Origin: a virus
Length of the DNA stretch: 59,133 nt
Virus record (IMG/VR): IMGVR_UViG_3300037145_000020
Location: 1-59,133 of that record
Direction: 5' to 3' (one strand)
Positions 1 to 59,133 of the stretch are shown here, one piece after another (position 1 is the stretch's first letter; every line of letters begins with the position of its first letter). The translations under genes were made by a program, and so were the position numbers. Under the pieces are notes generated by a model. It was not told the origin of the DNA. It made no database searches and saw nothing but the letters and a program-made list of their open reading frames with translations.

Positions 1-12
1 CTTTAACGATCA

Positions 13-43
13 GGGCCGCTCAGTTTCCCGAGCGGCCCTTTTC
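13..43 (+). terminator. Intrinsic terminator
   Basis: A perfect 8-bp stem (13-20 with 31-38, loop 21-30) is followed at once by TTTTC, the form of a rho-independent terminator read on the + strand. It would stop a transcript entering from left of the window; no gene of that transcript lies inside. The other strand has no T tract, so it does not look bidirectional. Confidence 0.8.
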
Positions 44-47
44 TTGC

Positions 48-89
48 GGCGCCCTTGAGGGGGTAGGGGGCTGGGGTGAGCCGGGCGCC
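48..89. repeat. G-rich inverted repeat, possible G-quadruplex
   Basis: Seven-base arms at 48-54 and 83-89 are exact inverse complements. The loop holds G runs at 59-63, 66-70 and 73-76, with a fourth at 83-85 in the right arm, which fits a G-quadruplex pattern. It lies between the terminator and the end of the first minus-strand gene. Function unknown. Confidence 0.4.
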
Positions 90-120
90 AACGTTGTGAC
101 CATGGCACTAACGCCTGCCC

Positions 121-405
121 TTAGCAATGGTCTGGGATGTTAGTGTTAGTGGATTCTGTGGATGGCTCTCGAATTATCCACACTCGATAGCGCCTACCAG
201 ACTCCGCAACCGACCTAATGCGCACGCCGAGTCTGGCTGTTCTGGCTTCCTCGTTGAAATGCTTGATATGCATTCTGATGGTGGATCCTGGGTAGTTTGG
301 ACCGCCGTCTGCCCTGCTCGCGTAGAGAAGCTCGACTAAGTCTGGCGTCGCGAGGCCCGTCGGGTGCTCGCATAGCGCGTCAAATATTTTCCAGCGTTCT
401 GTCAT
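121..405 (-). CDS. Small winged-helix-like DNA-binding protein
   Basis: This 94-residue protein is not matched to a named family. Residues 5-60 read as three helices: KIFDALCEHP, then PDLVELLYASR, then a probable recognition helix around STIRMHIKHFNEE. A short strand pair (GRRYRVWII) near residue 72 would form a wing. The ATG lies two bases past the 3' end of the tRNA-Thr gene and has no Shine-Dalgarno sequence, so the message may arise by tRNA 3' processing or be leaderless. A regulator role is inferred from fold and location only. Confidence 0.6.
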   Translation of the reverse strand: MTERWKIFDALCEHPTGLATPDLVELLYASRADGGPNYPGSTIRMHIKHFNEEARTARLGVRIRSVAESGRRYRVWIIREPSTESTNTNIPDHC

Positions 406-406
406 T

Positions 407-481
407 TGGTGCCGGTGCTCGGAGTTGAACCGAGTTCTATTGCTTACAAGACAATTGCATCACCGCTAATGCTTCTCCGGC
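407..481 (-). tRNA. tRNA-Thr (anticodon TGT)
   Basis: A 75-base cloverleaf folds on the minus strand. The acceptor is GCCGGAG with CACCGGC (one A-A mismatch), the D stem GCAT/ATGC with GG in the loop, and the anticodon stem ATTGT/GCAAT with loop CTTGTAA. The T arm is CTCGG-TTCAACT-CCGAG, and an A and an encoded CCA end the gene. The anticodon reads ACA. It stands two bases from a second tRNA-like copy and directly abuts the gene at 121-405, so they may be co-transcribed. Confidence 0.88.
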
Positions 482-483
482 TT

Positions 484-561
484 TGGTGCCTAGGGATGGA
501 CTCGAACCATCTCCCCCGCCTTACCTAAGGCGGTGCATCACCAATCAATGCTTCCACCGGC
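484..561 (-). tRNA. tRNA-like copy, 8-base anticodon loop (Thr GGT-derived?)
   Basis: This is a tandem paralogue of the neighbouring tRNA-Thr with the same D stem (GCAT/ATGC), a perfect T arm (GATGG-TTCGAGT-CCATC) and an encoded CCA. The anticodon stem CCGCC/GGCGG closes an 8-base loop, TTAGGTAA. This equals a tRNA-Thr(GGT) loop with one extra A after U33; read as a plain triplet AGG it would be Pro. The acceptor stem pairs poorly (GCCGGTG against CCTAGGC), and three bases instead of two join it to the D stem. It is either a degenerate copy or a quadruplet-reading tRNA. Confidence 0.5.
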
Positions 562-682
562 ATTTTGCGTGAGTCGACAGCCTTGAACGGGGGTGAGTCA
601 CTGGACCGAATGCAGGCCGCAGGCTGCCTTTCTGAACACCGAGCCTCACGCTACCCGATGCAGTGTTCCCGCATTCGGTAAC

Positions 683-719
683 GGAAAAGGGCCGCCTGGG
701 AGGTCCATCCAAGCGGCCC
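683..719 (-). terminator. Intrinsic terminator of the left minus operon
   Basis: A perfect 7-bp GC stem (689-695 with 713-719) is followed on the minus strand by TTTTCC. It lies about 70 bases past the stop of the last gene of the 788-3543 operon and separates that operon from the tRNA pair. The rest of 562-787 holds no convincing gene; a promoter for the tRNAs should lie between 565 and 680, but none stands out. Confidence 0.8.
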
Positions 720-787
720 AACTCTACGCAACGCCACGCGTCTGCTGCGTGGTGCGAGGTAGGGGGGATTCGTGGCGATCTCATGGC

Positions 788-967
788 TTATCGGCGCTCA
801 TTTACTTCAGCCAAGATACGCTGGATTTCTGCAACATAATCAATGCTATCTGGTGTGGCGGCACCGAGGTGCGTACCTCTTGGGGTGCCTTCAAGTTCAC
901 GGAGCTTATCGCGCATGTCGGCGCGCGCCATTTTCTGCATGAGTTTTCGACCGGCCCAATTGCTCAT
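788..967 (-). CDS. Small hypothetical protein, end of early operon
   Basis: This 59-residue, basic, mostly helical protein (starts MSNWAGRKLMQKMAR) matches no family I know. Its ATG overlaps the stop of the next upstream gene by four bases (ATGA at 964-967), which supports both the start and the reading frame. It is the last gene before the terminator at 683-719. Confidence 0.65.
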   Translation of the reverse strand: MSNWAGRKLMQKMARADMRDKLRELEGTPRGTHLGAATPDSIDYVAEIQRILAEVNERR

Positions 968-1140
968 CCGATCTCGATCTCCTCCGTTCGGAACAGGGCG
1001 GGCAGGCGGTCGGCGATTTGCTTCGCTTCCACAATTGCCTCTTTCATCATCCGATATCCGTTGTAGTCGGATGATCGGCGTCGCTTATTGCCGTAAAGAA
1101 CTTCGGCGATGCGCTCCTCGAAATCGGCTCGGTCGATCAT
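964..1140 (-). CDS. Small hypothetical protein
   Basis: This 58-residue protein starts MIDRADFEERIAEVLYGNKR. It is highly charged and probably all helical. It is joined by ATGA overlaps to the genes on both sides (1137-1140 and 964-967), the pattern expected of a translationally coupled operon. No family was recognised. Confidence 0.65.
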   Translation of the reverse strand: MIDRADFEERIAEVLYGNKRRRSSDYNGYRMMKEAIVEAKQIADRLPALFRTEEIEIG

Positions 1141-1796
1141 CGGTGGCTCGGAGCGAAATCAGATTCTAAGGCGCATGACAGTCTGACGCGCGCCAGTGGT
1201 CTAACCATCGAGATAAGCGCATCACGAAATTCGATCGGTGTCGCGTTCCTGACTTTGGTTTTGTCTTTGCCGCCGATCATTGCCATCATGCCTATGCGGC
1301 GCGCCTTTGCATATCCGTGTTTTTCGAGCGCTACCGGATGTAGTCGTTGTGGCCCGCGCCCCCAGCGAAGCGGCGGCGGATTGAAGCCGGAGGCGTAAAG
1401 CCAAGTCGGCTTGCGACTCAGGTGGCCGTACCAGCCCTGCTCGACATAACAGGTCCAGCCATCATCGCATCGAATCCAGCCGCCGCCACGAGGAGGTTTT
1501 GGCAGGCCAAATGCCCCCCATGCGCGGCTGTCGGCCGGATGTTCCAAGATGCCACCAAAAACCATGACAGAGCGAAGCGCGGCCTCAAAACATCCGCCGT
1601 CGTCACCGAGTTCGAATTGATGAGGTTTTCGTGTCGATCCATGCCAGAACCGTCCCCATCGCTCACAAGGCGGATGAGCGATAACCGGCCACGGACCGTC
1701 ATATCGCCGAGCGTCGCGGCTTTCGTCCCACGGTTCAATGCCCGGCAGGCCGTAATAGCAGCCGCCTTTCTCGACGAAGAGGGCTGCTATTCTCAT
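1137..1796 (-). CDS. Phage protein resembling cytosine-C5 methylases (PPC motif)
   Basis: This 219-residue protein belongs to a type common in phages of alphaproteobacteria. Near residues 37-47 it has VIAHPPCERWG, where PPC resembles catalytic motif IV of C5-cytosine methyltransferases. Near residue 83, GGILEHPADS resembles their ENV motif. The N-terminus (VEKGGCYYGLPG) does not show the classic SAM-binding FxGxG loop, so activity is uncertain. It overlaps both neighbours by four bases. A DNA-modification or decoy role is inferred, not shown. Confidence 0.7.
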   Translation of the reverse strand: MRIAALFVEKGGCYYGLPGIEPWDESRDARRYDGPWPVIAHPPCERWGRFWHGSTRKPHQFELGDDGGCFEAALRSVMVFGGILEHPADSRAWGAFGLPKPPRGGGWIRCDDGWTCYVEQGWYGHLSRKPTWLYASGFNPPPLRWGRGPQRLHPVALEKHGYAKARRIGMMAMIGGKDKTKVRNATPIEFRDALISMVRPLARVRLSCALESDFAPSHR

Positions 1797-2419
1797 CCCG
1801 CCGCCGCCTTGACCAAGTCGAGTTCCTCGCTCGTGTCGATCTTGTAATTCTTCGTGATCTTGATCGCCATCTCTCTGGCGGCGATGGCTTCCTCCAACGT
1901 TTGAATCTGCGCTTCGATGCCTCGGAGGCGCTTCTCGAACATGCGTTCGATCGGCTTGGCTTGGTCTTTCCCGCTGATCCTCTTCGATAAATCCTCAATG
2001 TAAATCTTGACGGCTTTCCCGCGCTCGATTCCGACCGTGGTATCACGTATTTCGGCCTGCAGTTTGATCCGGAGTTCGCCCAGGAGATCGCGGCGCCGCG
2101 GGTCAACGATGTATTGCTGGCCCTGATTGTTCACGTAGGCATCGATCTGTGCGGCGAGGAACGCTTCGATGATCTGCAGCGCATTGGTGCGGACGTTGTC
2201 GGGCTTTTCGTCGGCGAATCCGGTTTCGTCATATTGCCTGCGCTTTGCCGAGTCCGTCAGGATGGCGACGGCGCGGCTCGCCCGCATCATCTTCTCCGCA
2301 CTGCCGTTCTGCTTGTCGGGATGCACTTGCTTGGCTCGCTTCTTGTAGGCCGACTTGATTTCGTCCGTGGTCGCGCCTCTTGGCACGTCGAGTTCGGCGT
2401 AGGGGTCGAGGTCATCCAT
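1793..2419 (-). CDS. J-domain (DnaJ-like) protein
   Basis: Residues 4-68 form a J domain with helix II (DEIKSAYKKRAKQV), the invariant HPD at 33-35 and helix III ending RRQYDETG. J domains stimulate the ATPase of Hsp70/DnaK. The remaining 140 residues lack the G/F and zinc regions of true DnaJ and look helical, with a probable coiled coil around 150-195. It is therefore a class III J protein that may recruit host DnaK to a phage target. It sits between unrelated accessory genes, so the target is unknown. Confidence 0.88.
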   Translation of the reverse strand: MDDLDPYAELDVPRGATTDEIKSAYKKRAKQVHPDKQNGSAEKMMRASRAVAILTDSAKRRQYDETGFADEKPDNVRTNALQIIEAFLAAQIDAYVNNQGQQYIVDPRRRDLLGELRIKLQAEIRDTTVGIERGKAVKIYIEDLSKRISGKDQAKPIERMFEKRLRGIEAQIQTLEEAIAAREMAIKITKNYKIDTSEELDLVKAAAG

Positions 2420-2427
2420 TGAGGTGC

Positions 2428-2793
2428 CTAAAGTGCCGGGACGTGATGATCCTCTCGCTCGGATTGCCGGTCCAAGCGCTCAATCTCGGCAATGAGAAGC
2501 GCAGCAGCGACAATCAAATCTCGGCGGGGATTTTTCGGCTTCCAGTGTCGGGTGTCCCACGGCCATTCGTTGTTGGCGCCGGCCGCACGATAGAAGCCAA
2601 TTTGCGTCTCGGTATTTGCGTAGGCTTCGCCTGTGGCGGCCTGAAGCGCGTAGCATGCGCCAGCGCGCGCAAGTTCTCCACCATCGTGCTTGTCGTCGTG
2701 TTCTTCCGTCCAGCCCTCCGTGTCGACTTGGCGTCGGCGCTCGGCAATAATCTCGGCTGTCACATTCGCCGTCTTTTCGTTATTCCACGGCAT
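2428..2793 (-). CDS. Conserved phage protein (ERRRQ ... RRDLIVAAALLIAEIERLDR type)
   Basis: This 121-residue protein is of a kind widespread in phages. It has an N-terminal IIAERRRQ helix, an acidic EEHDD turn, a WPWD patch and a C-terminal helix ending AEIERLDR. An all-alpha nucleotide-handling fold is possible but unproven. The ATG at 2793 is chosen because AGGAGG lies six bases upstream; the frame is open further up but overlaps the previous gene. Probable cytoplasmic early protein. Confidence 0.75.
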   Translation of the reverse strand: MPWNNEKTANVTAEIIAERRRQVDTEGWTEEHDDKHDGGELARAGACYALQAATGEAYANTETQIGFYRAAGANNEWPWDTRHWKPKNPRRDLIVAAALLIAEIERLDRQSEREDHHVPAL

Positions 2794-3337
2794 TTGGTTC
2801 CTCCTGTGGTTTTCTCGCTGTCCTGGCTGCACGCATCGCCGTGGGCACGTCCATGGGCTTGCTCGGAATCTCCGTCCACTGGCCGTTTTCAGCCATCGGC
2901 GGTGCCACCAGCACGATGCTCTCGGTCGAATTGTAGCGGATCACCGCGACCGCACCATGCTCGGTGGCGATCTTGAGCAGGAATTCCCGGAGCGCCGGGT
3001 CACGATGGGCATGGGGATAGGCTGGGTCGACCCACACCTGGACGGCCTGCACCTTTTGCCCGTTTACCGGGTCGTCTCCGAGGACAATGAAATCCGGCAT
3101 GATGTCGACCACGTAATGGGATCGATCGGGCCGAGAGAGCTTCGCTGTATCCGGGTCGCCGAGCCACGCGCAATTCCAAACGCGGCAGCTGTTCGGGTAG
3201 AAGAACCGCTTTTCGTGAATCTTACACCCGACGCCGTACTTCTGGTGCTGGCAACGCTCGCCCGTTTTCTTCCCGATTTCCTTCACCGGGAGCAAGGAGC
3301 AGCAGGCCTGACAGGCTCCGCATTCGCGCTTCATCAT
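2780..3337 (-). CDS. YkgJ-like CxxCxxCC metal-binding protein
   Basis: This 185-residue protein opens with ECGACQACC (Cys 6, 9, 12, 13), the signature of the UPF0153/YkgJ family of putative zinc- or iron-chelating proteins. Further Cys and His at about 29, 31, 38, 41, 51 and 56 complete a Cys-rich N-terminal half, followed by an alpha/beta region. The start at 3337 overlaps the upstream stop (ATGA); the longer open frame upstream is the shadow of that gene. Its role in infection is unknown. Confidence 0.8.
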   Translation of the reverse strand: MMKRECGACQACCSLLPVKEIGKKTGERCQHQKYGVGCKIHEKRFFYPNSCRVWNCAWLGDPDTAKLSRPDRSHYVVDIMPDFIVLGDDPVNGQKVQAVQVWVDPAYPHAHRDPALREFLLKIATEHGAVAVIRYNSTESIVLVAPPMAENGQWTEIPSKPMDVPTAMRAARTARKPQEEPNAVE

Positions 3338-3543
3338 CCGCCCTGTGCGATGGCCACGACAATGTTTTCGAGGGCGGTGCATAACTGGTCGCGCGTCCAT
3401 TCTGCGTCGGCTTTGGTTTCGCAGGCAAACGACGTGACGCAGAAGCTTTGCGACCCGACCTTGAGAAATACATTGTGCGCGTCGGGCTCGCCTTCCACGA
3501 CGCACGGTTTGATTTCGGTGAACTGTTCCATTCGGTGTGTCAT
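3334..3543 (-). CDS. Small hypothetical protein, first gene of left minus operon
   Basis: This 69-residue protein begins MTHRMEQFTEIKPCVVEGE and looks like a small alpha/beta fold of the kind N-strands then a long helix (DAEWTRDQLCTALENIVVAI). No family was recognised. It is the promoter-proximal gene of the leftward operon and is coupled to the YkgJ-like gene by an ATGA overlap. Confidence 0.65.
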   Translation of the reverse strand: MTHRMEQFTEIKPCVVEGEPDAHNVFLKVGSQSFCVTSFACETKADAEWTRDQLCTALENIVVAIAQGG

Positions 3544-3639
3544 GTGGGTCCTTATGGAGATTATTTTCCCTGCGCGCTAGACTTGATTTGTTAACGTTAG
3601 TTGGATTACGGGGAAAAGTGCTGCTGCAGAGGTGTTGTC
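3544..3639. promoter_or_regulatory. Divergent early promoter region with candidate operator
   Basis: This 96-base gap separates leftward genes (starting 3543) from rightward genes (starting 3640). It contains GTTAACGTTAG at 3590-3600, a near repeat of GTTAGCGTTAG in the other divergent promoter region (12825-12835). Sigma-70-like boxes cannot be fixed with confidence. A role as early promoter pair with a shared repressor site is inferred from layout and the repeat. Confidence 0.55.
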
Positions 3640-3939
3640 ATGATGTCAGTGCGTACGCGTGATCTGCTAATTGCCCATATGGACGGCCCCGTCGAAATCC
3701 CCTTCGGCCGAGAGCATAGCATGATGCGGGCCATCGTCTCCCGCGCCATCGTCAAAGGGTGGATTGAGCCTGTTCGGTATCGGCCCAAATTCACGCAATT
3801 GACCGAGGCCGGTCGCAACGAATTGGCAAAGGTGCTCGCCAATTGGGCCGAGGCAATCCAAGCCGCTCAATCGCTGGCCGAGGTTCGCGCCGAGCGGGCC
3901 GAACCGGCTTCGGCGGGTCCAACCGGCATTAATTGTTAG
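3640..3939 (+). CDS. Small winged-helix-like protein
   Basis: This 99-residue protein begins MMSVRTRDLLIAHMDGPVEI. Segments RAIVSRAIVKGWIEPVRY and KFTQLTEAGRNELAKVLANW match the helix-strand-helix order of small winged-helix proteins of the phage 'LTEAGR' type. AGAGG lies seven bases before the ATG at 3640; the frame extends to a TTG at 3601 without a ribosome site. It is the first gene of the rightward early operon, so a regulatory role is plausible. Confidence 0.65.
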   Translation: MMSVRTRDLLIAHMDGPVEIPFGREHSMMRAIVSRAIVKGWIEPVRYRPKFTQLTEAGRNELAKVLANWAEAIQAAQSLAEVRAERAEPASAGPTGINC

Positions 3940-4000
3940 TCTCGCGACTGGCCATCAGATTTCATTTGCAAGTTCGACAGAACCACGCTTTTGTCTGTGG

Positions 4001-4033
4001 GCGCCGGGACGGTTACTTCCCGCCGATAGGAGC
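4001..4033 (+). promoter_or_regulatory. Repeated leader hairpin before ribosome site
   Basis: GCGCCGGGACG at 4001-4011 recurs exactly at 6407-6417. In both places CGGGA pairs with a downstream TCCCG (here 4005-4009 with 4018-4022), and both are followed by GCCGA(A/T)AGGAG and a start codon within about 20 bases. It may control ribosome access to the next gene. See the second copy at 6407. Confidence 0.5.
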
Positions 4034-4038
4034 TTCAA

Positions 4039-4437
4039 ATGACCCAACCTCGTTTCAGTGTTGTGACCGCCGAGCTTCCTCGCACAATGCGGGACCTCGG
4101 ATTCGTTGCCTATGTGCGCGACGCCAGGCATCCAGACGGCGGGGCGCTTTCCATGTCTTGGCATCAGAGCGTCCCAGATGCCGAGCGCGTTGCTTACGCG
4201 ATGAACCTCTATCCCAACATGCGGGTTGAGGCGGGAATGTACATGGCTTACACCAGCGCGAAAAAGGCTCACTTGCTGGAAATAGACCAGCACAATAGCT
4301 GCCTGCAAATCACACTGAGCCGCAATAGCGACGGCGAGACAATCGTGGGTGAATTCGACCTGCGAGACGCTGAGGAAATCGCCGCCGATGTCGCGGCGAT
4401 CTGCCGAGACATTCGTCATCGATGGGGCGAGAAATGA
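4039..4437 (+). CDS. Hypothetical phage protein
   Basis: This 132-residue protein has no recognised family. The start is fixed by TAGGAG seven bases upstream, behind a repeated leader hairpin. It appears to be a mixed alpha/beta cytoplasmic protein with a final helix (DAEEIAADVAAICRDIRH). The stop overlaps the next ATG (ATGA at 4434-4437). Confidence 0.7.
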   Translation: MTQPRFSVVTAELPRTMRDLGFVAYVRDARHPDGGALSMSWHQSVPDAERVAYAMNLYPNMRVEAGMYMAYTSAKKAHLLEIDQHNSCLQITLSRNSDGETIVGEFDLRDAEEIAADVAAICRDIRHRWGEK

Positions 4438-4604
4438 TCGTCATCGGCTCAACCAAATCCATCCTCGCCGGCATGTTCCGCCAGAACGATGCCCATGTGG
4501 TCGCCTTCTGGCGCTGGCGCTTCCTTTACCAGCATGGGATTTGCGACCGCTCTGGTGTGATCCTTGTGGGTCGCCGGGCCGGACAGAGAGTGAGGACGCC
4601 ATGA
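4434..4604 (+). CDS. Small hypothetical protein
   Basis: This 56-residue basic protein begins MIVIGSTKSILAGMF. The start at 4434 is preferred over an in-frame ATG at 4422 because it makes a four-base overlap with the upstream stop; it also overlaps the next start by four bases (4601-4604). No family was recognised. Confidence 0.6.
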   Translation: MIVIGSTKSILAGMFRQNDAHVVAFWRWRFLYQHGICDRSGVILVGRRAGQRVRTP

Positions 4605-4771
4605 ACCTCACCGAGATCGTCCGCACCCGCTTCGAGATCGTGGACCCGGAGTTCTTCTCCATCCCTCTCAAAAAACTGGCCATTGAGAGCAATCCAAATA
4701 CCAATCGCGTTTACTTCCTCAGAGGCGACCGCATCGTTGCTGTGGGGCTCATGAAGGACAAGGACCGATGA
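4601..4771 (+). CDS. Small hypothetical protein
   Basis: This 56-residue protein begins MNLTEIVRTRFEIVDPEFFS and ends in a strand-rich segment (RVYFLRGDRIVAVGLM). It is bounded by ATGA overlaps on both sides, which fixes start and stop within the coupled operon. No family was recognised. Confidence 0.62.
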   Translation: MNLTEIVRTRFEIVDPEFFSIPLKKLAIESNPNTNRVYFLRGDRIVAVGLMKDKDR

Positions 4772-5598
4772 GCAAACCGACTTCATTGGTTGACCTATAC
4801 GAGGAAGAACCGACTCCTGCGGAACCGAGCATCCTCGATTTATGGGCACATGATGGGCCATCTCCGCCTGCACCTCCGCCCCCCTCTAGAAAAGAGCGCG
4901 CTCTCGCGTTCTACCGCGAAGGATACAAGCCGGCCGATATCGCGGCTCTTGTGGGGTGCTCAGAGGCAACAGTGCGGAGTTGGGCAATAACTGCTGGAAT
5001 CTGGAAGCCTTGGCGGTCGGCGCGTAACCCGGCCAATAAGCCTCCTGAAATTCTAATGCGGGATTCTGAGATAGTGCGTCGCTACTTGGCTGGCGAGAAT
5101 TCCCAAGCCCTTGCGGATGCCTTCAGCGTCTCGCGTGAGCGCATCTGTCAAATCCTCCGCCGGGACAACATCATTGAGCACCGCAATCAACGGAAGGCGG
5201 AGGCACGCGCGGCGCTCATAGCTGAAGCCGACGCAATCAAAGCCGAGGCCCGGCAGGAGACGGAGGCAAAGGCCGCTCGGGTTGTTGAGGCAGTGCGCTC
5301 CGGGATGAGTCTTGCGCGCGCCGGGCGTCTTGTCGGTTGGACGCCGGGTCTCGTGGCGCACGCTTGTGCGAAGGCGGGCGTCGCTATGCGGTTGCATGGA
5401 CGCTGGAAACGAGATGACTATCCTGCGCGTTTTGCCCGTATCCGCGAATTGCGCGCCGCTGGGGCGGCATTGTATGCCATTTGCCACACGCTAAAAGCAG
5501 AAGGAAATAGCTGCAGTCTCACTTGGATTTACAATCACTGGCAGGAAATCTGGCCCGGAACACTTCCGCCTCGCGACAAAAATGGAGCAAAGTGGTGA
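4768..5598 (+). CDS. Multi-helix-turn-helix DNA-binding protein
   Basis: This 276-residue protein has a Pro-rich acidic N-terminus and then at least three helix-turn-helix units. One is near residues 48-75 (KPADIAALVGCSEATVRSWA). A sigma-region-4-like one is near 100-132 (ALADAFSVSRERICQILRR). One is near 168-195 (MSLARAGRLVGWTPGLVAHA). A fourth, resolvase-like segment (RIRELRAAGAALYAICHTL) lies at about 228-250. An Ala/Glu-rich helix links units two and three. It may be a regulator or a genome-binding protein; it is less likely to be a terminase small subunit, given its early-operon position. Confidence 0.75.
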   Translation: MSKPTSLVDLYEEEPTPAEPSILDLWAHDGPSPPAPPPPSRKERALAFYREGYKPADIAALVGCSEATVRSWAITAGIWKPWRSARNPANKPPEILMRDSEIVRRYLAGENSQALADAFSVSRERICQILRRDNIIEHRNQRKAEARAALIAEADAIKAEARQETEAKAARVVEAVRSGMSLARAGRLVGWTPGLVAHACAKAGVAMRLHGRWKRDDYPARFARIRELRAAGAALYAICHTLKAEGNSCSLTWIYNHWQEIWPGTLPPRDKNGAKW

Positions 5599-6068
5599 AC
5601 GCCGCCGGCCCCCGCGAGAAGGCGCTCCGCGACATGCGCGAGACCGCTCCGAAACCAAAACCGCGCGCCCGCGCGGCTCAACCGGCCGCCAAGGCGGTCA
5701 CGAAGGAGAGTGTTATGTCTGCTGCTGTCGAAACCGTTGACGTCGCGACGTCAAAGCCGCCGAAGCCCAAGAAGACCGCCAAGCCCAAACTGCCGAAGGT
5801 CGAGAAGGTGCTGGCGAAGAAGGCCCCCAAAAAGGCCAGTGCCAAGAAACCGGCCGCTGATGCGCCCGTTGCGGAATCGAAGGTTAGGCGCGGTTCGAAG
5901 CTCGCGCTCGTCATTTGGCTTCTGACGCGCGGCGAGGGCTGCACCATGGCCGATATAACCTCGGCCACTGGCTGGAAGACCATGAGTTTTCCACAACAGG
6001 CTAAGGCCGCTGGCCTCACTCTCCGCAAGGAGAAGGATGGCTCTGTCTCCCGGTACTTCGCATCGTAA
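5595..6068 (+). CDS. Lysine-rich DUF3489 protein
   Basis: The C-terminal 60 residues match DUF3489, a winged-helix-like domain common in alphaproteobacteria and their phages (KLALVIWLLTRGEGC, then TMADITSATGW). Before it lies a long Lys/Pro/Ala-rich tail like histone H1, which suggests non-specific DNA binding. GTG at 5595 is chosen for its GTGA overlap with the previous stop and a GGAG seven bases upstream. ATG at 5715 has an equally good AAGGAG and would remove 40 residues of the tail. Confidence 0.8.
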   Translation: MNAAGPREKALRDMRETAPKPKPRARAAQPAAKAVTKESVMSAAVETVDVATSKPPKPKKTAKPKLPKVEKVLAKKAPKKASAKKPAADAPVAESKVRRGSKLALVIWLLTRGEGCTMADITSATGWKTMSFPQQAKAAGLTLRKEKDGSVSRYFAS

Positions 6069-6163
6069 TCGGTCGTGGGCAACCGCAGAGGCGCCTTAAC
6101 CGGGTCCATGGGCTTCATAAGCGCTGCAGTGGGTGAAAGCCCCGCACAATTCGGAGGAAAGCT

Positions 6164-6349
6164 GTGGGTCATAGAGACGCTTACGTGAATGGACTCCGGG
6201 CTGCCGAGGCTGAAGGTTTCGCGCAAGGTAAAGCGGGGCTTTCGCAGGATGCGTGCCGATTCAATCGCCACGAGCATCGGTGCGCTTGGTATGACGGATG
6301 GATGCGTGGCCGAAAGTCGGCGGGTCCAAAGGACTCGGATCAAGATTAA
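6164..6349 (+). CDS. Rmf/CrpP-like small protein
   Basis: This 61-residue protein has a helix with AAEAEGFAQGKAG followed by CRFNRHEHRCAWYDGWMRGR. The arrangement resembles the Rmf/CrpP family (ribosome modulation factor-like), in which the second helix carries W..GW..G. The GTG start has GGAGGA seven bases upstream. Family members can bind ribosomes or modify antibiotics, but neither can be claimed here. Confidence 0.65.
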   Translation: MGHRDAYVNGLRAAEAEGFAQGKAGLSQDACRFNRHEHRCAWYDGWMRGRKSAGPKDSDQD

Positions 6350-6406
6350 TATTATCGGCCAAAAACACGACTTGCATCACCACAGAAAGAGAGCGTTACT
6401 GGCTGC

Positions 6407-6440
6407 GCGCCGGGACGCTCCCGCCTCCCGCCGAAAGGAG
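6407..6440 (+). promoter_or_regulatory. Repeated leader hairpin before ribosome site, second copy
   Basis: This repeats GCGCCGGGACG (6407-6417) and the downstream GCCGAAAGGAG arrangement seen at 4001-4033. CGGGA at 6411-6415 can pair with either of two TCCCG copies that follow. It lies directly before the ATG at 6447. Confidence 0.5.
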
Positions 6441-6446
6441 ACGAAA

Positions 6447-6692
6447 ATGGCCGATCCAATCGCCGCCCTCGCCGACAAACTGATGCGCGCCGTCGTCAAT
6501 TCTGGCGCCATCCGCTCCGCCGATCAGGATGCCGATCTCGCGGTCCGCGTCATGCGGGAAGAACTGAAATCCTTCATCGCTGGCGACAAATACGCCGAGG
6601 AGCGGGCGCTCGTTTCGACTAATAGCGCTCTCGCGTTCGGTTCTCTCACCGCGGAATGTATCCGTCGGATCGCGGTGGAGCGGGGGGTATAA
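6447..6692 (+). CDS. Small hypothetical protein
   Basis: This 81-residue helical protein begins MADPIAALADKLMRAVVNSG. AAGGAG lies seven bases upstream of the ATG. It is the last gene of the rightward early operon; the next gene is on the other strand and converges across a 59-base gap in which no terminator is evident. No family was recognised. Confidence 0.68.
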   Translation: MADPIAALADKLMRAVVNSGAIRSADQDADLAVRVMREELKSFIAGDKYAEERALVSTNSALAFGSLTAECIRRIAVERGV

Positions 6693-6751
6693 CTGGCTGG
6701 CATCCGCACAGCCACGTCACATGCACTGCATATTGGCCGTGGTGCGTCCCA

Positions 6752-7177
6752 TCAAGCGTCCCGAGCGGCAGCCACCCGAGCCGCAGATACCCGTCCACCT
6801 GTGCGAGCGGCGCGTACCGGTGCAGGCTTTCTCTTTCGGTGAACTTCTTCGAGGGTTTCACCTGTCGCCTCCAGTGTTGCGTCTTGGCCGACGAGCTTTT
6901 GCCAGCGCCCGATGATGACTTCGGCATAGGTGGGATCGATCTCGAGGCCGTATGCTCGGCGTCCAGTGAGTTCCGCTCCGATCAAAAGAGTCCCCGACCC
7001 CATGAAGCCATCCGCAACGATCTCTCCTGGCTTGCTTGAGTTCTCGATCGCGCGGCGGGCGAGCTCCACTGGCTTCTGCGTCGGGTGCTCGTATCCTGAT
7101 AGCCATGAAATCACCTCCGCATCGTAAACATCCCCGCTCACGCTGCAGTATCGGACGTTATCGGCCGTCTTTGGCAT
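6752..7177 (-). CDS. C-terminal half of a DNA methyltransferase (catalytic motif missing)
   Basis: This 141-residue protein carries the C-terminal signature of beta-class N6-adenine/N4-cytosine DNA methyltransferases: EHPTQKPVELARRAIENSSK, then SAM-binding motif I (ADGFMGSGTLLIGAEL) and IDPTYAEVIIGRW. The N-terminal half with the DPPY catalytic motif is absent, and no DPPY is encoded in the upstream neighbours. The ATG overlaps the previous gene by 20 bases. It is either a remnant or a SAM-binding partner of the complete enzymes at 9972-11400. Confidence 0.75.
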   Translation of the reverse strand: MPKTADNVRYCSVSGDVYDAEVISWLSGYEHPTQKPVELARRAIENSSKPGEIVADGFMGSGTLLIGAELTGRRAYGLEIDPTYAEVIIGRWQKLVGQDATLEATGETLEEVHRKRKPAPVRAARTGGRVSAARVAAARDA

Positions 7178-7358
7178 CGAACCACTCCTCAGTCATAAGA
7201 TCGGCCTCGTCTAACTCGCTTAGGATTTTCACAGCCAACGCGAGATCGGTGATCTTGTCGTCGGAAAAGCGGCGCATAGCAAAACTCTCGGCGCTTTCGT
7301 TAGTGCCCCACCACTCCTCCCTCAAAATTCGCGCCATTTCGGCGGCTCGAACGCTCAT
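7158..7358 (-). CDS. Small hypothetical protein
   Basis: This 66-residue helical, acidic protein begins MSVRAAEMARILREEWWG. The start at 7358 overlaps the previous stop (ATGA at 7355-7358). No family was recognised. It lies between the Gp37 gene and the methyltransferase fragment in a coupled series. Confidence 0.62.
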   Translation of the reverse strand: MSVRAAEMARILREEWWGTNESAESFAMRRFSDDKITDLALAVKILSELDEADLMTEEWFDAKDGR

Positions 7359-7555
7359 GATTTTGGTCCGAGGATTTCCTTGATGACGCGCTCTGGCGGT
7401 GGTCCGAAGGCGGCTTCCAGCCACTCTTTTGCCCTATCAATTTCGGCAAAGGCAGCGAGGAGAACGGAGGTTTCTGGCATCGGTCGATCGCGCCGCGAGT
7501 GCCGGTGGGGGAAGCCGGGCTCGTTTAGGATGCTGCCGTCTCGGATTGTTCGCAT
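7355..7555 (-). CDS. Small hypothetical protein
   Basis: This 66-residue protein begins MRTIRDGSILNEPGFPHRH. GGGAG lies seven bases before the ATG at 7555, inside the end of the Gp37 gene (31-base overlap). A later ATG at 7480 (MPETSVLLAAFAEIDRAKEW) has no ribosome site but starts the part that looks best folded. No family was recognised. Confidence 0.55.
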   Translation of the reverse strand: MRTIRDGSILNEPGFPHRHSRRDRPMPETSVLLAAFAEIDRAKEWLEAAFGPPPERVIKEILGPKS

Positions 7556-8424
7556 GCCATGTCTCCCGGGAACTGCCGGACTCGAAGATAGTGCGGCCAT
7601 TCGGCCGGATCGCCACCCTTTTTGCTGGCAAGATTGAATTCTGTCGCCGAGCCTAATTGCTTCATGAAACAGGCCACGTTTGCGGCCTTGCATTGATCGA
7701 CGAGAGAGCGCGCCCAAGCTAACTCCATGGGTCGCGCATGTGGTCCGCTCTCGCCACCAATAATTGACCAGTGGAACGCGCCGGACTCCAGCGCTCCCTT
7801 AGTGTCGATTGGCCCGATCAATGGCTCAAATGAGAAGAACCTCACGGCTGCCGGCGTGCTACCTAACCATGTGTGTCGCTCGTCAAACTCCTGCTGGCGC
7901 TCGCAGGACGTCCCCAACCACACGTTAGGATACTCGTAACCTTTCCATGGGACTCGGCCGTCGTGGTCGCCGCAGTAATTGCAGCCCATGCCGTCGCAAA
8001 GTTGGTGCCGAAAGCGTCGGCCAGGCTCGGTGAGGAAGCGCAGCATGCGCTCCGGGCGCTTGGTCAAAATCTGATAGGTGTGCTGCGGCGTCTGGCCCAT
8101 CACGTTGAAGACCATCTCGATCCAGGCGTCAGGAGCATCTTCATGGAAGAGATCGCCCATCGAATTGACGAAAAACATCCGCGGTTTTGTACGCCGGATC
8201 GGCTCGGCCAATGTCTTGTCAGATGCTAGCGCGAGCTTGCCAGTCCATACCGCGTTGCCATTCACCTTTTTGGTGGTGCCGTCGTAATGCCGCACTATGC
8301 CCATCGCTTCGATCCGCGCCGCCATGCGCATCGCGTAGCAGTTAGTGCAGCCAGGCGAAACGATGCTGCATCCGACGATGGGATTCCACGTGTCCTCGGT
8401 CCACTCAATCACTGATTTGCTCAT
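7525..8424 (-). CDS. Phage Gp37/Gp68-family protein (DUF5131)
   Basis: This 299-residue protein has the N-terminal TWNPIVGC ... VSPGCTNCYA signature of the Gp37/Gp68 (DUF5131) family. Its Cys cluster suggests a metal or iron-sulfur site of the radical-SAM type. Conserved blocks FFVNSMGDLFHEDAP, ILTKRPERM, and SIIGGESGPHARPM follow in the usual order and the length is normal. The biochemical role is not established. The ATG at 8424 is preferred; a TTG at 8436 has a purine-rich stretch too close to serve. Confidence 0.88.
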   Translation of the reverse strand: MSKSVIEWTEDTWNPIVGCSIVSPGCTNCYAMRMAARIEAMGIVRHYDGTTKKVNGNAVWTGKLALASDKTLAEPIRRTKPRMFFVNSMGDLFHEDAPDAWIEMVFNVMGQTPQHTYQILTKRPERMLRFLTEPGRRFRHQLCDGMGCNYCGDHDGRVPWKGYEYPNVWLGTSCERQQEFDERHTWLGSTPAAVRFFSFEPLIGPIDTKGALESGAFHWSIIGGESGPHARPMELAWARSLVDQCKAANVACFMKQLGSATEFNLASKKGGDPAEWPHYLRVRQFPGDMACEQSETAAS

Positions 8425-8445
8425 GGCGGCGTCCAATCCTTCCGT

Positions 8446-8904
8446 TCATCCTAGTCCGAGGCGTCCGCCGCCTCTAATTCTGAGGTAAACCGTGTAGGAT
8501 ATCCAGATCCCGTTGATCTCTCGGCTCGGTGATTTTCCCCGTTTCCACTCGCGCGGGTCGACGCCTTTGCCGCGAATGTATTCCTCGATCGCGGAGTAGA
8601 TCGGCTGGTCTGAGGCGAAAAAGGTGTTGGCAAAGCATCCGGACTCTTTCGATACTGGAATGTAGGTGTGGGCGCGGGGTTTCACCCACGGTTTCGACAT
8701 GGCCGCGATGCGCCTCATCTCCACTTCGCAAGCATCGCTCATTTCCTTCACCGAGGGCGGAAAATCGCACCTTGATTGGATTCCTGTCCGTGGGTCCGTC
8801 ACATACTCGACTATGCTGCGCGGATACCCCGAAAGCACGAGGCCGATGGCGGCTGCGTATTGCTCAGGATTCGCGGCGTCCTCCCTTCGGTAGCAGGAGA
8901 ACAT
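8446..8904 (-). CDS. Replication-associated phage protein (partner of initiator)
   Basis: This protein has about 152 residues and contains LVLSGYPRSIVEYVTDPRTG followed by DFPPSVKEMSDACE. The same arrangement occurs in phage proteins encoded just after DUF1376-type initiators, some annotated as replication protein P-like. The frame is open to 9102, but the ATG at 8904 limits overlap with the initiator gene to 41 bases and precedes the conserved part. A helicase-loader or initiator-partner role is inferred from position. Confidence 0.65.
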   Translation of the reverse strand: MFSCYRREDAANPEQYAAAIGLVLSGYPRSIVEYVTDPRTGIQSRCDFPPSVKEMSDACEVEMRRIAAMSKPWVKPRAHTYIPVSKESGCFANTFFASDQPIYSAIEEYIRGKGVDPREWKRGKSPSREINGIWISYTVYLRIRGGGRLGLG

Positions 8905-9730
8905 TATTTCCGCTCGCTGCGTACAATAGGCTTGGTCTAACCGGTCTTGGCGCGAACGTGAGCTCTCCGCTTTCAATCTGCTTGGCGAGTCGTCCGGCTG
9001 CTGCGGCGGCTGATCCACGCTTCCCTCCATTGTTTTCGGCGGGCTGATCTTGCCAGCGGCCCTGATTGAGCCACGTGGACGGATTGCACCATGGCCGATC
9101 ATCCGTCTTGGTAGTGTAAGAGCGCAAGCCAGCCATCAAATCCGGAAACGCAACCCGTCCGGACTTACGAGCCTTTTCAAAAGCTGGTCGCGCGGCATCT
9201 TTGCCGACCTTGTGCGGGTATAGCTTCCAAAACTCATCGAAATTCCACCCGCGCCCACTAGACCTCTCCTCTTCAACTACCTCTAAGCTTAAACAAGAGT
9301 CTTCCAGAGGAAGTAAGAAAGAAAGAGAAGAAACCTCCGTTTTTGCCAGTTCTTTAGTTTTCAATGGCTTAGAGGCGTGATCCCCCCTACTACTAGGGGG
9401 GGGTGTAGCAGGGGTCTGCGGGGGGTCTGCGGGGGGTTCGACTAGGGTTCGTTTCTGAGAACGGGTCAATTCAGTGGCGGCTCTCGCGTTCATTATCTTA
9501 CCGCTCTCAACCCGAAGTTTCCCTCTTTCTATGAGCTTTGCAAAATTGCGACGGAAGGCGAGGACGTGCTGGTTACAGCGACCGGCAATGCCGCTCTCGT
9601 GAAGAACAATGGGGCCGTTATTGAGGTAAATCAGTTCACAGACTACGTGGTAGGCGCGGTACTCCCCGTCAGAGAGGCTTTCAGTGCCGTCCATCCATGC
9701 TGCAATGTCGTGTTGGTAAGAGGCAGCCAT
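8864..9730 (-). CDS. Replication initiator, DUF1376-type (O-like)
   Basis: In this 288-residue protein, residues 1-90 are a DUF1376 helix-turn-helix domain (YQHDIAAWMDGTESLSDGEY, then SGIAGRCNQHVLAFRRNFAKL). A low-complexity linker of Pro and Ser (about 95-160) follows. The C-terminal block FDEFWKLYPHKVGKDAARPA ... WCNPSTWLNQGRW is found in phage initiators and DnaT-like proteins. It should bind the phage origin and recruit the helicase. The 240-base repeat-rich gap just upstream (9731-9971) is the natural origin candidate. The linker DNA has strong G runs. Confidence 0.85.
   Translation of the reverse strand: MAASYQHDIAAWMDGTESLSDGEYRAYHVVCELIYLNNGPIVLHESGIAGRCNQHVLAFRRNFAKLIERGKLRVESGKIMNARAATELTRSQKRTLVEPPADPPQTPATPPPSSRGDHASKPLKTKELAKTEVSSLSFLLPLEDSCLSLEVVEEERSSGRGWNFDEFWKLYPHKVGKDAARPAFEKARKSGRVAFPDLMAGLRSYTTKTDDRPWCNPSTWLNQGRWQDQPAENNGGKRGSAAAAAGRLAKQIESGELTFAPRPVRPSLLYAASGNNVLLLPKGGRRES
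9382..9436 (+). repeat. G-quadruplex motif inside the initiator gene
   Basis: The + strand has G runs of 8 (9396-9403), 4 (9411-9414), 6 (9420-9425) and 6 (9431-9436) with short spacers, preceded by six C (9382-9387) that can pair with the first run. They encode the Pro-rich linker of the initiator on the minus strand. The 8-base homopolymer is a potential slippage site. Confidence 0.6.
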
Positions 9731-9971
9731 CAGCCTAACCTAATCCCTTGGCGGCTGAGACGATTGACCGGAACATAAAATGGCGTTAATTCGTTCCAAT
9801 CTCAGATCGCAATAGCCGCCAAGCAATGTTGCGATCCGCGCCGGCAGGTTAACCCCTGGCCGGCGCAACTCATTTATGGACTCGGCTTGGGATGAATTTC
9901 AAGCCATACAGGTAGTGGGTCGGTGGTGATTGGACCGCTAGAGGGTTTTTGCTGGCTTTGATTTCGTTGGA
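9731..9971. promoter_or_regulatory. Repeat-rich gap upstream of initiator; candidate origin/promoter
   Basis: This 241-base gap lies between two leftward genes. It holds three perfect inverted repeats: 9747-9756 with 9814-9823 (10 bp), 9805-9812 with 9829-9836 (8 bp), and 9838-9845 with 9859-9866 (8 bp, extended by AGG/CCT inside). The rest (9870-9971) shows no gene or tRNA. It should contain the promoter of the initiator gene and may be a replication origin or an autoregulatory site; nothing here distinguishes the two. Confidence 0.5.
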
Positions 9972-10610
9972 TTAGATCAGATCGCAGCCCAGAAACTGGC
10001 GGTCTGTCGCGCGGCACGCCTCGAGGACCCCGTAACCACCAGCACATGGATCGACCACCAAATCACCCGGCTTGGTTATGGCTTTGATTAGCCGTTCGGT
10101 TAGCTTTTCGGGCTTTTGGTGAGCGTGGAGGCGAGTCTCGCGCGGCTCGGACCAGCAGTCTGGTATCCCGCGGTCGGTCCAAATGTCTTTCGCGCGCAGT
10201 GGGGGCTTCTGGAAGATCATTAGGTACTCGGTAGTGCAGCGGGCTCGGCGGCCCATGCCGATCTTCATCTTGTTCCAGGCGATCAATTCCACCGTTTTGA
10301 GGTTCGGGGCGTGCTGCAGCCAGACGGTGAATCCGCCGGTGGCGAGCAAGAACTTGTCCATCCAAATCGCAGCGTGGCCGCTTGGCTTCACTACGCGCTC
10401 TATGTGGCTCATGAAGACCTGAATTTCGGCGGTGGTCAGGTGCGGGAGTTTTGCCCGTTTCTTCTGCCGTGCACCCTCATTGCCAAACTTGAGCCGGTCT
10501 AGGACCTCCCGATGTTGGGGATCATAGATCACCAGTGCGGCGCTCTCGCTCTCCAATTCGGCCAGCATGTGGAGGCCGTCCATGCGCTGTCGGGCGTTGC
10601 GCTTAAGCAT
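9972..10610 (-). CDS. DNA methyltransferase, beta-class, with DPQH in place of DPPY
   Basis: This 212-residue protein has the order of beta-class DNA methyltransferases: motif IV region first (ALVIYDPQHREV, DPQH at 30-33), ELIAWNKMKIGMGRRARCTT in the middle, then HQKPEKLTERLIKAITKPGD and motif I VVDPCAGGYGVLEAC at the C-terminus. The usual DPPY is DPQH, so catalysis may be altered. The start at 10610 overlaps the previous gene by eight bases. It probably modifies phage DNA together with the neighbouring enzyme. Confidence 0.82.
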   Translation of the reverse strand: MLKRNARQRMDGLHMLAELESESAALVIYDPQHREVLDRLKFGNEGARQKKRAKLPHLTTAEIQVFMSHIERVVKPSGHAAIWMDKFLLATGGFTVWLQHAPNLKTVELIAWNKMKIGMGRRARCTTEYLMIFQKPPLRAKDIWTDRGIPDCWSEPRETRLHAHQKPEKLTERLIKAITKPGDLVVDPCAGGYGVLEACRATDRQFLGCDLI

Positions 10611-11400
10611 GGGGTGCCGTCGCGCGTTCGACAAACATATCGCCTTGCTTAAGCGCCTCGCTGATGCGTCTGCAGGCCGTCTCGAAATACTGCGGTACGA
10701 TTTCCATGCCGATGAACGGATGGCCGAGTGCCACCGCAGCGAGTCCAGTCGATCCGCTGCCCATGTAGGGATCAACAATCGGCATCTTGGGGGGTAATTG
10801 CATCTGGCCGATGCACCACTTCATGAGCGCGACGGGTTTTTGGGTAGGATGAACGCGCTGTTGACCCGCCGTTACCTCATCGCGTGCCGCAGAGCCGACG
10901 CAAACGCCGTCCCAAAGTAGGCGATAAATGCGCAAGGGGCGCGTCGGTCCGCTCATCCATGCGGCTTCGCCGTCGCCCTGATCTCTGACCTTACCGGTCG
11001 GCACCTTGTCCCAGACGAGCCAGGAGCCCGCTGGGAGGCGGTCGGCGAAGCGGTGTGCTCCCCAAAAGAGACAAAGAGGTGTGCATCCGAGCCAGTTATC
11101 AGGCTCGAATGGGCGGTCATCACCGACGATGCCTTTCGGCCACTCAACGGCGATGCCGCTTCGATGGAGACCACCTGCCGCCTTGCGCGCTCGCTGTACG
11201 TTCGCGATTGCTCGAGAGCCGCACCCGGGAGGCGTGACGGCACGTAAACCACCAGCCCCTCTCACATTCGTATTCTGCTGCTGTCCGTAGGGTGGGTCAG
11301 TGACGATCGCGCAATTGCCGACCGCTGGAAGGACCATGTAGTTGTCCCCCAAATATAGCGTTACGCCATCGCCAAGTTCTTCTTTTCGCGGCTTGATCAT
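10603..11400 (-). CDS. DNA methyltransferase (N6-adenine or N4-cytosine, beta class)
   Basis: This 265-residue enzyme has an intact DPPYG at 35-39, HPTQKPVALMKWCI in the C-terminal half and motif I VDPYMGSGSTGLAA near 212. All elements of a beta-class amino-methyltransferase are present and the length is typical. It transfers a methyl group from SAM to DNA bases. No restriction enzyme gene is adjacent, so a solitary, anti-restriction role is likely. The next gene is a second methyltransferase. Confidence 0.88.
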   Translation of the reverse strand: MIKPRKEELGDGVTLYLGDNYMVLPAVGNCAIVTDPPYGQQQNTNVRGAGGLRAVTPPGCGSRAIANVQRARKAAGGLHRSGIAVEWPKGIVGDDRPFEPDNWLGCTPLCLFWGAHRFADRLPAGSWLVWDKVPTGKVRDQGDGEAAWMSGPTRPLRIYRLLWDGVCVGSAARDEVTAGQQRVHPTQKPVALMKWCIGQMQLPPKMPIVDPYMGSGSTGLAAVALGHPFIGMEIVPQYFETACRRISEALKQGDMFVERATAPHA

Positions 11401-11457
11401 GATTCGACCTGTCGCTTAGCCGCGAGAATGTCCAGCGCGAAGTTGAAATGATTCCCG

Positions 11458-11904
11458 TTATCCCAAGAGGGGCGGCGTCAGTGGGGTGACTTCGACGCGG
11501 AGCCGCGGGCGTTCGTCGTAAACCTTGATTACGCGGCCGTCGACCACCTGGGTATCATCGACCCACACAATGCCCTTGATCGCGTCGGAAGCGTTCTTTC
11601 CGTAATTGTCCCAATCGTATTTGACCGTGGGTCGGAGGGTGCCAGCGAGCGCCATATCCCGCTTCTTTCGGCTCCAGGATGGAGGGACGCGCATGAATGC
11701 CGTCACCAAGAGGCATAAAGCGCCCGTGAGTGGCGGTTTGCTCCGCATGGCCACTTTGGCGGTCAAAGCGAGGGCGCGTTGATAGGCGCGCGTTTCTGCG
11801 GGAACGTAAATTGTGGCGAAGGGCTTGCCGTGGTTGGGGGTGACCACGCGGAGGCCGGTTCGCTGCCAGCCGCGTGGGTCGCCCTCAAGTTCGAAGACGA
11901 TCAC
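11458..11904 (-). CDS. rusA: RusA-type Holliday junction resolvase
   Basis: This 148-residue protein has the RusA signature: KYDWDNYGKNASDAIKG (Asp 97 and 99) and WVDDTQVVDG (Asp 116/117), which supply the metal-binding acidic residues. RusA dimers cut four-way DNA junctions during late replication and recombination. GTG at 11904 overlaps the previous stop (GTGA). The 57 bases after its stop carry no startable gene. Confidence 0.9.
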   Translation of the reverse strand: MIVFELEGDPRGWQRTGLRVVTPNHGKPFATIYVPAETRAYQRALALTAKVAMRSKPPLTGALCLLVTAFMRVPPSWSRKKRDMALAGTLRPTVKYDWDNYGKNASDAIKGIVWVDDTQVVDGRVIKVYDERPRLRVEVTPLTPPLLG

Positions 11905-12272
11905 TCAGCGGCGACCGATTCCGGCCGCTCAAGGCGGTGGACGTTCTCCCCGAGGTCCATGGGGTTGACCGCGTCGGCGCGCTCCTTGATGCCGCTGACG
12001 TCGAGGTAATACTCGAAATTGTCGAGGAAATCGCGGATTTTCTCGGCTTCCATCATGTCCAATTGGGAAATGACGTTGAACGCCTTGCGGTGGAGGTGGT
12101 CGGATTCAACCGCATTGGCGATCTTCTGGCCCAAGGCACCGGCGATCTCGGCCGTGTCCTTTTTCGCCGCTCGCTTTTCCTTCAGGAGGTTCTTGAGCTT
12201 GTTCGTTGAAATCACCTTTGTGACGTCGGACGGCTTAGCTGCTTCAGTCGGTGGCTTTGGCTTTCTCGCCAT
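11901..12272 (-). CDS. Conserved phage protein, helical
   Basis: This 123-residue, Lys-rich, mainly helical protein has DHLHRKAFNVISQLDMMEAE and KIRDFLDNFEYYLDVSGI. A similar HLHKxAF ... FLxHFDxY pattern recurs in small proteins of alphaproteobacterial phages, usually near replication genes; no function is known. It is coupled to rusA by a GTGA overlap. Confidence 0.7.
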   Translation of the reverse strand: MARKPKPPTEAAKPSDVTKVISTNKLKNLLKEKRAAKKDTAEIAGALGQKIANAVESDHLHRKAFNVISQLDMMEAEKIRDFLDNFEYYLDVSGIKERADAVNPMDLGENVHRLERPESVAAE

Positions 12273-12281
12273 GGTTCCCTC

Positions 12282-12470
12282 TCAGTTGAGATTGAGACCG
12301 CGTGAATCCTTCACGCCGTCCCAGAATTCCTGATCGTCCAGTAGGTCGGCCAGGAGTGATCCTGCGGCCTCGGCCTGGTGCTGGCCAGTCATCTCCGCAA
12401 GCATGTTGAGGCGATCCCGCGTGGTGGGATCGACTAGCACTGGTACGAGTGTCATGTCCCGGTGGCTCAT
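12282..12470 (-). CDS. Ribbon-helix-helix-like small protein
   Basis: The core VPVLVDPTTRDRLNMLAEMT followed by QAEAAGSLLADLL fits a strand-helix-helix of the CopG/Arc type. Three starts are possible (12512, 12470, 12455); 12470 is chosen because the residues before it look non-structural, giving 62 residues. It lies next to a Cro-like gene at the head of the leftward replication operon, so a repressor role is plausible. Confidence 0.6.
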   Translation of the reverse strand: MSHRDMTLVPVLVDPTTRDRLNMLAEMTGQHQAEAAGSLLADLLDDQEFWDGVKDSRGLNLN

Positions 12471-12528
12471 ACTGTGGGGCGGTACATGAGTCGGCGGCAC
12501 GGCACAACCCATAGAGAAAAGTTTTCCT

Positions 12529-12786
12529 TTACTCCTGTGGGTAGCGTCCCATGGAGATCATCCGAACCGGCGGCCAGTCGACTCCCACCGGCCATTCGTT
12601 ACGGAACATCGTCACCATGTCGCGCGCCGTATCGAGGGTGATCGATTGCTTGCCGCGTTTGAATTTCACGAAGAAGTCGGCGCTTCCGTAAAAGTGCTTG
12701 CTCGCCCAGGCCAGACTCCTGCCCGTCGCTCGGCAGTAGGTTGTGACAATGTCCATGATGTTAGCGCGGACGATGCGGTCATTCAT
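12529..12786 (-). CDS. Cro-like helix-turn-helix protein
   Basis: This 85-residue protein has a helix-turn-helix pattern at about 18-55: SLAWASKHFYGSADFFVKFK, then GKQSITLDTARDMVTMF. A WP-rich tail follows. The size, fold type and place as first gene of the leftward operon, facing a divergent promoter, are those of a phage Cro or early repressor. The candidate operator GTTAGCGTTAG lies about 40 bases upstream of its start. Confidence 0.65.
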   Translation of the reverse strand: MNDRIVRANIMDIVTTYCRATGRSLAWASKHFYGSADFFVKFKRGKQSITLDTARDMVTMFRNEWPVGVDWPPVRMISMGRYPQE

Positions 12787-12906
12787 CGCCGTTCCGTAGC
12801 ATGGCGCGATTGTGATTAACAGGGGTTAGCGTTAGCGCAGACTTGACGCGGGGATAAAATTCTCCAAATGTCCGTTCGCGGCGCAGCACCAAAAGGGAAG
12901 CGCGAG
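12787..12906. promoter_or_regulatory. Divergent promoter region with candidate operator
   Basis: This 120-base gap separates the leftward replication operon (from 12786) and the rightward recombination operon (from 12907). GTTAGCGTTAG at 12825-12835 repeats the element at 3590-3600 in the other divergent region; GACTTGACG about five bases to its right could be part of a rightward -35 box. A repressor switch is inferred. Confidence 0.55.
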
Positions 12907-13017
12907 ATGGACGGCCTTCCGAACATCGTTATCGGCTTCCTCGCTGGCGCGGCCTTCGCGCTCGCTTACGCTGCTGCGCCTTATGTGGTCGCGGCCATCT
13001 GGGTAGTGGTGCCATGA
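12907..13017 (+). CDS. Tiny single-span membrane protein
   Basis: This 36-residue peptide begins MDGLPNIVIGFLAGAAFALA and is nearly all hydrophobic, enough for one membrane span. Its stop overlaps the next ATG (ATGA at 13014-13017), the main support for it being translated. First gene of the rightward middle operon; function unknown. Confidence 0.6.
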   Translation: MDGLPNIVIGFLAGAAFALAYAAAPYVVAAIWVVVP

Positions 13018-13415
13018 CTGAAAAAGTAACGCGCACCCGAATTTGCGACCAATGTGGGACTGATCTGACACGCACGTGCAGGACTTACGGGTGGCACTAC
13101 ACCCTCTCTGGCTCTTTCACTCCGTCGGATAGCTGCATCGGTTATGATCCGCATCCTGAGCCGCCAGAGGACCTGCATTTTTGTGATGAGGAATGCCTCG
13201 CGCGCCACGTCGGGGTAACTTTCGGACACCAGATTTCCTCTGAAATGTTCGATGCGGGCGGCAAGGTGATCGCCGAAACCGGCGAATTCGGAACCGCAGG
13301 AAATTACGCCTCTCAGCGCAAGCTTGCCATAGCTGTTTTCAAGGCGATGTGGGCCGCGCGCGACACGTCATTAGGACGCGATGAAAAGAAGGAGCTTCCA
13401 GATGCCTCTACCTGA
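13014..13415 (+). CDS. Hypothetical protein with Cys pairs
   Basis: This 133-residue protein has CDQCG near residue 11 and a second pair, FCDEEC, near 57, consistent with a small zinc-binding domain, then a helical C-terminus. Coupled to the upstream membrane peptide by ATGA. No family was recognised. Confidence 0.68.
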   Translation: MTEKVTRTRICDQCGTDLTRTCRTYGWHYTLSGSFTPSDSCIGYDPHPEPPEDLHFCDEECLARHVGVTFGHQISSEMFDAGGKVIAETGEFGTAGNYASQRKLAIAVFKAMWAARDTSLGRDEKKELPDAST

Positions 13416-13839
13416 AGGTTACCGGCCCCGGAAGGGAGACATTCTCGTGCTGCACGGCGTCGTGAAGCATGACGTCCATCCTGGCGAGGAATCCGTATTT
13501 GTCACGATTGACGGCCACTACGGCACCGAAAGCGTGAAACTCGACGGCATCGCCAGTCTCTTTGCACGCGCCTGGAATAAAGGCGAGCGCGTTCGGCAGA
13601 ACATCATGTCTACTAATACTGGCGACGGTGAAGTCGTCGCTACATATGGCGACAGGGTTTGGGTCAAATTCGATGTTGATGGGTCCATGGGCACTTTCCG
13701 GGCCAATGATCTTGTCTTGATCCCCTCTGACGATGACCCGCTAAACGCTCATGCCGTACCTCCGCTAGTGCGTTTTCCAGCGTCTCAAGAAAACATTGAG
13801 GTGCCCGGCACTCCGCTGGACGAAGAGGTGCCGCTGTGA
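13402..13839 (+). CDS. Hypothetical protein, beta-rich
   Basis: This 145-residue protein begins MPLPEGYRPRKGDILVLHGV. Two strand-rich segments, KGDILVLHGVVKHDV and EVVATYGDRVWVKFDVDG, resemble small barrels of the SH3/KOW type. AAGGAG lies nine bases before ATG 13402, which overlaps the previous gene by 14 bases; an upstream in-frame ATG at 13381 is less likely. It ends in a GTGA overlap. Confidence 0.68.
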   Translation: MPLPEGYRPRKGDILVLHGVVKHDVHPGEESVFVTIDGHYGTESVKLDGIASLFARAWNKGERVRQNIMSTNTGDGEVVATYGDRVWVKFDVDGSMGTFRANDLVLIPSDDDPLNAHAVPPLVRFPASQENIEVPGTPLDEEVPL

Positions 13840-14750
13840 GCGACCAAGCGGAAAATCCGCGCGCCATAATCGGTGGCAACGCCCCTCCGCTGGCGCGCTC
13901 AATTGCCGCCGAGCAGGGCGACTTCGCACTGGTCACCACCGCTTTCCTCAATGAGGAATATGCCCGGCAGCCGGGTATTGTGACCTTGCTGCTCAACGAG
14001 GCGCGCGATCTCCCCGAGGTGATCGAAGATGATGCCACCAAGGGCAAGGTGGCATCGCTTATCAAGCGCCTCCGCGATACTGCGAAGGCGCTCGAATCCT
14101 TTAGAGAAAAAGAAAAAATGCCCTACTGGCGCGGGGTGCAAGCGGTCGATCAATTCTTCTTTGGGCTGATTGATCGGGTAGCTCGGCGCGACAAAAAGGC
14201 CAAGCCCGGTGCAGCCGATATCCTGCTGGCGCGACTAACCGATTATGACACCAGGATGCTGGAGGCGGAGCGCGAGCGCCGTCGAAAGGCGGCCGAGGAA
14301 GAAGAACGCAAGGCGCGCGCGGCCCAGGAAGAGGCGGACCGAGCGGCGGCGCAGGCGGAGGAGGCCCGCGTCGCTGCCGAGCGCGCTCGCAAGCCCGAGA
14401 CTGCCGCTGCCAAGGAGGCGGTCGCTGGTGTTCGGGAATCCGCCGCCAGCGACGCCACAGTGGCGGCCGCAATCGCCGCCGGCAAAGCCGAGGCTGCCCG
14501 GATCGATACCTTCGCGAAGCCGGCCGATATCATGCGCTCCCGCGGGGAGGACGGTACGCTCTCCACCATGGCCACGGAGCCGTACGCCGAGATCGAAAAC
14601 GAGGCGTTGCTCGACAAGGAAAAACTCTGGCCTTTCATCGCTCTTGAGGCGAAGGAGCGCGCCCTTCGCAGTTGGGCAAAAACAGTCGGACACGCTCAGC
14701 AAATGCCGGGCGCGAAGATCGGCAAGCGCCCTCGGAGCACTGTCCGATGA
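13836..14750 (+). CDS. Coiled-coil phage protein upstream of recombination genes
   Basis: This 304-residue protein has a helical N-terminal domain, a very long charged coiled coil rich in Ala, Glu and Arg (about 140-215), and a C-terminal domain ending ALRSWAKTVGHAQQMPGAKI. Proteins with this layout are common just before annealase and exonuclease genes in phages of alphaproteobacteria; their role is not known. GTG start by GTGA overlap. Confidence 0.75.
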   Translation: MSDQAENPRAIIGGNAPPLARSIAAEQGDFALVTTAFLNEEYARQPGIVTLLLNEARDLPEVIEDDATKGKVASLIKRLRDTAKALESFREKEKMPYWRGVQAVDQFFFGLIDRVARRDKKAKPGAADILLARLTDYDTRMLEAERERRRKAAEEEERKARAAQEEADRAAAQAEEARVAAERARKPETAAAKEAVAGVRESAASDATVAAAIAAGKAEAARIDTFAKPADIMRSRGEDGTLSTMATEPYAEIENEALLDKEKLWPFIALEAKERALRSWAKTVGHAQQMPGAKIGKRPRSTVR

Positions 14751-14980
14751 AACGCAAGCAGGTCTCCCGCTACAAATTCAAAATGCTTGATCGGCATCGG
14801 AGGCTGCTGCGGCAGGTCCGTAAGTTCCTCGGCGAGGAGCGTCGATCGCTGTTCGACAGCGTCACGCCCCCTGGCACCGAGGACACTCCGAAATCCTACC
14901 GCGCCATGCGCACCCCTTATCGGGTGGATATGCGCCGGTTCGATGCTGCCATTGCTAGGCTTGATGAGGTGCTGTCGTGA
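14747..14980 (+). CDS. Small basic hypothetical protein
   Basis: This 77-residue protein begins MKRKQVSRYKFKMLDRHRRL and is very basic and helical. The ATG overlaps the previous stop (ATGA) and its stop overlaps the next GTG start. It may bind nucleic acid, judged by charge only. Confidence 0.65.
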   Translation: MKRKQVSRYKFKMLDRHRRLLRQVRKFLGEERRSLFDSVTPPGTEDTPKSYRAMRTPYRVDMRRFDAAIARLDEVLS

Positions 14981-15243
14981 CGCGGAACGAGCGTGATTTG
15001 CTCACCATCCTTGGGCAGATAGCCCACGATCCAGAAGCATTCGAAACTAATCGCGGGCATCTTAAAAAGATCATTCTGGCGCTTGTGGAGTCGATCAAAC
15101 GGGAGGCCATAGAAATCAAGCCGGGCGACATGGTGGCCGTGAAAGTGGTTGCCACGAAAGTGCAGGATGGCTTGATCTATTTCAAATCGGATGACGGCAC
15201 CGAAGTATATCGCCGTGTCTCCGACATAGTATCGCGCCCATGA
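14977..15243 (+). CDS. Hypothetical protein
   Basis: This 88-residue protein has an N-terminal helical half (RNERDLLTILGQIAHDPEAF) and a strand-rich C-terminal half (GDMVAVKVVATKVQDGLIYF). GTG start, coupled by GTGA to the previous gene and by ATGA to the HIRAN gene. No family was recognised. Confidence 0.65.
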   Translation: MTRNERDLLTILGQIAHDPEAFETNRGHLKKIILALVESIKREAIEIKPGDMVAVKVVATKVQDGLIYFKSDDGTEVYRRVSDIVSRP

Positions 15244-15530
15244 GCAAGAGTCTGTTTGCCTTGGTCGGCATGAAACACCGTGGGACCGAGGCGCTCGTTG
15301 CGTCTCTTCCGCAGGGCGAGCCGCTCACCCTCATCCGCGAGCCCGACAACAAGTTCGATCCGAATGCTGTCCAGGTATGGGCGCGCGGGCTGCACGTTGG
15401 GTACATCTCAGCCAAGCAGGTCAAGCCGCTTGCGATGGCGATGGATGCGGCGGCGCTCTGGGCTCCGCAGTGGCGGGCGACACTGGCAATTGATGGCGGT
15501 CACTGGCCGCTTGTGGAGGTGGGGGCGTGA
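15240..15530 (+). CDS. Stand-alone HIRAN-domain protein
   Basis: Almost all of this 96-residue protein is a HIRAN domain: FALVGMKHRGTEAL, LTLIREPDNKFDPNAVQVWA, then HVGYISAKQVKPLA. HIRAN domains in eukaryotic HLTF bind 3' DNA ends, and in bacteria they occur in phage and repair contexts. Here it has no helicase partner in the same protein and sits just before the annealase and exonuclease genes. A DNA-end-recognition role in recombination is inferred. Confidence 0.88.
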   Translation: MSKSLFALVGMKHRGTEALVASLPQGEPLTLIREPDNKFDPNAVQVWARGLHVGYISAKQVKPLAMAMDAAALWAPQWRATLAIDGGHWPLVEVGA

Positions 15531-15613
15531 TTTTATGGTTCGGGTGTGGCGCCATTTGCGCCGGAGTTGCTCTGCTGTTGGCGGTCTTTTTGCATTCAAG
15601 GGGATTGCTGTGA
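15527..15613 (+). CDS. Tiny membrane peptide
   Basis: This 28-residue peptide begins MILWFGCGAICAGVALLLAV and has one hydrophobic span. GTG start overlaps the HIRAN stop (GTGA), and its own TGA overlaps the next GTG start. The double coupling is the evidence for translation. Confidence 0.55.
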   Translation: MILWFGCGAICAGVALLLAVFLHSRGLL

Positions 15614-15903
15614 AAACTCACGAACTCAAATCCTGGCCGCTCTACTTCCAAGCAGTGTTTAGCGGGCACAAGCGATTCGAACTCCGAAATGGAGATCGTG
15701 GATTCGCGGTCGGCGACGTACTGTGGCTGCGCGAGTGGGACGACAAAACCGGCATCTATTCCGGCCGCGAAATCAGGAAGCGCGTCACCTACATTCTTGA
15801 GGGAGGTCGCTACATTCTCGGCGCTGGCGAAGATGGCCTTGTTCCGATCAGTGGTCTCCTCCGCGGCTTTGTCATCATGAGTTTGGAGGACTTCCATGGG
15901 TAA
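15610..15903 (+). CDS. DUF3850 (ASCH/PUA-like) protein
   Basis: This 97-residue protein matches DUF3850: THELKSWPLYFQAVFSGHKR, then FELRNGDRGFAVGDVLWLRE and SGREIRKRVTYIL. These ASCH-like domains belong to the PUA-type beta-barrels that bind RNA or modified bases. The GTG start is coupled to the preceding membrane peptide. Eight bases of overlap join it to the ERF gene. Confidence 0.85.
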   Translation: MKTHELKSWPLYFQAVFSGHKRFELRNGDRGFAVGDVLWLREWDDKTGIYSGREIRKRVTYILEGGRYILGAGEDGLVPISGLLRGFVIMSLEDFHG

Positions 15904-16855
15904 GGCGGCAAAGACGAAAGAGGCCGAACCGGCTTTGTTTGATAGCGGTGCTGGCGCAACGGCAGACACGGTTCCTGCGGGCGTACGCCGCAGTGCCCGA
16001 GCCCGAACAGGGGGTTCGATTCCCCCGACCGCTGCCACCGGAAAAGCGGTGTCCACTTCCGTCGTGGCTCAGTTGCCGCCGACCGACCTGCTCACCGCAG
16101 TGGTCCGCGCCGCTGCTGATCCCGCATGCCAGCCCGAGAAGATGCACGCTCTCCTCGACGCCCGCGATCGGTTGATGGCGCAGGAAGCGAAAGTCCAATT
16201 CATGCAGGCATACATCGCCATGCAGGACGAACTCCCGACCATCGACGCGAAGGGCCGGATCGAGATCGAATCCAAGCGCGTCGGCGGGAAGAAGCAGAGC
16301 ACGCCTTATGCGACGTTCCACGAAATCAATCGCATAACCAAACCTATTCTAAAATCGCACAAGTTCGCGATGCTGCTGCTCCCCGACGTCGGCCGCGACG
16401 GGACCGGCGTTCTGATGCGCGGCACGCTCTCCTATGTCTGCGATACCCAATATGGGCGAATGGTGCATTCGGAGTCGTGCGCCATCTCCGCTCCGCTTGA
16501 AACCTCTGGCAGCAAGAACAACGTGCAGGGCGTGGGATCGTCGCTCTCATATTGCAAGCGTTATGCCTGCGTCGCTCTGCTCAATCTTGTGAGTGAGGCA
16601 CCAGAGGACAAGGACGACGATGGTGCCGCGGCTGGGCCGAAGCGGATTGATGGAGTCAAGTCGTCTCCGATCACTGCCGAGAAAGTTCGGGACCTTGATC
16701 TGGAAATCCGGGATTGCGGCGTGTCATTGGCGACGTTCCTCAAAAAGTACGAAATCGAAACGCTGGCCGAGCTCCCCGATGCTCTGTTCAAAGAGGCCAT
16801 GAGTTCCTGCAAGCGCTTCAAGGCCGAGGTGCAGGCGCGGGCGGCGAAGAAATGA
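15896..16855 (+). CDS. erf: ERF-type single-strand annealing protein
   Basis: In this 319-residue protein, residues 85-240 carry the ERF domain: YATFHEINRITKPILKSHKF, a strand pair (GVLMRGTLSYVCDTQYGRMV) and SGSKNNVQGVGSSLSYCKRY. ERF proteins anneal complementary single strands, usually with a YqaJ/lambda-type exonuclease, which is the next gene. GGAGG seven bases before 15896 fixes the start. Residues about 17-47 are encoded by a tRNA-like sequence and read GGSIPP, the usual translation of a T arm. A GTG at 16048 could start a shorter form. Confidence 0.9.
   Translation: MGKAAKTKEAEPALFDSGAGATADTVPAGVRRSARARTGGSIPPTAATGKAVSTSVVAQLPPTDLLTAVVRAAADPACQPEKMHALLDARDRLMAQEAKVQFMQAYIAMQDELPTIDAKGRIEIESKRVGGKKQSTPYATFHEINRITKPILKSHKFAMLLLPDVGRDGTGVLMRGTLSYVCDTQYGRMVHSESCAISAPLETSGSKNNVQGVGSSLSYCKRYACVALLNLVSEAPEDKDDDGAAAGPKRIDGVKSSPITAEKVRDLDLEIRDCGVSLATFLKKYEIETLAELPDALFKEAMSSCKRFKAEVQARAAKK
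15944..16037 (+). ncRNA. tRNA-like sequence inside the ERF gene
   Basis: The acceptor strands AGCGGTG and GACCGCT pair at six of seven positions, the T arm (GGGGG-TTCGATT-CCCCC) is perfect and CCA is encoded. GG sits at D-loop positions 18-19. A five-base stem GGTTC/GAGCC (15970-15974 with 15999-16003) stands where the anticodon stem should be. It closes a 24-base loop holding a nested hairpin (CTGCGG/CCGCAG) instead of a 7-base loop. The D stem is weak. No usable anticodon is seen, so this is a tRNA-derived element, not a normal tRNA. Confidence 0.5.
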
Positions 16856-17532
16856 AGGCCGCAGCAAAAAAGGTGCCTCCGAAGGAGGAGGTCGAATTCT
16901 TCTACGACGTCGAACAGGGCAGCGATGAATGGTTCGAGCTCCGCCGCGGGATTATGACCGCATCAAAGTTTTCTGCGGTCATGGCTTCAGGGAAGGACGG
17001 CGGCGAAAGTCTCACACGCGACAAGTACATGAAGCTCCTCGCTGGCGAACTACTTTCGGGACAAGTGGCTGAGACCTTCCGCAATGAAGCCATGGAGCGC
17101 GGCCGGCAGATGGAGCCAATTGCGCGCGAATGGTACGAACGCACGCGCTTGGTGGATCTCAAGCGCGTCGGCTTCGTGCGGCGGACTATTCCGACTCTCG
17201 ATGGCAGTTTCGATATCGGATGCTCTCCGGATTCCCAGGTTGGTCCAAAGAAGGGCTTAGAGATTAAGACACTCGCTCCGCATTTGCTCATTGACGTTCG
17301 CCTACGCGGCGCGGGCGGCTTTCCTCCTGGCTTCCGCCATCAACTGCAGGGCACCATGCGCACTGCTGGCTGGGACGAGATGGACCTTCTCCTGTTCTAC
17401 ACAGGATGGCCTAATCCTCCGGTGTTTACCGTCGAGCGAGACGAAGCGTTCATTCGGGAGATCGACGAAAAGACCGAAAAGTTCGCATATGAATTGAAGC
17501 AATTGTTCAATCGAATCCTGGCGGCGCAATGA
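16852..17532 (+). CDS. YqaJ/lambda-type exonuclease
   Basis: This 226-residue protein has the motifs of the YqaJ viral recombinase family: QGSDEWFELRRG (22-33), MEPIAREWYE (87-96), and the catalytic CSPD ... GLEIK with Asp 127, Glu 137 and Lys 139. It degrades the 5' strand of double-stranded DNA ends to give 3' overhangs for the ERF protein. The start is fixed by an ATGA overlap with erf. The pair forms a complete two-component recombination system. Confidence 0.92.
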   Translation: MKAAAKKVPPKEEVEFFYDVEQGSDEWFELRRGIMTASKFSAVMASGKDGGESLTRDKYMKLLAGELLSGQVAETFRNEAMERGRQMEPIAREWYERTRLVDLKRVGFVRRTIPTLDGSFDIGCSPDSQVGPKKGLEIKTLAPHLLIDVRLRGAGGFPPGFRHQLQGTMRTAGWDEMDLLLFYTGWPNPPVFTVERDEAFIREIDEKTEKFAYELKQLFNRILAAQ

Positions 17533-18089
17533 ACAGCCGTCATTATCCAGTCGTCTACAAGTGGTGCATGGTCGACGTTCTCGACGGTGCTGGCGAGGCG
17601 CATGCGACCTGGGCCATGGTGCCGACGCCTCGCTATGAGGGATTGGCATACAAGCAATACGCGGTCGGCGAAGAGTATCCGTTGGTGCTCCTTGAGGCGC
17701 GCTCGCGAGCAAGCCATAATTTCTACTTTGCATCTCTCCAGAACGCATTCGATAACCTGCCTGAAAACATTGCGGCGCGCTTCCCAAGTGTGGACCACCT
17801 TCGCGCTTGGAGTCTGGTGGAAACCGGCTGGTTCGATGAGATGGAGGTGGAACTCGCCTCGGAGGCCGAAGCGAAGAAACTCGCGGCGCGCACGCGCACG
17901 GAAAGCCCCTACGCTCGAATTAGCCGACACGGCCGCAGACTCATCGCCCGCTATCCGAAATCGCAGAGCGCTAAAAGCATGGGGAAAGATTCGTTTGAAG
18001 CCAGCAAACGCGACGTGCTCGAACTACTGGAAGGGATGATCGGCGTGCCGCTCGGCTCGCTGAGCAAGGAAGCGGGAAAGGCAGCCTAG
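17529..18089 (+). CDS. Conserved phage protein next to exonuclease
   Basis: This 186-residue protein contains RSRASHNFYFASLQNAFDNL, FPSVDHLRAWSLVETG and KSQSAKSMGKDSFEASKRDV. This set recurs in phage proteins encoded beside recombination genes; the function is not established. A basic, possibly DNA-binding C-terminus is visible. Coupled to the exonuclease gene by ATGA. Confidence 0.75.
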   Translation: MNSRHYPVVYKWCMVDVLDGAGEAHATWAMVPTPRYEGLAYKQYAVGEEYPLVLLEARSRASHNFYFASLQNAFDNLPENIAARFPSVDHLRAWSLVETGWFDEMEVELASEAEAKKLAARTRTESPYARISRHGRRLIARYPKSQSAKSMGKDSFEASKRDVLELLEGMIGVPLGSLSKEAGKAA

Positions 18090-18275
18090 ATGAGCATTCA
18101 GTCGATTGTTCTTGGTGCCATGTTGCCTCCTGCAAGTATTGCCTTAATTGGCATTTTCGTTTGGCTCATGGGTGCTCTCAATGTTGATAAATTGCAGTTC
18201 ATGATTGGCTATGCGAGCAGCATTGCGCTTCTGGTCATAAGCGCTCTCATAGCCGTGGCAGTGTGGTCTCCATGA
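18090..18275 (+). CDS. Small two-span membrane protein
   Basis: This 61-residue protein has two hydrophobic segments, MLPPASIALIGIFVWLMGAL and FMIGYASSIALLVISALIAV, joined by a short polar turn. It starts directly after the previous stop and ends in an ATGA overlap. Probably an inner-membrane protein; function unknown. Confidence 0.65.
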   Translation: MSIQSIVLGAMLPPASIALIGIFVWLMGALNVDKLQFMIGYASSIALLVISALIAVAVWSP

Positions 18276-18427
18276 GCGACTGGCTGTTCGGCATCCTCCT
18301 GGGCTTGGCCTTCGGGCTCGTCATCGTCGGTGCCATCCTCGGCGCGTCGTGGTTGGCGATCACCTGCAAGCCGGGCGATCCGAGTTTTGCCGTCGTGTTG
18401 CTCGGTGGGTGCAAGGGGGCGCAGTGA
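18272..18427 (+). CDS. Small membrane protein
   Basis: This 51-residue protein begins MSDWLFGILLGLAFGLVIVG with one strong span and a Cys-containing polar tail. It is bracketed by ATGA and GTGA overlaps. No family was recognised. Confidence 0.58.
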   Translation: MSDWLFGILLGLAFGLVIVGAILGASWLAITCKPGDPSFAVVLLGGCKGAQ

Positions 18428-18594
18428 CTCAAATACCTGTTCTATTTTGGCTCTATGCGTCTACCGCGGCATTTTTGCTCGGAATGCATGCTACCGCTGT
18501 CGGGCCGCGACCTTCATTGGCACTTCCTTTGATGTTTGTCTCGTTTGGGTGGATGGCAATTTTCATTGCCTTGCGCGCAATGGGGACTCAATGA
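18424..18594 (+). CDS. Small membrane protein
   Basis: This 56-residue protein has two hydrophobic segments (PVLFWLYASTAAFLLGMHA and LPLMFVSFGWMAIFIALRAM). GTG start within a GTGA overlap; the stop overlaps the next ATG. It is the third in a run of tiny membrane proteins. Confidence 0.58.
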   Translation: MTQIPVLFWLYASTAAFLLGMHATAVGPRPSLALPLMFVSFGWMAIFIALRAMGTQ

Positions 18595-18920
18595 GGGCCG
18601 AATTCTCCCCCGAGGCGAAGCTCGAAGTAATCGAGCACCTGATCGAGACGACGCGTCACGCGCGCTCGAATCCAGAGTTGGCCGAGCATCACATTCATCT
18701 CGTCCTGAAGGCGGTTGCGCGGGATCTCCGTGCGGCTCTGCCTGGCGCGGCCGGCGCGACGTTGGGCACGCTAGAATTCGCAGTGAATGCCGCTCGCCGG
18801 TCTCAAACTCAGCTCGGCTTTCTTGAGGTCGGCCATCAACAAGCAATTGCAACGAGAGTCCTGGCGCATTGGTCGGTCATTCGGCTTGCGCTACAAGGCA
18901 GACAGGAGGCGTCGCCGTGA
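18591..18920 (+). CDS. Hypothetical helical protein
   Basis: This 109-residue, all-helical protein begins MRAEFSPEAKLEVIEHLIET. ATGA overlap at the start and GTGA at the end. No family was recognised. Confidence 0.65.
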   Translation: MRAEFSPEAKLEVIEHLIETTRHARSNPELAEHHIHLVLKAVARDLRAALPGAAGATLGTLEFAVNAARRSQTQLGFLEVGHQQAIATRVLAHWSVIRLALQGRQEASP

Positions 18921-19282
18921 GCATGGAATCGTTGGTGCTGGAAAGCCTAATCTCTCAGGTTGAGGATCGGGCAGTCGCGGAAGTGGAAGCAAAAAAGGCG
19001 CGCGGCATGCTTCAACAATCCCAACGCGAACTTTTCGATCTGAACGAGAGATTCGAGCAGGTCGGCGCGAAACTCACCGAGTTGGAAGCGGCCTTGGTGG
19101 AGACCAGAGAAAATTCTGCAGCGGCCTATCGCGCTACGCATGCATCGGACACGGCGCTCGCCAATCTCTGTGATGCTGTGGACGGTTTTCTTAAACGTTC
19201 GGGCCGAGGCAAGAGGGTTGCCGAGGCTGCCTTGCAGGCGGCGCTTGCCGAAGCCCATAAGATCGTTGATGTGCCCTTCTGA
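18917..19282 (+). CDS. Coiled-coil protein
   Basis: This 121-residue protein has heptad-like spacing through about 15-85 (LLQQSQ-type and EQVGAKLTELEAALVETREN). GTG start by GTGA overlap with the previous gene. The TGA ends in the first base of the next ATG. Function unknown. Confidence 0.65.
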   Translation: MSMESLVLESLISQVEDRAVAEVEAKKARGMLQQSQRELFDLNERFEQVGAKLTELEAALVETRENSAAAYRATHASDTALANLCDAVDGFLKRSGRGKRVAEAALQAALAEAHKIVDVPF

Positions 19283-19455
19283 TGATAACCCGCATCCACG
19301 GCAAGGTCTGGCTCGAATGCGACCGATGCCACGAGACTCTCGACACCGAGACCAAGGAAATCTCGGAGGCTCAGGCGCTCTGGAAAACCGAGGGCTGGTC
19401 GTCGCGGTTACTCGCTGCCGGTGGGTGGCATCACTACTGCCCGAAGTGTAAATGA
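19282..19455 (+). CDS. Zinc-ribbon-like small protein
   Basis: This 57-residue protein has CDRC near residue 13 and CPKC near 53, the two knuckles of a zinc ribbon, with WHHY before the second. It is joined to both neighbours by start-stop overlaps. Probably cytoplasmic; partner unknown. Confidence 0.68.
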   Translation: MITRIHGKVWLECDRCHETLDTETKEISEAQALWKTEGWSSRLLAAGGWHHYCPKCK

Positions 19456-19643
19456 GGTCTGCGGTGTTCGATAAGGCACTTTGGATTCGGCAGTTCAAAA
19501 GGCGCCTGCGCGACCTGCTAGGGGGCGATTACGACGAAGGCTTCGCATCCGAAATTGTCGAGACTTATTGGGACCGCGAGCGCATGTATTGCACGCCAGA
19601 ACATTGCGCCGAAATAGAAGCGAGCGAGCATGGCCAATATTAA
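19452..19643 (+). CDS. Small hypothetical protein
   Basis: This 63-residue helical protein begins MRSAVFDKALWIRQFKRRLR. ATGA overlap at the start; its end overlaps the HNH gene by 14 bases. No family was recognised. Confidence 0.62.
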   Translation: MRSAVFDKALWIRQFKRRLRDLLGGDYDEGFASEIVETYWDRERMYCTPEHCAEIEASEHGQY

Positions 19644-19965
19644 CTTGCGCCAGCGCCAGCCGCGCGAGACCAATCCTCGCTTCCTCGCCTTCGTCCGCCA
19701 GCAGCGGTGCTGCGTCTGCGATCACTGGCCGCCTGTGCAGGCCAGTCACATACGGATGGGCAACATTACGCGCGGGGTGAGGAAGGTCGGGATGGGGGAG
19801 CGTCCGAGTGATTGCCACGCCGTGCCCCTTTGCGCGGATTGCCATTTGGATGGGCCCGGTGCGCTCCACAAAGTGGGCGAGGCTAAATTCTGGGCTAGGA
19901 AGGGCATAAACCCCTTCGTCATCGCCGAGGCGCTGTACACTCAATTCCATGGCACTGAGGCATGA
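19630..19965 (+). CDS. HNH-like nuclease (DUF968/NinG type)
   Basis: This 111-residue protein has CCVC (27-30), ASHIRMG (about 38-44), KPSD-like GERPSDCHAVPLCADCH, and a C-terminal GEAKFWARKGINP. The Cys-Cys-His-Cys-Cys-His pattern and the AVPLCxxCH block are those of phage HNH-fold nucleases of the DUF968/NinG group, which act in recombination or DNA processing. Located at the end of the recombination operon. Confidence 0.8.
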   Translation: MANINLRQRQPRETNPRFLAFVRQQRCCVCDHWPPVQASHIRMGNITRGVRKVGMGERPSDCHAVPLCADCHLDGPGALHKVGEAKFWARKGINPFVIAEALYTQFHGTEA

Positions 19966-20612
19966 CGCAACTATCGCTCGCGATTCCCGAGGTCATTGCG
20001 CGGTCGCGGATGCCGGCCGAGCCCATCATTCGGGATGCTGAGATCGAGGATGGCTATCGCTGGACGCTCAAGCGCGCATGGGGTCCAGGGCCCTGCATCA
20101 TGTGGTGTGGACTCAATCCATCGCGGGCGAATGCGCTCCGGGATGATCCAACCATGCTCCGGGAGATCGGCTTCTCTTATCGGTGGGGCTTTGGCTCGCT
20201 GATCAAGGTCAACATTTTCCCCCTGATTACGCCGTCGCCCAGAGAATTGCACCAATGGCTGCGCCAAGCAAACCGGGAGCCGCCGGTTATGAGCGGCATC
20301 TGGCCCTATTCGAAGCAGCCCATCGCCGCGATAATGCGTAACCATCAGGCGGTGCGCATGGCCATCAAGCAGTCGGCATTGTGCGTAGCCGCATGGGGGA
20401 ACCATGCCGATCCCGAAGAGGTGGGTTTCTTTCTTGACGAGGCGACCTTACAGACTGACGCGGATGGCGATACTGGCGATCCAGCGATCAGCATCCCGGT
20501 CGAATGGAAGTGTCTTGGCATCAATGATGATGGCAGCCCGCGGCATACACTGGCGCGCGGCAAAAACCGCATCCCCGATGACGCCAAGCTGATGCCATGG
20601 TCCGCCCCATAA
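19962..20612 (+). CDS. DUF1643 family protein
   Basis: This 216-residue protein carries the DUF1643 core: CIMWCGLNPSRANALRDDPT, then REIGFSYRWGFGSLIKVNIF and ALCVAAWGNHA. The family is common in phages and resembles DNA glycosylase-like folds, but no activity is established. The ATG overlaps the previous stop. It is the last gene before a terminator. Confidence 0.85.
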   Translation: MTQLSLAIPEVIARSRMPAEPIIRDAEIEDGYRWTLKRAWGPGPCIMWCGLNPSRANALRDDPTMLREIGFSYRWGFGSLIKVNIFPLITPSPRELHQWLRQANREPPVMSGIWPYSKQPIAAIMRNHQAVRMAIKQSALCVAAWGNHADPEEVGFFLDEATLQTDADGDTGDPAISIPVEWKCLGINDDGSPRHTLARGKNRIPDDAKLMPWSAP

Positions 20613-20619
20613 AGGAACC

Positions 20620-20650
20620 GCCCCGCCGGTGATGGCGGGGCAGTCTAGTT
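20620..20650 (+). terminator. Terminator-like hairpin after the recombination operon
   Basis: A perfect 8-bp GC stem (20620-20627 with 20634-20641, loop 20628-20633) begins eight bases past the DUF1643 stop and is followed by AGTCTAGTTT. The T tract is weak, so termination may be partial. Confidence 0.65.
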
Positions 20651-20795
20651 TGGGAGGCGAAAATCCGAAGGGCAGCAGCCCAGCGGTTCGCTTTTGTCTA
20701 CGATTCTCGGTTGGTGGTCAAACCGTGGCAATGGAACCTTTGCGGCGAATCCGGTATTTATCCACTGTCCCGCTCCGGGATCGGAGGAAATGGCC

Positions 20796-21287
20796 ATGAC
20801 CGGATCGTCGCTGGTCGGCTTTCTTGTGTCGCTGATCGTCTTATCTGGCGTGACTGCAATATTCTTCATTGCCATCGACAAGGTCGCCAAAGACCCGGTT
20901 CTGGCGAAAATCGCCAAGATTGCAGTGGGCTGTCTCATCGTCATCTATTTCGTGTTGGCGGTCGCTGGCGTGCTTGGGTTCGGAGGAGGCGCAGTCAGCG
21001 CCAGCCCATGGGGCGTCATCATCTTCGCCATCGGCGTGCTTGTACTGCTTGCGGTGCTCTACATTGTCGACCTGTTCCTGCCTTGGCTCGCTGGAAAGAT
21101 GGGCATGGGGGCGCCAGTGGTTTCGGACATCCAGTACGTCATAACGATTCTGGCCATCATTGCGCTGCTTGTCGTGGCTGGCGAGGCCCTGCTGTCGGGA
21201 TCTGTGCGCTGGCCGTTTGCTCACGCCAGTTACGATTCTGACAGACCGCTGCCACCGCGGCAGGACCGCGACCTCGGCGTGCGGTGA
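20796..21287 (+). CDS. Four-span membrane protein
   Basis: This 163-residue protein has four clear hydrophobic segments: LVGFLVSLIVLSGVTAIFF, IAVGCLIVIYFVLAVAGVL, WGVIIFAIGVLVLLAVLYIV, and VITILAIIALLVVAGEALL. GGAGG lies eight bases before ATG 20796 (another ATG at 20790 is too close to it). About 150 bases separate it from the terminator upstream, room for its own promoter. It could be a holin-like or superinfection protein; neither is shown. Confidence 0.7.
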   Translation: MTGSSLVGFLVSLIVLSGVTAIFFIAIDKVAKDPVLAKIAKIAVGCLIVIYFVLAVAGVLGFGGGAVSASPWGVIIFAIGVLVLLAVLYIVDLFLPWLAGKMGMGAPVVSDIQYVITILAIIALLVVAGEALLSGSVRWPFAHASYDSDRPLPPRQDRDLGVR

Positions 21288-21445
21288 ACGAGCATCAACG
21301 CATCGAGCGCAAGATGCTCCGCAGCCAAGGAACCATCCTGGGCTGGATGCTGCTCGGCGCATTCGCCTTCGTAGTGGCGATCATGAGTTTCCCGGCCTGG
21401 TGGCCGCTCGTCCTGTACGCATGGCAGAACTGGATAAACCGGTGA
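21284..21445 (+). CDS. Small single-span membrane protein
   Basis: This 53-residue protein has a charged N-terminus (MNEHQRIERKMLRSQG) and one span (ILGWMLLGAFAFVVAIMSF) followed by an aromatic stretch. GTG start with a GTGA overlap, and GTGA again at the end. Confidence 0.58.
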   Translation: MNEHQRIERKMLRSQGTILGWMLLGAFAFVVAIMSFPAWWPLVLYAWQNWINR

Positions 21446-21528
21446 GCCGGGACGACCGTAGGCTTGTGCTTGCCATGGTCGTGATGGGCATCGGTGCCTT
21501 GGTGATCCGACTGCTGTTTCCCCACTAA
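21442..21528 (+). CDS. Tiny membrane peptide
   Basis: This 28-residue peptide begins MSRDDRRLVLAMVVMGIGAL; a charged head and one span. GTG start by GTGA overlap. It ends four bases before the bidirectional terminator. Confidence 0.52.
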   Translation: MSRDDRRLVLAMVVMGIGALVIRLLFPH

Positions 21529-21558
21529 AAAAGCCGCCCTGGTTGGGCGGCTCTTTCA
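21526..21558. terminator. Bidirectional terminator between convergent operons
   Basis: AGCCGCCC (21532-21539) pairs with GGGCGGCT (21545-21552) around a five-base loop. Six A precede it and CTTTCATTT follows, so it can work on both strands. It separates the rightward middle genes (ending 21528) from the leftward late genes (last one ending 21577). Confidence 0.85.
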
Positions 21559-21576
21559 TTTCAACCGTCGGGAAAG

Positions 21577-21960
21577 TCAGGCTCGGCTGGCGGTCCGCGG
21601 GATGTTGTCGACCACCGTTACCAATGAAACGGGATGGCGCCAAGATGCTTCGCTTGGGACGCGTGGGGCGCGGGCGTGGCGCAGGTAACTCGCGAAGGTC
21701 ACGAAGGCCCATCCCATCTCGGTCAGCACGTCATAGAAGGGCGGAAGCTGCCAAACTACCGAAATGTGCCAAGCGCTGATTGCGAGTACCGCGATCAAAA
21801 AGAGATAGGTCGCGCGGTGGGCTAATAGGAGGAGGGCCACTCGGGAATGCCAGCCGGCGTCCTTTGTCACGATCTGCATAAAGACGATTGCAGCGCATGC
21901 CGCGAGTACCTGCATGGTGATGAGTAGAGTGATCAGGCTGTCCTCGATCGCTATGCTCAC
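21577..21960 (-). CDS. Three-span membrane protein, end of late operon
   Basis: This 127-residue protein has hydrophobic segments near residues 8-32, 42-66 and 76-92, then a basic soluble tail of about 30 residues. GTG start by GTGA overlap with the holin-like gene. As the last late gene, next to a holin candidate, it may take part in lysis. Confidence 0.65.
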   Translation of the reverse strand: MSIAIEDSLITLLITMQVLAACAAIVFMQIVTKDAGWHSRVALLLLAHRATYLFLIAVLAISAWHISVVWQLPPFYDVLTEMGWAFVTFASYLRHARAPRVPSEASWRHPVSLVTVVDNIPRTASRA

Positions 21961-22244
21961 TTGCCATCTCCGTTGAGCTTTTTTCTAACCATGTCCTGAA
22001 CCAACAATAACCCTCCGGTTCCGAATGATCCGATAATAAGCGTGATCCAGTTTGCCGGTTTGAGTCCGATCAAGAGCGGCATGTTGGGTCCGAAATAAGT
22101 TCCGACGACGGTGCCTATAAAGACGGTGGCGATGATCGACTTCGCAGTCGGCTTCGTCAACAGGAACGCCGCGCACACACTCCCAAGAAACGCCGCAAGT
22201 ACGTCACCGGTTCCCGCGCCCAGCGCCGCGAGTATTTGTTCCAT
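21957..22244 (-). CDS. Holin-like small membrane protein
   Basis: This 95-residue protein has three hydrophobic segments (around 5-28, 36-52 and 65-83) and a short charged C-terminus (VRKKLNGDGK). Size, number of spans and location in the lysis region suit a class I holin, which would open the inner membrane for the endolysin. No sequence family was recognised, so this is inferred from form and place. Confidence 0.6.
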   Translation of the reverse strand: MEQILAALGAGTGDVLAAFLGSVCAAFLLTKPTAKSIIATVFIGTVVGTYFGPNMPLLIGLKPANWITLIIGSFGTGGLLLVQDMVRKKLNGDGK

Positions 22245-22263
22245 CGTCCCAGCCCCTTAAGTC

Positions 22264-22302
22264 AGGGAAGTATTTTAGTTCCCTTGGGCTGTAGCACGAT
22301 TC
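22264..22302 (-). promoter_or_regulatory. Leader element: 12-base repeat plus hairpin
   Basis: GAATCGTGCTAC (minus strand, 22302-22291) is followed by a hairpin, AGGGAA with TTCCCT (22264-22269 with 22279-22284), then the start of the holin-like gene. The same 12 bases and a hairpin precede the gene starting at 23513. It may be part of a late promoter or a message-stability element. Confidence 0.45.
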
Positions 22303-22344
22303 TGCCGCCTTTACTGTACGTCACCCGACATATCAGGGAAGGCG

Positions 22345-22830
22345 TTAGTGGAACATCCTTGCCAAGAAATCCGCCGCTGCAGCGAAAGCCGCTATGGCAG
22401 CAATCACTCCCAAGATCACCGCGCCGAGACTGCTCAAGCCCTGTTGCTTGCCGATGCTGCGTTCCTCATTCTTGGCAATACGAGCCGAAGCTTCCGCTTG
22501 GCGCGCGTCATAGGCGTTCATTCGCTCAATCAAGCTGTTGTGTTGGACTGTGTATTCCGAGCGAGGCATCAGAGCACTTGCTTGGTCTCCTAGAGCCGCT
22601 CGAAATTCATTGACGGAATCAAAGCGTTTTTCGCTCGCTTGGTCGGCCTTGGCCATCGCATGGTCAGATGCGGCCAAAGCAATAGAGACGGCCTTATCCT
22701 GAGCCACAGTACGCTCGTCATATCGCCTTCCGCGCTCATCGAAAAGTTCGCGAAAGCCGCGCAGGCTCGTTTCGAGCGCAACTATGCGTGCGTTTAGATC
22801 GTCCCCCACGGCACGATGATTCCCCTTCAA
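22345..22830 (-). CDS. Coiled-coil protein with C-terminal membrane anchor
   Basis: This 161-residue protein is charged and helical through about residue 130 (IVALETSLRGFRELFDERGR and further heptads), and ends in a hydrophobic segment (LGAVILGVIAAIAAFAAAAD). This tail-anchored form occurs in phage lysis regions, including some holin/spanin partners. The frame opens at a TTG (22830); a GTG at 22809 is an alternative start. Confidence 0.65.
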   Translation of the reverse strand: MKGNHRAVGDDLNARIVALETSLRGFRELFDERGRRYDERTVAQDKAVSIALAASDHAMAKADQASEKRFDSVNEFRAALGDQASALMPRSEYTVQHNSLIERMNAYDARQAEASARIAKNEERSIGKQQGLSSLGAVILGVIAAIAAFAAAADFLARMFH

Positions 22831-22907
22831 AGGGTCGTCATATCACAACGCAGGGGAGAGGGCCTGTACCGCCGCCGCCAGCACCAACTCGACATTGGTG
22901 GGGAGCA

Positions 22908-23513
22908 TCAGACGAGGCTCGGCGCCGTTGGTTTGTTTGCTGGAGCATTGCTGACGATCTGCGCTCCGGCTGTCGTCTGAGGAATCATGTCGACTATGCG
23001 CTTGGCGACGTAGTCCGGTGTAAGGCCGAAGTGTGCAGCCGCATCAGGGATGCACTGGATGATCTCTTTCGCCGCGGTGGCAAGTTCGGCGCTCGGCACA
23101 GTGACCGTCTTGCCTTCCATTTTCACGAGGCCGTCGGCGATCAATGACCCGGCTTGGTTCTGCAATGCATGAGCAAGCGAGTCCCGGTGCGCTTGGTCGA
23201 TCGTCACTCCGGTACTCTGCTGGAATCGAGTGCAGGCCCATCCGATCGCGGCAAGGATCAGCGCATTGACGGCGGAATTTATGTAGGGGGCAAATGCTCC
23301 GAAGGCTTGCCCGATATCAATGACGCCTCCGCTCGGCGGCAGGACGTAGGTGGGCGAGCCGATCGGTGCGCCGACGACTTGCGCCGGGGCGGCCTGGGCC
23401 TGCGGGACCGGAGATTGCTGGGTGAACTGCGCGTGCGCACCGTAATGGTCTGCAGCGTTGAGGATGAATGCGCAGAGAACCGTCGCGGCGGCGAATGCAA
23501 TGAAGCGCTTCAT
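22908..23513 (-). CDS. Secreted or anchored helical protein of the lysis region
   Basis: This protein of about 200 residues begins MKRFIAFAAATVLCAFILNA, a signal peptide or anchor, followed by a Pro/Ala/Gln-rich linker. A hydrophobic segment (INSAVNALILAAIGWACTRF) comes next, then a charged helical domain ending DYVAKRIVDMIPQ. The layout recalls LLH-type phage holin proteins, but similarity is loose. ATG 23513 is chosen because it starts the signal sequence; a leader hairpin lies just before it. Confidence 0.68.
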   Translation of the reverse strand: MKRFIAFAAATVLCAFILNAADHYGAHAQFTQQSPVPQAQAAPAQVVGAPIGSPTYVLPPSGGVIDIGQAFGAFAPYINSAVNALILAAIGWACTRFQQSTGVTIDQAHRDSLAHALQNQAGSLIADGLVKMEGKTVTVPSAELATAAKEIIQCIPDAAAHFGLTPDYVAKRIVDMIPQTTAGAQIVSNAPANKPTAPSLV

Positions 23514-23514
23514 G

Positions 23515-23551
23515 GGGAGCCTCCTAGCCAGAGGCTCCCGTAGCACGATTC
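23515..23551 (-). promoter_or_regulatory. Leader element: 12-base repeat plus hairpin, second copy
   Basis: GAATCGTGCTAC (minus strand, 23551-23540) runs directly into a strong hairpin, GGGAGCCT with AGGCTCCC (23515-23522 with 23532-23539), that ends one base before the ATG at 23513. The hairpin includes the AGGAGG-like ribosome site, so it could hide it. Confidence 0.5.
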
Positions 23552-23556
23552 CGGGA

Positions 23557-24081
23557 TTACTGCATCAAGGCGCGTTCGAGGCCGCGGGTGATATCGCTCT
23601 CGAAACGCGCCGGGCCTTGCTGGACGATCTTCGGCATTGTCGGGTCTGGCTTGCCGCCGAAATGCGCAGGGGCGCCGCCAATGCGTTCTGTGGGATTGGC
23701 AGGCTTGGCCTCGGTGACGGAAGCGGTGTGCGAGTCCATGAGTCCGCTCGATGCCATCTGCCCTATCTCGCGCAGGATGGACTCCAATCGCTCATGACTC
23801 TTTGAAATGCGGTCTAGGCGTTCGGTCAGACGCTGCACCTGTTTCCGGAGCCGGTCAGCATCGGCTCGCGCATCCAATGCCGCTTGCTCATAGGCGTTCC
23901 GCTCGTTTGATATCCGGTCAAACTCGCGCTTCGCGGTCGCCGCAGCCTGGTCGCCGTCCATAATCATCCTCGCGATGGTCTCTGCTGATGCGAGGGCGGC
24001 CTTGACCTCGGGCCGCTGTTTGATTGCCTCGAACTCATCGGGGAACAGTTCGTGGGATACGGCTTCGAGTGCTGCATTCAT
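23557..24081 (-). CDS. Coiled-coil phage protein
   Basis: This 174-residue protein begins MNAALEAVSHELFPDEFEAI and has a coiled coil over about 50-120 (ADADRLRKQVQRLTERLDRI). The start at 24081 overlaps the previous stop (ATGA). No family was recognised; cytoplasmic by appearance. Confidence 0.68.
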   Translation of the reverse strand: MNAALEAVSHELFPDEFEAIKQRPEVKAALASAETIARMIMDGDQAAATAKREFDRISNERNAYEQAALDARADADRLRKQVQRLTERLDRISKSHERLESILREIGQMASSGLMDSHTASVTEAKPANPTERIGGAPAHFGGKPDPTMPKIVQQGPARFESDITRGLERALMQ

Positions 24082-24287
24082 TTGATGTTTCTCCAAGAGT
24101 GGATATTCGCCATCGCGAATGTGCGTTCCGACATGGTTTCCAGATCAACCGCCTCTAACAGCCACTGCGTTTCAGGATGGTATTCGTTGTTTTCGAACGC
24201 CACCGACAGCGGTCGGATGCGGCGCATGGCACGTTCGCCGCGCCAGTTGGTGTAGTCGATCATGACCTCTTGTTTCGGATCGGCCAT
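24078..24287 (-). CDS. Small WYL-like domain protein
   Basis: This 69-residue protein has VMIDYTNWRGERAMRRIRPL followed by HPETQWLLEAVDLETMSERT and ends with FAMANIHSW. This order of strands resembles the WYL ligand-sensing domain and is common as a stand-alone protein in phages of alphaproteobacteria. ATG 24287 is preferred to a TTG six bases earlier. Its function in phages is unknown. Confidence 0.72.
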   Translation of the reverse strand: MADPKQEVMIDYTNWRGERAMRRIRPLSVAFENNEYHPETQWLLEAVDLETMSERTFAMANIHSWRNIK

Positions 24288-24290
24288 GCT

Positions 24291-24331
24291 CAAAACTAAA
24301 CCGCCCGGCCGGGGTTAATCCAGCCGGGCGG
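24291..24331 (-). terminator. Terminator after the outer-membrane protein gene
   Basis: CCGCCCGGC (24301-24309) pairs with GCCGGGCGG (24323-24331). On the minus strand the stem is followed by TTTAGTTTTG. It lies just past the barrel gene and so would separate its transcript from the lysis-region genes that follow. Confidence 0.75.
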
Positions 24332-24349
24332 CTCTGTTTGTCCCCGCTA

Positions 24350-25144
24350 TTAGTGGCCTACGCCAAAATCGTATTGAATTCCTACGCGGTACACAGTCTG
24401 CATTGAGGCGCTGGCGCTTACCTGTAGCGGCGCACCGCCTGGTGCAGCAAACACGCCGGTCAGGTCAGCGCCCTTCGTCGGCCATTCAATATCGGCGTGG
24501 ATTTTCAACGAGCCGTTGTTCGGAAGGCCATTCGTGCCGAGCGTCTGCCATCGGTAGCCAGTCGTCACGCCAGGAGCCAAGCCCCATGTCTGTCCGCTGG
24601 CTGAGCCGAAGGTCCCGGCGATCTCATACTCGTCCAAAATGAAACCGAGGTACTGTCGCGGAATCGTCGCGACAGCGATGTTCGCCGGCAGCATCCCCGA
24701 TGGATTGAATGTGGGAAAACTTATGCCGACATTGCCGACTGCCGCGAGGATCGTCTGGAAGACCTGCGCGCCGACGTCGAATTCCTCTCGAATACTCCAA
24801 AGGGAATTGACCGAAGCCCCACCCATCGAGCCGCTGATGTTCTGATACCGCAGATCGACCTCGATCTGACACCACGTCTGCAGAAGGCAGTTGCTCCAGA
24901 TGTATCCGGCATCGACGCCGACCGCGCCGCCATCAGATGTGAGATTGCCGCCAGTGAGGTTGGGAAAGGCGGAGCCGTTCACACTCGAGGAGGCCACGGC
25001 TGCGTCGGTTCCGACTCCGAGGTACCAGCCTGAGCCGGCGGGAGCGAAGGGCTGAATGTACGGAGGTGCCTTCAAGGGCATGTCGGCCGCAAAGGCCGGC
25101 GCGGCGATGAAAAACGCAACGGCAGCGAGAAGTAATTTCCGCAT
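24350..25144 (-). CDS. Outer-membrane beta-barrel protein (OmpA/Omp25-like), phage-borne
   Basis: This 264-residue protein begins with a clear Sec signal (MRKLLLAAVAFFIAAPAFA, cleaved before ADMPLK). A mature domain of alternating strands follows, ending RVGIQYDFGVGH with a charged/aromatic C-terminus as in outer-membrane barrels. The signal and the ADMPLKAPPY start are hallmarks of the barrel porin-like proteins of Hyphomicrobiales. AGGAG lies eight bases before the ATG. Flanked by a hairpin upstream and a terminator downstream, it looks like a moron. It could change phage receptors or surface properties. Confidence 0.85.
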   Translation of the reverse strand: MRKLLLAAVAFFIAAPAFAADMPLKAPPYIQPFAPAGSGWYLGVGTDAAVASSSVNGSAFPNLTGGNLTSDGGAVGVDAGYIWSNCLLQTWCQIEVDLRYQNISGSMGGASVNSLWSIREEFDVGAQVFQTILAAVGNVGISFPTFNPSGMLPANIAVATIPRQYLGFILDEYEIAGTFGSASGQTWGLAPGVTTGYRWQTLGTNGLPNNGSLKIHADIEWPTKGADLTGVFAAPGGAPLQVSASASMQTVYRVGIQYDFGVGH

Positions 25145-25222
25145 TGGTGGTCTCCTGCTGTGATTCGGGATTGCGGGGAAACCGTAGCGCAGGTTGCTGT
25201 GGTTTTTATGCCACAGATAAAA
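25145..25222 (-). promoter_or_regulatory. Gap with hairpin upstream of the barrel gene
   Basis: CTGTGG (25197-25202) pairs with CCACAG (25211-25216) around an eight-base A/T-rich loop, between the endolysin stop and the barrel start. There is no T tract on the minus strand. It could be an operator or weak terminator; a separate promoter for the barrel gene would have to lie here. Confidence 0.4.
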
Positions 25223-26056
25223 TTACTTTGCGGTGCGCAATTTGGCGGTGATCGCGGCCCATGTGGCTGGCCCGGCAATGCCGTCGGGCTGAAGGTGGAC
25301 GTTCTGCTGGAACTGGCGCACGGCGGCTGATGTCGTCCGACCATACGAACCATCCACGGTCAGGGCTGGATTGGCCCCCAGGCGGTTCAGAGCCTCTTGC
25401 AGGGCGGCTCCGCTATGGAGCCCCTGCGGAGGTGGCATCGGGGGCGGAACGCTTGCTGGCGGCGTTTCTTGTGGCGTTACGGCCCCTGCCAACTGGAGGG
25501 CGGGTTCCAGGGCTACCATCCGAAGCATAACTGGCACGATGCCGACCTGCTCATCGATGGCTGTCGCACTCCAGACGTTGTCGCGAATGTACTTCCCGCC
25601 CGTATAGATGTTCGTGCCCGCGAATAGATAGCCAGTGTGCTTGCCGTGCTCTCGGGGGCCGAATCCATTCCAGGCTTCGCCCTCGTACATTGAACGCGGC
25701 CAAGTCCATCCGACCACCTGGTCGATCTTGTCGAGGTGCAGGGCATCGCGGAGGCCATTCTCAAATGCGCTCGGGCCAGTGAATGGACCGCGGCCTCGCG
25801 GGACGTCTGAGGTCTTGCGGTCGAGAGGATCGCCATTGCCAAAATAGGTTCGGAAGATTCCCGCTCCGCCTTCGCGCTCGCCGACTGCGGCAAGCCAGAT
25901 CGCCGGCACTCCCGTCGTGTGGCTCACGTCCGTGTAGTGGGGCAGGTAAGTCAGCAGGCGTTCGGCCGTCTCATCCACTTCGGCCTCGCGCGTCACCACC
26001 ATGCTCGCGAGGAGCGAGGTGTATTCCGCGGAGAGGGTGTCGAAGGGAAAGTTCAT
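25223..26056 (-). CDS. Endolysin with C-terminal peptidoglycan-binding domain
   Basis: In this 277-residue protein, the first about 190 residues form a lysozyme-like catalytic domain with GVPAIWLAAVGEREGG, RGRGPFTGPSAFENGLRDAL and a GYLFAGTNIYTGGKYIRDNV block. A Pro-rich linker (PPPMPPPQG) leads to a peptidoglycan-binding type 1 domain (LQEALNRLGANPALTVDGSY, then GIAGPATWAAI). It cuts the cell wall at the end of infection. There is no signal peptide, so it needs a holin. ATG 26056 overlaps the previous stop. Confidence 0.88.
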   Translation of the reverse strand: MNFPFDTLSAEYTSLLASMVVTREAEVDETAERLLTYLPHYTDVSHTTGVPAIWLAAVGEREGGAGIFRTYFGNGDPLDRKTSDVPRGRGPFTGPSAFENGLRDALHLDKIDQVVGWTWPRSMYEGEAWNGFGPREHGKHTGYLFAGTNIYTGGKYIRDNVWSATAIDEQVGIVPVMLRMVALEPALQLAGAVTPQETPPASVPPPMPPPQGLHSGAALQEALNRLGANPALTVDGSYGRTTSAAVRQFQQNVHLQPDGIAGPATWAAITAKLRTAK

Positions 26057-26850
26057 TGCGAGGGCACTGATATCCACAAAACAGTGAGCACCATCGAATT
26101 TTCCCCACCTGATCCGGTGTAGGCGGCATTGAAATTCGAATAGGTCACGGGCTCGTTGACCATGCCTGAGAGGACTATCAAGTTGTTGTTTGCGTAGCTC
26201 AGGCCGATGGCGCTCGGACCACCGCTTGGACCCCCGGATGAGCCGCCAATCGGCACTTGCTGATCGCCTCCGTCGGCCTGAAAGCTCGAACTGTTGTTGT
26301 AATAGAGGCCGCCTGCGCCTCCTCCCGTGAAGCTCTGCCCCACATTTTTGTAGACATACATCGCCTGCACAATTTCGATGACGGTATTGGCACCCTGTGC
26401 TGGGATGATGGTGATTGGGACGGTCGTGAGATTGGCAATTTGGGAATCAGTCAATCGGACTGTAGTGGCATTTACTGGACTGCTGCCGCCTCCGACTGCC
26501 GAGACTTTGCCGCCGCTGCAGGTCGTTGTTGCCCCATCGCAGGACAGCAATCCTTCGACCGAATTTGTCCCTAGTTGAATCGCTGGCGACGCATCGCTGC
26601 GCATGTATGTCGGCGCAGAGCCATTGATCGCGGCTGGGCCCGCCGTTGCCGTTGGATTTCCAGCGGATGGGCCGCCGCCTGACCCACAGGGCGCTCCCGC
26701 ATCCTCGGCTTGGTACGTTCCGAACCACTCCACGCAATTGCCGGGCGTGACGACGCCGTGCTGCTGCACGCCCGGTGGCGCAGAGAGTTGCGCTACTGCT
26801 GGCGAAGCCAGAAATGCGAGAGCGAGGCCGATTAGGATTCTTCGCATCAT
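26053..26850 (-). CDS. Fibre-like protein with signal peptide and Cys motif
   Basis: This 265-residue protein begins [20 protein letters not shown], a textbook Sec signal. The mature part has QHGVVTPGNCVEWFGTYQ followed by DAGAPCG, a two-Cys motif shared with the protein at 48987-50864. Then come Gly/Ser/Thr-rich strands and a C-terminal beta domain (LSYANNNLIVLSGMVNEPVT). The ATG overlaps the previous stop (ATGA). It looks like the tip of a fibre, but the signal peptide implies export. Confidence 0.75.
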   Translation of the reverse strand: MMRRILIGLALAFLASPAVAQLSAPPGVQQHGVVTPGNCVEWFGTYQAEDAGAPCGSGGGPSAGNPTATAGPAAINGSAPTYMRSDASPAIQLGTNSVEGLLSCDGATTTCSGGKVSAVGGGSSPVNATTVRLTDSQIANLTTVPITIIPAQGANTVIEIVQAMYVYKNVGQSFTGGGAGGLYYNNSSSFQADGGDQQVPIGGSSGGPSGGPSAIGLSYANNNLIVLSGMVNEPVTYSNFNAAYTGSGGENSMVLTVLWISVPSQ

Positions 26851-27569
26851 TGACCGTCGCATTGGTAATCGAACACATCCCCGCCGAGCACAGTGGCGAT
26901 CACGGTGATTGCAGTTTTCGAATAGGTATAGCCGAAGGCTGCAAGCGTGCTCTGCGATGTCACCCGGCAATGATTATAGGTCGTGAACGGCGTTGCGAAA
27001 GTGGCAGTGCAACTCGTTGCTGTCGATCCTACGGTGACCGTGCCAGAGAGATTGGTGGCGTTCGCGTCAACGCTTGGACTCGTGCCACATGCCGAGAGGA
27101 TAGGAGCGGCGCCAGCGGTGGCCGCGAGAAGCTGGACCGGATTGGCGTATTCGTAGAAAAGACCTGCAGTCGTGATCCAGAAATCGCCCAGCAGAGGCGA
27201 TGTCGGCGCGGTACCGGCCGGAATGTTGAGTCCTGCGGCTCCCGTTCCAGGCGCCACCAGGACAAGCTTCCCCGTGAGGGTCCCGCCAGTCAGCGGGAGA
27301 TATGGACCACCGGTCGCATCGGCTTTTTGCTGAAAACAGAAATTCCACTGCGCGGCCGTCAAGACAGCGCCATAGGCGATGTATGAGCATGCGGACTGCG
27401 CATTCGCCGGGCGCGGCGTGATCGACAGAAACGCAGCGAACGCAAGCGCCATGAAACGCAGCATGTCTCGGCTCGGTATCATTCGTCCCGTCATCTCGCT
27501 GGCACGTTGGACCGGAGCCGCGTCCCGTCGCCGCCAGATCGAGGCAATGAGTCGCCAGATCATCTTCAT
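26847..27569 (-). CDS. Tail-fibre-like protein with internal signal-like segment
   Basis: This 240-residue protein contains [20 protein letters not shown] and [14 protein letters not shown], phrases typical of phage tail-fibre shafts, and a beta-rich C-terminus with paired Cys. A signal-like segment ([20 protein letters not shown], then NAQS) begins only at residue 36. The start at 27569 makes an ATGA overlap with the previous gene, while an ATG at 27464 would start the signal peptide directly. Either a two-start gene or an N-terminal extension. Confidence 0.72.
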
Positions 27570-29071
27570 CCCATGATCTCTATCAGTTCGAAGTAGCTGT
27601 TGTTGATGCCGCCAGTCTCGGTGCTGCCAATCGTGTTGATGTTGTATGTGGTCGAAGATGTCGAATAGAGCGTGTCCATGTAGAAGCACGTCATGCTCGC
27701 ATCCCCGGCGGCTCCCGTGTTGTTTATATAGAACTGCGTCTGCTGCGTATTGATGACCGTGGACACCCGAAGCAAATTCAACAGCAGCGAATAGTTTCCT
27801 GGCCCTCCGCTTGCAACAAGATTGACATAGGCGCTGGCCGTAACCTTGATGGGGTTTACGGTGCTGGTCGGAACGATCGGCTCTGACGTCGTATCGAAGC
27901 CGACTATGCTCTGGACAGGTTCTCCAGGCTTAGCGGTCCCCTGATCGAGAACCTGAAGCGTGGTGCAGGCAGACGCCCACGTTCCCGCAGTGGTCAGCCC
28001 GCTGGAATATTCGCAATAACCGAGGATGCGGATTGCGTCATTGCTGACGCCAGAAGTTGCGTAAAGCGTTCCAGCGGCCGTCGATGAGCCAGAGATTGCC
28101 GCCGGGCTAGCGCGGTTCGTCTCCCAGGACTTGCACCCATAGATCGTTACGGTGGTGCTGACTTTCGCGGAGCAGGTTGCAACGCCGACCTGTGGTGAAC
28201 CTCCATTGTATGTCTCGAATATCCAAACGCGGAAAGGAGTCGAGTTGATTGTTCCGAGCGTCGCCCCACTCGGTATCGTTACGCAATTCGAGGCCGTGAC
28301 CGTAGTGTTGATAACCGTCCCGGTGGCCAGCGAGGTTGACCGGAATGGAATCACGACCGGGCTGGAAGAGCTAGGCGTCGATCCTGAAGCGGTCGTCACA
28401 CAGACTTGCAATTCTGTGGCCCCGCCGATGGATGCGGCCGAGAGCCCAAGATTTATTGGAATCAGAGACCCGGTCCCATTGGAGGCCGATGTAACTCGGC
28501 CATCCGCTGCGACCGTGAATGTCGGGTTGACGTATGTACCGGCCGAAACGCCGCTATTGGCGATGGTCGGATTGGGAAGCGTGCCGGTGAGCGAGCCGCC
28601 GACCGTGCAACTGTTCAGCCAATTCGCGCCGGCCGCGTCAGGGTTGCTGTTGTTGTTGTCAACCTGAGAGACCCAGAAGCATCCAGGCGATGCGGCTTGC
28701 TGAAGTGTTGCTCCATTCGGATAGCCGCCGATACCAGACTGGAATGTCGCATCGTATTTGACCGCTCCGCCAGCGTTTGACCACTGCGTCCACTGCGAAA
28801 GCTGGCAGAGCACGCCGTTGAAGTCTTGGCCGAATGGAGGAATGCCGCCAGATCCCGCCGGTAGGAATGTCGCGGGCGGAAATCCTGTAGTCCACGATGC
28901 CCGGCCGGGAGTGACCACACCGGAGATCGGAATCGGACAGGTGATATCGCCTCCAGGCGCGGAGACGCCCCAATAACTCGGAATCTTCACCGGGATGGAC
29001 GAGGCGTTCATCGCTTGCGCGACGGAGCAAAGAGCAATGAGACCAGCTAGCGCGGTTAGTATCTTACGCAT
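27566..29071 (-). CDS. Tail fibre protein with Sec-type signal peptide
   Basis: This 501-residue protein begins [20 protein letters not shown], a signal peptide with AxA cleavage. It continues as a typical fibre: [60 protein letters not shown], then long Ser/Thr/Gly-rich strands and a terminal [11 protein letters not shown]. The fibre part belongs to receptor-binding shafts that normally lack export signals. It is the largest of three such genes in a coupled run ending at 26053. Confidence 0.82.
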
Positions 29072-29091
29072 TTTCGTCCTATGCCTTGTGG

Positions 29092-29379
29092 CTAAGCTTT
29101 CTTCGCGATGGATGCGCTCACGCTGACATTCCCGGACAGAAAGGCTGTCGGAGGTTTATCCGATTGCTGCCATCCGAGAGAACCATACATGTTGACGGTT
29201 ATGTGTTCGCCGTCGCGAGGCTCTTGCAGCAAGTTGATGAACGATTTGGCTGCTGTCACCGCTGCTTCTTTGTCTGCTGTATGAGTTGGCTGGTTCGCTA
29301 CAACTTGGTCGAACTCGGCGGCGACTTTCGCAACCGCATCAGCCTTTGATGTGCCAGTAATTGCAAACGAATAGCTCAT
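29092..29379 (-). CDS. Small conserved phage protein
   Basis: This 95-residue protein begins [20 protein letters not shown] and ends in a strand-rich segment. The start at 29379 has GAGGA seven bases upstream. The frame stays open, without a stop, to a GTG at 29580 directly after the previous gene, so an N-terminal extension of 67 residues cannot be excluded. A hairpin at 29400-29423 argues for the shorter form. Confidence 0.65.
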
Positions 29380-29399
29380 GGGCTTTCCTCGTATCGTGA

Positions 29400-29423
29400 A
29401 AAACGGCCGCCGGGGACCGTTTT
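29400..29423. terminator. Terminator-like A/T-flanked hairpin
   Basis: AAAACGG (29400-29406) pairs with CCGTTTT (29417-29423) around a GC-rich ten-base loop; both strands end in T-rich or A-rich tracts. It sits just before the gene at 29092-29379. The stem is only partly GC, so it may attenuate and not stop transcription. Confidence 0.4.
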
Positions 29424-29583
29424 CTATTGGTGGGATTTTCCATTCCGGCTCTGGCTCTCTGTTGTCTTGGTCAGGTCCGAAGCGACGCGAGCCAAATAAT
29501 GGCAGCCCTGCTTCGGTCTCAATGTCGGGGTCGCTAGAGATTTTTCGCTGCAGCCATTCGTCGCCAAATCTCAACATCACGTT

Positions 29584-29796
29584 TCAAACTCCGGGCATCT
29601 TTTTGGTCGCGGGCAGTAAGACCGCCCGGTGTTCCATTTCTAGCGCGAGTCGATCGGCATTGCCGCACTCGTATCCGTCCTTGTAGCGCTGATTCATTTC
29701 GTCTGAGGCTGCCGCCTCTTGAGCGCGGGGCTTTCCGGCTCTCCCATGGTCGACGCCCTTGTCGAAGAAGAATATCCCGGTCTTTCGATCCAGCAT
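29584..29796 (-). CDS. Small hypothetical protein
   Basis: This 70-residue basic protein begins MLDRKTGIFFFDKGVDHGRA. Its ATG shares one base with the previous stop (TGATG). No family was recognised. Confidence 0.6.
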   Translation of the reverse strand: MLDRKTGIFFFDKGVDHGRAGKPRAQEAAASDEMNQRYKDGYECGNADRLALEMEHRAVLLPATKKMPGV

Positions 29797-30005
29797 CAGG
29801 CGATCTCTTTCGATGCCATCGCAGCCGAATATCGATTCCAGTCCGCTTCCATTTTGTCGCGCATCCGCTCGGCGGTGCGCTTCGAACTAAAGCGACCTTT
29901 GACGTTGACGGTGCGGCCGGTCTTTGGGTCGGACTGCGCGACGAAATAGACCCATGTGCCGCCCCAGCACTCCTCGCGCCGCACCCAATATTTGCGCTCT
30001 CTCAT
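29796..30005 (-). CDS. Small hypothetical protein
   Basis: This 69-residue protein has a strand-rich first half (KYWVRREECWGGTWVYFVAQ) and a basic helix (SSKRTAERMRDKMEADWNRY). ATGA overlap at its start. No family was recognised. Confidence 0.62.
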   Translation of the reverse strand: MRERKYWVRREECWGGTWVYFVAQSDPKTGRTVNVKGRFSSKRTAERMRDKMEADWNRYSAAMASKEIA

Positions 30006-30232
30006 TGCCCCTCCAGGCCAAGTTTTCGGATTAGTTCTGGTGGGATCGGATCATTGGCGCCCATGGAGATCGTTTCAAAGCCGTATAGAGCTTTGACGTT
30101 GCGCGCCGCCGCTATGAGTTCGATAAGCGGCTGAGGCCAACCTGTGGTGGGCGCGAGATCGGCGATCTCACAAACCGGCCTGATGAGATCGTCGATAGTG
30201 TCTTGGCTTGGTCCAGGCTTAGTTTTTCTCAT
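30002..30232 (-). CDS. Small hypothetical protein
   Basis: This 76-residue helical protein begins MRKTKPGPSQDTIDDLIRPV. It is coupled to the DUF2612 gene by an ATGA overlap. No family was recognised. Confidence 0.62.
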   Translation of the reverse strand: MRKTKPGPSQDTIDDLIRPVCEIADLAPTTGWPQPLIELIAAARNVKALYGFETISMGANDPIPPELIRKLGLEGQ

Positions 30233-30912
30233 GCTTGCACCACCGTTGCTGCGACTCCCGTTGTCCTCGGCAGCACGCCTGAATTCGTCACGATGGCATC
30301 CTGCACCGGAGTGAGCGGGAATTCGAAGGTGTAAGTCATCGTGAGATTGAGTCCGTCAGTACAATAGCAATTCCCGAGGCCAGGGAACAGATTGAGCAGG
30401 AGTTGGTTGATCGACGGAATTGAGCCGTCGCAAATGTTCGCGAGCGCCTTAGCGAAGAGCAGCGTCCGGTATGCGGCGTCGGTGAGGGAGAAGTTTGTCG
30501 TGACTCCTGCGCCTCCCGAATAGAACGGTGCTTGGCCGAATGGCGTCAGTGTCGTCGGCGTGCCCGCTTCCTCGAAGCCGAGATACGGTCCGGAGCCCGC
30601 ATCGGGGACCGAGATCACGCGGGTGATTCCGAGGACCCGTCCTAATCGATCAAGACCGTAACCGATCGCTGTATCAATCGACCAAACATCATCGAAAAAT
30701 TGATCAAAGTTCTCCGTTGGGTCGACGTACTGCGCCATGTTGGTGACAAGCGCCATCAGCGTCGCGCTGTTGGCGTATTGGCTGAGCACGGTCAACCAAA
30801 TGTCGAAGGCCGGAATCGTCCCAACGGGGCTAACGCCGATGGTGAAGGAACCTACGGCATTCGATCCAGCCGGGTTTGGATTAGGATATACGGGACCTGG
30901 ACCGGCTGGCAT
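30229..30912 (-). CDS. Baseplate/tail protein, DUF2612-like
   Basis: This 227-residue protein has the DUF2612 core FDDVWSIDTAIGYGLDRLGR followed by VLGITR and a helical segment DAAYRTLLFAKALANICDGS. Proteins of this family are encoded right after the J-like baseplate protein in contractile-tail phages and are thought to complete the baseplate wedge or join fibres. It starts one base inside the J gene's stop. Confidence 0.8.
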   Translation of the reverse strand: MPAGPGPVYPNPNPAGSNAVGSFTIGVSPVGTIPAFDIWLTVLSQYANSATLMALVTNMAQYVDPTENFDQFFDDVWSIDTAIGYGLDRLGRVLGITRVISVPDAGSGPYLGFEEAGTPTTLTPFGQAPFYSGGAGVTTNFSLTDAAYRTLLFAKALANICDGSIPSINQLLLNLFPGLGNCYCTDGLNLTMTYTFEFPLTPVQDAIVTNSGVLPRTTGVAATVVQA

Positions 30913-32801
30913 CAGGTCACCGTCACTGCGATGTTGCCGGCATTGATGGTTGGCTCTTGCGCAATGCCCACTGCAACATCGGCCGAGCCAGCAGCAACGG
31001 CGGTGACCGTGACGCCCGCAGTGATCGATGCGCTCGATGCGGTCGTGGCTCCCGAGGTCACATAGACGCCAGCGCCACCCGGCGTACCGGAAGTCTGGGA
31101 CACGATTGTCGTGCCTGTCGGGACGCCCGTGCCTGCGATCACGTCGCCGATGCCGATGGTGCCGGTCACTGAGGTGGTCGTGAGATTGGTTCCCGAGCCG
31201 CTACCGGTGAAAGTCGCGCCGGCAACGGTTGCCGATGCACTGAGGTTGTAGGTGCCGGCGCCGCCTGATCCGCTCCCGAAGCTCACGATTGTCGTGCCAA
31301 TCGGAATGCCGGAAACCGAGTCGAGGCCGGTTACCCACTGCCCGACCGCAAGCGTCCCGCTGACCACCGCAGTAACGGTCAGGACCGTGCCGGCAACGCT
31401 GCCCACCACGACGGCACCGGCCGAATTTGCCGAGCCGACTTGGATGGTTCTGATCGCGGCCCAAGGGCCTAGCGCCGCGACCACTGCGCCATATTGGATG
31501 GCATAGATCACCGAGCCGATGCGCGCTCGAGGAGGCGTGGGGGTGTTTGTGACTGGTGCCGCGGTGATCGTGGTCGACGCCACTGTCTGCGTCGTGTTGA
31601 CCACGTAGGTGCCCGCGTTGCCTTGGCCTGTGCCGAGCGCGGTGATCGTGGTGCCTGGGACAACGTTGGGCCCGGAGATTGTCTGTCCCACACCGATCGT
31701 GCCGGCGCTGATCGAGGTGACTGTGAGCGTGGTGCCGGCGATCGATCCGACGAAGGTCGCGCCGGCCGTGGTCCCAGTGAAAGCCGCGATGATTGCTGCC
31801 TGGACGAGTGCCACTGCGGTGGAGGGCACCAGCGGGCTGTTCGCAATGTTGACAGCGAAGTAAATCGGCAGTGTCGCCGGGATGTTGAAGGTGATGTTGT
31901 AGGTCGGGAACGGCGGCGAATAGGCTGGATTCGTATCCTCCACCGCAACCGTGGTGTTCCCGTTCATCGGGATGCCGGGGGGCTTTTTCTTCCAGATCGC
32001 CTGGGCAACAGCGGAAGCAACGCCTCCGGTCGCGGCGACGTAGACCGAATTTGCCGCCAGCGTGTAGCCGCCGATCGTGGCGGGTGAGTTTGTTGGGTTG
32101 TCGATCACGTAGGCGTCGAGGACGCCTGGCACACTCAGAACTGCCCCGAGGATTGCCGTGTTCGAATTGACCGCATTGGCGGCGACGCTCTGCTGCCTTC
32201 GGAGCTCGAACTGCTGCGAGGTCTCAGTGTTCTGCCCGACGTCGCCGGAGATGACCGTCGCCGTATCCCATCCGGGGATGGTTTGGTAAATCGTGACCGT
32301 CTCTGGGATGGCGAGTGGGCCAGGAACGAGAGCGGCGAATTGCAGCGTGATCGAGCCCCCGCTCGGTATCGTTCCGCCTCCGGTGCATTGGTAGAGATTC
32401 CCGGCCGAATCCACGACCGTTGCGAAGCTGGTCGGTCCGCCGGGGAGGACCGTGTCGTTTGCGCCGACGCAGGCGATCTGCAGGGTGGTCGGCTCGGCGG
32501 AATCCCTCTTCAGAAAGTTGATGCGCGCGATGGCGTCCTGCATGCGCCCTTGGGCGAAGGCAGGATCGGTCTGCGTCACGTAGTACGTAATGATCTGATA
32601 GAAATTGTTGATGCACGCGGCTTGGCTCGATGCGAGTTGGCTTTGCGGTGCGGAGCCATTGCTCCAATTGAACGTGACGTTGAAGCTCTGGTTATAATCG
32701 GCCTGCACGCCAGCAAGAATTGCCGGGCCTGACGGAGCGATGACTCCGAGCGGTCCCCACGACAGTGCTGGAACGTTCGTTGTTCCGACGTTTGCCATCA
32801 A
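30912..32801 (-). CDS. Baseplate J-like protein with three inserted beta modules
   Basis: This 629-residue protein has an N-terminal half typical of baseplate wedge proteins of the J family ([58 protein letters not shown]). In the C-terminal half three copies of a Gly/Thr-rich beta module are inserted, at about residues 349-414, 460-532 and 532-594, splitting the usual C-terminal domain. The modules match those in the sheath and other virion genes. It builds the baseplate rim. Confidence 0.88.
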
Positions 32802-33181
32802 CCGGCCCCCTGCGGACTCGCGACGGAAAAGGAAGCGGCCGAGGCTTGTCCGCTCGTTGAAATGACCTGCACCTGTCCGGAGATTCCACGGTTGTTAAAC
32901 GACGAAATGAAAACCTGCGCTGAGGCCACGTCGGGAACGGTCAGGGCCGCGTTCTGCAGAAGCTCTTTCAGTAGCGTGAGCGGCGGGGTGGCTTGGCCGA
33001 AAATCTGCTGAAGGTAATGGACACCCAGCGTGTTATCCCAGAAGTATTCGGCGAGCCACATGCGAATGGCGCTCGCTGCGTCTTGCGCAAGGCTGTATGG
33101 TTCTCCCGCAACGGCGATGTTGTTTGCCGCGTTGACAACCAAATCCCAGCTTTCGATATCCAGAAGCAGCGTGCTCGCCAC
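32798..33181 (-). CDS. Baseplate wedge protein, gp25-like
   Basis: This 127-residue protein has [20 protein letters not shown], then [20 protein letters not shown] and [11 protein letters not shown], matching the T4 gp25/P2 W-like wedge subunit pattern (small domain that joins the sheath to the baseplate). Located between spike and J genes, the usual place. ATGA overlap with the J gene. Confidence 0.82.
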
Positions 33182-33222
33182 GGCTTTCCCCGTCGATTCC
33201 TTCGTCTAGCATGTTTCGGGGG

Positions 33223-33861
33223 TCACGGCACGGTGACAGGCACGCCATTAACCTGAAAGGACACGGTAACGATATTGACCACACCGGGGAGCATTTGGAT
33301 TTGGTTGGCGTTGACGTCTAGGAGCGTCATTCCTGTGGCAGTCGTCGCGATCGTGTTCCCGTTTATGTCGGCGATGACCATTGTACCGTCAGGCTTGAGC
33401 CAGAAGGTGGCGGCCGGGGTGGCATTGAGAATGCCCCCAAGGTAGACACCGTCTGCCACATTCAATCGACGGAATGATCCGGGGTTGGCCTGCGCCTTGG
33501 TGTTTTTGACGGTCGATATGTCCCGGTCCGCACAGATGATGATGCCAATGTCGTTTATGGCTGGGTCGTTGATTACAGCCCACTTGCCGCCCTGCCATCG
33601 GATAAATGGCAATCCGTAGATGATCCCATGCGGCGTAGCGTTAGGCGGATTGGCGAAGTCGATCTGATTCACCAGCGGCTGCACATCGACGGTGCCGGGT
33701 GCCGGCGGGGTGCCCTGTCCAGGATGGACACCTTTGACTTGGACGACCTTCATCGTGTCGATGCGCGAGAGCAGCGCGCGCACGATGAAACTGATTCCAG
33801 TGGAATCCGTGTTCGAGTCGTCGGGGAATTGCGAGCCGTAGCCGACGTCGGTATTCGACAT
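33223..33861 (-). CDS. Central spike protein (Gp138-type)
   Basis: This 212-residue protein has the Gp138 N-terminal OB-like domain (VVQVKGVHPGQGTPPAPGTV; PFIRWQGGKWAVINDPAIND; GIIICADRDIS) and a C-terminal beta-helix-like tip (TFWLKPDGTMVIADINGNTI ... TLLDVNANQIQM). It should form the membrane-puncturing needle under the tail tube. Adjacent to the hub gene. Confidence 0.85.
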   Translation of the reverse strand: MSNTDVGYGSQFPDDSNTDSTGISFIVRALLSRIDTMKVVQVKGVHPGQGTPPAPGTVDVQPLVNQIDFANPPNATPHGIIYGLPFIRWQGGKWAVINDPAINDIGIIICADRDISTVKNTKAQANPGSFRRLNVADGVYLGGILNATPAATFWLKPDGTMVIADINGNTIATTATGMTLLDVNANQIQMLPGVVNIVTVSFQVNGVPVTVP

Positions 33862-33867
33862 GCGCCC

Positions 33868-34845
33868 TCACTGCTGCGGTATCGGCCGACCGTAGGCTGG
33901 GTTGTAGCAGTAAACCGTACTCATCCACTGCCCGTTTCTCACCAGCGAATCCAGGGCGTGATCGAGCTTGTAGACGCCCCACACGGAATTGCCATTGACC
34001 ATCTGCGGCGGCTTGAATGTCTGGCTGCTTGATGACGCTGCCGAAAGGGTACCGGAGAGCAGACTGCTGTTGACCTGCACCGTTCCCCCCAAGGCAATCA
34101 GCGGATTAAAAAGCGTTTTGACGATCACGCCCTGCTTGGTGATCGTCGGATATCCGATCATCTCTCCGTTGGGGAGAGGAGAAATAACCGGAGAGGTGAT
34201 TGTGCTATTGCTCCGGACTCCTCCGAGCGGCCAGATTGCCAGCGTGTTTGATCTGGTATCCAGAGCGCAAGCAATGCGGGCGTGATCCTTGACGGCTTGT
34301 ATCTGGTCATAAAGCGTGCCGGGAAAATACGGATTCGGCAGTTGGACGCTGACGCCGTTATTCTCGAATTTCATCCCGAGTTGCCGAGCGAAGCCCGACA
34401 TGATCGTGGCGACGTCTGTGGAGCCCGTGAAGCCTGATGGTGTGGCCGGCGCCACCGCCGAAGCGACTCCGCTGACCGACTCGAACACAAACGGCACATC
34501 GGGCATGCCATCGAAGTCGGGATAGGCGTTCAGGATGGTCCCAGAGAACACCGTGGCCTGCCTGGCGACGGCATCTCCCGCGGTGACCGTGATCGAATTC
34601 TTCGGGACGAGGTTGAAGGAAACGCCCAACGTCGAAAGCTGATAGATCAGGCTCGGCGTCAATCCCCAAACCTTGACCTGTGCCTTTTGCTCGATGACGG
34701 CGCCAGAGTTTTGCACGCGCACGCTTGTGCGCAGGTTCGCAATCGTCGCGGTCGATCCGCCCTCGGAGAAGTTATTCGGCTGGTTGGTGCCGGCGTTGTT
34801 CGCGAGCGCCACCGCCAGCGTGATGAGCTTTTGGGTGAAACTCAT
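33868..34845 (-). CDS. Baseplate hub protein
   Basis: This 325-residue protein matches hub proteins of contractile tails by content and place: STATIANLRTSVRVQNSGAV, an FSGTILNAYPDFDGMPDVPF segment, and SGFARQLGMKFENNGVSVQL. The hub trimer connects tube and spike. It is coupled to the plug gene by an ATGA overlap. Confidence 0.82.
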   Translation of the reverse strand: MSFTQKLITLAVALANNAGTNQPNNFSEGGSTATIANLRTSVRVQNSGAVIEQKAQVKVWGLTPSLIYQLSTLGVSFNLVPKNSITVTAGDAVARQATVFSGTILNAYPDFDGMPDVPFVFESVSGVASAVAPATPSGFTGSTDVATIMSGFARQLGMKFENNGVSVQLPNPYFPGTLYDQIQAVKDHARIACALDTRSNTLAIWPLGGVRSNSTITSPVISPLPNGEMIGYPTITKQGVIVKTLFNPLIALGGTVQVNSSLLSGTLSAASSSSQTFKPPQMVNGNSVWGVYKLDHALDSLVRNGQWMSTVYCYNPAYGRPIPQQ

Positions 34846-35168
34846 GTGGCATATTGTTCGAGGTCAGATTCGCTCAAATACAACAATTGGTATCGCGCAG
34901 TAGGCCCACCGAGGCCGTCGTAGGTCGGGTTTTGCTCGCCTTGCGAGTCGCAAAATGCGAGATCGCCATCAAATCCCAAATAGGAATCGCGAACGATCCT
35001 GACCAAATTTTCGCACAGAACGCTTGCAATAATCAGCGTCGTCCCGACCCACAACGACAAAAATAATCCGTAGCTCGATTGCTGAATCGCAATCGTGCAA
35101 CCCTGCATGCCGAGTTGCACCTGTAGCTGCTGGTTAGGGATTGCATTGAGCGGGACTGTTGACGGCAT
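34842..35168 (-). CDS. Baseplate plug protein (Pam3 gp18-like, DUF6983)
   Basis: This 108-residue protein has VPLNAIPNQQLQVQLGMQGC, YGLFLSLWV, then SYLGFDGDLAFCDSQGEQNP and TARYQLLYLSESDL. This is the conserved pattern of the small baseplate plug found beside the hub in simple myoviruses. It probably seals the end of the tail tube. Confidence 0.85.
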   Translation of the reverse strand: MPSTVPLNAIPNQQLQVQLGMQGCTIAIQQSSYGLFLSLWVGTTLIIASVLCENLVRIVRDSYLGFDGDLAFCDSQGEQNPTYDGLGGPTARYQLLYLSESDLEQYAT

Positions 35169-35965
35169 CAGTGGAAATCCGGCCCATCTCCCGGAAATCC
35201 GGGGACGTTGGTGGTGAGCGGCATCGACTGGACGTTACCACTGCTCTGCTGGCCGGCCGCTCCTGGGATTTGCGTGTTGCTGAATGCGGCCGATGATGTG
35301 ACGCGGACCTGCACGAAGTAAAGATCGGCGGCGATGAGCGTGGCGCCTTGGTCGTGTCTCCGCGAGAATGAAACCCGACGGCAGCTGCAGCTCGAATAGG
35401 TCCCTTCTGGGGTGACGATGTCAAACAGCGGTGGCGTTGCGCTGCCACTCAGAATTCCCCCGTTGATCGCCGAGGTGATCGAGCCGAGCGCGGAGGCCAT
35501 GGCCGTCGAAATCAGCGAGGACGATCCCAACGGGGAGCCACCGGCAATCGCCAGTATTGCGTTGATGAAGGCTTGGCGGTTGGAGGCATCGCCTCCCGCG
35601 GCGAGGCGCACGCGGACGTCGAAAGGCAGTTGGACCTTGTCGTATGACTGAAAGGCACCTTGCTCCTGTGGATAATCGGAGATCGTGAATTCCTGGTCGA
35701 ACTCGAATTCGATGGTCGAGGCCGCCACGGGGGTGAGGTTCGGGAGGCCGAGCGCGCCGGCCTGGATCGAAAATGGCCCGAGCAAAGCATTGACGTTCTG
35801 CCCGATCGAGGCTGGTTGGATGACCGGGACGCCTTGGTAATAGATGCCCCATGATGGCGGCGTAAATAGAATCCCCATCTGCGTGTCCGCGACCAGCAGG
35901 ACGGTAGGAAGCGCTGAATAGCTATTCAGCGGTGGTACGCCTGGGACATTCGGAACCTCCGGCAT
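35168..35965 (-). CDS. Baseplate/tail protein between tape measure and plug
   Basis: This 265-residue protein has a strand-rich body (ASTIEFEFDQEFTISDYPQE; VQLPFDVRVRLAAGG) and LFDIVTPEGTYSSCSCRRVS followed by DLYFVQVRV. Position after the tape measure and before the plug is that of the gp53- or Dit-like subunit of small myovirus baseplates. Family assignment is by context. Confidence 0.72.
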   Translation of the reverse strand: MPEVPNVPGVPPLNSYSALPTVLLVADTQMGILFTPPSWGIYYQGVPVIQPASIGQNVNALLGPFSIQAGALGLPNLTPVAASTIEFEFDQEFTISDYPQEQGAFQSYDKVQLPFDVRVRLAAGGDASNRQAFINAILAIAGGSPLGSSSLISTAMASALGSITSAINGGILSGSATPPLFDIVTPEGTYSSCSCRRVSFSRRHDQGATLIAADLYFVQVRVTSSAAFSNTQIPGAAGQQSSGNVQSMPLTTNVPGFPGDGPDFH

Positions 35966-37719
35966 CAGACGAGTCCCTGATTCCAGGAGCCGAGTGACGC
36001 TTGGCGCTTCAGCGCTTCATTAATATCGCCTGCAATCCCTTTGGCATCCGTAGCTGGCGTGTGGATGTTGATTTCTCCGACCTCGATTGTCGTCGTTCGA
36101 TTCGAGGAACTGTTCGTGTTGTAGGACGAATGCTGCGCAGCCGCACCAGCACCATATGGAAGGACAGGGCCGCCGGGCCAGCCCATCCATGAGCCTGGAC
36201 CATGATCCCTGAGCCATTCTAGGGCAAAGCGATCCTGCTCCTGCCATGTTGACTGATCGCGGGCATTTTTTCCGGTAGCCGCCGTGAATTTGTCGCCCAA
36301 GCCGGGATGTGGATATCGGGCTGATAGCCCTCCGTAATGAAGCTGAAAATCGCCAAATGAGGAATTATCATCGCCGATCTTTCCAGGGAATCCCTCGCGC
36401 CTAGCAAATTGCATCATTTGGTCTGGGTTGACGCCAAGTTCGACAGCAGTTTTGCGGATGAAGGCTTCGCGTGTCGCGGCATCGGCACCGCTACCGCCAA
36501 CGGGCCCTCTCCTGGCGCGCTCTGCCTCGTCCGACTCCCCTGCCGGGCCTGTTTCGACAGCAGTTTTGCGGATGAAGGCTTCGCGTGTCGCGGCATCGGC
36601 ACCGCTACCGCCAACGGGCCCTCTCCTGGCGTGCTCTGCCTCGTCCGACTCCCCTGCCGGGCCTGTCATACCCAATAGAGCACCGATAGGACCGAGCAAT
36701 CCCATTGCTCGACTCCCTGCAACAGTACCCAATCCCCGGATAACAGCCCTGCCAGCAGCCACGCCTGCGGCAGCAGCCGGACTCCTTTCAATAAGAGCCG
36801 TGAACCAATTTGCGGTGGCGGTAAGCGCAGCCCTGCCAGCAGCCCCTCCGACAAGCCATCGCAACAAAGGCAGCCCCCAGAGAGCTGTGAGAACCGCACT
36901 AACTGCAGCCACGCCTGCGGCAGCAGCCGGACTCCTTTCAATAAGAGCCGTGAACCAATTTGCGGTGGCGGTAAGCGCGGGCTCTAAAATGACCCCCAAG
37001 TTGCGCCCGAGCGCTGTCGATGCAGTATCGAGTCGGCCGGTGGCCTTTTGGTACTCGTCGGCAAGCTGTGCGGCTCTGCCGAGCGGGCCAGTGATCGATT
37101 TTATGTCTTTGACGCGCTTTTCGAGATCGGAACGGCCAGCCTGAGCTACGTTTACCGCGCTCTGATCCAAGCCGAGCAGGCCCATGAACAGTCTGGCTTG
37201 CTCTGGGCGGAGTTGGTTGATCGCATCCACGATTTCGAGAAAGAACTGGCCTGGGTCTTTCATCCCGCCTGCAGCATTCCGCGGGTTGACGTTGAGCCGC
37301 GTCGTGAGCGCGAGGAAGTTCTCCGAGGGAATGCCGGCGACAAACTTCTGCATCTCCGTGCTGAGCGTCTGCATCGTTTGAACGGCGCCCTCTTTCGAGC
37401 CGCCAAATTGTGTCCATATGTTCTCCCATGCGGACAGGTCCTCCGTGATCATGTCCATCGTCTTGGCGAAGCGGGCTGTAGCAGCATCGAGATTCGTAAT
37501 GTTAGTGATAAACTCCTTCGTCCCCATCCCGCCGATGAAGATTCCGGTCGCCTCGATCGCCAGACGCTTCATGTCGGAGAAGAATTCGAAGATTTTCTTT
37601 TGCTGCGATTCGACTTGATTGCCCGCGACGCGCGCCGCCTCCACCGTCTGCTTCAGCGAAGCCATGGCGGCTGCTTGGCCCGAAGTCATTTTCGTGGCGT
37701 CGATTCCGAATTCGAGCAC
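35965..37719 (-). CDS. Tape measure protein with tail lytic domain
   Basis: This 584-residue protein has an N-terminal helical tape part, two hydrophobic stretches, and a C-terminal lysozyme-like domain (QFARREGFPGKIGDDNSSFG, then DFQLHYGGLSARYPHPGLGD) for local wall digestion. It contains two internal duplications: a 38-residue tandem repeat (TGPAGESDEAE... unit) and a 25-residue hydrophobic repeat. It is fairly short, which predicts a short tail. It lies after the tail chaperones, as usual. Confidence 0.85.
   Translation of the reverse strand: MLEFGIDATKMTSGQAAAMASLKQTVEAARVAGNQVESQQKKIFEFFSDMKRLAIEATGIFIGGMGTKEFITNITNLDAATARFAKTMDMITEDLSAWENIWTQFGGSKEGAVQTMQTLSTEMQKFVAGIPSENFLALTTRLNVNPRNAAGGMKDPGQFFLEIVDAINQLRPEQARLFMGLLGLDQSAVNVAQAGRSDLEKRVKDIKSITGPLGRAAQLADEYQKATGRLDTASTALGRNLGVILEPALTATANWFTALIERSPAAAAGVAAVSAVLTALWGLPLLRWLVGGAAGRAALTATANWFTALIERSPAAAAGVAAGRAVIRGLGTVAGSRAMGLLGPIGALLGMTGPAGESDEAEHARRGPVGGSGADAATREAFIRKTAVETGPAGESDEAERARRGPVGGSGADAATREAFIRKTAVELGVNPDQMMQFARREGFPGKIGDDNSSFGDFQLHYGGLSARYPHPGLGDKFTAATGKNARDQSTWQEQDRFALEWLRDHGPGSWMGWPGGPVLPYGAGAAAQHSSYNTNSSSNRTTTIEVGEINIHTPATDAKGIAGDINEALKRQASLGSWNQGLV
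36439..36666. repeat. Tandem 114-bp duplication in the tape measure gene
   Basis: Two copies (36439-36552 and 36553-36666) differ by one base that I can see (C against T in the GGCGxGC segment). Each encodes 38 residues, so the frame is kept. The near identity points to a recent duplication. Confidence 0.9.
36755..36978. repeat. Spaced 74-bp direct repeat in the tape measure gene
   Basis: Identical 74-base copies lie at 36755-36828 and 36905-36978, 150 bases apart start to start, and encode the hydrophobic unit ALTATANWFTALIERSPAAA twice. The offset is a multiple of three, so the frame is kept. It lengthens the tape by 50 residues. Confidence 0.88.
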
Positions 37720-37757
37720 GAAAGCGTCAATGACAGACGGAATCTAATCCTCCTGTG

Positions 37758-38078
37758 TCACTTCGGATCAGGCGGGATGTCGCCCATGTGCCAATCGGCG
37801 AGCTTCAAGAACTCATGCCATCCGCACCCTTCCGGGTCCTCTGGATAGACCGTTCCGCGTTTGTGATAGAACGAAGCCGTCACTCGGCCGTCAGCGTGGA
37901 CGTGGTGCAAGCCGATCCCGGAAACGTGCCCGCAGTTGCAGCGGATGAGCGGCTTCACGGGCTTGCCGTCTTTTGTGACCTTCCACCATCCGGGTTTTCC
38001 CACGACGGGAAAGTCTTTGTAGATGGATTCGCCATCGGCCAATCGCGGAATGACAAGCGGAGCGTTTGGACTGCTCAT
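37758..38078 (-). CDS. Small hypothetical protein with Cys/His cluster
   Basis: This 106-residue protein has WWKVTKDGKPVKPLIRCNCG and then HVSGIGLHHVHADG, with a further Cys near residue 85; a small metal-binding beta domain is possible. It sits between tape measure and chaperone genes and is unlike known tail proteins. Confidence 0.68.
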   Translation of the reverse strand: MSSPNAPLVIPRLADGESIYKDFPVVGKPGWWKVTKDGKPVKPLIRCNCGHVSGIGLHHVHADGRVTASFYHKRGTVYPEDPEGCGWHEFLKLADWHMGDIPPDPK

Positions 38079-38115
38079 TCATATCCCCATCGATTCGAGC
38101 GCCGCGCAAACCTAG

Positions 38116-38322
38116 CTAAAACCCTTCCAAGTACAGCATGCGCAGATTATATGGCGTCGGCTCTTTCTGTATGACCTTTGGCCGCTTTTCTAAGGGCAGA
38201 CCCAACGCCTCGGCGTCCTTCCACATCTCGTGGAGTCTCCCCTGTTGTTCTGGGGTGTAGCCAATCTCCGCAAGATATGATGCTACCATATCCAAGCGAC
38301 TGCTCATGTTGCTGCCCGTCAT
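38116..38322 (-). CDS. Small hypothetical protein
   Basis: This 68-residue helical protein begins MTGSNMSSRLDMVASYLAEI. ATG 38322 overlaps the previous stop (ATGA); an internal ATG at 38307 is an alternative. No family was recognised. Confidence 0.62.
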   Translation of the reverse strand: MTGSNMSSRLDMVASYLAEIGYTPEQQGRLHEMWKDAEALGLPLEKRPKVIQKEPTPYNLRMLYLEGF

Positions 38323-38546
38323 GCTGCTTTTTGGAGATCGTCGTGTGCCTTGAGCACGCCGTCGATTACATAGCTCGTTTTCAAAAGCAGGGCTACCCCA
38401 TGCGCAAACTCGGTCGTTGCTTGGTGCGGCGGCTCTCCCTTCGCATCAGCTTCGATTATATTTCTGTATAGAGTTTCGACTAGGGTGCAGATGATCGCTT
38501 CGATTCCCTTGGCCACGCCGTCGTCAAATTGCGGTCGGTTTATCAT
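38319..38546 (-). CDS. Small hypothetical helical protein
   Basis: This 75-residue protein begins MINRPQFDDGVAKGIEAIIC and is helical with a hydrophobic face. ATGA overlaps on both sides place it in the tail operon. No family was recognised. Confidence 0.65.
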   Translation of the reverse strand: MINRPQFDDGVAKGIEAIICTLVETLYRNIIEADAKGEPPHQATTEFAHGVALLLKTSYVIDGVLKAHDDLQKAA

Positions 38547-38689
38547 TGGTCTCTCCTTCGCCGCGCCTTCTCGGAGCGGTAAGCGTTCTCCGAGTCGATC
38601 AGAGCGACCTCGATCATATCATGAAGGTCCTCGACGGAATAAACGGTCTGCAATTCGTGGAGCGTCGCCGCTTTGAGCGACAGCGCCAT
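38543..38689 (-). CDS. Tail assembly chaperone, second (T-type) part
   Basis: This 48-residue segment contains ATLHELQTVYSVEDLHDMIE, typical of the second tail chaperone of DUF3383-sheath myoviruses. ATG 38689 lies five bases after the stop of the first chaperone. The frame is open upstream to 38815 in the -1 register relative to the first gene, and residues just before the ATG (EEIQYAEYANLPGIIG) look native. So it may also be made as a -1 frameshift extension; no canonical slippery heptamer was found. Confidence 0.75.
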   Translation of the reverse strand: MALSLKAATLHELQTVYSVEDLHDMIEVALIDSENAYRSEKARRRRDQ

Positions 38690-38694
38690 TCCGA

Positions 38695-39195
38695 TTATTC
38701 CGGGGAGGTTGGCGTACTCGGCATACTGAATTTCTTCGCTTCTTGGAGTAAGGCCGACAGGGCGTCGGCCGGCGAAAAATCCGTATGAAGGCGGAATACC
38801 TCCGACCGCAACCACATGATCGTCCTGGGTTCCTCGATGTCATCCTCGCCATGAAGAGCATCGGCGAGCGGGTATTGCGGGTCGGTTGGGTCTTTGACTG
38901 TCGCGACGCGCACAATTTTCACGCACTCCATCATCTGATCGAGCAGCGGTTCGAGCTTTTCGGGGTCGACGTCGGCGGCGAGAATTACATTCAAGCCACA
39001 TAGGGCTATGCCTGCCATCCCCAAGCGCGCGACTTCCAGCGGCAATTGTGCGCTGCTGCCCTTGAGCACGAGGGCCATGCGATAGCCCCACTTCTCCGCG
39101 CGCGCTGCAGGCCACTCAGTTAGCAGGAAATGCTTAGGCGGATTGGAGTCGCGCCCATAGCCGGGCGGGACGGTAACGACCAGTTTTTTGCGCAT
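38695..39195 (-). CDS. Tail assembly chaperone, first (G-type) part
   Basis: This 166-residue protein is encoded directly after the tail tube and before the tape measure, and begins MRKKLVVTVPPGYGRDSNPP. It contains FLLTEWPAARAEKWGYR, which recurs in chaperones of this position. It should coat the tape measure during tail assembly. See the next gene for the possible frameshift product. Confidence 0.8.
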   Translation of the reverse strand: MRKKLVVTVPPGYGRDSNPPKHFLLTEWPAARAEKWGYRMALVLKGSSAQLPLEVARLGMAGIALCGLNVILAADVDPEKLEPLLDQMMECVKIVRVATVKDPTDPQYPLADALHGEDDIEEPRTIMWLRSEVFRLHTDFSPADALSALLQEAKKFSMPSTPTSPE

Positions 39196-39196
39196 G

Positions 39197-39637
39197 TCAC
39201 GCTGTCGGTTGCGGCAGGCAGAGGTTCCACTCGATGCGGAAGCGCTGCGGCAGCACGAGTTTCTTGCCTTGCGGGATAGGTTTGTATCCTCTCAGATAGC
39301 CGTTGATCGTCGTCCACATCTTCTGCAAGCCGGGCAGCGTGGTCGTGCCATTCGCCGTGTAGGTCGTCAGTCCTGATTGCTGGTAATTGTACCAAGCATC
39401 GAACAGCGGGATCGACGGGGAGTTCGCCTGCAGCATAAATTCCTGGATGACAGACTTGTAGACCATGCCGCCCGAGAGATAGCCGTCCACGCCCATCAGT
39501 GTCTCTGTCGGCTCGACTTCCGGCACCTCGTAGACGTCGTCGGCCGCGAAGCCCTGTAAGCGCTGCGGCGTCGTGAAACCAATCCCAGGAATTGTCAGCG
39601 TGATTGAGGCGTTCGCCGCCGTCAGATCGAGCCCCAT
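39197..39637 (-). CDS. Tail tube protein
   Basis: This 146-residue protein has SITLTIPGIGFTTPQRLQGF, a VEPTETLMGVDGYLSGGMVY core and RFRIEWNLCLPQ near the end. Length, beta-rich pattern and place directly after the sheath fit the tube subunit of this myovirus type. It forms the inner DNA conduit. Confidence 0.85.
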   Translation of the reverse strand: MGLDLTAANASITLTIPGIGFTTPQRLQGFAADDVYEVPEVEPTETLMGVDGYLSGGMVYKSVIQEFMLQANSPSIPLFDAWYNYQQSGLTTYTANGTTTLPGLQKMWTTINGYLRGYKPIPQGKKLVLPQRFRIEWNLCLPQPTA

Positions 39638-39646
39638 TTATCGCTC

Positions 39647-41593
39647 CTATTGGACGAGGATGCTGCTCAAGTCGAGTGTGTTCACAGAACCGTTATCGAT
39701 ATAGAAAAATAGAATTGACCACGGTCCACGGCCGGCGCGCACGGTAGCGCTAGGGATGAGGACTTGCAGGTAGTAACCCTGCGTCTGCAATGCTCCCGCG
39801 ATGTTCGCTCCGGCGAGATTGTTAACCTCGAGGATTTCTGATGCATCCAACGTGTCTGGGCCGAACATGCGGAAATTCAGGCCAGCCTGAATGACCGTCT
39901 GCATGGCACCTGTGATCAGGTCGACGCCGGCTTGGTTGAACGGGATCGACAGCGTATTCGCGAGCAGATTGAGCAGTGCGGTCTGCGCTGAAGTATTGAA
40001 CCAGATTTGGTTCTCATAACTATCCGCCCACTCGAATGGCCCGGTGATTGAGCCATTCTGATTCCAGACGAAGTTCGCGTTCGCCGCGCCATATGCCCCG
40101 TAGAAATTGTAACCGTTGGCGAGCAGGTTCCCGGCCGTGGTTGGGTCGGTGACGTTGGCGGTGATGCCGGGCTGTTGACGGAAGGCGAACGAGGTTCGGC
40201 CGTTGGTGGCGCCGAAATTGGTCGACGCGGCAATGCCGAGATTGAAGGCGCATAGCCCGCTGTCCTGCGTGGCCCCTCCTTCCCAGATCAGCATCGTGCC
40301 GGAATCGTTGTCGGCCTTGAAGATTTGACCGAGGCTTGAAGCCGCATCGCTCGATGCGGCCGGGCTTTCGTCCGGGTCCCAGCAGAAATAGCCGAACCGG
40401 TTTCCGCCGAGAGCGGTGTTCTTCCACGCCGAGAAGGCTTGCTTGACCGTGTTGCCGTTCCCCCCATCGGGGTCGAATAGCGTCATGAAGTTCGCCCAAC
40501 TCACTGACTGGTTGATGAGCGAATTCATGAAGGTGGCCGGGACCGCAGCGTTCGCGCCCTGTGAAAGCGTGGCGCCTGTGGCCGAGGTCAGAAGCAGCGG
40601 AGCCGCGAGCGTCCCGGTGCAGAAGGCCGCGCTCGAATTCGATCCAGTTATTCCCGAGGTGATGACGAATGCGCCGGAGACTGAGTCGAAGGTGACTGTC
40701 GGCGCTGTCGCCGTGCTCGTCATCGCTTCTGGCGGAACGATGTTCTGCTGTGCGCCGCTGATCCGGTAGAGGCCGACCCCACCGGTGGTCCCTGAGATTT
40801 GCGAGAGAATGGACGGCGCCCCGGTCACACCAGAACCAGCAATGGTGAGACCAGCAGTGATCGTGCCAGTGATGGATCCGGTAACGTTGAGGACCGTTGA
40901 GGAGCCAGTGCAGGAGGCCGAACTAGCAGTCGTCGCGACGGATGTGACGTAGACGCCATCACCGCCAGGCGTACCAGAGGTCTGCGAGACGATCGTGGTC
41001 CCACTCGGCACTCCGGTGCCTGAGATCGTGTCGCCCACCGAAATGTATCCATTGGCGACGGCGGAGACCGTTAGGGCAGTGCCGCTGCCGCTCGCCGTGA
41101 AGCCTGCGCCGATCGATGCGGTAAACGATGCCTCGCTCGGATCGGTGAACGCCGCGCTGATCCCTGCGGCTGCTGCGGAGTAGCTGTTGTAACTGGCGAG
41201 GCTGATCGAACTAATGACATGGCTATATCCGTCCATCAAAACGGTGAGCGAGCCCGATAGGGCCTGCATCTGGGCAACCGTATTGATGGCGGCAAAGTTT
41301 CCACCGCGGAGATAGGCGGCGACGGCGCTTTCGTAATACTGCGCGAACAGGAGGGCCGACGGGAGGATAGTCGCGCCAGTGAAGCCGGCGAAGTAGATCG
41401 TCGCGAGCGAAGTCTCAAGCGCTCCGGGACCGAAAAAACTTGAAACCGCTTCCTCGTCCTCAAAACTCTGAACGGTTCCGACTGGAACGCGGGTATTCGT
41501 CGTGAGCATCAAGCCAGTGCCGTCGAGGCCCGTTCCGCCAGCGGAAATGACCGAGGGAACGACATTCACAATAGCCGAAGCAGGAATCGTCAT
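39647..41593 (-). CDS. Tail sheath protein (DUF3383) with two inserted modules
   Basis: In this 648-residue protein, the N-terminal part (VNVVPSVISAGGTGLDGTGL; YYESAVAAYLRGGNF; LSGSLTVLMDGYSHVISSIS) and the C-terminal part (FFYIDNGSVNTLDLSSILVQ) match DUF3383 sheath proteins. Between about residues 164 and 286 two copies of the Gly/Thr-rich beta module are inserted, probably as outward decorations. The sheath contracts to drive the tube through the envelope. Confidence 0.9.
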   Translation of the reverse strand: MTIPASAIVNVVPSVISAGGTGLDGTGLMLTTNTRVPVGTVQSFEDEEAVSSFFGPGALETSLATIYFAGFTGATILPSALLFAQYYESAVAAYLRGGNFAAINTVAQMQALSGSLTVLMDGYSHVISSISLASYNSYSAAAAGISAAFTDPSEASFTASIGAGFTASGSGTALTVSAVANGYISVGDTISGTGVPSGTTIVSQTSGTPGGDGVYVTSVATTASSASCTGSSTVLNVTGSITGTITAGLTIAGSGVTGAPSILSQISGTTGGVGLYRISGAQQNIVPPEAMTSTATAPTVTFDSVSGAFVITSGITGSNSSAAFCTGTLAAPLLLTSATGATLSQGANAAVPATFMNSLINQSVSWANFMTLFDPDGGNGNTVKQAFSAWKNTALGGNRFGYFCWDPDESPAASSDAASSLGQIFKADNDSGTMLIWEGGATQDSGLCAFNLGIAASTNFGATNGRTSFAFRQQPGITANVTDPTTAGNLLANGYNFYGAYGAANANFVWNQNGSITGPFEWADSYENQIWFNTSAQTALLNLLANTLSIPFNQAGVDLITGAMQTVIQAGLNFRMFGPDTLDASEILEVNNLAGANIAGALQTQGYYLQVLIPSATVRAGRGPWSILFFYIDNGSVNTLDLSSILVQ

Positions 41594-41673
41594 CTCTGGC
41601 TTCCCCTCGCGCCGAGTCGGCAGGTTTGCTCATTTAGCATAAGGCTTCGCGCTCTACAACGTAACGCCTCGCC

Positions 41674-42231
41674 TTACGGGCGCTTGATGAGCGTGATCGT
41701 GATGTCGAGGACAGCATTGTTGAGGTGCTTGACTGCGTACTGCTTGTATTCATCGTTTCGCGAGGCGATGTCCGGGTCGACCGCGTATCCGTAGGTGGCG
41801 GCAAAATCGAAATCGCATGTGATCGGGTATTGCTGGTGCTTGTTGGCCTCTCGGAAGGCTTTGTTGAACACCAGAAATGATGTCTCGCAGATCGGCGGCC
41901 ATTTGTAGAACGGGTCCGAGACTGACCGCATCGACATCCAATGCGGGGCTTTGATCGTGACCTTGGAACCTGGCTTGAGGATGCGCCAGCATTCCTGGAT
42001 GAATTGGACCCGCTCGGGACCGTCAAGGAATGAGAGATAATAGTTGCAGACGATGTCGCTGACCGAGTCCGCGTCCCATGGCCATGGGTACTGCTTCAGG
42101 TCGTGCTGTTGGTCGGTGTTGTCGAACTTGTGGAGATCGACACCGAGGTAGCCGTCAATCCTATGGTCGCCGCAGGCGAGATTGAGTTTCAATTCCGGCG
42201 CAAGTTCGACTTTGATAGCCGGCTCACTCAT
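41674..42231 (-). CDS. SAM-dependent methyltransferase (class I)
   Basis: This 185-residue protein has motif I LKLNLACGDHRIDGYLGVDL, a post-motif DADSVSDIVCNYYLSFLDGP and ECWRILKPGSKVTIKAPHW, the order of Rossmann-fold methyltransferases. It differs from DNA methylases (no DPPY). It ends the cassette of modifying enzymes behind the collagen-like fibre, so sugar or fibre methylation is the favoured guess. ATGA overlap with the previous gene. Confidence 0.85.
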   Translation of the reverse strand: MSEPAIKVELAPELKLNLACGDHRIDGYLGVDLHKFDNTDQQHDLKQYPWPWDADSVSDIVCNYYLSFLDGPERVQFIQECWRILKPGSKVTIKAPHWMSMRSVSDPFYKWPPICETSFLVFNKAFREANKHQQYPITCDFDFAATYGYAVDPDIASRNDEYKQYAVKHLNNAVLDITITLIKRP

Positions 42232-42806
42232 TTCTTCCTCATCACAATGGTGCCGTGAAACACAGCCGCGAATTCACATGTCGAGGCGATGGGATCGTCG
42301 CCTTCCTGTTCGCGCATGATCTTGCGGCATATCTCGGCCAGTCGCGCACCAGCATCGTCGTGAACGATATCCTCCAGAAGATAATAGCCACCAGATGACA
42401 GATGCGGCCAGAGCATGCGGAGGCTGGTCAATTGTTGCTCGGCGCTGTGGCCGCCGTCGTCGTTGATGATGTCGAATGGGGCGTGCGTGGTTATGAGACG
42501 CTGGAGATCATCTGCGTTCGCCTGATCGGCCGTGACAATGCCAATGCGTTCTTCGGCGTATTGCTGTTTGCCTTGGTCGTTATCTAGGCCGACGATTCGC
42601 GCATGGGGAAAGTAGTCTCGCCACATTTTCAGCGACCCACCACCACCGATGCCAATTTCGAGCAGCGTTTTGCACGATCCCATCCATTCGGCCAGAAAGA
42701 ATTCATAGAAGCCGAGATAGTCGTGCCCGGTCGAGCTTTTGTCGGTCCCGTATTGCTTGCCGAGATGATCGAGGAATCCGCGTCCGTACCATCTCACGGC
42801 AGGCAC
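42228..42806 (-). CDS. Sugar O-methyltransferase-like protein (MycE/CmcI type)
   Basis: This 192-residue protein has FLDHLGKQYGTDKSSTGHDY, motif I TLLEIGIGGGGSLKMWRDYF, IVGLDND and INDDGGHSAEQQLTSLRMLW with GGYYLLEDI. These are the blocks of the macrocin/mycinamicin O-methyltransferase group, which methylate sugars using SAM and a metal held by Asp/His residues. Neighbours are a glycosyltransferase and a second methyltransferase. Confidence 0.83.
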   Translation of the reverse strand: MPAVRWYGRGFLDHLGKQYGTDKSSTGHDYLGFYEFFLAEWMGSCKTLLEIGIGGGGSLKMWRDYFPHARIVGLDNDQGKQQYAEERIGIVTADQANADDLQRLITTHAPFDIINDDGGHSAEQQLTSLRMLWPHLSSGGYYLLEDIVHDDAGARLAEICRKIMREQEGDDPIASTCEFAAVFHGTIVMRKK

Positions 42807-43009
42807 TCAGCGTGAAATGTCTTACCGATCTCCCATGGCTTATACCAAGGGGCTGGAATGTAAAAAGCATCTTGGTTCCATTCGCAGCCTTTGCCACAGC
42901 CATCGCAAATTCGGACGCCATGGATGACATGCAGGCCCGGTCGGTTCTTTTCATCGACTTGTGCCTGCGCATAACCATCGGCGTAACCGCGTTCATATTC
43001 CTTCACCAC
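42794..43009 (-). CDS. Small Cys-rich (zinc-finger-like) protein
   Basis: This 71-residue protein has RICDGCGKGCEWNQ and a final TFHAECLP, enough ligands for one zinc site. Its frame overlaps both the glycosyltransferase gene (7 bases) and the methyltransferase gene (13 bases). Possibly a subunit of the modifying cassette. Confidence 0.65.
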   Translation of the reverse strand: MVKEYERGYADGYAQAQVDEKNRPGLHVIHGVRICDGCGKGCEWNQDAFYIPAPWYKPWEIGKTFHAECLP

Positions 43010-43725
43010 ATGATCTCCTCATCCTGCGACCAGTGCCCAACGCGAATTGAGCAATCCACGCAGCATCGATAGCCGAACTGCCGCCAATCTTGCCATGCCC
43101 AGAGGTCTTGCGTGGCGCATCCTTCCGCAGTGTTTGCTACTGTTCTGAACCATGGCCGCCTTAACTTCGGGTCTTTGAAAATCTCCATACGGAATAGAGT
43201 AAATCCCATTCCGGTCCCGCAGCATTCTCTCAGGCCACCATTCGGGTCGGGAAGCTGCGGCCTGAAATTAATCGGATGCTTGTTCGGATCGCCCCATATT
43301 TGCGCAACGCCGCCATGGCCCTTGGTGAAGTAGAGTCCGCCAATGGCCGCGAATTCCGGATGCGCGTCGGCGCATGCGAGCAATCTAACGAGCCCGTCAG
43401 GCGGTGGCGCATTGTCGTGCTCGAGCGTGACGACGAATCTGAATTTTGAAAGCTCTGGATGATTGACCACAGATTCTATGGTCTGACTGTATGCCTCGCC
43501 GACTTCCATTCCTTGAGCAAACAGGCGTGCCACCTTTTGGTTGGGCGGATTCATCATATTCATCCAATTCGCCACGATCCGCGTTGGGATGCTGGCGAAA
43601 GCCGGGATGATGAGGACCGTCGATAGATCCTTGTAGGCCGCTTCCTCACGCAGCCGGATGACTGTCGCACCGAGATCAGCGCTGTGGGCACCTTCGTCGT
43701 AGCTGGAGAGGATCTGCGGCTTCAT
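43003..43725 (-). CDS. Glycosyltransferase-like protein (GT-A/GT2 type)
   Basis: This protein of about 240 residues has STVLIIPAFASIPTRIVANW, then FRFVVTLEHDNAPPPDGLVR with an acidic EHDN that may act as the metal-binding DxD, and GLRECCGTGMGFTLFRMEIF as in GT2-like acceptor loops. It should move a sugar from a nucleotide donor to a protein or glycan. ATG 43725 overlaps the previous stop. It follows the collagen-like fibre gene and a small protein gene. Confidence 0.8.
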   Translation of the reverse strand: MKPQILSSYDEGAHSADLGATVIRLREEAAYKDLSTVLIIPAFASIPTRIVANWMNMMNPPNQKVARLFAQGMEVGEAYSQTIESVVNHPELSKFRFVVTLEHDNAPPPDGLVRLLACADAHPEFAAIGGLYFTKGHGGVAQIWGDPNKHPINFRPQLPDPNGGLRECCGTGMGFTLFRMEIFKDPKLRRPWFRTVANTAEGCATQDLWAWQDWRQFGYRCCVDCSIRVGHWSQDEEIMW

Positions 43726-43891
43726 GCTTCCATCCAACGCCACTCGGAAAGCGGCGTAACCACCGTGTGTCCAGGATGATCCAGCAACCCCCAGCCCTTT
43801 CTTGACTCATCCCAAAACACGCGAAACATGTGGCATGGGATGCCAGCTAGAATTATCCGGTCTCTAGGAGCATTTTCCATCGTATTTTCAC

Positions 43892-43895
<4 letters not shown>
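43722..43895 (-). CDS. Small hypothetical protein between fibre and glycosyltransferase
   Basis: This 57-residue protein begins [20 protein letters not shown] and has several Trp and His ([20 protein letters not shown]). It is linked by ATGA overlaps to the fibre gene before it and the glycosyltransferase gene after it. No family was recognised; it could be a helper of the cassette. Confidence 0.65.
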
Positions 43896-46779
<2,884 letters not shown>

Positions 46780-46780
<1 letters not shown>

Positions 46781-47586
46781 TAGCTCACGCCGAATTTGAG
46801 CGTGTTGGCCCCGAGCGTCATGACTCCGGTTTCGTCAAAGCAGCCGGCGTCTATAAACGGAATGGTATCGGTGGTGGCCGAATACACATTAGCTCCACCG
46901 CCGCTGTAGTAGTCAGTCCTAGTGGGCAGATCATCCGGCGTGTTGTTGAACCGCATTGCGTCGATCAGAAACAAGTCGGCCTGATTACCCATGGTATCGT
47001 TAACGATCAAGCCGAGGTTGGCTCCGTTGAAGTCGAACTGACTCAATGTCGCGACCGTCGCAAACATGGCACCCAAAATGCTTTCGGACGGCTGAGCCAG
47101 CGTGAGCGAAAAATATGGTTCTATGGGCGGGTTGGTGGTCTTTGGGAATGCATAGGCCGGGATGTTCGCCACCAAGGCGTCGATAGAGATCGCCGTGTAT
47201 TGGTCGCCTCGGTAGTCGGGGCCGACTTGAAAATATCGAAGCGAGCTGTTCCAGGCGAGCAAGCCATTGAAGTATTTATTCCCGAGGACGGTGTTGCCTA
47301 ATTGGCCGTCTCTAATTGATTGTCCGACGGGCGGGGAATAGGCGATCGGATAGCCGCTAAAGCTGTTTGCTCCCTCTGATCCTGAATTGTATAGCGGATA
47401 AGCCTGTGACGAAGCACTGCTCGGCGCTGGGCTGATCAGCACGTTCGACCTATCGGTCACAATCTCCGAATTCGTGTTGAAGAAGCCGTAGAGGATCAAA
47501 TAACGAGAGGCCGAGGCGACCGGCGGGACGAATAGACCGCGCGAGCCACCTGGGCTAATTCCGGGCAGGATGAGCTTGGTGCTCAC
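46780..47586 (-). CDS. Hypothetical virion protein, beta-rich
   Basis: This 268-residue protein begins [20 protein letters not shown]. It lacks a signal peptide, and the sequence ([40 protein letters not shown]) suggests a beta-sandwich. GTG at 47586 overlaps the previous stop (GTGA); longer readings are shadows. It ends one base into the collagen-like gene. Probably a fibre or attachment subunit. Confidence 0.7.
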
Positions 47587-47966
47587 GTCGTCAGGTTCCC
47601 TGACAGCAGCCACGTATCTGCGGCCGTCTTGAGCAGTGAAGCTCCCGCGAATTGACCGCCGCTCTGCGTTGCGCTGTTGAATGAATTGAGGGTGACTCCG
47701 GCGCCGGCCGTAAATGCGATTGCGCCCGCTCCTCCCTGGATGACGACGATTGTGGTGCCTATCTCGAAATCGACATCCGTGTCGGGAGGGATGGTCAATG
47801 TGATTGCAGTCGCGGCAGTGAAATTGAGGCACTCGCCGCCTTCGCCACCGGTTAACGCGTAGCTGGTTGCCGCGATGTTCTCTACCGGGGTGAGACCGCC
47901 GTCGCTATCAGGCGGGTACGGCGCTTCGAGGTCGCCGATGTCCGTGAAAAAGTACCGGGTGCCCAT
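47583..47966 (-). CDS. Small beta-rich virion protein with FFTxIGD start
   Basis: This 127-residue protein begins MGTRYFFTDIGDLEAPYPPD and continues with repeated strands (AATAITLTIPPDTDVDFEIG; VVIQGGAGAIAFTAGAG) typical of fibre-tip or decoration domains. A similar FFTEIGD start is found in the protein at 53567-54178. Function unknown. Confidence 0.68.
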   Translation of the reverse strand: MGTRYFFTDIGDLEAPYPPDSDGGLTPVENIAATSYALTGGEGGECLNFTAATAITLTIPPDTDVDFEIGTTIVVIQGGAGAIAFTAGAGVTLNSFNSATQSGGQFAGASLLKTAADTWLLSGNLTT

Positions 47967-47976
47967 TTGATTCCCC

Positions 47977-48990
47977 TCAGTTCGTCGGCTCGCGCAACTC
48001 GACTCCGCCGTATTCTAGCAGTTCGTTGCCGCCTGTCTCTGCAATCTGCGGAGTGACGCTGATGAGCGTCAGATCAAGGGAATCGGCGAATTGCAGCGGG
48101 ACCTCGATCAACTGGTCGACTTCGAAGCAGGCTTCGAGGACCCATCGCCACTCGTACTGATCCTGATCGTTGACGAAGGGAATCTGCTTCGGGTCGTCCG
48201 CATAGAGGGGGACGACTCCCGCAAGGGCACCTCCGAGTTGGGCGAAAAAATTGACACCGTATGGATCGCGCAGCGCAGTGGAGACAGTCTGTGCAAAGTC
48301 GCCCGCGGTCGTGTCCGAGGAATGGAAGTCAATTTGCACCGTTACCTTGGCGCTCTGGACGAGACTATTGAAGCCCGCTCCCATTACGCCGCTTGAGACA
48401 GTTTGGCTTGGGGTGATCGTGTAGGTACCAGCGCCGCCCGGCGTGCCCGTGAGTTGATTGAGCACCACAGTGCCCGCAGTCACTCCGGTACCGCTGACCG
48501 TCAATCCAGCCTCAAGCTCCCCTGCCCCGATCGAGACCGAGGCGACGGTCATAACCGTGCCGGCAATCGAAGCCGTAAACCGGACGTCCTGTGGCGTGTC
48601 GACGTTCGTCGCAAGGCGCTCGAACCGAATCGGCGTCATCACCGCGAACCATGGATTGACAGATTCCGCGACCCTGTTCGGCTGGCCAGCCACTACCGAG
48701 ACGCCTGTGGCCATCGGCGTTTGATTCGAGATCGTCTGCGAAACCGAAACCGTCCACTTGTTCGAGAATCCGGGGACTGGCGCGACGATGGTCGTGCCTG
48801 GCGCAGCGCCGAGAAGGGGGGCGTTGCTGAGGATTGTCCCCATCTCCAGCGCGCTCACAGTGAGCACTGTGCCTGCGATCGTTCCTGAGAACACGGCAGG
48901 CAATGCGCCGGGAAAGCCTGGCAGCACCTGATTTATGAATGCGGCGAGAGCGGCCTGGACATTTGATTGTGTCGGGGTGATCGCATTCAC
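47977..48990 (-). CDS. Tail terminator/neck protein (LIC12616-like) with two inserted modules
   Basis: This 337-residue protein has the neck-protein core ([72 protein letters not shown]). It is interrupted by two copies of the beta module at about residues 33-95 and 137-205. It should cap the tail tube and join it to the head. Order in the operon, after head-completion genes, agrees. Confidence 0.82.
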
Positions 48991-50864
48991 GCCGCTTGAT
49001 CCATGAAGGCCGGGCTGTTGTCGTTGGAAGCGGGGTCAAGGTCGCGCTTGAGCAGATAGTTTGTCGTCGTACGCCCGCGCTGAATGAGCAATGTGCTATT
49101 GGTGAGCGCCACGCCGGCAAGCGTGCCGAGGCCGCCTGTGTTGCCTAGCGTGATCGTTCCATCCCCGTTGCTGTAGTAAGTCACGCCCGGTGTGAGGCCG
49201 CTAAACCCGGCAGCTATGCCACCCGTCGTGACAGTGCACGGATTTCCGTTAGTGCATGCGGTTCCGGCAAATCCGACCGGGCCGTTGTTGATCGGCTCAT
49301 AAGAAACAACACGCATCAAGAAGTTGAGATTGGAGTCGAAAAACCAAGCAAGAACATCGGAACTATCCAGAGGATTGATGCCATAATTCCACGTATTGAG
49401 ATGCTGAATCGGTGGAGAAACAACACCCGCGCCATTTGTCTCATAGAGATCGGAAATGCCATCCACAATCATCAAATTGCTGCCAACAGCGGCCATTGCA
49501 TTGATGGCAATGCTCGACGGCTGATAGCTGGTTGTTTCATTGAACTGTCCGAATACGCCATTGAGAGGAAAGCTCACAGCAGCGTTAAGCCCGATAGAAG
49601 CGGGCACCGTGATGGTTGTCCCAGATACCGTGCATAACTGCGGCAACACACCGCCGAAGCCGAAAGCAACTTGCGTGGTGCCGATCGAGACGGCAGGCCA
49701 CAGTAATTGATAGATGCTGTACGACGGCAGTGTCGAGAAGGCATACGGCACCTGAACGTTGGATGACACGAGGGCAGGCGTGCCCCACGTGATGGTCGTG
49801 CCGGAGATGCTCAAAGCCGCCGCATAGCCGGAAAGGCCGGTATTAGCGACGGCGTTGCCGACTGAGTAGCCCAGAACGACACTTGTTGGAGTTAGTGCGA
49901 CAGGCTGCGAGAAGGCTATTCCAATCGGGCTGAATGGGTTGGACGGGGTGACGCCAGATAGTGCGACGGGCGTGTGAACGGTTGCGGTTGTGCCAGAAAT
50001 GGTGACGACCACGGCAGTGAGCGTATTTGAGTTTCCGGAATCGTCAAAAAATATAACGATTGACGAGGTCGTTAGGGCCACCCCCAACATTTGCGAAGCC
50101 CCGGTGATGGTTGCTGGAGCTCCAAAGGCAATCGTGGTGCCCGACAAGGTAAATGCGGCGACGGTGCCGTTATTAAGCAATGCCACACCGAGCGTCGATG
50201 TAAGGGGCAATATCTGGCGAGCCAGCGCACCTGGATCAGTGGAAGTACCGAGCGTGATCGCGCCGCCGCTGATCGTTCCAGCATAGACAGTAGCAGAGGC
50301 TTCGCTTATCAGGACGAATGAATTGGCCGAAAATCCAGCGACTCCGGCTATGACGATATTCGTCGTTAAGACGTTGCCCAAGGTGAGCGTAGTCCCCGAC
50401 CTGGATAGCGGCACAATCGCCGAGTTCGCGCCGCCGTCCGTAGTCCATGCAACGATTTCGTTTGATGACAATACAGCGGCATCAGCCCAAGCCGGGACAT
50501 TTGCATAGGCATTCGGGGCGATGGTGGTAACCACGCCATTGATATTCGGTGCCGGTCCCCATGTCTGGACCGCCTGACCGGACGAATTGATCGAGACCGA
50601 AGTGCCCGCGGCGATGTTTGTTCCGGCCGTGAGCGTGATCGTATTGCCGCCGCCCCCACATGGCGCGCCAGCATCCTGGATCGATCCACTTGCGAACCAC
50701 GACGCGCAATCGCCCGGAGTGACTGCACCATGCTGGGTGATGCCTCCGCCACCTGAGCTGGGCCCCCCGTTCGGCGTCATGTAGCTGCCGTTGTTCGGGG
50801 CACCTTGCCCGAGCAGCAGCAGAGCGACGACGGTGAGTGCGAGGAAGGTCCCGATCCGCTTCAT
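48987..50864 (-). CDS. Large secreted beta-repeat protein with Cys motif
   Basis: This 625-residue protein begins [20 protein letters not shown], a signal peptide. Next comes [20 protein letters not shown] with DAGAPCG, the two-Cys motif shared with 26053-26850. A long run of about 45-residue strand repeats ([20 protein letters not shown] and similar) suggests a beta-propeller or beta-helix. A fibre-like end follows. It may act as a receptor-binding or surface-attached protein; export is predicted from sequence only. Confidence 0.78.
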
Positions 50865-50874
50865 GTCTCAACCC

Positions 50875-51441
50875 CTACCGATAAAAGCTGAGATCGAGAG
50901 TCGCCGATGAGGTCTGCTGAATGACCTCCCAATTCGCGATGGTCGACTGGTAGGTAAATGCCTGCCCGGAGGCGAGCGGCTCACCCACGCTCGCTGTCGG
51001 GGCCTGCAAGTCGTCTCGATAACGGACGGCTGCACCCTCAACCGCAACCACCATCAGCGTCGCTCCGTTCGGAATACCCCCCGACGTCAGAGACGCTGCA
51101 CTCGAAGTGGTCACGTTGTTCGTCGTGTAGACGCCGGCTCCGTTCGGCGTGCCGCTGATCTGTGAAGCGATAAAGGTTCCCGTCGGCACTCCAGTGCCCG
51201 CCAGTTGATCGCCAATCTGGATTCGGCCGGTCACGCTGCTGGTCGTCAACTGCGTGCCGGATCCCGTCGCGGTGAACGATGCGCGCGTGCAATTGGCCGC
51301 GGTGATGAATGTTGCGCTTCCGAGCGAGGTCATCTGACACTGCCCGAGCGGGACGAAGGTCAATGCGGTCTGCGCTATGGCTGCGCTCAGCCACGCGAGC
51401 GTGAGAACTGCGGCGAGCGCGACGGCCTTAAGGTTTCTCAT
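50875..51441 (-). CDS. Secreted protein with one inserted module
   Basis: This 188-residue protein begins MRNLKAVALAAVLTLAWLSA with an AIA cleavage site. Mature Cys residues (PLGQCQMTSLG, ANCTR) are followed by one copy of the beta module (about 48-100) and a C-terminal beta domain (FTYQSTIANWEVIQQTSSAT). ATG 51441 overlaps the previous stop. Confidence 0.74.
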   Translation of the reverse strand: MRNLKAVALAAVLTLAWLSAAIAQTALTFVPLGQCQMTSLGSATFITAANCTRASFTATGSGTQLTTSSVTGRIQIGDQLAGTGVPTGTFIASQISGTPNGAGVYTTNNVTTSSAASLTSGGIPNGATLMVVAVEGAAVRYRDDLQAPTASVGEPLASGQAFTYQSTIANWEVIQQTSSATLDLSFYR

Positions 51442-51605
51442 GCAGTTTCCTCTCGCAATCTTACGCCAGCGGCAGATGCTCGGTTCACCGCACAGAAGAA
51501 TGCCGCTTGTGGGTTTGGCGGCAGGATGATGATCGTGGCTGGCTCGCGCGGTGGAAGACGGCTGCGCCTTTCGTAATCGCGAATCTGAACCACCTTTTCG
51601 CTCAT
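51438..51605 (-). CDS. Small hypothetical protein
   Basis: This 55-residue protein begins MSEKVVQIRDYERRSRLPPR. Short basic proteins with VxIRDYERRSR and an Ile/Pro-rich stretch are common in Hyphomicrobiales genomes; function unknown. It is bracketed by ATGA overlaps. Confidence 0.65.
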   Translation of the reverse strand: MSEKVVQIRDYERRSRLPPREPATIIILPPNPQAAFFCAVNRASAAGVRLREETA

Positions 51606-51919
51606 GATGCCGGTCCCGCAATGAAGCAGCGAATTTGAAGCTGGCCGGTCGAATCGAAGTAAGGCCAAACGATTGCCGTCTTAGCACGGTTCCGCTCGGT
51701 CACTACAGCCTCTGGCGGGACATCAATCCAGCGGTCCGAAAGGCGGACGCGGTAGTGTCCGTCCTTAGTGTCCCAATCGATATCCTGAATTGCTGCTCCA
51801 TCGGCGAAGCTGCAGCACAGCCCTTTGTCGCTGCGCAGGCTGTCAAACCAATCGTGGAGTGCGTCGTTGGCCCATTCCGGGTTTTGCGAGAGCAGGAGCA
51901 GAACGATAATGATTCGCAT
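51602..51919 (-). CDS. Secreted small protein of a Rhizobiales type
   Basis: This 105-residue protein has a short signal (MRIIIVLLLLSQNPEWANDA), then DWFDSLRSDKGLCCSFADG, RVRLSDRWIDVPPEAVVTE, and LQIRCFIAGPAS. It matches the plan of small secreted proteins common in Hyphomicrobiales and their prophages, with conserved Cys. Its role is unknown; the set suggests a periplasmic or surface location. Confidence 0.74.
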   Translation of the reverse strand: MRIIIVLLLLSQNPEWANDALHDWFDSLRSDKGLCCSFADGAAIQDIDWDTKDGHYRVRLSDRWIDVPPEAVVTERNRAKTAIVWPYFDSTGQLQIRCFIAGPAS

Positions 51920-51925
51920 TTCGCA

Positions 51926-52537
51926 TCAGTTCCACTCAAGGAAGGCCGGCGTCGACCCAGCGCTGGCGATGCAATTCAACTCGCCCGAAGGGACGCCCCC
52001 GGTGTTCGGGCCCCATGCTGCAGCAGCTAGCGGGGCAAGCTGGAACGATCCGGCCGAGTTGAGCACTGCGGTACCGCCCCAATTGCAGGCGATCGACGCA
52101 GTCGTGGAGGTGTTCTGGATTTGCACGAAGGTTACGGCGGTCGCCGCGGCAAGACATATTCCGCTGCTGGTGCCGACCGTGCAGCCAGGGAAGTGGCGCG
52201 CCGCCGGCGGGAGCGATCCGACCGAGATTGGGACCTGTGCGCCGCCGAGCAAGCCCTGGATGGTCATCGCGTAGGCGCTCGGCGTGCCTGCCGGGCCGAC
52301 CATTGCGTTGCCGTTGTAGTCGACCGGGATTGAGGAGAAGCAGAGATAGCTCCCGCAGGCGAAGCCCTTCACGTTGAAGGTCGTGCCGTTGCTGTCCCGC
52401 AGCACGTAGAACGTCGGCGTCTGCGCAGCGGCGTAGGCGGCAATAATTATTGCGGCCGCAAACGTGAGGGCAAAAGTTATCACGCGGCTGAATGATCCGT
52501 ATGACTTGCGCGGCGGTGCCATCAGAAATCCTCTCAT
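51926..52537 (-). CDS. Secreted beta-rich protein with Cys residues
   Basis: This 203-residue protein has a basic start and hydrophobic core (FALTFAAAIIIAAYAAAQ) forming a signal peptide, then strands with paired Cys (GFACGSYLCFSSI; FPGCTVGTSSGICLAA; SIACNWGG). ATG 52537 overlaps the previous stop. No family was recognised; disulfide-bonded surface protein by appearance. Confidence 0.72.
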   Translation of the reverse strand: MRGFLMAPPRKSYGSFSRVITFALTFAAAIIIAAYAAAQTPTFYVLRDSNGTTFNVKGFACGSYLCFSSIPVDYNGNAMVGPAGTPSAYAMTIQGLLGGAQVPISVGSLPPAARHFPGCTVGTSSGICLAAATAVTFVQIQNTSTTASIACNWGGTAVLNSAGSFQLAPLAAAAWGPNTGGVPSGELNCIASAGSTPAFLEWN

Positions 52538-53436
52538 GGGAATCCCCCTCCAAGGCCCGGCACCAGTTCGGCTCCAGCCGGCTTTGTCAGATCGGCCGCA
52601 GGTCCGGTCGGCGGCGGCGGTGCGGACCGTGCTTCATTCTGGAGCGTTAAAACCGCCTTAGTCCACCCCGCCGTTTCGAAGAACGCTTCCAGGGGTTGGG
52701 TGACCAACCAATCGCTGCCGTTCGCAAGCGTGACGATATCGCCGCCCTTGAGGCCGACGCGGATAGCACCGCGGAGAACGCCGCTGATGTAAATCGCGCG
52801 GTGCGTCCCCTGAAGATTCAGCATGTCCATGTGGCGGAGTTCGCTGGCCGCCAGTGGCTGGACCTGCGCCATGATAGCCATTGCCGTCGTCATCGCCTGC
52901 GGGAGCACCGTTTGCTGATCGGAAACCGAATAGAGCCCGATTCCCCCATTCGGCAATTGGCCGTTGAGAGCCGGGAGTTGCCCAGTGATGAGCGTCCCGA
53001 CAAATAGTGCATTCGTGTTGTCGATGAGCGTCTGGCCGGCCTGGATGACGCCTGCGGTGATCCCGGTGACGTTGAGAACCGTGCTCGCCGAGGTGACGGT
53101 GCAGGAGTTCAGCGTGCCTGAAGCCGTCGGCGCGCTCAGGACGTAAACGCCTGTGCTGCCTGGTTGGCCGGTAGTTTGCGAGAGGATCGTGGTCCCGGCC
53201 AGAAGCGAGTTCGCGCCATCGCTCCCAGAGACCGCGTCACCGGGCCACAAGCTGCCCTGGATCGCCGTGACGGTGAGATTGGCCCCAGAGGCGCTCGCCG
53301 TCATCGAGCCGCCTATGGAGCCCGTAAAGGCTCCTGGCGTGGCATAGGCGGGGATCGGCGTGCCGTCAGCCGTGAGTGTGTTGCCGGTGCTGGACCGGAT
53401 TCCGACCAGTTGGTTCGGATTCACGGCACCAATCAC
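52534..53436 (-). CDS. Structural protein with two inserted modules; start uncertain
   Basis: This protein of about 300 residues has an N-terminus (GAVNPNQLVGI, STGNTLTADGTPIPAY) resembling head-tail joining proteins, two beta modules (about 44-110 and 113-185) and a C-terminal beta domain (DMLNLQGTHRAIYISGVLRG; WLVTQPLEAFFETAGWTKAV). The first possible standard start is GTG 53436. An ATC at 53463 has GGAGG five bases upstream and would add the native-looking INLHSVITS. See findings. Confidence 0.75.
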   Translation of the reverse strand: MIGAVNPNQLVGIRSSTGNTLTADGTPIPAYATPGAFTGSIGGSMTASASGANLTVTAIQGSLWPGDAVSGSDGANSLLAGTTILSQTTGQPGSTGVYVLSAPTASGTLNSCTVTSASTVLNVTGITAGVIQAGQTLIDNTNALFVGTLITGQLPALNGQLPNGGIGLYSVSDQQTVLPQAMTTAMAIMAQVQPLAASELRHMDMLNLQGTHRAIYISGVLRGAIRVGLKGGDIVTLANGSDWLVTQPLEAFFETAGWTKAVLTLQNEARSAPPPPTGPAADLTKPAGAELVPGLGGGFP

Positions 53437-53481
53437 AGAGGTGATTACCGAGTGAAGATTGATTCTCGCCTCCGCTGAGTG

Positions 53482-53567
53482 TGGTGGAGCCGCCCCGAAT
53501 TGAACGGGACTGCCGCAGGGAGCAGGCTGACTGGAACTGCCTCAAGCGGATTGCACCAGCGAGCCCC
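53482..53567 (-). ncRNA. tRNA-like sequence in a structural-gene gap
   Basis: On the minus strand GGGGCTC pairs with CGGCTCC (six of seven, two wobbles), the T arm TCCCG-TTCAATT-CGGGG is intact, and A plus CCA ends it. GGCAG-TTCCAGT-CAGCC stands at the anticodon-arm position (one mismatch) with CCA where the anticodon would be. The D arm is not recognisable and the variable region is long. It is either a decayed tRNA or a tRNA-like element. It begins at the stop codon of the previous gene. Confidence 0.4.
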
Positions 53568-54178
53568 TAGTTCTTGAAGCGGACAAACGCGATCTTGATC
53601 GTGCCGTTGAGGGCCGCAGTGGCGTGGATGTTCTGCACCACGATGACCACCGAGCCAGCGCCGGGGGTGACGGTTGTAATCGCCGGGGTGCCTGTCGTGG
53701 CCGAACCGAGTTGGACGCTCGCCATGACCTGGTCGACCGCGGCAATGTCCGAATTGGTGAGGGTGAGCGTGTACTGAGCGCCGGCTGCGGTTGAGAGCGC
53801 TTCCGAGGTAATGACGCCAGCATTCTTGTTCAGCGTCGCTGCGCCAGCAGTCGCTGCGGCTGTCTTGGTCCCGGTATCGACCTGCAGAGTTGTCGAGGTG
53901 ACCGGTGCCGGAGCGGTGCTGCCGAGAGCTGGTGGCGAGGCAAATAGCGACGTGAAGCCAGCACCGGTGACTGCGCCTGATGCGCTGAGCGTCGTTGCGG
54001 CGACGGGGCCAGTCGTGCCGCTTGTGGCCGTCACGGTGGTGAAGGTGCCGGCCTGCGGAGTGCCGGCGCCGATGACCATGTTGTCGATCGCGCCCGGCGC
54101 GCTCTCAAGCGGCTGCGGTGCCACAAACGGGAATACCTGATCGCCGATCTCGGTGAAAAACGTATTATTGCCGCTCAT
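53567..54178 (-). CDS. Beta-rich virion protein with FFTxIGD start
   Basis: This 203-residue protein begins MSGNNTFFTEIGDQVFPFVA and consists of Ala/Thr/Gly-rich strands with a globular C-terminus (GSVVIVVQNIHATAALNGTI). The start resembles that of 47583-47966. Location between head-tail connector genes and the module-bearing protein suggests a decoration or fibre-joining role. Confidence 0.68.
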   Translation of the reverse strand: MSGNNTFFTEIGDQVFPFVAPQPLESAPGAIDNMVIGAGTPQAGTFTTVTATSGTTGPVAATTLSASGAVTGAGFTSLFASPPALGSTAPAPVTSTTLQVDTGTKTAAATAGAATLNKNAGVITSEALSTAAGAQYTLTLTNSDIAAVDQVMASVQLGSATTGTPAITTVTPGAGSVVIVVQNIHATAALNGTIKIAFVRFKN

Positions 54179-54192
54179 GGTCTCTGGCTCCT

Positions 54193-54645
54193 TCAGCCGG
54201 TCTTAACTTCGTAATCGATGCTGGCCAAGAGCTGGCCTGTATCGACCAAGGGTTTCTCGAATCCCTTCCGCCGTATTGTAGCAGGTTTCAGCGGCGGTTG
54301 GTTTGTGTCGATTATCGACTGCCTGATCTGGCCTGCAACGCCCTGCCCGAACTTCTCTAGCGCTGGTTTGGTTTGGTAGTCGTTGTCTTTCAGCAGGTCG
54401 CCGAGCGCCTTCGGCCATTCGGCTTTGTGCTCGGCAATCGCGTTCCGCATAAAGGGCCGAGGGGGGATTCCAGCAGCCGGAGCTCCGAAGTCCTGAATCG
54501 CAGCAATCATGGCCACCGGAGTGCCGTCCGGATAGCGCGACTTCTCAAGCACGCCAACCCGAAGCGTGCCTGGACTGGCGACTTTCGCCGCGAGAGTCCG
54601 AAGCGCCGCTTCGAGTTTGGCTCCCCCGCTCACAACGACAGACAT
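54193..54645 (-). CDS. Tail completion/head-joining protein (gpG/HK97 gp10-like)
   Basis: This 150-residue protein has LRVGVLEKSRYPDGTPVAMI, AIQDFGAPAAGIPPRPFMRN, and PLKPATIRRKGFEKPLVDTG followed by QLLASIDYEV. These blocks are the signature of phage virion morphogenesis proteins of the Mu gpG/HK97 gp10 group, needed to join tails to heads. Confidence 0.88.
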   Translation of the reverse strand: MSVVVSGGAKLEAALRTLAAKVASPGTLRVGVLEKSRYPDGTPVAMIAAIQDFGAPAAGIPPRPFMRNAIAEHKAEWPKALGDLLKDNDYQTKPALEKFGQGVAGQIRQSIIDTNQPPLKPATIRRKGFEKPLVDTGQLLASIDYEVKTG

Positions 54646-54650
54646 TAGGG

Positions 54651-54917
54651 CTATGCCTTCTCCGGCTCTTTCTTCGCTTCGAGCTTATCGCCCCGCAGCC
54701 ATGCGCCGATGATTGGCTCCCATTGAGTGGGAAATCCAGAGATCGCGGCGACGCGCTTCACCTCGTCTGGCCCGAGCGCTTCCAGGCACTTGACGATGCG
54801 CTCATGGCGGTCGCGGATACCATCATCGTCATCGCCATGGAAGATGCGAATCGGCGCAATCGTTTTAGGTGCCGAGCCTGTGGCGCCGGTAGCGCCCGTG
54901 TGACCTTCTTCGCTCAT
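54651..54917 (-). CDS. Small hypothetical protein
   Basis: This 88-residue protein has a short Gly-Ala-Thr start (HTGATGATGSAP) and a helical core (RHERIVKCLEALGPDEVKRV). It is coupled by ATGA to the previous gene. No family was recognised. Confidence 0.65.
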   Translation of the reverse strand: MSEEGHTGATGATGSAPKTIAPIRIFHGDDDDGIRDRHERIVKCLEALGPDEVKRVAAISGFPTQWEPIIGAWLRGDKLEAKKEPEKA

Positions 54918-55246
54918 GCGGCGGCTCCGTTTGGCTTCGGAGGGTCCGGTTGGGATTCCTCCGGGGAGTTGTTGCCGAGGATTTCGTTGGCCACGTCACG
55001 CATGGCGTCGGCCTCATCCTCGATCATCTTCAGGGCCTTCCCGACGTTCTCAGCCTCTTGCTGGAAGCGGGCTACTGCGGTCGTTGAGCGGTCCCGGAGC
55101 GAACTTGCGATTTTGCGCAAGTCGGGGAGTCCGACCTTCAAGTCACTCGCGAGCCGCTTCCCGCCGACTTCCGGCATGCCGATTCCCCTGAGAATGCGTT
55201 CCGCCTCGGCCCGGAGCCCGTAAGGGCGGCCGGGCGGGACGGCCAT
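54914..55246 (-). CDS. Helical hypothetical protein of the head region
   Basis: This 110-residue protein has SDLKVGLPDLRKIASSLRDR and a coiled-coil-like segment ARFQQEAENVGKALKMIEDE. It begins one base inside the preceding stop (TAATG). No family was recognised; a head-assembly helper is possible by position. Confidence 0.66.
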   Translation of the reverse strand: MAVPPGRPYGLRAEAERILRGIGMPEVGGKRLASDLKVGLPDLRKIASSLRDRSTTAVARFQQEAENVGKALKMIEDEADAMRDVANEILGNNSPEESQPDPPKPNGAAA

Positions 55247-55650
55247 TACGCGCCGGCACCCGTTGGGCCGGTGGGACCTGTTGGACCTACCACCGGTCCG
55301 GTAATTCCCGTTGGTGCCGTTGGGCCAGTAATGCCGCTCGGGCCGACTGGTCCGGTGGAAGCAGTCGCACCAGTGGGACCGCTTGCTCCTGTGGCTCCCG
55401 GAAGCGACGCGGCCAGTTGCACCGTCTCGGCCGAGACGTCGGCAGCCTGCGCTCCAATCGCTGCGCTCAGGTTCGAGATGTTCGTGGCTGCCGCCTCGAC
55501 TGCGGCGTCGTTATTGGCGGTGAGCGCTTGCCGCAGGGCGGCAATCTCGGCAGCAATGGCGGCGCTGTTGGCGGTGACATTCTGGGCAAGCGTGGCGACG
55601 CTCTGGGTCAGTACGAGGACGGCGGCATTGAGGTCGTCTATGGCAGCCAT
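55246..55650 (-). CDS. Coiled-coil protein with short collagen-like tail
   Basis: This 134-residue protein begins [20 protein letters not shown]. The first 95 residues are a heptad-rich coiled coil and the last 40 are Gly-X-Y triplets ([28 protein letters not shown]). AGGAG lies eight bases before ATG 55650. Such trimeric coiled-coil/collagen proteins form short head or neck fibres in phages. Confidence 0.8.
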
Positions 55651-55706
55651 GATGGCAACTCCTTGTCTGTGAAGCTCATGCAATTCTTCGCGTAGCCGCA
55701 CCTGGA

Positions 55707-55931
55707 TTACTTTCGCTTGGCGGGCGGCTTCGCCAAGATGCGTGCGATGTTCTTCGCGTGGGTGAGCGCGACTGTGGCTTGCGCGGCTGTCTGCGCTTCG
55801 GTCGGTGCCGGGCCTGTGCCGCCGAGGCGCTCTCTCGCTACATGCTCTTCCCAGGCCCGAAGCATGGGCTCGGCGCGCGCCTTGAATTTCATCAGATCGG
55901 CCACCCGCCGATCAATCACATCGATGTCCAT
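55707..55931 (-). CDS. Small hypothetical protein
   Basis: This 74-residue basic, helical protein begins [20 protein letters not shown]. It lies between the DUF4054 gene and the collagen-tailed protein gene. No family was recognised. Confidence 0.65.
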
Positions 55932-55932
55932 G

Positions 55933-56448
55933 TCAGACTCCTGGTGCGAAGTAGGGGCCGGTGCCCGGATAGATTAGCGGATAAATGCCGTTCACTACTA
56001 GCGTCGGTCTGGCGACGTACCGCGCTGTTCTAAATTGGGCGGTCTGGGCCCAAAATTCGAGGCCATATTTTGTCTGCGCGTAGTAGGCGAGTTGGGCGTT
56101 CGCGCTACTACCCACATTCAATTCAACGCCCACCGATACAGAGCCTTCGCTTGCTTGGTTGATTCGACCGACGAGTTGAGAGGCTGGCGTGCCTGTTGCT
56201 GCGGGATTGCCGTTCGCATCCTTCGGACAACTAAGCCAGGCGATATGGGATGTCAGGAGGTAGAGCAGCGCGGCAAGGTTACCGGTGCAGAAGATCGGAT
56301 TAGCTGTGGCGTTCCAGCAAATCAGGCACGCTCGCGCGAAGTACGCCGCCCCCTGCGCTGCAGACAGCGGCGAGAATTCCGGAAACATGGCTTGCCACGT
56401 TTCGAGGCTGAACGTGACCGGCGGATTGGTCGGGAAACCGTTCGTCAT
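55933..56448 (-). CDS. Head completion/adaptor protein (DUF4054-like)
   Basis: This 171-residue protein has FSLETWQAMFPEFSPLSAAQ at the start, LYLLTSHIAWLSCP in the middle and GRINQASEGSVSVGVELNVG with FWAQTAQFRTARYVARPTLV at the end. These match DUF4054, the head-tail adaptor encoded after the capsid gene in this phage group. Confidence 0.85.
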   Translation of the reverse strand: MTNGFPTNPPVTFSLETWQAMFPEFSPLSAAQGAAYFARACLICWNATANPIFCTGNLAALLYLLTSHIAWLSCPKDANGNPAATGTPASQLVGRINQASEGSVSVGVELNVGSSANAQLAYYAQTKYGLEFWAQTAQFRTARYVARPTLVVNGIYPLIYPGTGPYFAPGV

Positions 56449-56457
56449 CGCCCCTCA

Positions 56458-56973
56458 TCAAGAGGCTGTCGCTTGATCCGGACCGAGCTTGGTGAGACCC
56501 ATGTTGATGGGCTTCGGAACGCGAGGGTCCGTCAGGCGGCCGGTCTTGTCGACTTCGCGGGAGATCGGCTCGAGACCGCTCCGGCTCTTGGCGTGCTCTT
56601 TCGCCCATGCAGTTGCGCTCTCAAGCGAGTCATGCGCCACCACCATGTCGCTTTTGACATAATCGGCACCCGCGTTCTGCTTGAGCCACTCGTTCCACCA
56701 TTCCGTGGGGATGCCAGGGGTCATGGCGTAGCCGCCGACGATGATCGGCTTCTCAGGATAGCCATCGGGCGGGAGTGCGGGATATGCGGGCCCGTGGCAG
56801 TGGTAGACCTTGCCGCGCTTTACCCACATGTCGACCACTTCGATACCGCCCTTCGTGTCGACGTGGCGCTTCACCTTTTCCTGCAGTTGCAGCTGGATCC
56901 CGGTGGGGATTTTGCACGCCACAACGACGGTGCGCGCCGTCGCAGTGACTACGGGTTTTGCCTTGTCGACCAT
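56458..56973 (-). CDS. Head-region protein after the capsid gene
   Basis: This 171-residue protein has VVVACKIPTGIQLQLQEKVK and GYAMTPGIPTEWWNEWLKQN followed by a charged C-terminus. Similar proteins stand between major capsid and DUF4054 genes in related phages; a head or neck role is likely but unproven. AGGAG precedes the ATG, behind a strong hairpin. Confidence 0.75.
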   Translation of the reverse strand: MVDKAKPVVTATARTVVVACKIPTGIQLQLQEKVKRHVDTKGGIEVVDMWVKRGKVYHCHGPAYPALPPDGYPEKPIIVGGYAMTPGIPTEWWNEWLKQNAGADYVKSDMVVAHDSLESATAWAKEHAKSRSGLEPISREVDKTGRLTDPRVPKPINMGLTKLGPDQATAS

Positions 56974-56992
56974 GGGTCTCTCCTATGAAAGT

Positions 56993-57019
56993 GCCGCGGC
57001 CTCTGATGTAGGCCGCGGC
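56993..57019 (-). promoter_or_regulatory. Strong hairpin between capsid and next gene
   Basis: GCCGCGGCC (56993-57001) pairs perfectly with GGCCGCGGC (57011-57019). On the minus strand ACTTTC follows, then the ribosome site of the next gene. It may attenuate transcription or protect the capsid message from 3' decay. The rest of 57020-57132 holds no gene. Confidence 0.6.
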
Positions 57020-57132
57020 GATCCAGAACGGTCATGAGGCGCTCTGGCCTTGCGATTCGTGGCCCCGCCGACTGCTGACTGCGTTTTCCCCTTCGGGTCC
57101 GCGCTTACGACGGGGCACTCTCTGGGTGAACC

Positions 57133-57149
57133 TTTAAACCGGGTTTAAA
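57133..57149. repeat. 17-base palindrome over the capsid stop codon
   Basis: TTTAAACC (57133-57140) and GGTTTAAA (57142-57149) are exact inverse complements around a single G. The capsid stop codon lies inside the right arm. The A/T-rich palindrome may bind a protein or take part in message processing. Confidence 0.6.
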
Positions 57150-58281
57150 CGCCGATCATCTGTACGCCGGCTGCGGGGATGCGCCAAACAGTTCCCCACG
57201 TTCCAGACGTCTGTTTCTGCTTCCAAGCCGAGAGCTCAGGCACGATCTTATGCGCGCGGAGCTTCTCGTTGTAGGCGCAGTACACAACCGTCTGTCGCTG
57301 AAGATCGTCTGCGATCAACTGGACGTAATTGCCGGCGGTCGAGAAGCCTTGCGGGTTGTTCGTCGTCTGCTGCCCGTATTGGGGCGCAGTCTCGATCGTC
57401 ATGTTCGGGTAGCCTTCCTTCAGCAGTGTCTTGACGAAAACGCCGAAGGAGTTCGCGAAGGTCATCGCGATCTGGCTTTGCGGGCTCATCACAAGCTTGC
57501 ACTTGCTGTTGATGTCCCATGCGCCATTGGTCTGCGCGACAAGCTGGGTCACCATCGCAACGATGTCGTTGTAGACCTCATTCGCGGTCGCGGCCGGCGA
57601 GCCGTTGTCGAACCATGAGGTTCCGCCCCATGCCTTCGTGGCCGGGGTAAGCGCAGCGGAAAGCTGCGGGTTGTTCAGCAGGCCGTAGTTCTGCAGGCCC
57701 TGCACGCCGAAGGCGTAGGTGAGGTTCTGATACCGGTTGAGCAAGTCCGCCGCAGCGAGGCCGATTTCAGAAATCCAGTTGATCTTGGCGAGGCCAACGC
57801 GGTCGACCTGCAGTTCGCCATAGCTCAGGATCGTCTGGAACAGATAGCTCTGGAGTTGCGGGAAGTTGAAGTTTGCTCCAGCCCTGCCGTTGTTGACATA
57901 GTCATCGTAAGACGAGACCTCGCCTGTGCTTTCCACATAGGGGAAGAACCATGTCTGATCGGTCCACGTACCGGCTTTTCGTTCTCCCGCAATCTTCGCC
58001 AGTTCGAGCGGGGAGAAGATGATCCGGATGATTTCCGGATCGATCGCCGAAGTGAGCATCCATGGCAGCGCAGCGTTCGGGTCGGTCGATAGAGGGCCCG
58101 GCAAGCCGCCGGCGGCGTCCATCGCCATCGCGGCTGGATTGATGCCTCGACGTTTCTCATCGACGGTCAGGTACCGCTTCATGCTCCACGGGAGCACGAC
58201 GCCTTGGGCGGCAAGCTCTCGGCGGTCCTCATTGAAGGCCACCGTGGCTTCGGAGACCGAATTGAACTGCCACTTATCCAT
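57145..58281 (-). CDS. Major capsid protein (DUF2184)
   Basis: This 378-residue protein matches DUF2184-type HK97-fold capsid proteins: LPWMLTSAIDPEIIRIIFSP, TWTDQTWFFPYVESTGEVSS, SYGELQVDRVGLAKINWISE, and a C-terminal KLRAHKIVPELSAWKQKQTS. It forms the icosahedral shell. Length is normal and no prohead protease domain is fused. It is preceded by the cement-protein gene, the usual order. Confidence 0.92.
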   Translation of the reverse strand: MDKWQFNSVSEATVAFNEDRRELAAQGVVLPWSMKRYLTVDEKRRGINPAAMAMDAAGGLPGPLSTDPNAALPWMLTSAIDPEIIRIIFSPLELAKIAGERKAGTWTDQTWFFPYVESTGEVSSYDDYVNNGRAGANFNFPQLQSYLFQTILSYGELQVDRVGLAKINWISEIGLAAADLLNRYQNLTYAFGVQGLQNYGLLNNPQLSAALTPATKAWGGTSWFDNGSPAATANEVYNDIVAMVTQLVAQTNGAWDINSKCKLVMSPQSQIAMTFANSFGVFVKTLLKEGYPNMTIETAPQYGQQTTNNPQGFSTAGNYVQLIADDLQRQTVVYCAYNEKLRAHKIVPELSAWKQKQTSGTWGTVWRIPAAGVQMIGV

Positions 58282-58311
58282 GTGCCTTGCTCCTGTTCCC
58301 CTTCAGCCGCC

Positions 58312-59133
58312 TTAGCCTTGCGAGCCGACCCAGCTGCCGATTTTGACGATTTGGCCTGTGATGCCGGCGCTCAGGGCGTACCACTTGGTCTCAATATTGG
58401 ACTGAGACGTGATGGTCGTGCTCGAGACAACGGTGTTGTTGTTCACCACCATGGTGCCACCAGAACCGCCAGAACCGGTGACATTGGCCGTGATCGAAGT
58501 GCCCGCCACGACGTTCGTGCCGCTAATGGTCTGGCCGACAGCGAATGGTGCGCTGCTGGTGAGCGTGCCGATCGTCAGCAAGCCGTAGGTGCCAGAGACC
58601 GTAGTGCTCGCGACAGGACCCTGTTGGCTGACCGAAAGCTGGTAGCGACCGATACCGCCCGTCGCCTCGCCGGCAAGCAGCGGAGTTAACTGGAAGCTGA
58701 TTTGCGTGCCAGTCGTGATGCCGGTGCCGCTGGTCGTGGAGCCGGGATAAATCGTGCCGGAACCCACCGCAGTAACGGTGAGGACGTCCGTGGCAATCGA
58801 ACCGGTGACGGAGAAGGTCTCAGCAGCAATCGAACTCCCGGTTGCCACAGCCGAATTGGTTGGGCTTCCCGTGGGGCCAAAGCTGATCGCTCCAGTCGAT
58901 AGATTCGCGTAAACCTTCGATGGCGTCGCGCTTGATCCGACCGGGATGGCCTCGGTAGAACCTGAATTGTAGACCCAGAAGTCGCCTTGAACTGCGAGCG
59001 CGACCGGAAAGCCTTGGGGAATGATAAGGCCAGCCGGTGACAGGAAGTACGTATCGAGCGCCTGGGTGTCGTTGTAGACGAAGCCAGCGACGTTGCCGAC
59101 ACCGAAGGAGTTCGCAATCGATGCAGTACCGTT
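58312..59133 (-). CDS. Head cement protein (Gp24-like), cut by window edge, two modules
   Basis: The frame is open from the right edge (first codon at 59133) and ends at 58312, giving at least 273 residues. The first 95 (NVAGFVYNDTQALDTYFLSP; FPVALAVQGDFWVYNSGSTE; SKVYANLSTGAISFG) match structural cement proteins of this phage group. Two beta modules follow (about 58620-58830 and 58430-58610), and a C-terminal KWYALSAGITGQIVKIGSWV ends it. It should clamp capsomers from outside. The start lies beyond the window. Confidence 0.85.
   Translation of the reverse strand, partial: NGTASIANSFGVGNVAGFVYNDTQALDTYFLSPAGLIIPQGFPVALAVQGDFWVYNSGSTEAIPVGSSATPSKVYANLSTGAISFGPTGSPTNSAVATGSSIAAETFSVTGSIATDVLTVTAVGSGTIYPGSTTSGTGITTGTQISFQLTPLLAGEATGGIGRYQLSVSQQGPVASTTVSGTYGLLTIGTLTSSAPFAVGQTISGTNVVAGTSITANVTGSGGSGGTMVVNNNTVVSSTTITSQSNIETKWYALSAGITGQIVKIGSWVGSQG

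What the first reader, a model, noticed from the sequence alone, without database searches (positions are those of the whole stretch)
24291..25222. Phage-borne outer-membrane barrel as an independent unit
A complete Hyphomicrobiales-type outer-membrane barrel gene with its own ribosome site is flanked by a hairpin upstream and an intrinsic terminator downstream, between endolysin and lysis-region genes. That is the form of a moron. Insertion of such a barrel in the host envelope could block superinfection or alter receptors.
Basis: partly seen in the sequence, partly recalled or inferred. Interest (0 to 1): 0.65.

Follow-up and report, generated by a model that had tools for sequence, protein, structure and literature searches.

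The report
Phage-only outer-membrane barrel family
A gene in this uncultured phage makes a small outer-membrane barrel protein that belongs to a previously unnamed, phage-only family sitting next to the cell-lysis genes with its own apparent on/off signals, probably used to change the surface of the infected cell.

Summary
The gene is real. It lies on the minus strand at 24350-25144 and encodes 264 residues: a signal peptide followed by a predicted 8-strand outer-membrane barrel. It has a ribosome site, a hairpin upstream and a strong terminator-like hairpin downstream. It matches no Pfam, PHROG or NCBIfam model and no cultured phage, but I found 23 relatives in uncultured phages, in or beside the lysis genes, behind at least five unrelated cell-wall hydrolase types. 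The first half is homologous to host PF13505 barrels. Each phage version aligned carries 29-38 residues between strands 4 and 5, on the predicted periplasmic side, where host barrels have 6-7. The "independent unit" idea gains comparative support: a 39-nt promoter-like palindrome lies 70-87 nt before the start codon in 16 of the 24 phages and occurs once in the window, and T-tailed hairpins follow about half of the genes. "Recently acquired moron" is weakened: composition matches the phage, the location is conserved, no empty site was found, and no integrase was found in 14 records. Function is inferred: most likely an envelope protein that blocks superinfection or loss of progeny on debris. 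The main rival is an outer-membrane lysis factor. New variant of a known kind.

The parts
24350..25144 (-). outer-membrane barrel gene, 264 aa, ATG start, TAA stop
   Evidence: AlphaFold2 8-strand model; 23 phage homologues
25085..25144 (-). signal peptide MRKLLLAAVAFFIAAPAFAA, followed by DMPLKAPP motif shared with host barrels
   Evidence: sequence, alignments
24659..24769 (-). phage-specific insertion between strands 4 and 5 (residues 126-162; helix plus proline-rich stretch), predicted periplasmic
   Evidence: 29-38 residues in all 23 phage members aligned, 6-7 in six host barrels; secondary structure
25182..25220 (-). conserved 39-nt promoter/operator-like element GTGTtGC-n6-AnGnCACACC-n9-TA
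   Evidence: PWM leave-one-out rank 1 of 118190 positions (19.9 bits, next 10.3); out-of-sample; pair and -10 counts
   Evidence: fold z -2.8
25181..25186 (-). TACGGT, -10-like TAnnnT at a fixed place behind the palindrome (8 of 16 phages)
25152..25156 (-). ribosome-binding site AGGAG
   Evidence: sequence
24292..24334 (-). 15-bp GC-rich hairpin followed by AGTTTT, intrinsic-terminator-like
   Evidence: fold -33.4 kcal/mol, z -4.2; similar T-tailed hairpins in relatives
25223..26077 (-). upstream neighbour: endolysin with C-terminal PG_binding_1
   Evidence: homologues also precede the barrel in L002, L006, L007, L012, L015, L032, L033, L034
24078..24293 (-). downstream neighbour: 71-aa protein, phrog_3715 (unknown), sub-threshold WYL match
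23557..24096 (-). coiled-coil protein without TM segment
   Evidence: weak spanin-profile hit E 0.001 that may be coiled-coil bias
22908..23546 (-). signal-peptide/TM protein, holin-like by position; homologues lie just before the barrel in L013, L032, L034, L041 and just after it in L027
   Evidence: phrog_17576 unknown

Best explanation
Shown by sequence comparison: the gene belongs to a phage-specific family of 8-strand outer-membrane barrels, descended from PF13505-type barrels of Hyphomicrobiales hosts and remodelled by a proline-rich insertion on the predicted periplasmic side. It is kept beside the lysis genes of many uncultured, probably virulent phages. Inferred from conservation: it has its own promoter (palindromic operator plus TAnnnT) and often its own terminator, so it can be made as a short separate message, apart from the late read-through message. 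Inferred mechanism: the protein is exported by Sec, folded by BAM and inserted into the infected cell's outer membrane. There it displaces or blocks the phage's own receptor, with the insertion acting from the periplasmic face, so that further phages do not enter the doomed cell and progeny are not lost on its debris. This would work like T5 Llp and lambdoid Cor/Lc, with an unrelated protein.
For: 8-strand barrel with signal peptide and aromatic C-terminal strand in most members. Host-barrel ancestry. Phage-only insertion in every member aligned. Conserved upstream element at constant distance, including out-of-sample loci; in L045 it lies between a tRNA-Thr gene and the barrel, where a separate promoter would be useful. 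T-tailed hairpins downstream. No tyrosine or serine integrase above cut-off in 14 records, as expected of virulent phages. A tested precedent: T5 Llp blocks FhuA from the periplasmic side, and such proteins are held to prevent secondary infection and loss of phage on debris (PMC9586334).
Against: No direct functional evidence. Extracellular loops are not more variable than the strands, as an arms race at the surface might produce. The element is not found, or only weakly, in 8 of 24 phages. The linkage is to lysis genes. The receptor and host are unknown. Promoter, terminator and topology are predictions.
Confidence: 0.42

Rival explanations
1. Outer-membrane lysis factor: the barrel works with holin and endolysin at the end of infection. 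Its periplasmic insertion meets the degraded wall or the lysis proteins, and it destabilises the outer membrane, replacing or helping spanins.
For: Position in the lysis module is kept behind at least five unrelated hydrolase types (PG_binding_1 endolysin, Amidase_2, GH108, Phage_lysozyme, Rv2525c-like). A simple lipobox scan finds no o-spanin-like lipoprotein near the barrel in 11 of 14 loci; the three hits are a plausible one in L005, a short ORF in L009 and a doubtful TM protein in the window. The insertion is predicted to face the periplasm. Lambda Lom is co-transferred with holin genes and was proposed to take part in lysis (PMC9836094). A Lipase_3 gene sits in the same module of L005, L007, L032 and barrel-less L035.
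Against: Its own promoter-like element and terminator suggest expression apart from the lysis operon. The spanin search is insensitive: the profile did not ring in the E. coli control genome. No outer-membrane barrel has been shown to lyse cells, to my knowledge. Endolysin relatives L035 and L037 do without it.
Confidence: 0.27
2. Host-conditioning outer-membrane protein: a captured host barrel that keeps the infected cell's outer membrane intact or improves uptake during infection, without a specific anti-phage or lysis role.
For: Clear ancestry from abundant host barrels; GC and codon usage adapted to the phage.
Against: The phage-wide insertion and the dedicated leader element suggest a specialised role, and an 8-strand barrel is too narrow to be a classical porin (general knowledge).
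Confidence: 0.2
3. Classical moron for lysogenic conversion: a recently acquired host gene expressed from a prophage to benefit the lysogen.
For: Own promoter-like element and terminator; absent from some endolysin relatives.
Against: No integrase above cut-off in 14 records; no family member beyond ordinary host paralogues in 297 genomes of the family and 397 of the order at the cut-offs used; no compositional difference; conserved location.
Confidence: 0.07

Closest known systems
Host outer-membrane beta-barrel domain PF13505 (Omp25/31-like proteins of Hyphomicrobiales)
   Same: Signal peptide, A-A-D-M/L-P motif, strands 1-4 homologous (hhalign 99%), 8-strand topology
   Different: P0001 does not match the PF13505 model at E 1 whereas host barrels do; 29-38 residues between strands 4 and 5 instead of 6-7
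Lambda Lom / Ail-OmpX-PagC family (PF06316)
   Same: Phage-encoded 8-strand outer-membrane barrel in a late region; predicted fold similar to Ail and OmpX (Z about 11.8)
   Different: No Pfam match; insertion; lies beside lysis genes; no integrase found in these phages
Lc/NmpC porin of phage PA-2 (from memory)
   Same: Phage-encoded outer-membrane barrel near lysis genes, reported to confer superinfection resistance
   Different: Large trimeric porin of a temperate lambdoid phage, no homology expected; not compared here
T5 Llp and Cor lipoproteins
   Same: Possible role: phage envelope protein blocking the receptor, for Llp from the periplasmic face (PMC9586334)
   Different: Small lipoproteins, not barrels
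Outer-membrane barrels annotated in uncultured Caudovirales (BFVD, e.g. A0A6J5T9E2, A0A8S5L9C8)
   Same: Predicted small barrels encoded by phages (Foldseek E 1.5e-5 to 7e-4)
   Different: About 10% identity; insertion and leader element not examined there

Membership tests
phage-encoded outer-membrane 8-strand barrel | signal peptide plus 8 predicted transmembrane strands | tested here: met
PF13505 OMP_b-brl | score above the Pfam cut-off | tested here: not met
   no hit at E 1 for P0001 or any of 13 members; remote homology shown by hhalign
Lom/Ail family (PF06316) | Pfam model match | tested here: not met
   only the fold is shared
moron | own promoter | tested here: inconclusive
   conserved promoter-like element; transcription not measured
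moron | own terminator | tested here: inconclusive
   strong T-tailed hairpin, similar ones in about half of the relatives; not measured
moron | inserted between genes that are adjacent in related phages (empty site) | tested here: inconclusive
   L035 and L037/L038 lack the gene, but flanks are not shared on both sides
moron | composition differing from the phage (common but not obligatory) | tested here: not met
moron | expressed from a prophage | not testable with these tools
   no integrase above cut-off in 14 records, but records may be fragments
superinfection-exclusion proteins | expression blocks adsorption or entry | not testable with these tools
   needs an experiment
spanin | i-spanin TM helix plus o-spanin lipobox | tested here: not met
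   barrel has neither feature; a functional role in lysis is a separate, untested question
virion protein | present in particles | not testable with these tools
   needs proteomics

The most novel reading that the evidence does not exclude
The family is a new kind of outer-membrane lysis effector: a captured host barrel with an added periplasmic arm that disrupts the outer membrane in place of spanins in phages of Hyphomicrobiales.
Probability: 0.17. Interest if true: 0.8.

Novelty: new variant of a known kind. Interest (0 to 1): 0.5.

Why it matters
Phage-encoded outer-membrane barrels such as Lom have been known for decades without a settled role during infection. This family gives 24 diverged examples, with no match in the public family libraries searched, a diagnostic insertion, a private regulatory element and a constant place beside lysis genes. 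That makes the choice between superinfection exclusion and outer-membrane lysis directly testable.

Tried and rejected
Pfam, PHROGs and NCBIfam models for the barrel: nothing meaningful. PDB by sequence: nothing. Cultured phages by tblastn with three family members, and plasmids with P0001: nothing, so host and receptor cannot be named. Search with the downstream coiled-coil protein: no relatives. Leader as a known RNA family: Rfam finds only a tRNA elsewhere in the window. Leader as a conserved RNA hairpin: the TGT/ACA core hardly varies and the outer pairs are mixed (82 of 128 cells paired), so a protein-binding palindrome is the simpler reading. Leader inherited from host omp genes: no match upstream of the host barrels fetched. 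Hypervariable surface loops: not seen. The 39-mer register was first chosen by eye within about 100 nt; the leave-one-out and out-of-sample ranks were computed afterwards to check it. The related phages are not fully independent (nearest-neighbour barrel identity 36-84%). A simple regular expression for the palindrome is weaker than the matrix: it finds the element in only 13 of 24 loci.

Full report
What is there. The window is one uncultured virus record of 59,133 bases. It encodes a contractile-tailed phage: tail sheath 39647-41593, baseplate wedge 30912-32801, baseplate hub 33868-34845, major head protein 57145-58281, all on the minus strand. Late genes run on the minus strand through tail fibre genes to an endolysin (25223-26077), then the barrel gene (24350-25144), then small proteins of unknown or membrane type. 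The barrel gene has an AGGAG ribosome site, a 78-nt non-coding leader with a hairpin, and a 15-bp GC hairpin with AGTTTT behind it, both hairpin regions better than dinucleotide shuffles.

The protein. P0001 has a signal peptide and the AADMPLKAPP start typical of Hyphomicrobiales outer-membrane barrels. With an alignment of 23 family members, AlphaFold2 gives eight strands (39-57, 66-83, 92-107, 110-125, 163-179, 182-202, 208-220, 244-262) and a helix at 126-136 (mean pLDDT 72.5). VIA-align puts it with NspA, OmpA, OmpW and OprF barrels at Z about 15. A profile comparison with barrels from a Xanthobacteraceae MAG and genomes of its family gives 99% probability over residues 2-136. Three of those host barrels were tested and match PF13505, whereas P0001 and its phage relatives match no Pfam, PHROG or NCBIfam model convincingly.

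A phage-only family. Scans of viral contigs gave 23 further phage members besides the window; none was found in cultured phages or plasmids. In 297 genomes of the host family and 397 of the order only ordinary host paralogues, or nothing, reached the cut-offs. Each of the 23 phage proteins aligned has 29-38 residues between strands 4 and 5; six host barrels have 6-7. In an up-down barrel that turn is on the side of the termini, so the insertion is predicted to be periplasmic; this is inference from topology.

Neighbourhood. In the phages examined in detail the barrel follows tail fibre and wall-hydrolase genes and is followed by small coiled-coil or membrane proteins, in one orientation. The hydrolases are of at least five unrelated types: the PG_binding_1 endolysin, Amidase_2, GH108, Phage_lysozyme and an Rv2525c-like glycoside hydrolase. 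The place is thus kept while the neighbours are exchanged. L008 is an exception: no hydrolase was recognised in the 2.8 kb before its barrel. The neighbours of L042, L043, L045 and L047-L049 were not annotated gene by gene. Two endolysin relatives, L035 and L037/L038, lack the barrel, so it is accessory.

Own signals. The upstream hairpin is part of a 39-nt element, GTGTtGC-n6-AnGnCACACC-n9-TA, that starts 70-87 nt before the start codon. A weight matrix from 11 phages, each left out in turn, ranks the held-out element first in its locus in 8 cases and second in 3. In the window it is first of 118,190 positions with 19.9 bits against 10.3 for the next. Five loci fetched later have it as top hit at the same distance (L033; L041, L045, L047 and L049), and L034 has a weaker top hit 126 nt upstream. 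It was not found by the matrix in L002, L003, L027, L032, L042, L043 and L048; L043 shows a partial match by eye. A TAnnnT hexamer stands at a fixed place behind the palindrome in 8 of 16. In L045 the element lies between a tRNA-Thr gene and the barrel. Good T-tailed hairpins follow the barrel in the window, L002, L005, L008, L009, L013, L027, L033, L045, L047 and L048; in L003, L006 and L014 the next gene follows too closely. A promoter and a terminator are therefore likely but not measured.

Moron or not. GC, GC3 and codon usage fit the phage, the location is conserved, and no tyrosine or serine integrase passed the cut-off in 14 records (records may be incomplete, and three weak sub-threshold tyrosine-integrase matches exist). 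This argues against a recent moron for lysogens and for an old accessory gene of probably virulent phages.

Function. Two mechanisms compete. Superinfection exclusion or protection of progeny from debris has a tested precedent in T5 Llp, which jams FhuA from the periplasmic side (PMC9586334), and fits an independently expressed envelope protein. An outer-membrane lysis role fits the constant lysis-gene neighbourhood, the periplasmic insertion, and the proposal that lambda Lom, co-transferred with holin genes, takes part in lysis (PMC9836094). A spanin-like pair was not recognised in the window, but the search is insensitive. I favour exclusion at about 0.42, lysis at about 0.27, and general host conditioning at about 0.2.

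Verdict. It is a new variant of a known kind; interest 0.5.

Noticed in passing
L007:6772-7521, L005:7428-8264, L032:8299-8991, L035:5974-6750: A Lipase_3 (class 3 lipase) gene sits in or just behind the lysis module of four of these phages, next to or near the barrel; it could be an outer-membrane-directed lysis enzyme in the manner of mycobacteriophage LysB.
   Followed up: partly
L048:5791-6693: The barrel reading frame is open in frame with an upstream small holin-like TM gene; either an in-frame overlap (GTG start at 5974) or a natural fusion.
   Followed up: no
L045:5297-5374: A tRNA-Thr gene lies directly before the barrel's leader element.
   Followed up: no
window 407-561: tRNA-Thr(tgt) and an adjacent tRNA-like gene for which ARAGORN gives a four-base anticodon, aggt.
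   Followed up: no
window 22908-23546: Signal-peptide/TM protein whose homologues lie immediately before the barrel in L013, L032, L034 and L041 and just after it in L027; possibly the holin of these phages.
   Followed up: partly
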